Source: a virus. From it: a DNA stretch of 29,911 nucleotides. Shown here piece by piece: positions 1 through 29,911 of this stretch. The stretch covers positions 1 through 29,911 of IMG/VR virus record IMGVR_UViG_3300034198_007619. One strand, given 5' to 3'. Within the stretch, counting starts at the first letter, position 1, and the number at the start of each line of letters is the position of its first letter. The notes beneath the pieces are model-generated. The model did not search any database. It saw only the letters and a program-made list of their open reading frames with translations, and was not told the DNA's origin. The translations under genes were made by a program, and so were the position numbers.

Positions 1-2
1 TA

Positions 3-329
3 TTAGTTTACTCTATATAACTTGCCGTTAAATCTGCAAGCACTTACTGTATTAAAATCGATAGTTCTCCAGTCACCATTTATACCTACAACTTGTAAGT
101 TATACATACCATTAAGTTGTTTAGTAGCACTACCACCGGCTTTACCACCAACGTAAGCTGCGGAATCCCAATAGCAAAAGTAATATCTTTCATTACCTTC
201 CATTGTATCCCACTTAATACGGATTGGATTAGATGCGGTGCTATCTCTAAGCATATCAAAGAATTCGGTAATACCTATATCTTCAGTTGCTAATTGAACT
301 ATCTTATTATGAACTGCGTTATTATACAT
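3..329 (-). CDS. Hypothetical phage protein, 108 aa
   Basis: I do not recognise this protein. It is a complete frame from ATG to TAA, soluble in appearance, with an aromatic-rich middle (RYYFCYWDSAAYVGG near residues 48-62) followed by what looks like beta strands (YNLQVVGINGDWRTIDF). No membrane segment or signal peptide is seen. Its start overlaps the end of the preceding 115-residue gene by 8 bases, which argues for a real, co-translated gene. Its first residues (NNAVHNKI) resemble those of that neighbour (NANLVHNKI). It is the last gene in the window, in the tail-measure/protease unit, so a virion or assembly role is possible but unproven. Confidence 0.65.
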   Translation of the reverse strand: MYNNAVHNKIVQLATEDIGITEFFDMLRDSTASNPIRIKWDTMEGNERYYFCYWDSAAYVGGKAGGSATKQLNGMYNLQVVGINGDWRTIDFNTVSACRFNGKLYRVN

Positions 330-669
330 CGATTTCTCCTAATTGTTTTAATTTATTTCTACTCCAGCTTAAAGCACTTTTACCACCCCATAAAAGATAT
401 GAGATAGTTCCACAGGCAGTTGTATCACTTTCATCGTAGTAAGTTTCAGCTCTACTTAAGTAAGAATACATTCTCTTTACAGTCTCTAATGAAATAGGTT
501 CACCATCTGCTAACTGCTGAGCTCTTACCTTACCTGTTTGTGTAGCACATTTATTACCAACCTTATCGTTTAGTTCAATACCTCTTTTAGCATTATTACG
601 AATCTCCTGTCCATAATCTGAATAGGATTCGAATTTGTATATTTTATTATGAACTAAATTTGCATTCAT
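322..669 (-). CDS. Small protein with the domain often linked to XkdF-type prohead proteases
   Basis: The body (residues about 15-108) follows a pattern I know from phage head-morphogenesis and XkdF-type protease proteins: YSDYGQEIRNNAKRGIELN, then a Cys followed by G-KVRAQQLADGEPIS, ETVKRMYSYLSR, YDESDTTACGTISYLLWGG and a final W-x(3)-KL. In relatives the usual forms are RANQLA-x(2)-EPIS-x-DTI-x-RM, CGGLMWDAWGG and WA-x(2)-KL. The biochemical role is unknown. Here it is a separate gene two positions after the protease, which fits an association with protease or head maturation. Its ATG overlaps the stop of the 41-residue gene upstream as TAATG, suggesting translational coupling. Domain membership is fairly sure; function is not. 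Confidence 0.7.
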   Translation of the reverse strand: MNANLVHNKIYKFESYSDYGQEIRNNAKRGIELNDKVGNKCATQTGKVRAQQLADGEPISLETVKRMYSYLSRAETYYDESDTTACGTISYLLWGGKSALSWSRNKLKQLGEIDV

Positions 670-794
670 TATCTACCTTGTCCTCTATATTGTTTAGGTT
701 TTTGTGCTTTTGGTCCGTAACTCTTTTTACCTAATGGTTGTGATTTACGTTTACCAAATGATTGTTTATTATTACTACCTACACTCTTAGCCAT
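669..794 (-). CDS. Small highly basic protein, 41 aa
   Basis: A 42-codon frame begins MAKSVGSNNKQSFGKRKSQP and ends KQYRGQGR. It is extremely rich in Lys, Arg, Gln and Gly, with no hydrophobic core and almost no acidic residues. It fills the gap between the protease and the 115-residue gene exactly. Its ATG overlaps the protease stop as TAATG, and its own stop overlaps the next ATG as TAATG. Two such junctions make a chance frame unlikely. The GPK...YRGQGR tail matches my memory of short proteins in other Bacteroidota phages. A nucleic-acid-binding or packaged protein is plausible from charge alone, but this is inference. Confidence 0.75.
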   Translation of the reverse strand: MAKSVGSNNKQSFGKRKSQPLGKKSYGPKAQKPKQYRGQGR

Positions 795-1855
795 TATAAA
801 TACTTTTTAATCATTTTGATATGTCCATCCATAAAACTAACATCGTGCTTCATATCTACAATCTTATCTATCTCACTCATCAAATCTTTGAAATCTGCAA
901 CTAACTGAATAGCTTGTGCTACATCTTTTGGTGTTGCTGATTGGTCTTCGATTACATCTTCTTCAATATCAAATACTCTATCTGCTTGAAGTGCTGCTGA
1001 ACGAACCATACCTTTAGTATCTTCATCCATTGGCATTGATGTAAGGTGTGTAAATAATTCTACAGCGCCAGGACACATATAGAAATACTCAGTATCTAAA
1101 CCGAATACATTAATGTTGCCAGGTATTTCTTCGAATGTTGCAGGTGCTATACTACCACTAGCTACTTCGCCAGGGTATGTAGATGAGATTGTTGGCTGCG
1201 CCTCTAAATTTAAAACTTGCTTAAGTTTAGTTACTACCATCTGAGCTTCATCTTCGGTTAACTGCTTTATATCTTTATTCAACATCAACCCCGTTACTTT
1301 TGTCATAGCTGAAGCTTTAATTAACTTATGGTCAAAGATACCTTCTAATGATATTGCTTTCACAATGCCAGTCTTAACGTAATCTTGCCAAAGAGTTTCA
1401 TCGTTTACTTTCATAGTTACAAACCAAGTTCCTACTGGGAAAGCTCTATTAAAGAAAAGTGCTGATTTATCTTTAGTTGATGATTTAGATACCCATGATT
1501 CTACTACGGTAACGTCACCATCTATCTTTTCAAAGTGTTCAAAGGTAGCATTGTTTTGGTATCCGTTTTGTAAATAGTTTTGTGCTAACTTCTCTACTGT
1601 CTCTTTAGTAAAGAAAACTTCATACTCTTCATTAGATTGTTCATCGATTCTTAATATCTTCATATCAGGTATCAAAACAGGTGCTACAATAGTCCTCTTA
1701 TCGTTGTCAACAGTAGCAAATTTTATCTCTTGCTTACCTTCTTTACTAAAGTAAACCCAATTTGCTTCTATGGCTGGATTTGCCACTAAAGATAGTGCAA
1801 AAACGCCTGAGTCTGCGTTTTCATCTTCATCTAGTATTAATTCGTATAGTTTCAT
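794..1855 (-). CDS. XkdF-like phage serine protease (Peptidase_S78_2 type), probable prohead protease
   Basis: The first 175 residues match the XkdF/S78_2 pattern: VLIPDMKILRID at 60-71, a helix FTKETVEKLAQNYL at 82-95, the ATFEHFE segment with His107, TVVESWVS at 116-123, PVGTWFVTMKVND at 140-152 and a final VKAISLEGIF with Ser169. His107 and Ser169 are the likely catalytic pair. The family cleaves scaffold or capsid during prohead maturation. The C-terminal half (about 215-353) is not a known protease part. It opens with QPTISSTYPGEVASGSIA, which resembles the capsid N-terminus, and ends in an acidic helical region. The gene lies after the tape measure, far from capsid and portal, which is unusual. 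The leader has AAAGGAG, but only one base from ATG, too close for a normal Shine-Dalgarno interaction. Confidence 0.8.
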   Translation of the reverse strand: MKLYELILDEDENADSGVFALSLVANPAIEANWVYFSKEGKQEIKFATVDNDKRTIVAPVLIPDMKILRIDEQSNEEYEVFFTKETVEKLAQNYLQNGYQNNATFEHFEKIDGDVTVVESWVSKSSTKDKSALFFNRAFPVGTWFVTMKVNDETLWQDYVKTGIVKAISLEGIFDHKLIKASAMTKVTGLMLNKDIKQLTEDEAQMVVTKLKQVLNLEAQPTISSTYPGEVASGSIAPATFEEIPGNINVFGLDTEYFYMCPGAVELFTHLTSMPMDEDTKGMVRSAALQADRVFDIEEDVIEDQSATPKDVAQAIQLVADFKDLMSEIDKIVDMKHDVSFMDGHIKMIKKYL

Positions 1856-1887
1856 ACTCCTTTAACAATTTTAAATTTATAAATCTA

Positions 1888-3747
1888 CTACCCGAAGGTA
1901 GCTGCCGTAGATGTTCTTCTATCTAATGCCTGTTGTGAACTAACTTCTCCACTCACTACATACGCACGTATAGGTCTATTTGTAGTTTGTGATAGGGTTG
2001 ATGCGATTTGTGCACCTGGTGTAGCTGCTTGAGTTCCACTAATTTGTGGTGCTGCAGTTGCTCCAATTGTTGGTGTAGGTATAGATATACCAACTCCTCC
2101 TCCTGATGAAGGTGCTCCTGCTCCTCCTCCGCCTGGTATACCTGATTGGTTAATTGCTGATATACCTTTTACAGCTCCTGCCACAATACCAGCTGCAGAT
2201 AATGCACCTGTTATTTTAATTTGTGCTAGAGTTCTAGCTAAGTTTGCCGTAGCTGGGATTGCCGTTAATGGGTTTGCTATAAATGGTGCTGCTGCTGCGG
2301 TTGCTGAACTAATACCTCTAAAGGTATCAATCAGAACTTTACCTAATGCTGCACCTTGCTCAAGTATAACCCCACCGATTGCGAGAGCTTTATTCTTGCC
2401 CGCTATCTGCGTTAATAGAGAACCAAAGCCTGATACTAAATCTAATTGTGATTTTTGTATATCTGCTTTAGCATCTAATTCAGCCTGGTCAATTGCCATT
2501 CTTTCTCTTGCAGCTGCTCTACTAATTGCAGTTCTTTCATTATCAGTAAGTTCTGCATTCGTAAGTAACTCAGCTTCTTTTTGAGATATTAAGGCCTTTC
2601 TTTGTTCGAATGATAAGAAATCAAACTCTAACTGAGTTTCTATTCCTAATATATTATCTTCTCTCTTTTTATCAGCTGCTGCTTTAGCATCTTCTACAGC
2701 CTTTTTATCCTCTTCATCTTTCTTCTTCTTAGCCTCTTCAACCTTCTTAGCTTCTTCATCATCATACTTCTTATTGATAGCTAATACTTCTAATCTACCT
2801 TGCTCTAATACTGAAGTTTTATCTTTAATACCAGCTTTCTCTAATGCTAACAATCTTTCGTTTTGAGCAACTCCAGCTTTGTATATCTCTTGGTCTCTTT
2901 GAGTTAGAGTTGCAAGGTATGCTTCAGTCAATACCTTATTAGCATCTGCTAATTTCTTAGCATCTTCCTCAGCTTTCTTCTTAGCCGCTTCTTCTCTTTT
3001 TAATTTAGCTTCAGCTGCTTTTTTAGCATTTTCTTCTCTCTTCTTATTTTGTTCTTCAGTTTTCTTTGTTAACTCTTCCTGTCTTTTCTTTTCAGCTTCG
3101 TTAACATCTTGCTGAACCTTATCTACTGATAGGGTAGCTTCTTTGATTTTTGATGAAGATATACCTAATGCTTGTGCAGCTTTACTAAATCCACCTGCAA
3201 CAAATTCTAATACCTGAGCAAGTTTTTCGAATATAGGAACTGCAACCTTTTCTAATGTTGCTAATATCGGTCCTAATATACCTGAGAATGCTTGAGATAT
3301 TCTATTTAATACAGCTTGTCCTTCCGCAGTTGATTCTAATGATCTCTTAAGTGCAAGGAATATACCTACTAAAGCACCAATTACTGCAACAACCGGATTG
3401 GCTGCCAATAATTTAAATGCTCCATCTACACCTTTAATAGCGTTACCAGCCTGTCCTGCAGGTCCTGGTAAGGATGCTAATTGGTCATCAAATTGTTTTG
3501 ATTTTAATTGAACGGCTTCTAAACCATCTTCCAATTCATCTAACTGAGCCTTTAACTTATTGAAAGTTACACTATCACCTGCTGCCGCAGCCGCTTGTAA
3601 ATCCTTCTGAGTTTGACGGATTTGAAGTTGGAGTTTGGTAAACTTATCACCAGTCTCTTCGGCTTTATCACCTAAATCTTCTACTGCTTTACCACCGGTA
3701 ACTTCAGCTTCAACTTCTACAGTGTATTTACTAGTATTATCGGCCAT
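1888..3747 (-). CDS. Tail tape measure protein
   Basis: This 619-residue protein sets tail length and is carried inside the tail tube. It shows the usual layout: an N-terminal coiled coil (about 20-90), a hydrophobic stretch (about 112-134, LLAANPVVAVIGALVGIF), a long Lys/Glu/Ala-rich helical region (about 210-380), a second hydrophobic Ala/Gly-rich part (about 430-540) and a C-terminal Gly/Pro/Thr-rich tail. The end PIRAYVVSGEVSSQQALDRR is a pattern I recognise in tape measures of Bacteroidota phages. At this length a short to medium tail is expected. The ATG overlaps the stop of a 44-residue gene as TAATG. The gene follows adhesins and glycosyltransferases instead of the chaperone, which lies about 20 kb upstream in transcription order. 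Confidence 0.9.
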   Translation of the reverse strand: MADNTSKYTVEVEAEVTGGKAVEDLGDKAEETGDKFTKLQLQIRQTQKDLQAAAAAGDSVTFNKLKAQLDELEDGLEAVQLKSKQFDDQLASLPGPAGQAGNAIKGVDGAFKLLAANPVVAVIGALVGIFLALKRSLESTAEGQAVLNRISQAFSGILGPILATLEKVAVPIFEKLAQVLEFVAGGFSKAAQALGISSSKIKEATLSVDKVQQDVNEAEKKRQEELTKKTEEQNKKREENAKKAAEAKLKREEAAKKKAEEDAKKLADANKVLTEAYLATLTQRDQEIYKAGVAQNERLLALEKAGIKDKTSVLEQGRLEVLAINKKYDDEEAKKVEEAKKKKDEEDKKAVEDAKAAADKKREDNILGIETQLEFDFLSFEQRKALISQKEAELLTNAELTDNERTAISRAAARERMAIDQAELDAKADIQKSQLDLVSGFGSLLTQIAGKNKALAIGGVILEQGAALGKVLIDTFRGISSATAAAAPFIANPLTAIPATANLARTLAQIKITGALSAAGIVAGAVKGISAINQSGIPGGGGAGAPSSGGGVGISIPTPTIGATAAPQISGTQAATPGAQIASTLSQTTNRPIRAYVVSGEVSSQQALDRRTSTAATFG

Positions 3748-3881
3748 TACATTCTTTTTAATAATTCTTTAAGTTCTTTCCAAGTCTTTGGGAACTTATA
3801 TTTTCCCTTTGCTATGTCTACTTCTTCGGATACCCCGTAGAAATCACCCATAGCTAACATATCAATTACGTTCTTTATCAT
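3747..3881 (-). CDS. Small protein before tape measure, 44 aa
   Basis: A 44-codon frame starts MIKNVIDMLAMGDFYGVSEE and continues through a basic stretch (KGKYKFPKTW) to a helical end (KELKELLKRM). Its stop and the tape-measure ATG share bases as TAATG, which supports a real, coupled gene. I see no named domain. A short gene at this place could help tape-measure or tail assembly, since the position just before the tape measure is normally held by assembly chaperones, but the sequence does not show this. The 37-base leader before it contains TTTGTTA immediately upstream of ATG. Confidence 0.65.
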   Translation of the reverse strand: MIKNVIDMLAMGDFYGVSEEVDIAKGKYKFPKTWKELKELLKRM

Positions 3882-3918
3882 ATCTCTATAACAAACTGAA
3901 ATTACAAAATAAGTAACA

Positions 3919-4563
3919 CTAAAACCAGTTATGGGATTCCTTCCTACCCAATCTATCCCATGCTTCTATATCCTTAATATGAATTGCGTTTACAAACCCT
4001 GCTGATGAAGTGGCTCCCATATTCGCTTGGATTGGAAATCCTGAGAGTTTTTTACATTCTGAAGGAATGTTATGGAACATCCAAGTATCTCCGTAGAACA
4101 CCTTTAAATCATCAGGAATCGGTATCCAAATTCCTTTCTTTAGGAATATCATACAACCCCATCCATAAGTGTGATGTGGTGTTGATTCTACTTTAGGATT
4201 CCATACTAACTCTTCATTATTATAATTATCAGCATCCATTCCCAATATAGTAAACTCATCGCTGTGCTTTAATACCCAGCTGAAAATTGACGTATCAAAA
4301 GTAATATCATCATTAACAACACAAATAATTGAATCGTTGCTGGATTGTTCGATGCCCATATTCCAAGCAGGATTAACGTAGATGTTACTTTCTTGCTGAT
4401 ATAACTTAATTTTATCTGAAGGTATAGCAGTATAATGTTTATAAAATTCATTTGAATTATCTATTAAGTGAATGGCTTTCACTGAGTTATCATTGATATA
4501 CTTGTCCAACATATCAAAGATTCTATTGCTGTGCCACATTGTTGGTAATACTATCTCTATCAT
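3919..4563 (-). CDS. GT2-like glycosyltransferase (GT-A fold)
   Basis: This 214-residue protein has the parts of a small nucleotide-sugar glycosyltransferase. A beta strand leads to IHLIDNS (31-37). The nucleotide-binding NPAWNMGI stands at 64-71. The metal-binding DxD equivalent is in VVNDDITF (82-89), with NDD at 84-86. WGCMIFLKK follows at 135-143 and a YGDTWMF acceptor-side motif at 157-163. No membrane anchor is seen, so it should act in the cytoplasm. The ATG overlaps the stop of the next glycosyltransferase as ATGA, so the two are probably made together. Target and sugar cannot be read from the sequence; the phage's own Thr/Ser-rich virion proteins are one possibility because of the location. 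Confidence 0.8.
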   Translation of the reverse strand: MIEIVLPTMWHSNRIFDMLDKYINDNSVKAIHLIDNSNEFYKHYTAIPSDKIKLYQQESNIYVNPAWNMGIEQSSNDSIICVVNDDITFDTSIFSWVLKHSDEFTILGMDADNYNNEELVWNPKVESTPHHTYGWGCMIFLKKGIWIPIPDDLKVFYGDTWMFHNIPSECKKLSGFPIQANMGATSSAGFVNAIHIKDIEAWDRLGRKESHNWF

Positions 4564-5477
4564 TTTAATACTGATTTTTTTCCTACTGTCTTAACCCATA
4601 ACCAGTATTTGTAAGATGCTGAATCAGGGTTAATATCTAATCTTTCATCATAGGGTAATTTACTTATATAATTTCCTTTAAAGAATTGTCTATGTTCAGG
4701 TCCTACAACTCCGGCATTATGAAAGAATGCTAAATCATGCCATCTACCAATACCATCAGTAGCCCAACAAAAATCAAACTCTTTAGGAACTCTTACTTCA
4801 TATCCCATCATCCATCCTGTCCACAATTCAGACCACATTGATGCAGTCCATCTCTGAATACCATAAGGGTCACCTTCTTTTCTAATATGTTCTACAGTTC
4901 CCATAGCATACCATAACTTTATTTGGTTATCATATACTTTTCCCCAATAATCTGCAGTTATATTCTTAAATAACTTCTGAGCTCCACCTGAGTTTCTTTG
5001 ATTATCTATAACTAATTGTTTATCAATACCAATTGAGTTACACATAGCATCTAATACTTCTTCACCCTTATATTGGATATAGTGGGCTCCTATGTAAGAT
5101 ATTGTATCAGAGAAATACCACATATCATCTTTTAAGAATGGTGTGAAATCAAACGGACGTGTAAATAGGAAATCTACATCGTGAAAGAATACTGCTTCAG
5201 TATTCAATTCAGGGTTTGCTAACCAATGCTTTTGGAATATATGTGCTTGAACGCCAGGCTGATAGCTCTTATCATTTCTGGTATCATCATAAAAGAAGAA
5301 TTTGGCTGGATATGCTTTCTGCAATTTCAACCAATCTTCACCAACTTCAGGTGATATTTTTGCACACACAATGTGTATGTCATCACCTTTAATTCCCATT
5401 GATAGGAAATTATTTATCATTACTTCAGCCTGCCAGGCGTAGTATTGACTGGCAGGCTGTGCTGAGATGTATTTCAT
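4560..5477 (-). CDS. Probable glycosyltransferase with DVD metal-binding motif
   Basis: The 305-residue protein begins MKYISAQPASQYYAWQAEVM, a start I recognise from glycosyltransferase-like proteins of aquatic phages, followed by DDIHIVCA at 32-39. AVFFHDVDFLFTRPFDF at 95-111 carries a DxD motif (D100-V-D102) in the typical hydrophobic setting that binds a metal and nucleotide sugar. Later conserved-looking parts are NQRNSGGAQ, a Trp-rich WTASMWSELWTGWMMGYEV, and WHDLAFFHNAGV near the end. The general architecture resembles eukaryotic hydroxyproline glycosyltransferase-like enzymes, but I would not assign a substrate. It follows the Thr-linker adhesin by 18 bases and overlaps the second glycosyltransferase by ATGA, suggesting a modification cassette. 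Confidence 0.75.
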   Translation of the reverse strand: MKYISAQPASQYYAWQAEVMINNFLSMGIKGDDIHIVCAKISPEVGEDWLKLQKAYPAKFFFYDDTRNDKSYQPGVQAHIFQKHWLANPELNTEAVFFHDVDFLFTRPFDFTPFLKDDMWYFSDTISYIGAHYIQYKGEEVLDAMCNSIGIDKQLVIDNQRNSGGAQKLFKNITADYWGKVYDNQIKLWYAMGTVEHIRKEGDPYGIQRWTASMWSELWTGWMMGYEVRVPKEFDFCWATDGIGRWHDLAFFHNAGVVGPEHRQFFKGNYISKLPYDERLDINPDSASYKYWLWVKTVGKKSVLK

Positions 5478-5495
5478 ATTGTAACTTTTAATTTA

Positions 5496-6938
5496 TTATA
5501 CACAACCAGTATCACAATCAGAATACATTGATAGTGTTATTGTATTTCCTATATCACCACTTGTCACTTCATAAGTAGTTGTAAATAGACTTGTGCTTCC
5601 TGTTCCACAACTTGCATCATTAATAATTCCTATACAATATGCGTTTGCAGCTGAATTAGGTGATGAACAGCCACTAGTCACAATTTCACAATTTATTGTA
5701 TCACCTACACTAACATTATAAGTTCCATTAGATGTGTTAAATCTGTTTTCAACAACGTTACCATTGATGTATAGAACCATTTCTCCAGTACCAAGTCCTT
5801 CAATAAAGTTCCAATTGAACAATGCTGTAGTTGGAGGAGTAGTTGTAGTTGATGTTGTAGAAGTTGTTGTCGTGCAAGCAGTTCCCCAAACTACGTTATT
5901 CCAATTTGCTAAATCTGCTAAAGGAACAGCCGCTCTGATTGTATTAAATTGAATACATTGTGTGATTGTATAAGTTCCTAATGAAGATAAGAATGTATCT
6001 ACTATATCTCCATAGCAATTTGTCCATCTAATCCAACCCGTATCAGTTACGTTTATTGTAGTATTAACTACACAAGTCGGAGGTATAGTAGTTGTTGATG
6101 TTGTAGAAGTAGATGTAGTTGTAGTACAAGGAGTTCCATAAGAAGTAATTGTAAATGTAGTCTCACCATCTCCAACAATAGTTCCAGGCTGAATACAACC
6201 AGGTAAAGTGTGTTCACCTACAGGATAAGCTCCACCATCAGAAATACCATAACAAGTCAACCAATTAAGTGCATCACCATTAGTTACCTGAACTACCATT
6301 CCTGTATAGCAAGGTGCTAATGTTGTAGTTGTAGTGGTTGTGGTTGGTAATGTAGTTGTGCTCGTAGTAGAAGTGCTTGTAGTTGTAGTACAAGGTGTTC
6401 CAAACGATGTTATTGTAAATGTGGTTTCTCCATCACCTACAATACTATTAGGTTGAATACAGCCAGGTAAAGTATGCTCTCCAACAGGGTATGCACCGCC
6501 ATCAGATACACCATAACAATTTAACCAGTTAAGTGCATCACCATTAGTTACCTGAACTACCATATTTTGGTAGCAAGGTGCTAAAGTAGTTGATGTAGTT
6601 GTTGTTGGCAACGTTGTAGTTGATGTAGTTGTTGTAGGTCTTGTTGTAGTAGAAGTAGTAGATGTTGTGCTAGTACTTGTGCTTGTAGTAGTTGTAGTTC
6701 CAATTACCTCAACAACAAAGTTATTATCACAAGCTCCATTCTGATTTACCAATCTTAAGCACAATGCAGTATCAGGAAACGTTATAGTTGCCTGAGAACC
6801 GATAGCTGGTAAGTTTATAAGACTTGTTCCAGTTGTGTTTATATAAGTTACACAATCATCGGAATACTGAGCTCTATAGCTTGGTCCGGCTGAATTACCT
6901 TTTTGTGTTAGGGTTACTACCCTTTGTATTAATGCCAT
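5496..6938 (-). CDS. Adhesin-like protein with mucin-type Thr/Ser linkers and Cys-rich repeat modules
   Basis: The 480-residue protein starts with an 80-residue domain (VVTLTQKGNSAGPSYRAQY...). Four Thr/Ser linkers follow (81-121, 184-209, 272-287, 356-371). Between them are three modules with four or more Cys: C122-C183, C210-C271 and a diverged one, C289-C355. The first two are almost identical (VVQVTNGDALNWL-x-CYG, YPVGEHTLPGCIQP, GDGETTFTITS) and reflect a DNA duplication. The last 110 residues form a separate Cys-containing beta-rich domain. Extended mucin-like linkers and small disulphide-capable modules suggest a surface-exposed tail or head decoration that binds the host. A candidate phage promoter (6953-6990) stands directly before it. 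Receptor and exact virion position are unknown. Confidence 0.7.
   Translation of the reverse strand: MALIQRVVTLTQKGNSAGPSYRAQYSDDCVTYINTTGTSLINLPAIGSQATITFPDTALCLRLVNQNGACDNNFVVEVIGTTTTTSTSTSTTSTTSTTTRPTTTTSTTTLPTTTTSTTLAPCYQNMVVQVTNGDALNWLNCYGVSDGGAYPVGEHTLPGCIQPNSIVGDGETTFTITSFGTPCTTTTSTSTTSTTTLPTTTTTTTTLAPCYTGMVVQVTNGDALNWLTCYGISDGGAYPVGEHTLPGCIQPGTIVGDGETTFTITSYGTPCTTTTSTSTTSTTTIPPTCVVNTTINVTDTGWIRWTNCYGDIVDTFLSSLGTYTITQCIQFNTIRAAVPLADLANWNNVVWGTACTTTTSTTSTTTTPPTTALFNWNFIEGLGTGEMVLYINGNVVENRFNTSNGTYNVSVGDTINCEIVTSGCSSPNSAANAYCIGIINDASCGTGSTSLFTTTYEVTSGDIGNTITLSMYSDCDTGCV
6126..6575 (-). repeat. Tandem 264-bp unit: duplicated Cys module plus Thr linker
   Basis: Module one (6390-6575) and module two (6126-6311) are 62-residue copies starting 88 residues (264 bases) apart, separated by a Thr/Ser linker. 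They differ at only a few residues (QN/TG, N/T, V/I, NS/GT, F/Y). At the DNA level long stretches such as the GCATCACCATTAGTTACC block agree in both copies. A third, much diverged module (5874-6074) has the same Cys spacing pattern. The low-complexity linker DNA on both sides offers ready material for unequal recombination. Confidence 0.85.
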
Positions 6939-6952
6939 ATTATATCTTTATT

Positions 6953-6990
6953 TATAGTCTATTAACAAATTTATATCTCATCGTAGTTTA
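6953..6990 (-). promoter_or_regulatory. Candidate phage late promoter, site 5
   Basis: Minus-strand sequence TAAACTA-N11-AAAT-TTGTTA-ATAGACTATA precedes the 480-residue adhesin, its end 14 bases before ATG. It matches TAACTA-N15-TTGTTA at 11 of 12 fixed bases with exact spacing, and TAAATTTG inside it fits the Bacteroidota -7 box TAnnTTTG. It overlaps the stop codon of the preceding gene. Confidence 0.6.
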
Positions 6991-9900
6991 TATCCCTTGT
7001 ATTGGTGTAAACACTCCATTTGATGTAAAGGTATGTATAGTATCTCCACCACTTTGTGTAATAGTTCCACCTGTTGCTTTTTGTGAGCCAGGGTATCTGA
7101 TAATTACTATACCATTTACTGCTCTAGTATTTACTGAACTTGCTGCCCACTCTCCTCTACCTCCACTACCAACTTCAGTATTAATAACACCAGGATTAGA
7201 TGTTCTACCATTACCACCTTTTGAATATGTAGTTAATGTTCCTGATATAGAAGATGTTCTACCTATTCCACCATTATTACCTTGTCCAGCATTACCAACA
7301 CCACCAGCTCCTCCACCACCAGCGGCATCAGAGTTTTGAACAAGACCTACACCACCTGCGAATCCTTGTCCGGCTACTCCTGTCAATGCAGTGTTATCAC
7401 CAGTCAATCCCGTTGCACCACCGCCTGAGCCACCATTACTACCTCTATTTATTGAATTGAATGGAGGAGTAACATCATAAACTGCAGAGCCTCCGCCACC
7501 ACCAAATGCTAATACATCAAAACCAATTGATGAATTACCACCACTAGCTCCTGCGAATCTATCTCCTGATCTATTTCCACCCGTTCCAACAGTTATTTGG
7601 TAACTTCCGCTTGTTTGGAATATAATGCTTCCACTTAAGAATCCACCTGCTCCACCGCCACAAACATCAGATACGTTTCCTAAAGTATATATTGTAGAGT
7701 TTATGTAACCACCTTGTCCTCCACCTGCTACTGCTAAATAAGAAGCTGATATTGGAGTATATGGAGGTATATAAGGATATACCACAATCACTCTACCACT
7801 ACCACCTGCGTATCCACGAGTATCAGTTCCAACTACTCTAGTTCCAGCTGAAGCTCCACCACCTTGTCCATTTCTACCATCTCTACCTACTCCTAATCTA
7901 CTTTTTGAACCACCTGAAGTAATTTCTTGTCTTGTAGAACCATCCCAAGCTATAGCTGTGTTACCACCACCTCCAGCGAAATCGGTTGATCTAACATAAT
8001 CATCAAATCCTGGATTAAATCCGTTAACTAAAGCACCTAATTCAAAGAATGCTCCTTTACCTCCAATAGATGTATTTGCAGAACCTGTAGATATGTAACT
8101 ACCTCCTCCGCCACCAGAGTTAGGACCTGTAACATTACCACCTGCAAATCCTTGATTTAATGTTCCACTACCACCAGTTGCTGATGATAAGCTACTATCA
8201 GAGTTAGCACCACCGCCTGAACCGCCTGAACTACCATTATTAGTTCCAATAGTAATACTTCTACTATAATATCCAGCTTTACCACCACCTATTGCTACCC
8301 AAGTTGGTGTGAATTGAGAATTACCACCATTTGTAGAAGGAACAAAAACACCACCAGAACCATTACTAAATGGAGTTCCACCTGAACCAACTTGTGCTGT
8401 ATAATTATTTTGAGTTAATGTTATGTTGTTACGATAGATAATACCTCCACCGCCACCACCAGCGTTTTGTCCACCTGCTCCACCACCTGCTACAACTAAT
8501 ATCTGAGCTTGGTTAGTGAAACCTGATTGAACTGATAATGTGCCAGATGTTGTAAAGTCATGGTATTGATATTCTATACCACCAGATACGAATCTTCCAA
8601 CTCTTCCACCTGTTGCAGTTATAGGAGTTGTATTATTTACAGTGAAATCAAAATTACAATTTACAGTCGTAGTAGTTGTCGTAGTTGGCGGCAACGTAGT
8701 AGTTGTAGTTGTAGATGTTGTAGTTGTAGATGTAGTAGTAGTTGTCGGTGCAATGTTAATTGGTAAGAAACAGCTGCTTGAACAACTTCCTACAGTTGTT
8801 GCTATATTACTTCCTGCTGATAAACTTTGTGGTTTAACACAAATTACTCTCGTTGCGCCAGGTGCTAATATACCATTTAAAGTTGCGTTACATTGTGTAT
8901 CGTTACAAGCAACATATTGGAATGTTTGGTTAACACCTGTTGGATTGAATAAAGAAACACTTTGACAAGTCGAAGGTGTTTGGCTACATGTAGTTCCTAA
9001 ATTAGTAAGTGTTACGTTAGGACTTGTTGTAGATATTAAGTTATTATATACACATAAGTTATACTGCGTATTAGCAGGTATAAAGAATGATTGAGAAACT
9101 GAAGTTCCACAAGGTGTATAAATTAATGAACCATTTCCAGCTCCATTAGTAACTCTATACGTTCTACATAAATTTGCAACTGTTGTGGTTGTAGTAGTTG
9201 GAGCCGCACATAGTGGATTACAAGTATCAGAAACCGAAACAGGCACAATTGTTGTTGCTAAAGATGCTGTTGAAAGTTCAATAGGACGGAATATATTACC
9301 ATTCTCAATTCTATAGTATTTGTTTATTATTAATTCAGAACCCTGAATAGTAGTAAAGCTTTGTAATACACAACCTCCACCTGAACAAAGATAAAACTCA
9401 GCTCTATACTTAACCAAAGGTAAAGTTGTAGTACTTGTTGTACTCGTTGTTGATGTAGTTGTAGTTATAGGTGCAATAGATGAACTGAATGAGAAATCAC
9501 ACTCATTAGTTACCGGCTCTACATTTGCAGATTCTCTTAAAATTGGACCTAATAATTGTATCTTACACTCACCATTTTTAAGTGAATAATCATTGATGGC
9601 CCTTAAATGATAATAGTTCCCACGGAACTCTACAATATCATTCAACTCCATCTTAAAATAATCAGCCAAAGGAATAATGGCTGAAGCGTTTAGTAAACGT
9701 GTTCGTGGGTTATAAAGTAACTCTACATAATCTTCCCAGTATTGTGTATAAAGAGATGCCGTTGGTTGAACACCATACGGAGCTTCCTCATTAAAGAATA
9801 AAAGTGAAAGTGATGAAGTAGTTGTATTAGCACCTGAGTAGTTATCAAAATATGGAAATGCTTCTAACGCCTCATTTGTAGCTAGGGTTCTAGAACCTGA

Positions 9901-10026
9901 TGCTACATAGTATGGTTCACATGCTTTTAAACCATTATAAAACATTATACGTGGCTGAACCCTAGCAGGTTGATAATCTACTGAGGATATATAAGTTGGT
10001 ATATATATTCTTTGTTTAGTTGACAT
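6988..10026 (-). CDS. Large tail-tip adhesin: N-terminal tail domain, Cys modules, two Gly-rich domains
   Basis: The 1012-residue protein has a unique N-terminal domain (1-165, aromatic-rich, LYTQYWEDYVELLYNPRTRLL at 92-112) that probably anchors it to the tail tip made by the two preceding genes. Thr-rich linkers at 187-202, 276-283 and 427-455 separate Cys-containing modules (about 207-274 and 284-420) that share the C...C...C...C layout of the next protein. Two long Gly/Ser/Asn-rich domains follow (about 504-755 and 766-995), each opening with VVAGGGAGG or AVAGGGQGG and ending in VIVVYP or IVIIRYPG. They match the Gly-rich domain of phage adhesins (Gly_rich_2-like). It ends GGDTIHTFTSNGVFTP, also typical. 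The likely role is receptor binding. Confidence 0.8.
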   Translation of the reverse strand: MSTKQRIYIPTYISSVDYQPARVQPRIMFYNGLKACEPYYVASGSRTLATNEALEAFPYFDNYSGANTTTSSLSLLFFNEEAPYGVQPTASLYTQYWEDYVELLYNPRTRLLNASAIIPLADYFKMELNDIVEFRGNYYHLRAINDYSLKNGECKIQLLGPILRESANVEPVTNECDFSFSSSIAPITTTTSTTSTTSTTTLPLVKYRAEFYLCSGGGCVLQSFTTIQGSELIINKYYRIENGNIFRPIELSTASLATTIVPVSVSDTCNPLCAAPTTTTTTVANLCRTYRVTNGAGNGSLIYTPCGTSVSQSFFIPANTQYNLCVYNNLISTTSPNVTLTNLGTTCSQTPSTCQSVSLFNPTGVNQTFQYVACNDTQCNATLNGILAPGATRVICVKPQSLSAGSNIATTVGSCSSSCFLPINIAPTTTTTSTTTTSTTTTTTLPPTTTTTTTVNCNFDFTVNNTTPITATGGRVGRFVSGGIEYQYHDFTTSGTLSVQSGFTNQAQILVVAGGGAGGQNAGGGGGGIIYRNNITLTQNNYTAQVGSGGTPFSNGSGGVFVPSTNGGNSQFTPTWVAIGGGKAGYYSRSITIGTNNGSSGGSGGGANSDSSLSSATGGSGTLNQGFAGGNVTGPNSGGGGGSYISTGSANTSIGGKGAFFELGALVNGFNPGFDDYVRSTDFAGGGGNTAIAWDGSTRQEITSGGSKSRLGVGRDGRNGQGGGASAGTRVVGTDTRGYAGGSGRVIVVYPYIPPYTPISASYLAVAGGGQGGYINSTIYTLGNVSDVCGGGAGGFLSGSIIFQTSGSYQITVGTGGNRSGDRFAGASGGNSSIGFDVLAFGGGGGSAVYDVTPPFNSINRGSNGGSGGGATGLTGDNTALTGVAGQGFAGGVGLVQNSDAAGGGGAGGVGNAGQGNNGGIGRTSSISGTLTTYSKGGNGRTSNPGVINTEVGSGGRGEWAASSVNTRAVNGIVIIRYPGSQKATGGTITQSGGDTIHTFTSNGVFTPIQGI

Positions 10027-10037
10027 ATTCTATATTT

Positions 10038-12146
10038 TTAACATGCTGATATTGGTGATGATGGGAATAATGTTGCATTTGTCACACCACTAACGCAATC
10101 TATAATTTGAGTTTCTTCTTCACAACTTCCTTGTCCACAATCTACATAAGCAGTTCTTGCATACTCAATAAAAGCAGTTGATGCTCCGTAAGGAATAGTT
10201 ATTATTCTACCAACCAATGATGGAGAACCTAAACAAGGAGTAACTGTATATCTTACAGCCACACTAATAGTGCTACCATAGTTAATTGTTGGGTTTCCAT
10301 TTTGGTCTAACACATTAGCAATAGTTCTATAAATAACATCGCTAGGAGGAGAACCAAATGGACAATTTGAAGGTCTAGTATCCCATTCTTGGTCATCAAC
10401 CAATATCTGATAACCTAATGTTAAATCCTGCGAACCAGATACACCCGTTCCTGCTAAATAAATTAAAGGTGATGAAGCAAATGTAGTTTCAACCTCAAAC
10501 TTACCTTGTGAGAAGAAGTTTTGTGTATCGATATAATACTCTTTTCCGTATTCTCTATTTGCAGCTTTACTAAATTGTTGTGATACATAATCATTATCTA
10601 ACCTATCACCGAAGTTTAACTCATTAACAGCTAAGTTGTTAGCTGGAATTACTTCTATCTTTTCATCTAAATTAATGTATCTATTAAAGTCCTTTATCTG
10701 ACCTGTTTTATACCAACTGTTAAATGTCTCAACCACAAACTCATTTCTTCTGGTTTTAGATGGATACATTACAAGGTTAAACTTCTTTTGAATGCCTCTA
10801 ATAAAATCTATCTTTTTAATACCTGTAGTTCCAAATGGCATGTTCTTACCAATGTTCATTAACCATCCTTCACCAACATTACCAGCTTTAGTAATAGAAA
10901 GAGATGATTTTAATTCACCATCCGGGTCTAACATTACACTAAAGTTATTGTTGTATTCGTAATTGTATTCTATAGCAAATCTATAGGCGCCAACTGGTAA
11001 GTAAGCAGTATTAAATTCAGTTGATAGTGTATATTTGGTAGTTTCAGTATTAAGATTTTGTGATACCATTCCACCATATATCTGCTCAAAGTATCTATTG
11101 AAGTTTACCAATGTAGTTATTGATACTGAAGTTCCTGATGAATTCTTTACATGCAATTCAAATGATGGAACACCTCTACCTGCGGTTAACTGAGTTACTT
11201 TGAAGTTAAGCGTTAATTCACCTCTTAATTTAGTTGGATACTCTACATTATAGCTACTATCAGTATTAAATGCTTCATTTGGGTTTGTAAGGATATTATA
11301 ATATGGTAATAATAACGGAGTTCCAGTTACTAATAAGTTATTAGTAGATCCACTAGCTGGCGCTATCTTACCTATTCCGTATGTTTCTAAATTCTCTTCT
11401 GCAAATTCAGGATACTTTAATGAGTTATTGCACAACATATATACGTTATCCAAAAATGGTTCATTAAAGAATGAGCCTGAGTATGTGTATCCGTATTCTT
11501 TAAAAATTGCATCCCATACTTCTTTTACTCTAATAGATGGTTTGAAATCTTGCACAAACATAGAACCTTCACCACTATCAATACCGAAGAACTGCTCTTC
11601 AGGTGAATAAGTTAGCTTTTGTCCATATTCTGCAAGAGGATATACGATAACTCCATTATGAAGATTACCTTCCCAACTACCTGTTATGTTTTCAAAAGAA
11701 GCAATGTGATTGAATTGTGCTAATGAGCTTGTCATATCAGTTAAGTAACTTCTATTAATCTCTCTAGCAAAAGAACTTAATGAACCATAGATGCTTATCT
11801 CATACGAATCAATAAACTTATTAGCAAGAACGTTTACCTTATTTAATTGTAGGTAACCTTGTGCCAAATAGATTCCATCAAAATCTAAGTAAGCTGGAAC
11901 TTTAATGTTAGTTGCAAACGTATCAGGGTTGTATATGGATATATCATAAACGTGTTCAAAGAAAGCGTTATTCTTTTTAGTACCTGGCAAGCTGATTTGT
12001 CTAGTGAAATCAGCCGGCAAGATACCTAAATCAAAAAGCCCTGTTACGTTGTCTGATAGAGTTATATCTTCATCTCTAAAAAGATCTAAGATTTCACCAT
12101 CAGCTACTAATTTAAAACTAAACCCTTGCGTGCTTGTTACTCCCAT
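10038..12146 (-). CDS. Tail tip / baseplate hub-like structural protein
   Basis: The 702-residue protein begins with FSFKLVADGEILDLFRDEDI and continues VTGLFDLGILPADFTRQI-LPGTKKNNAFFEHVYDI (34-70). I recognise this combination from large tail proteins of Bacteroidota phages, placed where tail-tip or hub proteins are coded. DFDGIYLAQGYLQLNKV (88-104) and KVFVSYEISIYG-like strands suggest a hub-type beta domain, and KEVWDAIFKEYGY (207-219) a helical element. The last 100 residues are a Cys-containing module ending in CGQGSCEEETQIIDC. No enzyme motif for cell-wall digestion is visible. Its ATG overlaps the stop of the preceding gene as TAATG, and the adhesin follows 11 bases later, fitting a tip-assembly gene set. 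Confidence 0.75.
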   Translation of the reverse strand: MGVTSTQGFSFKLVADGEILDLFRDEDITLSDNVTGLFDLGILPADFTRQISLPGTKKNNAFFEHVYDISIYNPDTFATNIKVPAYLDFDGIYLAQGYLQLNKVNVLANKFIDSYEISIYGSLSSFAREINRSYLTDMTSSLAQFNHIASFENITGSWEGNLHNGVIVYPLAEYGQKLTYSPEEQFFGIDSGEGSMFVQDFKPSIRVKEVWDAIFKEYGYTYSGSFFNEPFLDNVYMLCNNSLKYPEFAEENLETYGIGKIAPASGSTNNLLVTGTPLLLPYYNILTNPNEAFNTDSSYNVEYPTKLRGELTLNFKVTQLTAGRGVPSFELHVKNSSGTSVSITTLVNFNRYFEQIYGGMVSQNLNTETTKYTLSTEFNTAYLPVGAYRFAIEYNYEYNNNFSVMLDPDGELKSSLSITKAGNVGEGWLMNIGKNMPFGTTGIKKIDFIRGIQKKFNLVMYPSKTRRNEFVVETFNSWYKTGQIKDFNRYINLDEKIEVIPANNLAVNELNFGDRLDNDYVSQQFSKAANREYGKEYYIDTQNFFSQGKFEVETTFASSPLIYLAGTGVSGSQDLTLGYQILVDDQEWDTRPSNCPFGSPPSDVIYRTIANVLDQNGNPTINYGSTISVAVRYTVTPCLGSPSLVGRIITIPYGASTAFIEYARTAYVDCGQGSCEEETQIIDCVSGVTNATLFPSSPISAC

Positions 12147-13381
12147 TAGATTATAAGTTTATATTGCTGACCCCAATCGAAATCAAATGCGTATTGAATT
12201 AATTTATCGTTTACACCAGTCTTAAATACTATAGAATCAGTCTTAATAGTGATAGGTCTTAATTGAGCATCTTGTCCTCCACCATATCCATCACCATAGC
12301 CACCATCCCAAGGTGAACCTGGTGCTCCTTCTACATATATCCAATATATTTCATCTGAAACTAACAATTGCTTAAATATATCATTGTAGTCCTGGTCAAC
12401 ATAATCAGAATTTACTGAAAGTGTTTGTGATGAATCTGAAATATAGTTTAAGGTAGAGCTATCATAGTTTTGGTAACTCAATGATGTTCCTTGCCAACTA
12501 CCTAATTGTGGTTGGTATGTTCTTTTAGTTGCTTGGAATCCTTGTCTATTTACTAAATAAAAATTGAACCAATCAAACTGTCCGTATCTATTCTTCCATT
12601 TAATTCTAATGTTTGGATATTTTTGCTTACAAACATTTTGGAAATATAATGGTCTACCTAAAGGAACAGTATCAATAACCGCTTGTATTTGGAAATCTAA
12701 ATCTTTATAAGCCGGCGCAATTGGCCAACCTGGTTGAATAGGTCCAATAGGTATTTGTTGTATTTGATTAGTTGTTGATAGAGATGATGATAAGTTGTAT
12801 TCAGCTTGTTCTGCAACTTGTCCATTAGCACTTAGTGCTCTATATATAATTTTATTAGGTTGGCTACCACCTGTAGTTCCAACATACACACCCATTGTTC
12901 CAATGTTCTCAGTCAATACTGATTGCGTAGCCGGTCCATCGGTCATTAAAGGCCAGAATGGAGTTTTACTTTGTATTGCCTGTCCGATTGGTTCTTGGAA
13001 TATAGAATATCCATCTACAACCTTATAAGTTGATGATTTTACATGCGAACCTGTAACATAAGCTGAACCATTCCAATACTGCCAGTAGAAATCGGCAGCG
13101 TAGTATTTTACGTTGGATGTGTTAGCTTGTGCTAAATCAGTTAGGGTAGAGTTTAGTATACGTGAAAAATCAAATATACCTCTACCTGATGTGTTGGGAT
13201 ATTTGACAAGTGTATAATCTACTGAACCAGATTGAGTAGGTGTTCCATCCCAATAATACAAATCTGCATAGTATTGGAAGGATGATGAAATTAAAACACC
13301 TCCCGTTTCATTTACCGTAAACACAATAGGGGATTGCGCCGGTGAAACGTTAGCTGGTGTTTGCGTTATTGAAAGTGCCAT
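12146..13381 (-). CDS. Distal tail-like structural protein
   Basis: The 411-residue, beta-rich, aromatic-rich protein (SSFQYYADLYYWDG near 33-46, KYYAADFYWQYWNG near 91-104) is of a type I know from Bacteroidota phages between the neck genes and the tail hub. Position suggests a distal tail (Dit-like) or tail-tip component, but Dit membership cannot be shown by eye. A Gly-rich loop, DGGYGDGYGGGQD, lies near residue 365. It ends with FDFDWGQQYKLII. Its stop overlaps the next start as TAATG. A degenerate version of the late-promoter motif (TCAATA-N15-TGGTTA) is present upstream at about 13393-13429, but I do not count it. Confidence 0.7.
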   Translation of the reverse strand: MALSITQTPANVSPAQSPIVFTVNETGGVLISSSFQYYADLYYWDGTPTQSGSVDYTLVKYPNTSGRGIFDFSRILNSTLTDLAQANTSNVKYYAADFYWQYWNGSAYVTGSHVKSSTYKVVDGYSIFQEPIGQAIQSKTPFWPLMTDGPATQSVLTENIGTMGVYVGTTGGSQPNKIIYRALSANGQVAEQAEYNLSSSLSTTNQIQQIPIGPIQPGWPIAPAYKDLDFQIQAVIDTVPLGRPLYFQNVCKQKYPNIRIKWKNRYGQFDWFNFYLVNRQGFQATKRTYQPQLGSWQGTSLSYQNYDSSTLNYISDSSQTLSVNSDYVDQDYNDIFKQLLVSDEIYWIYVEGAPGSPWDGGYGDGYGGGQDAQLRPITIKTDSIVFKTGVNDKLIQYAFDFDWGQQYKLII

Positions 13382-13434
13382 ATTAGATTCTTTATAACCC
13401 TTTAACCATCCAAAAAGAAAAAGTATTGAATGGT

Positions 13435-13872
13435 CTACTTTTTTGTCTGCATTCTTTTAAATGCTCTATCCATACCAACCTTAATTACAGGTAGGATAGT
13501 ATCATCCACAATACCTTTAATGGCACTATCTATAGCCCTTTTAAGTAGTGGATCATTAGCTGCAGATTCTGCAAATGGTCTAGCTTCCATCTTAGATGTC
13601 CCATCTTCAACATATCTACCATACTCAGCGCCTGGCGGTGCATATTGTAATGCAACTGAGAACGATTGGTTTGGTATTTTAAGCTTAGTAGTAGAACGTG
13701 GTGAGCGAACCAATATCATATTGGAAGCATCGTTAAAGCTACCAACTCTATTGTATAAGTTACCGGTTTTATATGGTGGTTTCTTCCAACCTGATTTACC
13801 ATTAACAATATACAATTGAGCTAATTGCTTATAGGTATCAGCTACTCTTGTTAATTCTGGTAATACAGCCAT
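13435..13872 (-). CDS. HK97 gp10-like neck / head-closure or tail-completion protein
   Basis: This 145-residue basic protein has the size, layout and place of HK97 gp10-like proteins. An N-terminal helix with KTGNLYNRVGSFND (36-49) is followed by strands ending in QYAPPGAEYGRYVEDGTSKMEARPFAESA (about 76-104), then a long C-terminal helix. The YG-x-YVEDGTSKMEARPF stretch is the family hallmark (G-x-x-Y-x-x-x-x-E-x-GT...M-x-x-x-PF). Such proteins join head and tail. Its ATG overlaps the stop of the tail-terminator-like gene as TAATG. Confidence 0.75.
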   Translation of the reverse strand: MAVLPELTRVADTYKQLAQLYIVNGKSGWKKPPYKTGNLYNRVGSFNDASNMILVRSPRSTTKLKIPNQSFSVALQYAPPGAEYGRYVEDGTSKMEARPFAESAANDPLLKRAIDSAIKGIVDDTILPVIKVGMDRAFKRMQTKK

Positions 13873-14393
13873 TATGGATATAGATTAAATAGACATCTTG
13901 GTCTATCGTTGTGTGTAGTTAAATCAAATGTTGCTACCCAACCTGCTAATCCATTTGCGAATTGATCTTTAAATGCTGCACAATTAATATCACCATCAAT
14001 GTCAAAGTTAGTAAAAACATATTGTGTATATGATAGTAAATCGTTTATGATAGCCAATGTGTTAGCATGAATATCTACAACATCATCAGTCCCTTCAAAT
14101 GGAACTACTTCCTTATTATATACACCAACTGATTCGTTATTCTTTAACTTAACCTTATCAGCCACAGTCAATTGGCAAGTATAAACAGTTGTTGAATCTG
14201 CAAATCTTGCATTAGTTATTATAATGTTACCCAATGGATAAGCTGGGAATTCTCTTGTATCTACACTAAATACATCACCTTGCGTTACCTGAATAAGTGA
14301 CGGATGGTTATCCATTATAGTCTTAAAGTAATCTAAGACATTATAATAGAGTGTATAGTTAGTGCCGGTATTATTTATTACATTCAATCCCAT
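13872..14393 (-). CDS. Tail terminator / tail-completion-like protein
   Basis: The 173-residue protein lies between the connector and the gp10-like gene, where tail-terminator or tail-completion proteins are found. It has an N-terminal helix (YYNVLDYFKTIMDNHPSL), a strand with GDVFSVDTREFPAYPLGNIIITNARF (39-64), and ends with GLAGWVATFDLTTHNDRPRCLF, an ending I have seen in the equivalent proteins of Bacteroidota phages (FxLTTHND-x-RC-x-F). It contains no enzyme motif. The role is assigned from position and this pattern, not from a clear domain. Confidence 0.65.
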   Translation of the reverse strand: MGLNVINNTGTNYTLYYNVLDYFKTIMDNHPSLIQVTQGDVFSVDTREFPAYPLGNIIITNARFADSTTVYTCQLTVADKVKLKNNESVGVYNKEVVPFEGTDDVVDIHANTLAIINDLLSYTQYVFTNFDIDGDINCAAFKDQFANGLAGWVATFDLTTHNDRPRCLFNLYP

Positions 14394-14412
14394 ATTATTA
14401 TTTTATTTTATA

Positions 14413-14931
14413 TTACAACTGCAATCCGCCAAAGTATTGGTTACTAAAATCAGGGAATACTTGCGTTAAGTTACCAACTGATTCTAAATACTGAGGTATT
14501 TGGTTTGAATAAGAAATTAGATAGTTCTGAGTTCTTGTTGAATAGAAATCAGCAGAGTTCATAGCCTTATTTAAAAGGTAATCTATTTCGCTCTTAGATG
14601 GTGTCTCACCTTGCTCAGTTCTATACTTAAGTGCACCTTCAGATTTGAATTGGATACCACTAAATGGGATATATTCAACGCATGAATACCAAATAAGCGT
14701 AGGCTTGATGTGGTCATTCATTAGGTCTTGATAATATGGTCCTAATTGGTCAAACGTTCCATCAGCTATCTTCTCTTGCAAGTAATAGAATAGGACAGTT
14801 CCCAATAGGTTCAACATATATTTGTCTTGAGCCGTTCTTACGAATGGTAACAATCTATCTGCATCAATAGCTCCCTGTAATGGAGAATTCTTAATAATAT
14901 CGTTTCTTGTTATAAATAATGGATATGCCAT
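14413..14931 (-). CDS. Head-tail connector protein, DUF6712-like
   Basis: The 172-residue helical protein starts LFITRNDIIKNSPLQGAI, then DADRLLPFVRTAQDKYMLNLLG (23-44), YYQDLMNDHIKPTLIWYSCVEYIPF (66-90) and a region with EIDYLLNKAMNSADFYSTR. This is the pattern of the DUF6712 adaptor proteins, which sit below the portal and continue the DNA channel. It follows the portal gene by 6 bases, as expected for an adaptor. Confidence 0.8.
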   Translation of the reverse strand: MAYPLFITRNDIIKNSPLQGAIDADRLLPFVRTAQDKYMLNLLGTVLFYYLQEKIADGTFDQLGPYYQDLMNDHIKPTLIWYSCVEYIPFSGIQFKSEGALKYRTEQGETPSKSEIDYLLNKAMNSADFYSTRTQNYLISYSNQIPQYLESVGNLTQVFPDFSNQYFGGLQL

Positions 14932-14937
14932 CTTATA

Positions 14938-16230
14938 TTATGATTTAAATGTTTCAAATTCTTGTGAAAACTTCGGTAAACTCATGTGAAAGAATTCCTT
15001 TTCTACTGCTTCCAATCTTGTATCTACAATACCCTCACCACTATCTTCAGTAGTATCAGGGTTTTCCAATTGCTTATTAGTATCATCAGATACTTCATCC
15101 ACAGTTTGACCTGTTTCTTCAGCCTGTTGAGATAATAGAGCCAATGGAGTTAATTGGTCAAAGTATAATTCAGAATCAGGGTATCCACCTTCAGTTAATG
15201 CTGATGCTAATGAACCAATGATTAGATTTTGGAATGGATTTATCGTCATAGATTGAAGAATAGAGAATGCTGTCATCATTTCCTCACTTTGAGAACTAAA
15301 TCCGTTATTTGCCGTTCTAATACCGAATAGAAGCGGCGATGTAACTCTATGAGCTACTAAGATTCTATCTTGTGCGTATTCTGAAACAAACTTATACTTC
15401 TCATGCAGATTATCCGTTTGAATTGTATCGATTGTTGGTTTGTTAGCAGGGTCATCATTAAACGATAACATAAAACGACCAGCGTTTCTTGTGCCTGTAA
15501 ACTTAGATTCGATAATATCTTCGATTGTTTGTCTTTCTTCAGGAGCTGGAACACCATTGTTCATATTCACCATCACTAATGGTAAGAAACCATTTTCAAT
15601 GTTGTTTAAGTGTAGGTTACTTATCTCAGCTTCTACATAAGAAAATTGTAATGCAGAAATCCAATCAGGTAAACTATAATAGTATTTGCCCGGTGTGTAA
15701 TTCTTTATGTAAAGTAACTCCATCTTTTTATTAGAAGTTCCAAATGCTGGAATCTCTTTCTTATTCTTTTGTGCTCTATGGTCAGTCCAATCAGTAGCGT
15801 AGTAGTATGTATCTACTCTTAAACTATCATACAACTTACCTGCTCTGATATTTTGAACAGGAACGTGATACATTTTTACAATTTTAGTATGGTCATCGTT
15901 CCAATATACTTGGAAAGCTGCGTTACCATACAACTTCAAATCGAATGCTACTCTTTTAGTCTCTTCTTGGGGTAATATCTTGTCAAGAATCGCTTGAAAC
16001 TGCGGGTTCTTACTATAGAGTCCTTTACCAAAGATCAAGTCTGAAATCCCTTCTATACATGCCGCATTTGTAGTGGATGTTGTGAAAGCATCAGTAATGT
16101 TTTGGAAGAAATCATCAGCAGATAAAATACCTACAGGCACCCATGCATAACGAGTTTTAGTATCTTCTATTATAATAGGGATGTTTTGTTGTGTTAGTTC
16201 AACTACACTAAAGTTTTGTGCTATTTTCAT
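14938..16230 (-). CDS. Portal protein
   Basis: The 430-residue protein forms the DNA channel at the capsid vertex. Recognisable parts are the N-terminal TTNAACIEGISDLIFGKGLY (53-72), a strand region YGNAAFQVYWNDD followed by MYHVPVQNIRAG (102-131), the crown helix region QTIEDIIESKFTGTRNAGRFML, and HRVTSPLLFGIRTANNGFSSQSEEM near 295-318, a hallmark of PBSX-type portals in Bacteroidota phages. The last 60 residues are acidic and probably flexible. It follows the 119-residue gene by one base and precedes the connector by 6. Being placed after capsid and tail tube is unusual, since portal normally follows terminase. Confidence 0.9.
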   Translation of the reverse strand: MKIAQNFSVVELTQQNIPIIIEDTKTRYAWVPVGILSADDFFQNITDAFTTSTTNAACIEGISDLIFGKGLYSKNPQFQAILDKILPQEETKRVAFDLKLYGNAAFQVYWNDDHTKIVKMYHVPVQNIRAGKLYDSLRVDTYYYATDWTDHRAQKNKKEIPAFGTSNKKMELLYIKNYTPGKYYYSLPDWISALQFSYVEAEISNLHLNNIENGFLPLVMVNMNNGVPAPEERQTIEDIIESKFTGTRNAGRFMLSFNDDPANKPTIDTIQTDNLHEKYKFVSEYAQDRILVAHRVTSPLLFGIRTANNGFSSQSEEMMTAFSILQSMTINPFQNLIIGSLASALTEGGYPDSELYFDQLTPLALLSQQAEETGQTVDEVSDDTNKQLENPDTTEDSGEGIVDTRLEAVEKEFFHMSLPKFSQEFETFKS

Positions 16231-16231
16231 A

Positions 16232-16591
16232 TTAATCTAAAATGATGTATTCGTTATCAGTTACATTGCTAATGTATTGTTCATCTGCAGGAATCTGATT
16301 TATATAATTTGGTTTATCTAATGATTGTGAAGTATATACTTGCAAGCTACCATGCCATATTGAGCCAGTGCCATCAGTTATATAAGCTCTATATTCGTCA
16401 CCAACCGAAGCTGATGCAATAGATGCAGTAAATTGTAGTAATCCTTCGTATGAATCAAACGTATAAGATAGCGATGATGAAGTGTTTACTAAAGTGTACA
16501 TGTTCTGCAAATGTAAAGTTAGGTTAGATGAGCCCGTATTTTCGGTTCTAAAACTAAACAAGTTGCTTCCTGATATGTAATATGCTAACAT
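16232..16591 (-). CDS. Small beta-rich virion-type protein, 119 aa
   Basis: The protein begins with alternating polar and hydrophobic strands (MLAYYISGSNLFSFRTENTG), continues in an Ig-like manner (YEGLLQFTASIASASVGDEYRAYITD), and ends with GSIWHGSLQVYTSQ followed by an exposed tail (NYINQIPADEQYISNVTDNEYIILD). The WHGSLQVY and EQYIS...NEYII parts are patterns I recall in small genes beside portal and capsid genes in related phages. Head decoration or neck functions are possible; no direct proof. It is the first gene after a terminator and a candidate promoter, so it heads the portal-tail transcription unit. Confidence 0.65.
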   Translation of the reverse strand: MLAYYISGSNLFSFRTENTGSSNLTLHLQNMYTLVNTSSSLSYTFDSYEGLLQFTASIASASVGDEYRAYITDGTGSIWHGSLQVYTSQSLDKPNYINQIPADEQYISNVTDNEYIILD

Positions 16592-16613
16592 TAGCTCGTA
16601 TTTAGGTTGAATT

Positions 16614-16651
16614 ATCTAGTACATAACAAAGATATAAGAAGAAATAGTTAA
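16614..16651 (-). promoter_or_regulatory. Candidate phage late promoter, site 4
   Basis: Minus-strand sequence TTAACTA-N11-ATCT-TTGTTA-TGTACTAGAT lies 22 bases before the 119-residue gene and starts right after the terminator's T-run. Both boxes match TAACTA-N15-TTGTTA perfectly. TATCTTTG inside it is an exact Bacteroidota -7 box (TAnnTTTG). Confidence 0.65.
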
Positions 16652-16655
16652 GCAT

Positions 16656-16684
16656 AAAAAAAGGGATGAACCTGTCATCCCTTT
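16656..16684 (-). terminator. Rho-independent terminator after tail tube gene
   Basis: Read on the minus strand, a perfect 10-bp stem (AAAGGGATGA with TCATCCCTTT, 16675-16684 and 16660-16669) with a 5-base loop is followed by a run of seven T (16662-16656). It stands 22 bases beyond the tail-tube stop and should end the scaffold-capsid-tube transcript. Confidence 0.9.
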
Positions 16685-16706
16685 AATATCTTAAGCGTTA
16701 TGCTGA

Positions 16707-17261
16707 TTAAGAGTTTGTTCCACTAACAATTGTTGGAGGGTTAGTTACAGCTCCGAATGGATTTCCGAAAGTTGAACCAGAAATGAATGCTGCTGGTAAT
16801 TGCTCTTGTCCAGTGAAAGTGATTGAATAACCATAAAGGTCACCCATCGCTGCACCTGTAGAGATAGAACCTGCAGTTAAATCTGCACCTTCTCTTTGTC
16901 CTACTAATAATGTATCACCATTCATAGTGTGAACGAAGATCTGAGGTCTTCCGTATGCCATTAATTTTAATTGAGTGGTCATCTCATTTGTTAACTTCTT
17001 TAAGTTAAGAACCAATTCTTGTGAGAAGAAAGTAGTTCCGTTTTCTCTAGAAGAGTTAACAGTTTCAGTATAGGCGCTTGTTCCTTTAAGGTCATACATA
17101 TATGCAGTTAAGCCCGCTGGTAAAGATTCGATTAATGCATCTGAATCACCATTGGTTGCAGCAGCTAATGAACCAGTATAGTTTACAAAGTAAACTGCAC
17201 TTAATCCACCTACCGACTCCTTACATACTTCGTTACGTCCTGCTGTTAAGTTACATGCCAT
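16707..17261 (-). CDS. Major tail tube protein
   Basis: The 184-residue protein starts MACNLTAGRNEVCKESVGGL followed by SAVYFVNYTG, then AYMYDLKGTSAYTETVNSSRENGTTFFSQELVLNLKKL (53-90) and MTTQLKLMAYGRPQIFVHTMNGDTLLVGQREG. I recognise this set (SVGGL, TETVNSSRENGTTFF, LMAYGRPQ, MGDLYGYSITFTGQE) as the major tail protein family common in Bacteroidota phages. It builds the tube through which DNA passes. The gene follows the major capsid gene, separated by an 88-base gap with a hairpin, and is closed by a strong terminator. This fits high-level expression of two abundant virion proteins in one unit. Confidence 0.85.
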   Translation of the reverse strand: MACNLTAGRNEVCKESVGGLSAVYFVNYTGSLAAATNGDSDALIESLPAGLTAYMYDLKGTSAYTETVNSSRENGTTFFSQELVLNLKKLTNEMTTQLKLMAYGRPQIFVHTMNGDTLLVGQREGADLTAGSISTGAAMGDLYGYSITFTGQEQLPAAFISGSTFGNPFGAVTNPPTIVSGTNS

Positions 17262-17313
17262 TGTGTTAATTTTTTAAATTGTTTAAATTAATTCTGAAAC
17301 TATTAGAGAGTAA

Positions 17314-17336
17314 AGGGGAGTATGGTTAACTCCCCT
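17314..17336 (-). terminator. Hairpin between capsid and tail tube genes, possible partial terminator
   Basis: An 8-bp stem (17314-17321 with 17329-17336, core GGGGAGT/ACTCCCC) with a 7-base loop lies 14 bases past the capsid stop. On the minus strand it is followed by only TTTACTCTCT, a weak T-run. No promoter motif stands between it and the tail-tube gene, so it cannot fully stop transcription. It may attenuate or protect the capsid mRNA end. Confidence 0.55.
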
Positions 17337-17349
17337 ATTCCTTACTCAA

Positions 17350-18303
17350 TTAGTTAGGGATATGGATTGCCACATCTTCACCGATACCGAATTGTGTACC
17401 AGCTGTGTATCTCATAATGATTCTGAAGTTTTGAGAACCATCTAAGTCTGCCATGTCTAATACTTTAACTTGGTTGTAATCACTCATCAAACCAGTACCG
17501 AAGTATAAGTTAGATTTTTGTGCTGCTACCATGTAGTTAGCTGTCATACCTGGACATAATACTAAATCAATACCATTGAAGTTGTATGGTTTCTCACCAA
17601 CAGTCAACTGATTGTTGTATCCGTTAGCGCCAGTTGAACCACCACCTAAAGCTGTTTGGTAAGCCTTAGCTACACCAGTTGGAACGTAGATTAATAAATC
17701 TTCTTTTCCGTAAACCTCATCAGGGATAGCGTTTACTAAGCCGTTTAACTTTTCGATTACGTTAGCTGAAGTGATTGAACCAGATTGTGCTGATTTAATA
17801 ACTGCGCCTGCTCCACCTGCTGCTGCAGATGCTGATAAAGCTGGTAACAAACCTGCGAATTGTCCGTTAGTTGCACCAACACCTTGCCAAATAGAGATTT
17901 CAGTTGCTTCTGCAACTTTACCACCTACATAAGAAATTAAGTAATCGTTGAAAGATGCAGGGATAGTGTCAAATGCACTGAATCCTAATTGCATTGCTTC
18001 CCAAGAATCTACGAACTCTTGCTTACATAATTCCAAGTTAACTTGCAATTCTTTTGGTTCTAAGATTCTCTCAGTAAGAGCTACAGTACCAGAAGTTGCG
18101 AAATCACAACTTGCGTTGTTTACGATGCTATCTACAGCGATTTTTTGGATTACTTGCTTGTATTTTACGTTAGGAACGATAGTTACATACTTGTTGTCCA
18201 AAGTTTTCGCAGATAACAATGCTGCTGCAATATATTGCCCAGCAAATTCTCCAGCGTATGTACTTGTGATACTTGGCTGAGCGAAGTTTTGTTGTTTTCT
18301 CAT
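17350..18303 (-). CDS. Major capsid protein
   Basis: The 317-residue protein opens with QPSITSTYAGEFAGQYIA (9-26), then LLSAKTLDNKYVTIVPNVKYK, and TERILEPKELQVNLELCKQEF (78-98). These parts are characteristic of the HK97-fold capsid proteins of many Bacteroidota phages, and IWQGVGATNGQFAGLLP and GEKPYNFNGIDLVLCPGM follow as expected. There is no long N-terminal delta domain; a separate acidic scaffold gene lies 28 bases upstream. It shares a unit with scaffold and tail tube under the candidate promoter at 19011-19048. The N-terminal segment resembles a part of the protease protein (residues 220-237). Confidence 0.9.
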   Translation of the reverse strand: MRKQQNFAQPSITSTYAGEFAGQYIAAALLSAKTLDNKYVTIVPNVKYKQVIQKIAVDSIVNNASCDFATSGTVALTERILEPKELQVNLELCKQEFVDSWEAMQLGFSAFDTIPASFNDYLISYVGGKVAEATEISIWQGVGATNGQFAGLLPALSASAAAGGAGAVIKSAQSGSITSANVIEKLNGLVNAIPDEVYGKEDLLIYVPTGVAKAYQTALGGGSTGANGYNNQLTVGEKPYNFNGIDLVLCPGMTANYMVAAQKSNLYFGTGLMSDYNQVKVLDMADLDGSQNFRIIMRYTAGTQFGIGEDVAIHIPN

Positions 18304-18331
18304 TTTTTGAAAAATTTTGTTGTTAATAAGT

Positions 18332-18994
18332 TTATTTATATAGTTTTGATAAGAATGCAGTTTGTGAGTTACCTACCTTCTTTCCAAAGTTATTTTGTTT
18401 TGGTTTAGCCATACCCTCTTCTACAGGTGCTCCATCTAACTTAGGAAGTTCTTCTTCTTCCTCAACTTCGATTTCTACCTCAGCCATCTTTTCGAATTTC
18501 TTTTCCATTTCAGAGATTCTGTATGATAACTCATCCATCATCTTCTTCATTTCTACTTTGTCATCATCAGCTGGGATAGTTTCAGGAGTTTCATCTACTT
18601 CATCAGAAGATTCATCACCACCTATATCTTCACCTGCTATAGATTCCATTTCAGTTACTTCGTTTTCTTTTGGCTCCATTGTAGTGTTTGGTAGAGGCTC
18701 AACATCTACTGTCTCAGCTAATTCTACGTTCTCTCTCTCAGTAATTACACCATCTTTGGTCATTACTTTGATTCTTACTTCGTTACCTTCGGAATCTTTT
18801 AAGAATATCTCATGCTCACCATCTGGTGCTGGAGATTTAGTTCCATCTTCAGAAACTACATCCACTGCTTCACCTACATCGAAAGTATTTGATTCTAAAA
18901 TTGTTCCATCTGCTAATTTAGCGTATGTCATTGCAACTTCCTTATCAGATGATAACATTGCTACGATTTTGCTAAGTACTTGTTTTGCATTCAT
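18332..18994 (-). CDS. Scaffold-like acidic protein upstream of capsid
   Basis: The 220-residue protein begins MNAKQVLSKIVAMLSSDKEV, then a small beta domain (LADGTILESNTFDVGEAVDV, PAPDGEHEIFLKDSEGNEVRI), a long acidic low-complexity part, a coiled coil (KMMDELSYRISEMEKKFEKM) and a basic tail (NNFGKKVGNSQTAFLSKLYK). The layout matches the scaffold-like proteins before capsid genes in Bacteroidota phages: an acidic filler plus a basic C-terminus that touches capsid subunits. A longer frame begins at a TTG (19003), but the ATG at 18994 fits the family start MNAK better, so I use it. Whether the XkdF-like protease cleaves it is unknown. Confidence 0.8.
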   Translation of the reverse strand: MNAKQVLSKIVAMLSSDKEVAMTYAKLADGTILESNTFDVGEAVDVVSEDGTKSPAPDGEHEIFLKDSEGNEVRIKVMTKDGVITERENVELAETVDVEPLPNTTMEPKENEVTEMESIAGEDIGGDESSDEVDETPETIPADDDKVEMKKMMDELSYRISEMEKKFEKMAEVEIEVEEEEELPKLDGAPVEEGMAKPKQNNFGKKVGNSQTAFLSKLYK

Positions 18995-19010
18995 AGTTTT
19001 CAATTGTGTT

Positions 19011-19048
19011 TATAATGACTTAACAATCATTGGTTATAAAATAGTTAT
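19011..19048 (-). promoter_or_regulatory. Candidate phage late promoter, site 3
   Basis: Minus-strand sequence ATAACTA-N11-ATGATTGTTAAGTCATTATA ends 16 bases before the scaffold ATG. The 20-base downstream block equals that of site 2 except for one base, although the 11-base spacers differ, so this is not simply a copied segment. Both boxes match TAACTA-N15-TTGTTA perfectly. Confidence 0.7.
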
Positions 19049-19058
19049 TTTTTTTAAA

Positions 19059-20018
19059 TTAATTAAATGTTAGTGAGCCTCCAGTATTAAATCTATAGTA
19101 TCTATAGCTTCCACTATCGATAATAGTTGGTGAACCTGTAGTTGAACCTGTAGGTAAAGTAGAAGCGTGTCTAACTACTACAATACCACTACCACCATTA
19201 CCTCCTGCGAACGTAGATGATGTAGTTCCTTGTGTTTGGCCATCTCCACCACCACCACCTCCGGTGTTAGCAACACCTGAAGAAGCGCCGTATTCGTTAG
19301 CACTACTACCTGAACCACCACCGCCTGGTCCACCTAATCCACCTATGAATGAGTTAGAACCGCCTGCGGCTCCTCCTCCTCCACCTCCAGCGTAACGAAG
19401 TCCGTCTAACCAAAGAGAACCTGAACCTCCATTACCACCTCTTGTGTTACCTACAGCGTTACCTCCTATTTGTGAAGCACCACCTCCACCGGCTGCTCCA
19501 TACACATTCGCAGTTCCGTTACCAGTACCACCATTAAATCCTTGATTCAATGAACCTGTTCCACCAAATCCTGCAGCTCCACCAACTCCGTTAGCTCCAC
19601 CACCGCCAGAGCCACCATTAGCTCCTTCTCTATTAGTTCTACTACCACCACCTCCACCGCCTGAAGCAGTGATTGCGTTAAATGATGATGATACACCATT
19701 AGAACCTTTGTTTGCTATGTTATTTGAACCAGCTCCACCAGCACCTACTGTAATTATGTAAGTAGTTGCGTATTCTAATGTAGCGCTTCCACTAACGAGG
19801 CCACCACCGCCTCCTCCACCTCCACGGCCACCTTTACCTCCTCCACCACCACCACCAACGATTAGATACTCCACATTAAGAGGAGCTGCCGTTGTAGTAG
19901 TTGATGTTGTAGTAGTTGTAGACGTTGAAGTAGTTGTAGTACTTGTAGACGTAGTTGTAGTGGTCGGAGGGACCACTACTAACTCTTCTTGTCTATATGC
20001 AAATGGGGTAAATATCAT
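19059..20018 (-). CDS. Gly-rich adhesin with Thr/Ser linker
   Basis: The 319-residue protein has a 16-residue start (MIFTPFAYRQEELVVV), a Thr/Ser linker (19-43), then one Gly-rich domain from EYLIVGGGGGGGKGGRGG to SGIVVVRH, of the same kind as the two in the 1012-residue adhesin. The end (SPTIIDSGSYRYYRFNTGGSLTF) is the usual closing strand of such proteins. Over a third of the domain is Gly, with Asn, Ser and Ala; in known phage adhesins such domains form a polyglycine II lattice with variable loops at the tip that bind the receptor. The gene follows the collagen-like fibre by 19 bases, so it may be the fibre's tip. This link is inferred from order. Confidence 0.75.
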   Translation of the reverse strand: MIFTPFAYRQEELVVVPPTTTTTSTSTTTTSTSTTTTTSTTTTAAPLNVEYLIVGGGGGGGKGGRGGGGGGGGLVSGSATLEYATTYIITVGAGGAGSNNIANKGSNGVSSSFNAITASGGGGGGSRTNREGANGGSGGGGANGVGGAAGFGGTGSLNQGFNGGTGNGTANVYGAAGGGGASQIGGNAVGNTRGGNGGSGSLWLDGLRYAGGGGGGAAGGSNSFIGGLGGPGGGGSGSSANEYGASSGVANTGGGGGGDGQTQGTTSSTFAGGNGGSGIVVVRHASTLPTGSTTGSPTIIDSGSYRYYRFNTGGSLTFN

Positions 20019-20037
20019 TTGTTATTTTGTTTTATTA

Positions 20038-23000
20038 TTAACAGCTACCTGTAGATGAGATAACCCCATCACCACCAGTTACCTGATACCAATTTGTTCC
20101 ATTTGAATAGTAACCATCATCCATAGCTGCTACTAAAGCAGAGCCAGGAGATAAACGGCATCCATTACCTAATGTTGAACAAGGTGTCCAGAATCCAGTT
20201 CCACTATTTCCACAAGCATTAGCTGATGTTGATACATCGTATCCAAAGTTTGTAAATTCATAAGGACCTGCCGCTGTTGTTGTAGTTGTTGTTGGAGGCT
20301 CTATGTAACTTCCACTAAAGTTAGTTACATTTGCTAAGTAAGCGTATTCATTATCAAATGATACGAATGTAAGAATATCAATACCAACCCCATTTGTAGG
20401 AGTATATAATGAACCTGATTTCTGCCATACATTCGGTGAGAATGTTACTGAAGAAGATGGTTGAGTTCTTACTCTTACATTAATTGTTTGAGCTTCATTA
20501 ATGTTAACCACATCAATAAATGTAGATGCAGTTTCTGCTAATTGGATTGAGAAGAAGTTTTCAGTATTCCAATTTAATTGAATAGAGCCAGTTACTAATG
20601 CCGGGCTTGTTGTATTTCCTCTTACAGGTCCGTTTACTTGCAATCCACCTTCAAAAGATGTTTGTTGTAAAACTGTAAGACCACCACTTGCTATTAATCC
20701 TGCGTTAAATGTTGCAGGTCCATTAATACTTGCTCCTGCATATACTTCCAATCCACCATTTAAGTTAGCTTGGTTTGATACACTTAATGAGCCTGTGATA
20801 TTTGTATTTCTTTTGAAATCAACATTACCAGCCAATGTTCCAACATTCATAAACTCATCTAATCCAGAACCATCCCAATCTTTGAATGAAACGCCTGAAT
20901 CACCATTGGTTACACTTATGTTTATTGTATCATAATTACCACCATTAGCATACATCTCAAATGAGGCGTTCTGATTTGCAGCCATTTGAATTGATGATGC
21001 TAAAGAGCTTGTTCCGTTATTACCTGTAGAAACATTTATACCATTTCCACTATTATAATCACCAATTGTTAATTCAGGAGCAAAAACTCCTAAATCTTTA
21101 TTAATTGATAATGCTGAACCTCCAGCTACACCATTGATTGTTTGATTACCTTCGAATGTATTAGAACCCGTAGTTGCAAATCCACTAACTTCAGGCGATA
21201 CACCACTTGTACCTGATGTTCCATCAGTGCCTGATGTGCCGCTAGTTCCGTTTTCACCGGATGTTCCGTTTAATCCAGCTACTGCTAATATGTTCCATTG
21301 ACCTGGTGCTGATTCCGGATCATTACCTGTATTGTTATCAAATTTAGAAGAGAATGAACTTCCATTGTAACTTACAACATCATTTGTATTGTAAGTCGTT
21401 CCACTATTCCAAGCTCCAATAAATGTAAATCCTAAACCTGATGTTCCGGAAGTTCCATTTACACCGCTTGTTCCAGCTTGTCCACTAGTACCTGAAGTTC
21501 CTGATGTGCCTGATTCAAATCCTACTGATGTAATTACATAAGAGTATTCTGCATTTTCGGTATAGAAAGTTACATCTCTTAATTGATTATCACCATTGTT
21601 TACATATAAACTAATTAGGGCTTTCCAAGTTGGATCTATTGTTGTAGTAGGGAATACTACATCAACAAATGCATCAACCGGAGTTGTATCGTTAATCCAA
21701 CCAATAGATGCGTTATTTGTTGTAGCTGCACTACCTGTTGGAGTTCCATCACTTAAAGTAAATTGAACTGTAGCGTATGTTGAAATGTTATCTGAATCAG
21801 TTTCTTTTAAATACTCAGTCACAAATCTTTGAACACCGGTTGGTATTACACTAAATCCTAATTCATCAGTAATAAACTGAGCTACTAATACGTTTTGTTG
21901 ATTAGCAGTTAGTGATACTGAAGCAGTTGTAGGTATTAATAATGAAGTTGGTTCTTCACTTAATTTCTTATAAGGAGATACTGAACCAGTCTGAGAAAGG
22001 TTCATATAGTATATTCTACCCGTTGCTATACCATTTTGTCCACTAGTACCAGATGTTCCGTTTGTGCCCGATGTGCCATTGATACCATTCGTTCCACTTA
22101 CACCTGAAGTGCCTGATGTGCCATCAACTCCACTAGTCCCATTCACACCGCTTGTTCCATTAACGCCTGATGTTCCGTTAACACCGCTTGTCCCATCAAT
22201 ACCTGAAGTGCCTGATGTTCCATCTATACCAGATGTGCCATTTGTTCCACTCACACCACTTGTACCTGATGTGCCTGAAGTTCCATTTGCAAATGTTGTT
22301 CCATTTACAGTTAAAGAACCTGTGATTACTACATCACCCCAAAGAGTTTGTGTATCATTTAAAGCATCACCGAATTGGTTAGAGCCTGATGAGTAGATTA
22401 CTGAAGCCGTTTCGTATTGAACTAATAACTTAGAAGCTGTAATATCTCCTATTACGTTTAAACTACCAGTTATTCCTACATTATGTGTTACTTGCAATCC
22501 ACCATCAATGAATACACCTTCACCTATTGATGGGTTTGTTGTATTAATTCTTAAGTTAGCGCCTGAATCAAATGCTACTATAATATCATCACCAGGTGCT
22601 GCATTTCTTATTTCATTTGTTTTTAATGAACTACCTGATTGTATTGTTTGATTACCATTGATTGTTGCACCATTATCTAATACTACAACACCACCTATGT
22701 AAGGAGTAATTGTAATGTTAGGACCATCAACTCCAGCTGATTGTGCACTTATTTGATTTACTGCTATACCATCCTCAAATGTGTTAAGGCCTGTAAAGGT
22801 ATTAGAACCAGTAGTTGCATAAGAGCCACTTTCAAATGAAGGAGATACACCAGAAGTTCCCGATGTTCCATCAACTCCACTCGTTCCATTTATACCTGAA
22901 GTTCCATCGACACCACTCGTACCTGATGTGCCAGGTGCTCCTGCTGCTCCATTAGTTCCTGATGTTCCATCTATACCAGAAGTTCCGTTTGTGCCGTTAA

Positions 23001-23394
23001 CACCATTAGTGCCAGATACACCCGAAGTTCCATTTGTTCCACTTACACCAGATGTTCCCGATACTCCGCTTGTGCCTGAAGTTCCGCTTGCTCCACCTAT
23101 AATACCAATGGTTGCAACACCACCACCTACAGTCACATCAAATGAGCCTGAGAAGTTAAAAGTATTTACATTTCCTAATGGTAAGCTATCTGCCTGAACT
23201 TCTACTTCTGAACCTGATGTGATTCTGCTAGAGAACGATGCTGATTCTGCTAAATAGGTATTTTCATCCACCATTGAATCAATGATGTCCGTATTAAAAT
23301 CTCTTAGAGCTGCCGGAGTAATTAAGCCTGATGTATTATCAGGGAAATTATTCTGATTTACGGCCTCTAATGCTGCTTTACTTAATTGAGCCAT
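20038..23394 (-). CDS. Long collagen-like tail fibre
   Basis: The 1118-residue protein begins with [20 protein letters not shown] (24-43), a start common in phage fibres. Collagen-like Gly-x-y tracts made of [12 protein letters not shown] and GID triplets lie at 102-183, 370-456, 628-653 and 709-732. Between them are a beta-repeat part (about 190-368), a domain with [27 protein letters not shown] (498-524) known from aquatic phage fibres, and a small domain like chitin-binding CBM5/12 ([20 protein letters not shown] at 660-679 to PGQWNILA). Beta repeats follow (about 740-930), then a Thr linker (1034-1040) and a Cys-containing end domain ending in [19 protein letters not shown]. Trimeric fibre and carbohydrate binding are likely. 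Confidence 0.85.
22027..22287 (-). repeat. Collagen-like triplet-repeat DNA, tract 2
   Basis: This is the longest collagen-like tract of the fibre, residues 370-456, with [16 protein letters not shown]-type alternation and no Pro. Length changes in steps of nine bases would keep the frame. Confidence 0.85.
22846..23091 (-). repeat. Collagen-like triplet-repeat DNA, tract 1
   Basis: This tract codes for residues 102-183 of the fibre as consecutive Gly-x-y triplets, written mostly with 9- and 18-base units (GGNACNTCN-type). One triplet contains Pro (GAPG). Codon choice varies between units, which limits perfect identity. Confidence 0.85.
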
Positions 23395-23407
23395 GCTATA
23401 TTATATT

Positions 23408-23620
23408 TTATTGTTCTGATTGGGTTTGAGAATAAGGAACTTGTGTTTGTCCAATACCTTGCTCCATTAGAGCTCCATTACAACACTTACGGCTGTATGT
23501 ATTCGCATTTAAACACAAACAAGCTCTCCTACTATTCTTTGGAGAACTTTTACCCTGTGTCGGGCCTATATAGATTCCAGTTGTATTTTGGAATCTGGCT
23601 AAGTAAGCTGGTGTTGGCAT
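23408..23620 (-). CDS. Small Cys-cluster phage protein, 70 aa
   Basis: The first 30 residues look like a short virion peptide (MPTPAYLARFQNTTGIYIGP). Then comes RRACLCLNANTYSRKCCNGA with Cys34, Cys36, Cys46 and Cys47, and LMEQGIG. I recognise the CLC-x(n)-YS-x-KCC-x-G-x-L-x-x-QGIG pattern from small genes in Bacteroidota phages, often next to fibre genes. Four closely spaced Cys could bind a metal or form disulphides. It is the first gene behind candidate promoter site 2 and sits 13 bases before the fibre gene, so a role in fibre attachment or assembly is possible. Function unknown. Confidence 0.75.
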   Translation of the reverse strand: MPTPAYLARFQNTTGIYIGPTQGKSSPKNSRRACLCLNANTYSRKCCNGALMEQGIGQTQVPYSQTQSEQ

Positions 23621-23630
23621 ATCAATTCGT

Positions 23631-23668
23631 TATAACGACTTAACAATCATAAAAACAATTGTAGTTAT
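23631..23668 (-). promoter_or_regulatory. Candidate phage late promoter, site 2
   Basis: Minus-strand sequence ATAACTA-N11-ATGATTGTTAAGTCGTTATA ends 10 bases before the ATG of the Cys-cluster gene. Both boxes match TAACTA-N15-TTGTTA perfectly, and the downstream 20-base block matches site 3 at 19 of 20 positions. The upstream box begins at the last base of the chaperone extension's stop codon. Confidence 0.7.
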
Positions 23669-23931
23669 CACTTATGTTTAGCCATCATCTCTTTTTGTAA
23701 CAGATTTTGTAACTGATTATAATCTGATTGGTATGCTAGATATAGTAAACAGGTATCTAATGGTAATATGACAATCTCTCCTATTCTACTTACATCATTA
23801 CCGCATAGTTGCATTACAGCGGAATATCCTTTCCACTTCTTTCCAAAATTAACTTGATGTTGTGAGGTATCACCTCCGAATCCTTCAAAGATTTCAGGAT
23901 AGAATTCGGTAATTCCTTTGATAAATGAAGA
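23668..23931 (-). CDS. -1-frame extension of tail assembly chaperone
   Basis: Read in the -1 frame from the nine-T run, the sequence stays open for 87 codons: SSFIKGITEFYPEIFEGF, then NFGKKWKGYSAVMQLCGND and LPLDTCLLYLAYQSDYNQLQ. This closely follows the C-terminal half of chaperone proteins I know from Bacteroidota phages (x-W-x-S-x-x-x-L-x-x-GDV...LPL-x-x-CL-x-YLAY). A slip after the third Phe codon would give a 254-residue fusion, analogous to lambda gpGT. Third codon bases here look like those of neighbouring genes, whereas the zero frame in the same stretch has many G-ending codons (CCG, CTG, TCG, GTG). An ATG at 23814, overlapping the zero-frame stop, could also start the last 48 residues alone. 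Confidence 0.75.
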   Translation of the reverse strand, partial: SSFIKGITEFYPEIFEGFGGDTSQHQVNFGKKWKGYSAVMQLCGNDVSRIGEIVILPLDTCLLYLAYQSDYNQLQNLLQKEMMAKHK

Positions 23932-24431
23932 AAAAAAAACAAGGCACCGAAGTGAATATGCATTCCTAGCTTTAAAAATGGTTCATGTGATTCTGTACCT
24001 GTGTATGCTTTTATATTATATAGTTCACCAACCTTACCTACTATCGGTCTATATAGTATAGCCATTATCTTTGCCCAATTCTCATCTATAGTAAACGTAT
24101 CGTATTTAGTAATGTCCAAATAAGCTCCGTATGCCATCTTAGATAAGTTAGGCTCAAATCCGTATTTCACACCATCAACTTCGATTATCCTTTGTAATGG
24201 TGATTCGGTAGTTCCCATAAAGCCTACTAAATCATTCTTAATTGCTACAAATGTCTCAGTATCAATCTGATGTAGGTATTCAGGCGATAATCCACATAGG
24301 TGATGCATTAGGCATGCAACATAACCTTCTTGCTCTTCACCATATACCTTTACATCTCTTTGTAAAGCTAAATACTTTTCTAATGTTACAGCTGACCATT
24401 TGGTTGGGACTGTTAGTTCTATATGTGCCAT
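23814..24431 (-). CDS. Tail assembly chaperone, zero-frame product
   Basis: The 205-residue zero-frame product begins MAHIELTVPTKWSAVTLEKY. It has a helical part (YVACLMHHLCGLSPEYLHQI), PNLSKMAYGAYLDITKYD (94-111), AKIMAILYRPIVGKV (120-134), and HFGALFFFLHL (160-170), where the FFF codons form a nine-T run. In related phages this protein guides tape-measure folding and tail-tube assembly. The last 38 residues after the T-run look poorly conserved, while the -1 frame continues the family pattern, so this product is probably the shorter G-like form or results from a missing base in a homopolymer. It follows the coiled-coil gene by one base. Confidence 0.75.
   Translation of the reverse strand: MAHIELTVPTKWSAVTLEKYLALQRDVKVYGEEQEGYVACLMHHLCGLSPEYLHQIDTETFVAIKNDLVGFMGTTESPLQRIIEVDGVKYGFEPNLSKMAYGAYLDITKYDTFTIDENWAKIMAILYRPIVGKVGELYNIKAYTGTESHEPFLKLGMHIHFGALFFFLHLSKELPNSILKSLKDSEVIPHNIKLILERSGKDIPL
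23930..23942 (-). other. Slippery T-run, probable -1 frameshift site
   Basis: Minus strand TTG-TTT-TTT-TTT-C (codons 164-167 of the chaperone). Any T-TTT-TTT heptamer satisfies the X-XXY-YYZ rule for -1 slippage. The -1 frame is open beyond it, and the +1 frame stops after 15 codons. Confidence 0.7.
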
Positions 24432-24432
24432 A

Positions 24433-24717
24433 TTATCCTTTTATTCTATATTGTTCAGGGTTAACTAAATCGTAATCCGTATCTAATACTGTGTTTACGG
24501 GCGTTTCTCTTACTCCTCTTTGTAGCATGAATGTTAATTGCTCTACCTTCTTTTGTAAGATGTTTCTTTGTCCAACCAAAGCGATGCCTGTTGTCTTAGC
24601 TCCTTCTAATTGCTCTTCTAAGTGTTGTATGTAATGAGCCATCTCCATAAAATCTTCTCTTGTAAGATTATTCAAATCCACATCTAACACCTTATCCTCT
24701 TTTAATACCTTTGCCAT
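24433..24717 (-). CDS. Small coiled-coil protein between terminase and chaperone, 94 aa
   Basis: The 94-residue protein has an acidic start (MAKVLKEDKVLDVDLNNLTR), then a predicted helix pair (EDFMEMAHYIQHLEEQLEGAKT and VGQRNILQKKVEQLTFMLQRG) with heptad-like Leu/Ile/Met spacing, and a polar tail. I know no named family. It stands between the large terminase and the tail chaperone. A partner role in packaging or tail assembly would fit, but nothing in the sequence decides this. Confidence 0.65.
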   Translation of the reverse strand: MAKVLKEDKVLDVDLNNLTREDFMEMAHYIQHLEEQLEGAKTTGIALVGQRNILQKKVEQLTFMLQRGVRETPVNTVLDTDYDLVNPEQYRIKG

Positions 24718-24751
24718 ATTGTATATGTTTATATGTTTATATATTGTTTAA

Positions 24752-25912
24752 TTATCTAATTGAAATAACATACTTGCCCTTTGCAGTTGCTACGTTACTT
24801 AACTTCATCATAAAGACGTATCTTGTAGCATCTATTCCGTGGTTGTTGAAATCAACGGGCTTATCTAACTGAGTTCCAAATCTATCCGTATCCCACTCAT
24901 AACTATAGAACTCATTGGTTAGATTCTGGCATACTTTAGGTATGTTTATCTTATAGTTCTGCATAACCTGAATACCAAAGTTAATCGAATCCTTTCCTTT
25001 AACTACCGGCTTAACGTTATAACCCAATTTGTATAACTCATCATTGAGTCTTGGTTCAGAACTATCCGCCCATATTTCTTCTCTACCTTGCACTATTGGT
25101 TTCAGCTTAGCATCTAAATCAGATGTGGTTAATCCTTTCTCATAGAAGTGCTCTAATAGATATATCTCACCATCTTGCTTCCATACTGATACTAAACAGC
25201 TAGGGTCATTACTATATCCATAATCCAGTCCGTATGCAACAAACTCAGCAGTATCAGGTAACCATTCTACTGTGTTGAATTGGAAGATAGCCTTTTCATT
25301 CGTAGTATATTCACCAAGCCCGTATGTCTTCCAAGCTTTGGGGTTTGTTCTCTGCAATTCTTCGATTGCTTTCACAACGCTCTTCTCTAAATAGGGATTG
25401 TTCTTATATGTGGTGAAGTAACGAGTGCAATCTTCCATCTCTCTAAGCCAGTGCATCGGGCTCACGGTAGGGTTGTAGCTTAAGATGATTGGACCTGTAG
25501 TTCTGATTTGCAATTGAAAGTATGACTCAGAATCAATCTCCGAACTTTCTTCAAGCCACAAGATTGAGCTTTTCATACCTCTTAACTTATCAGGCGCATC
25601 GGTTGATACGAACTGAATAGATGAGCCTGTATAAAAGTTATACGTCCTCTCGGAAATGTTGAAATCATTGTCATTCCAAATTCCCATCGCTTGCATCAGA
25701 TCCTTAAAATCTTTGATCACAGTTCTTCGAAGCGATGGGATTGTCTTTCTTACTATCGTAACATCTTCATTACCTTCTAAGCATTTTACAATTATCCATT
25801 GTAGTATAGCGTATGTCTTTCCACTTCTAGTACCACCAATGTGATGAGTCACCCTCGTTGGAGAGTTCTCTTGGTTCATATAGGTAATAGTGCTATTGAT
25901 TTCCAGATTCAT
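24752..25912 (-). CDS. terL: Terminase large subunit
   Basis: The 386-residue protein is the packaging motor ATPase and nuclease. Walker A is GGTRSGKT (26-33). Walker B is ILWLEE (117-122), with Glu121 or Glu122 catalytic. The coupling motif SYNPT is at 145-149. The RNase H-like nuclease carries Asp230 (YGLDYGYSNDP), Asp283 (WADSSEP) and Asp361 (NHGIDATRY). This is the Terminase_3/PBSX-type organisation, and the length is close to the family's usual size. The start overlaps the small-terminase gene by 20 bases. An alternative ATG exists 11 codons in, but the first fits the overlap arrangement. Confidence 0.95.
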   Translation of the reverse strand: MNLEINSTITYMNQENSPTRVTHHIGGTRSGKTYAILQWIIVKCLEGNEDVTIVRKTIPSLRRTVIKDFKDLMQAMGIWNDNDFNISERTYNFYTGSSIQFVSTDAPDKLRGMKSSILWLEESSEIDSESYFQLQIRTTGPIILSYNPTVSPMHWLREMEDCTRYFTTYKNNPYLEKSVVKAIEELQRTNPKAWKTYGLGEYTTNEKAIFQFNTVEWLPDTAEFVAYGLDYGYSNDPSCLVSVWKQDGEIYLLEHFYEKGLTTSDLDAKLKPIVQGREEIWADSSEPRLNDELYKLGYNVKPVVKGKDSINFGIQVMQNYKINIPKVCQNLTNEFYSYEWDTDRFGTQLDKPVDFNNHGIDATRYVFMMKLSNVATAKGKYVISIR

Positions 25913-26201
25913 TGCTGCCTGTTTGGTTTATATTAACTTGGATTGCTTGTATCCTTTGCTCAATCTCAGCTTTCATTTCAACTCTACTTTGTTTAGGTAG
26001 ACTGAATTCCAATAACTTAAGTGCTAAATCAATTGCAGCTTTAGGGTCTTTCTTTTTCATCTCCTGCAAATCCGTTGCCAATGTATCCAATATAGAGTTA
26101 GTAGCCCTTGTGATGGATATTCTCATTTGCTCGGTTGTGCGGTTTACGGAACCTGGCGGTCTACCTTTCGCTAGCTTATGCCCTTTTTCAAATTTGCCCA
26201 T
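25893..26201 (-). CDS. terS: Probable terminase small subunit
   Basis: The 102-residue protein starts MGKFEKGHKLAKGRPPGSVN, a DUF5681-like basic start seen in DNA-binding phage proteins, then a helical core (TRATNSILDTLATDLQEMKK, PKAAIDLALKLLEFSLPKQSR) and a polar tail. Together with its position, overlapping the large terminase by 20 bases, this makes a small subunit that recognises the packaging site likely. A candidate promoter (26225-26262) stands 23 bases before it, so it heads the late region. Sequence alone does not prove packaging-site recognition. Confidence 0.75.
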   Translation of the reverse strand: MGKFEKGHKLAKGRPPGSVNRTTEQMRISITRATNSILDTLATDLQEMKKKDPKAAIDLALKLLEFSLPKQSRVEMKAEIEQRIQAIQVNINQTGSNESGNQ

Positions 26202-26224
26202 TTTCTTCCATTATTTTAATGATA

Positions 26225-26262
26225 TTCCAAGTTATAACACATCATATCACCTTTGTAGTTAA
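26225..26262 (-). promoter_or_regulatory. Candidate phage late promoter, site 1
   Basis: Minus-strand sequence TTAACTA-N11-TGAT-GTGTTA-TAACTTGGAA lies 23 bases before terS. It matches TAACTA-N15-TTGTTA at 11 of 12 fixed bases with exact spacing. The 93-base stretch between the 27-residue membrane peptide and terS holds this site and no convincing gene. Confidence 0.55.
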
Positions 26263-26294
26263 ATCCTCAGGAGACCACCTAAGAATTGCTTCTA

Positions 26295-26378
26295 TCATGC
26301 ACATGCAATATAAGCCAATATCCCTAATAGTAGTATGTAACCTATCAATAGCTTTTCTACTGTCCAATCTCTTTTCAT
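26295..26378 (-). CDS. Tiny single-pass membrane peptide, 27 aa
   Basis: A 27-codon frame starts MKRDWTVEKLL and is followed by a continuous hydrophobic stretch (IGYILLLGILAYIACA). The basic start and hydrophobic rest fit one membrane segment with the N-terminus inside. The ATG overlaps the methyltransferase stop as ATGA, a typical coupled junction in this genome. It is short, so chance is not excluded. A holin-like, superinfection-exclusion or host-membrane role would all be guesses. Confidence 0.4.
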   Translation of the reverse strand: MKRDWTVEKLLIGYILLLGILAYIACA

Positions 26379-26896
26379 ATCCTACCTATAATTGTTAATC
26401 CGTTGTTGTTGGTGAATCTTTCTACTAGCTTCCATTCCGCATTATCTCTTAGGAACTCTTCGATAGCAGGCCATATTCCTTTTTCCGATTTACCTTCGTA
26501 TGATTCTCCACCCCATTCAAACGATGTGGTATCATGGAATCCAATCCACTTTCTTACTTTACTATGGTGCCTTTCTAGCTCTCCCTTTAGTTGTGTGTAG
26601 TTGTGTAACGTATCTATAAAAAGAAAGTCTGTCTCTTCTATATCGATTTCTAATGTGTTACCTACTTTGAATTCGAAGTCCGTATCAGTTTGTATATGAG
26701 ATACATCTACGTTGATAATATCCCAGCTTATCATTCTCTTAGGCTTACCCATTAGTAATGCATAGGTAGATACTATTCCTCTTACTCCCATTTCAGTTAT
26801 ATGCTCACTTCCTTCTGCATATCTCTTAAGAGTTGGTAAGTGCTCATTTATATCTGAAGGTGTTTCACATAATCTTTTGTATATGGCTTCTATCAT
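26375..26896 (-). CDS. CmcI-like class I SAM-dependent methyltransferase
   Basis: The 173-residue protein follows a pattern common in aquatic phages: SDINEHLPTL (14-23), glycine-containing motif I ITEMGVRGIVSTYALL (33-48), ISWDI (56-60, the acidic strand end), FLFIDTLHNYTQLKGELERH (91-110) and WIGFHDTTSF (117-126). These belong to Methyltransf_24/cephalosporin hydroxylase-like enzymes, which often modify sugars and sit beside glycosyltransferases. Here the glycosyltransferases lie 21 kb away. Substrate unknown. It overlaps the sigma-like gene as ATGA, so both are probably expressed together before the late genes. Confidence 0.8.
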   Translation of the reverse strand: MIEAIYKRLCETPSDINEHLPTLKRYAEGSEHITEMGVRGIVSTYALLMGKPKRMISWDIINVDVSHIQTDTDFEFKVGNTLEIDIEETDFLFIDTLHNYTQLKGELERHHSKVRKWIGFHDTTSFEWGGESYEGKSEKGIWPAIEEFLRDNAEWKLVERFTNNNGLTIIGRI

Positions 26897-27432
26897 CGGA
26901 ATGGATTTGTTATCTTTTCTTTTAAATGCTTTCTTATCTTCTTTACATGCAGATAGGATGTTGATTTACTTACACCTATATCGTTTGATACTCCTTCTAA
27001 TGTCTTATCTGAATAAAAGTATAGTTCAGCTAGTCTTGCACTTGTCCACATTTTAGTCTTTTGCAAGTCCATTATTTCATTTTGAACATCACTATATGCT
27101 TTTTCCATCTTCTTATCCCAATCGTAATCGTATTCCGTATCTACATCATCCCAATCATCATCCAATCCTTCCAACCTTTTACTTGCTTTGATATGATTTA
27201 AGAAACGTGATTTGATGAAAGAGTAGCAATACATTAAGTTAAAGGATTTATCATACCAAAGAGATGGGTTTCCTTTTTCTGCTAAGTAGAGGAAAAGGTC
27301 ACCTATCAATTCTTTGGATAGCTCTCTATTCTTTGTGATATTATATCCAATGCTTAGTAACCAATCCATGTGTTCTCTACATAGAATATCTAAGCGTTTA
27401 TTATTCTCTATATGCGTTTCTTCTATACTCAT
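26893..27432 (-). CDS. Sigma-factor-like transcription regulator
   Basis: The 179-residue protein has the two-part layout of an ECF-type sigma factor. A helical region 2-like part (about 15-85, with MDWLLSIGYNITKNRELSKELIGDLF and YSFIKSRFLNHIK) is joined by a very acidic linker (DDDWDDVDTEYDYDWD, 91-106) to a C-terminal helix-turn-helix region 4-like part (about 128-172, with TLEGVSNDIGVSKSTSYLHV then KKIRKHL). Such proteins occur in Bacteroidota phages. It lies just before the methyltransferase and the first late promoter candidate. It is a good candidate to read TAACTA-N15-TTGTTA with host RNA polymerase, but no sequence feature proves this. An alternative is a terminase-like or general HTH regulator. 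Confidence 0.7.
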   Translation of the reverse strand: MSIEETHIENNKRLDILCREHMDWLLSIGYNITKNRELSKELIGDLFLYLAEKGNPSLWYDKSFNLMYCYSFIKSRFLNHIKASKRLEGLDDDWDDVDTEYDYDWDKKMEKAYSDVQNEIMDLQKTKMWTSARLAELYFYSDKTLEGVSNDIGVSKSTSYLHVKKIRKHLKEKITNPFR

Positions 27433-27433
27433 T

Positions 27434-27673
27434 CTATGCTTCTACTCTTTTGATATAATCTCTTACATCATCAGCGCATTTAGCCCACAATCCAACTGAT
27501 GATTTACATCCGCATGGTTGCGGTTCTTTTGTGTTTCCTCTTATTAGAGTGCATTTACTCCATAACCATCCCATCTTATCTTCAGGTAGGTATGAACCAA
27601 ATGTTGCCATCATTGCTTTGATTTCGTTGAACTCATTCTCATTAAAAGGAGCGTAACTTCTAGTTGTTTCCAT
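27434..27673 (-). CDS. Small conserved-type phage protein with Cys motif, 79 aa
   Basis: The 79-residue protein contains FNEIKAMMATFGSYLPEDKMGWLWSKCTLIRG and then EPQPCGCKSSVGLWAKCADDV (Cys54, Cys56 and Cys66, with Cys41 earlier). The sequence P-x-PC-x-C-x-SS-x-x-LW-x-x-C is a pattern I know from small proteins of Bacteroidota phages; in some it looks like a compact metal-binding element. Function unknown. It precedes the sigma-like gene by one base and overlaps its upstream neighbour by 14 bases, so it belongs to the early or middle operon. Confidence 0.65.
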   Translation of the reverse strand: METTRSYAPFNENEFNEIKAMMATFGSYLPEDKMGWLWSKCTLIRGNTKEPQPCGCKSSVGLWAKCADDVRDYIKRVEA

Positions 27674-27908
27674 ATTCGTTTAATTTTGTTATTGTTTCTG
27701 CATCCATATTGAATTTACCTTTCATGTGTGCTACAAATTCTTTTACTAATGCTTTTTTATTTAGATTCTGATAATATGCCATTCTTCCCTGATAGTTTAG
27801 TGTAGATATATCTACTACTTGCATCTTATCCATATCAGGTATAGGATTGTATCCTAATTCTTCCATCTCTTGACGGATTTGCTTCTTTAGTTCTTCTTGC
27901 TGATTCAT
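27660..27908 (-). CDS. Hypothetical helical protein, 82 aa
   Basis: I do not recognise this 82-residue protein. It begins with a charged helix (MNQQEELKKQIRQEMEELGYN), then a Pro-containing link and two further helices (QGRMAYYQNLNKKALVKEFV and KGKFNMDAETITKLNEY). It has no Cys and no membrane segment. It overlaps both neighbours (14 bases with the 79-residue gene and TAATG with the 66-residue gene), which supports a real gene within a tight operon. Confidence 0.6.
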   Translation of the reverse strand: MNQQEELKKQIRQEMEELGYNPIPDMDKMQVVDISTLNYQGRMAYYQNLNKKALVKEFVAHMKGKFNMDAETITKLNEYGNN

Positions 27909-28108
27909 TAGAATAATTTTATTTCGTTACATCTGCCATTGTAATCCTTGTCCGTTAATTTATTAAGCCACTCTTTCCTTTCGCAGCAGCCACACGATTC
28001 TTTTCCTAATACATCTATTGCTATCCACTCTGATAGCCTTTGTCCAAAGCCCAGTGTAATTACGTGAATAAGCGCTTCGGCGTAATCGCCTAATTTAATC
28101 CATTTCAT
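27908..28108 (-). CDS. Small Cys-cluster protein, 66 aa
   Basis: The 66-residue protein has an amphipathic start (LGDYAEALIHVITLGFGQRLSEWIA) and then ESCGCCERKEWLNKL with Cys39, Cys41 and Cys42, plus a late Cys59. The IH-x-x-TLG-x-G...CGC-x-x-R-x-x-WLN-x-L pattern is one I recall in short phage proteins from this host group, often coded among early genes. The Cys may bind a metal. Function unknown. It overlaps the HNH gene by 14 bases. Confidence 0.6.
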   Translation of the reverse strand: MKWIKLGDYAEALIHVITLGFGQRLSEWIAIDVLGKESCGCCERKEWLNKLTDKDYNGRCNEIKLF

Positions 28109-28490
28109 TTTGTGATTGTTTTAATGCTCTCTTTCTTGCGTATGCTTTCTTCATATTCTGAGAGCGGGTTACGATTCTGAGATTATCTATACTATTGTTT
28201 TGGCGATTGTTATCGATGTGGTCAATCTCATAACCATCAGGTATGTCACCAACTAAGGTCTGATATATAATACGATGTGCTCTTGGCCAATATCGTTTAC
28301 TTCTATTATTCGGGCCTTCCACCCAGACGCCTAAGTATAGGTAACCACTTTTGTTGTAGCTTGGTTTTAGTAAACGAAGTTCTCCATTAGGATTGTATCT
28401 CGGAGATACCTTAGTTGTGTAGATAGTTCCGTTGGGATGAGCCCAATAATCAGGGAAATCTACTAATTCAGTTAGTTCATTCATGTCCAT
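28095..28490 (-). CDS. HNH endonuclease, homing type
   Basis: The 131-residue protein has an N-terminal part like NUMOD4 (FPDYWAHPNGTIYTTK, 12-27) and a central basic part with GYLYLGVWVEG. The HNH_3-type centre at 72-108 has His72 in the AHRIIYQTLVGDIPDGY element, Asp90-His91 in EIDHIDNN, Asn99-Ser100 and LRIVT. The C-terminus (KKAYARKRALK) is a basic DNA-contacting tail. Such free-standing enzymes cut related phage genomes lacking the insert and spread themselves, or assist packaging in some phages. This one is far from terminase, so a homing role is likelier. The preceding 52 bases are almost pure A/T and hold no gene. Confidence 0.85.
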   Translation of the reverse strand: MDMNELTELVDFPDYWAHPNGTIYTTKVSPRYNPNGELRLLKPSYNKSGYLYLGVWVEGPNNRSKRYWPRAHRIIYQTLVGDIPDGYEIDHIDNNRQNNSIDNLRIVTRSQNMKKAYARKRALKQSQNEMD

Positions 28491-28542
28491 AATATATTTG
28501 TTTGTCTTATATAAATACTATATTTTTATATTTTAATAAAAA

Positions 28543-28752
28543 TTAATTAGGATTTATATGTTTTATTAAATCTAATATAGATAGTTCTTCATTGAATACT
28601 TCATTAGGGTCTATAGCTACTGAGTTCTCTTCTATGTAGTCTAATATCAATTCGTATGTCCCATGTTCATTTAAGAACTGCATATCCTCATAGTTCATTA
28701 TATCCTTAGATAAGATATAAAATACAACTGCTTTAATCTGCTGATAATTCAT
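28543..28752 (-). CDS. Hypothetical acidic protein, 69 aa
   Basis: I do not recognise this protein. It is acidic and helical (YQQIKAVVFYILSKDIMNYEDM, then YELILDYIEENSVAIDPNEV and ELSILDLIKHINPN). No Cys or membrane segment is seen. It overlaps the RHH gene by 20 bases. An acidic partner for the RHH DNA-binding protein, in the way of an antitoxin/toxin or regulator pair, could be considered from the overlap, but there is no sequence support. Confidence 0.55.
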   Translation of the reverse strand: MNYQQIKAVVFYILSKDIMNYEDMQFLNEHGTYELILDYIEENSVAIDPNEVFNEELSILDLIKHINPN

Positions 28753-28966
28753 CTTTCAATTGTTTTAGCATTTCTAATGTGTGTTGTTGTAACTTTAACT
28801 TCTTTTCAGCGTATTCAAGCTTCTCAACTTCAAATCTGTTTTCTAAAAAGTCTGTTACTAACTTGTCTACAAAAGGTCCTATTGTTAATCCTTTTGTCTT
28901 ACAGTAACTTTTAAGTGCTGAGTGAACACTTCTATCCATTTGTAACATTGATAATTCTCTTGCCAT
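28733..28966 (-). CDS. Ribbon-helix-helix-like DNA-binding protein, 77 aa
   Basis: The N-terminal 45 residues fit a ribbon-helix-helix fold: a short strand (LSMLQMDRSV), helix one (HSALKSYCKTKG), a turn with LTIGPF, and helix two (VDKLVTDFLENRF). A coiled-coil tail follows (EKLEYAEKKLKLQQHTLEMLKQL). This fold binds DNA as a dimer through the strand. It may repress early promoters, including its own. It follows the 52-residue gene by one base and overlaps the acidic 69-residue gene, suggesting joint expression. Confidence 0.65.
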   Translation of the reverse strand: MARELSMLQMDRSVHSALKSYCKTKGLTIGPFVDKLVTDFLENRFEVEKLEYAEKKLKLQQHTLEMLKQLKDELSAD

Positions 28967-28967
28967 T

Positions 28968-29126
28968 TTATTTGTGTTTTAATTGTTTATACTTTTCTTG
29001 TAATCTTTTCTGAAGTGCTTCTTCAGCCGCTTTCTTTTCTTGCATTGTCTTAGAGAATTGAATGTTTCTAGTCTTAGAATAACCATTCTCTCCTCTTACT
29101 TCGTAACCTGATTTAATGTTTCTCAT
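28968..29126 (-). CDS. Small basic helical protein, 52 aa
   Basis: A 52-codon frame begins MRNIKSGYEVRGENGYSKTR and ends in a strongly charged helix (KTMQEKKAAEEALQKRLQEK). It fills the space between the 141-residue gene (three bases upstream) and the RHH gene (one base downstream), which supports a real gene. It resembles no family I know; charge suggests binding to nucleic acid or to a protein partner. Confidence 0.6.
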   Translation of the reverse strand: MRNIKSGYEVRGENGYSKTRNIQFSKTMQEKKAAEEALQKRLQEKYKQLKHK

Positions 29127-29129
29127 AAC

Positions 29130-29555
29130 TTATTTATTATTATATTTCTTATTATCTGAAGGTGCGTAATCAAAAGCCGTCTGCATACATCTCTTTCTTT
29201 CCATACTATCTAAAACAGGCCTGTTAACTTCTATAAAATTCTGAAAGGATATTAACCCACCAATTATGCGAGTTTGTGCTTCTGAACTTATTACTAACTT
29301 ACCTACAGTTTTATATCTTTCTACTTCAAAGAAAAATAACTCTGAGAACTTTAATAACTTTTCAAAATGATCAGGCACATTTCCATCTGAGTAAAAACCT
29401 AAATCAACCATAAAGTCTAATAGGTTATTGTAACTTCTTAACTTCTCTAGCTGAGATTCATTTAAATCATTTACTGATTTTAAGATTACTACAAACTCTT
29501 TAGCTGAGTTTCTTAAATGTAATCTTCTTTGATATTCTTCTGTTGTATATTTCAT
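29130..29555 (-). CDS. Hypothetical helical protein, 141 aa
   Basis: I do not recognise this 141-residue protein. It is mainly helical, with a basic start (MKYTTEEYQRRLHLRNSAKE), leucine-rich helices (SQLEKLRSYNNLLDFMVDLG), an aromatic run (LKFSELFFFEVERYKTVGKL) and a polar tail (SDNKKYNNK). No enzyme motif is seen. It begins five bases after the stop of the replication protein, so it is probably in the same early operon. Confidence 0.6.
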   Translation of the reverse strand: MKYTTEEYQRRLHLRNSAKEFVVILKSVNDLNESQLEKLRSYNNLLDFMVDLGFYSDGNVPDHFEKLLKFSELFFFEVERYKTVGKLVISSEAQTRIIGGLISFQNFIEVNRPVLDSMERKRCMQTAFDYAPSDNKKYNNK

Positions 29556-29560
29556 AATAA

Positions 29561-29911
29561 TTAATTTGCAAATAATTCTTTAAATTGTCTTTCTGATTCT
29601 TCTACTGATGGAAGGGATGAAGAACCTTCTCCAAAAGAAGGTGATGAAATCCCTAAATGATCTTTTACGCAAGTAAAAGTTTTACTTTCACTTTCACTTT
29701 CAGTTTCACTTTTACTTTCACTTTGCTTATTTTGGGTTACGGAAATAACCGAATGGTTTCTTTGGGTTTCATTTGGGTTAGATTGGGTTTTAGGTCTACC
29801 TCCTAATGATCCATTCTCAGCATTCTTTTTACATTTGTTTCTATATTTCTCTAAGTTAGATTGTAGTTGTGGCTTAATTAAAAACCAATTTGATTTTACA
29901 AGCGAATCTGA
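29561..29911 (-). CDS. DUF6291/DnaD-type replication protein, C-terminal part (partial)
   Basis: The frame is open at the window edge and its start lies outside. The visible 116 residues begin SDSLVKSNWFLIKPQLQSNL and go on with EKYRNKCKKNAENGSLGGRP, followed by Thr-Gln-Ser-Asn-Pro-rich sequence. The W-x-x-IKPQL-x-x-NLEKY-x-x-x-C-x-x-NAENGSLGGRPK pattern is the hallmark of DUF6291/DnaD-like replication proteins of phages of Bacteroidota. A Ser/Glu/Lys low-complexity stretch (about 73-86) follows, then a short acidic end that may recruit the helicase. The role in replication initiation is inferred from the family. Confidence 0.7.
   Translation of the reverse strand, partial: SDSLVKSNWFLIKPQLQSNLEKYRNKCKKNAENGSLGGRPKTQSNPNETQRNHSVISVTQNKQSESKSETESESESKTFTCVKDHLGISSPSFGEGSSSLPSVEESERQFKELFAN

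Follow-up and report, generated by a model that had tools for sequence, protein, structure and literature searches.

The question raised by this locus is whether the virus encodes a sigma factor of its own that redirects host RNA polymerase to its late genes, and through which promoters it would do so. The window, that is, the whole stretch of DNA that was analysed, is a 29.9-kb virus record from IMG/VR in which the minus strand carries nearly all genes. The reading favoured here, at a probability of roughly 0.86, is that one of these genes encodes a phage late-gene sigma that switches host polymerase to the late genes through promoters of the type TAACTA-N15-TTGTTA. The late switch would then be run by the virus itself, because a sigma of its own and a matching promoter-like signal before structural genes recur together across the group. 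The proposed factor is encoded here:

26893..27432, minus strand: gene for an ECF-type sigma factor of 179 aa; an acidic linker connects regions 2 and 4

In the 179-aa protein, an acidic linker (DDDWDDVDTEYDYD) joins a sigma-2-like half at the N-terminus to a C-terminal HTH. TIGR02937 matched residues 16-174 of 179 (E 5.3e-8), and the Bacteroidota ECF model TIGR02985 matched with E 3.3e-7. Both matches fall short of the curated cut-offs; for TIGR02937 the score is 32.7 bits and the cut-off 42.9 bits. A homologue from one relative (L022) reached E 1.1e-9 and 38.1 bits against TIGR02937, likewise below 42.9 bits. PHROG 1740, annotated as "RNA polymerase sigma factor", matched at E 2.2e-5. Pfam returned no sigma domain and nothing above cut-off for this protein, and a sigma profile searched against PDB sequences gave one weak and irrelevant match only. 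An AF2 model built from 15 homologues (pLDDT 77.5) placed helices at residues 3-84 and 103-173 in addition to the linker; the placement of the two domains relative to each other is unreliable. The best PDB alignment of this model was to E. coli sigmaE region 4 on -35 DNA (2h27; Z 10.2, 69 aa, 2.2 A), with other ECF sigmas ranking behind it. ECF sigmas also formed the top rows of a Foldseek search, with E-values of 2e-3 or worse. Identity to solved structures was low, mostly 9-18%, and the closest viral model, A0A6J5SM22, is named Sigma70-ECF and is 39% identical. Homology thus spans sigma regions 2 and 4 at scores below the curated cut-off, in a two-domain ECF architecture that has a sigma4 fold and lacks regions 1.1 and 3. 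The original prediction had described an ECF-like two-part protein with an acidic linker, and the TIGR02937 match over residues 16-174 and the sigmaE region 4 superposition bear this out: on homology and predicted fold, the product of 26893-27432 is a phage-coded ECF-type sigma factor. Homologues were not found by tblastn in a collection of annotated phages, and a scan of GTDB species genomes likewise gave no relative.

The signal proposed to be read by this factor was counted in the window against shuffled DNA. TAACTA-N15-TTGTTA occurs in three exact copies (shuffled mean 0.01; 0 of 100 shuffles reached three) and, when at most one mismatch is allowed, in five copies (shuffled mean 0.61), all of them on the minus, coding strand and 17-33 nt ahead of ORFs. 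At three mismatches the signal is absent, with 87 matches in the window and 85 by chance. A matrix derived from the wider family (PWM scores below) picked up a further site, site 5, that the exact motif of the original prediction had missed. The sites, and the genes behind them that are referred to below, are as follows:

26235..26261, minus strand: site 1, TAACTA-N15-GTGTTA; 33 nt before the small terminase gene; PWM 17.1; kept between sigma and terS in relatives
25893..26201, minus strand: small terminase-like gene, the first gene past site 1; homologues in 19/19 long relatives
24752..25912, minus strand: large terminase subunit; Pfam Terminase_3, 8.7e-25
23641..23667, minus strand: site 2, exact; 20 nt before ORF 23408-23620; PWM 22.0
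19021..19047, minus strand: site 3, exact; 17 nt before ORF 18332-19003; PWM 16.9
16624..16650, minus strand: site 4, exact; 32 nt before ORF 16232-16591, with the portal gene behind; PWM 14.9
14938..16230, minus strand: portal protein, in the unit behind site 4; PHROG portal, 3.3e-61
13403..13429, minus strand: site 5, TCAATA-N15-TGGTTA; 21 nt before ORF 12146-13381; PWM 20.5
6963..6989, minus strand: site 6, one mismatch; 24 nt before ORF 5496-6938; PWM 12.0
3889..3915, minus strand: weak candidate, two mismatches; 141 nt before ORF 1888-3747 (tape measure-like); PWM 13.8
1863..1889, minus strand: weak candidate; 7 nt before ORF 794-1855 (head maturation protease-like); PWM 13.4

The genes downstream of the window sites include the terminases, the portal gene and other late genes; the name terS for 25893-26201 is a putative one, given from its position ahead of the large terminase. 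As had been proposed, the sigma gene is the second gene upstream of the first site, with a single gene (26375-26896) between them. The site itself exists, at 26235-26261 rather than at 26225-26262 as first placed.

Two IMG/VR scans and a terminase scan yielded 123 sigma-bearing sequences, of which 66 were non-redundant. The motif was expected in phages that encode a close homologue of the sigma, and it was present in nearly all of the 66 contigs. When 55 contigs were searched with the window consensus, a spacing of 15 gave 63 sense and 13 antisense matches, and other spacings gave mostly 2-13, with a maximum of 25. Unseeded EM on 259 non-redundant upstream regions returned tt.A.TA(Y)AAA-...-TTGTTAAAt with a 15-bp spacing in 37% of regions, and the two-box consensus of the 66 relatives reads YNANTA[C/T]AAA, 15 bp, then TTGTTAAAT, with the downstream TTGTTA(AAT) as its strongest element. 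This two-box motif and its 15-bp spacer co-occur with the sigma gene throughout the lineage; the promoters of ECF sigmas typically have two boxes separated by about 15-17 bp. At 14 bits or more the matrix matched 203 sense sites, 9 antisense sites and 5 sites in shuffled DNA. One argument of the original prediction, that TAACTA contains the AAC core of ECF upstream elements, fails because A..TA (A..TA[C/T]AAA) and TTGTTAAAT are conserved and AAC varies; TCACTA, TAAATA and TCAATA are common.

Site 1 stands ahead of the terminase genes, and the repeats could in principle serve packaging, replication or recombination rather than transcription. This is hardly credible given that copies are spread before many structural genes and that the motif keeps one orientation relative to genes. 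Of the copies, 73% lie at most 60 nt from an ORF start and 85% (96/113) have their TTGTTA in intergenic DNA, the latter bias being partly built in because the matrix was trained on upstream regions. A second matrix was therefore trained on 39 contigs, with most of the window's side of the sigma tree held out, and applied to seven long records of that side. There it found 41 sense sites (38 intergenic) and 4 antisense sites, in DNA of which 6.7% is intergenic.

At the junction between the sigma and terminase genes, the order sigma, small terminase, large terminase is kept in all 66 contigs bar one, in which the small gene was undetected. In 58 of 65 contigs the interval from sigma to the small terminase gene contains a motif copy of at least 10 bits, a score reached by 0.5% of shuffled upstream regions, and TAnTACAAAGGTGA...TGTTA is legible in most of the 65 terS upstream regions. 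The terS start falls within 120 nt of the sigma stop in 39 of the 65. The gene or genes separating sigma from site 1 vary among contigs, yet the site persists. In the window this intervening gene (26375-26896, minus strand) has a weak methyltransferase-like match and is present in 0 of 19 long relatives, unlike the sigma gene and the late module, which are core among them. Among the lowest-scoring contigs are those of the L094/L097 and L113/L096 clades, in whose genomes the downstream box occurs in variant forms.

In the relatives, no sense match was found in the 1 kb before sigma (56.7 kb of coverage) and one in the -3 to -2 kb bin (35.2 kb), compared with 0.60 and 0.75 sense matches per kb in the 0 and +3 kb bins. 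The exceptions are nine matches at -2 to -1 kb, several of them ahead of HNH endonuclease homologues. In L059, L082 and L150 a late-type motif precedes HNH endonuclease-like genes 1.1-1.8 kb upstream of sigma, as if HNH genes inserted in the early zone carried their own promoter. The original statement that the motif occurs solely downstream of the sigma gene accordingly stands for the window and not for the relatives, some of which have copies 1.1-1.8 kb upstream. Copies much farther upstream in linear contigs probably belong to late genes of circularly permuted genomes; end repeats of 99-127 nt were found in 5 of 20 long records.

Hosts possess many ECF sigmas, and the motif might be a promoter for a host sigma, primary or ECF, with the phage sigma serving other targets. 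The published Bacteroidota promoter has TTTG at -33 and TAnnTTTG at -7 (PMC7366714), and the window sites at 6963 and 16624 do contain TAnnTTTG, the -7 box (PMC7366714). The family consensus, however, shows no conserved TA at the position required ahead of TTG and no -33 TTTG, and so departs from the Bacteroidota primary-sigma form. The host-type motif is enriched in the early zone instead. In the 4.5 kb before sigma, TTTG-N17-21-TAnnTTTG occurred 21 times on the sense strand (4.3 in shuffled DNA), and it was less enriched in late DNA (12 versus 7.5); the early antisense strand showed some excess as well (20 versus 10.6), for which reason the early-zone enrichment is taken as supportive. None was found in the window's 2.5 kb of early region. 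Phages that lack the sigma also argue against a host factor, since Flavobacterium, Bacteroides and Phocaeicola phages of this kind show no enrichment of the motif. In 270 kb of phage sequence without the sigma, 2 sense and 3 antisense sites reached 14 bits, and in 207 kb of such controls the window consensus occurred once per strand. Bacteroidota-type phages without the protein are thus at background counts, and the motif was not seen in relatives lacking it, the finding that had been named as one that would speak against the pairing. Flavobacterium phage FpV9, Bacteroides phage BS162P3, Phocaeicola phage BM127P2 and IMG/VR relatives of FpV9 are among the controls. These controls are distant, the named phages having terminases of about 32-37% identity, and the early genes ahead of the terminase in two control phages are not sigma-like. 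Among terminase relatives of at least 67% identity, sigma was present in every contig extending far enough upstream, those without it beginning at most 1.2 kb before the terminase. No close relative lacking sigma was found among the terminase relatives, and the presence or absence of sigma is for that reason inseparable from ancestry. Taken with the form of the consensus, these counts make a host sigma an unlikely reader of the motif.

Two further small genes are conserved in the same early zone:

27434..27673, minus strand: 79-aa QPC-x-C protein, adjoining sigma upstream; core gene, 19/19 long relatives, near and upstream of sigma there too; no PHROG family
27908..28108, minus strand: 66-aa protein with the cysteine motif CGC[C/E].R[K/R]; early-zone core, 18/19 relatives; no known family

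Being conserved like sigma (19/19 and 18/19), either protein could be a regulator that recruits host holoenzyme to late genes, with the motif as its operator. Two boxes at a fixed 15-bp spacing and at this distance from gene starts have the form of a sigma promoter, and neither protein matches a known DNA-binding family; the 79-aa model is a three-helix one whose sole good matches are uncharacterised viral proteins. We consider an operator of this or another phage regulator very unlikely. The 79-aa protein is a possible partner of the sigma. By analogy with the small phiEco32 gp79, it might shut off host sigma or help the phage sigma to hold core polymerase, a tentative and rather doubtful extension to a two-gene late switch; if it were true, an uncultured phage lineage would run a complete sigma-exchange system of its own. 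No annotated anti-sigma gene was recognised next to the sigma gene; a neighbouring anti-sigma gene is common among ECF sigmas and not universal.

Under the favoured reading, a phage-coded late sigma, host holoenzyme would transcribe the early genes, with sigma among the last of them. The sigma would then bind host core RNA polymerase, with its region 4 recognising the upstream box, YNANTA[C/T]AAA or, in the window, TAACTA. Region 2 would read and melt the downstream box, TTGTTA(AAT), 15 bp from the upstream box. Transcription would start a few bases past the downstream box, some 10-30 nt before structural genes, and the first late start would lie directly behind the sigma gene and ahead of the terminase genes. 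We infer the binding of core polymerase and motif by this sigma, the assignment of the boxes and the late timing from these arrangements.

Divergent members of the sigma family are accompanied by altered boxes. In G018 (L181-L182) the downstream box is shifted to TTGTTATTAAT, with 9 sense and 0 antisense matches, and variant downstream boxes occur in G020 (L185-L186; TTGTTATCTAT) and in L113/L096 (TTGTTATAATA). Three divergent sigma clades carry box variants of their own, a pairing that is confounded with general divergence. Clade-specific EM on G021 and G019 gave start-codon signals that drowned any motif. Two records in the collection are unusual in other respects. The 62.6 kb record G013 (L043-L046) contains two different sigma genes and apparently two late gene sets, and is either two fused phage genomes or an assembly chimera; L180 (PP511318.1), Dulem virus 31, is a 35.8-kb tailed-phage genome whose record is labelled Microviridae.

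The promoter map predicts late units and start sites in a phage lineage whose sigma has no match in annotated phages. With it, the takeover by phage of the unusual transcription machinery of Bacteroidota becomes testable. Sigma specificity could be studied across the divergent factor-promoter pairs (TTGTTAAAT, TTGTTATTAAT, TTGTTATCTAT), which would form a natural series, and the pairs could be used as orthogonal expression parts. A literature search, with subscription journals mostly outside its reach, found no paper joining Bacteroidetes, phage, ECF sigma factor and late genes. Phage late sigmas are already known as a kind; what is new is this lineage-wide member. It resembles bacterial ECF sigmas (TIGR02937, E. 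coli sigmaE, the Bacteroidota factors of TIGR02985) in having regions 2 and 4 only, in fold and in its candidate two-box promoters, and differs from them in its low identity to solved structures and in having no recognised adjacent anti-sigma gene. T4 gp55 and SPO1 gp28/gp34, late and middle sigmas, belong to other protein families and use other promoter types; compared by description, they are set apart from the window sigma and would be alike in role. The essentiality of these factors has been noted (PMC9429907). The phiEco32 factor gp36, a sigma for middle and late genes, uses the single-element promoter tAATGTAtA and lacks region 4 homology (PMC8948821, PMC4331800); both are phage sigma factors, the one in the window having a clear region 4 and a two-box motif. 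Closest in anatomy is SaPh711_gp47 of Salmonella phage 7-11, which uses host core polymerase at eight bipartite late promoters, GTAAtg-16-aCTA, shown by in vitro transcription and primer extension (PMC8948821). In both cases a phage-coded sigma with region 4 goes with bipartite promoters ahead of late genes, in the window candidate ones that lie on the coding strand; the spacers are similar (16 there; 15 here, in TAACTA-15-TTGTTA), and eight promoters there compare with six good candidates in the window. The phage group, the host phylum and the boxes differ, and the likeness, drawn side by side by description and for the present lineage from sequence, is one of anatomy.
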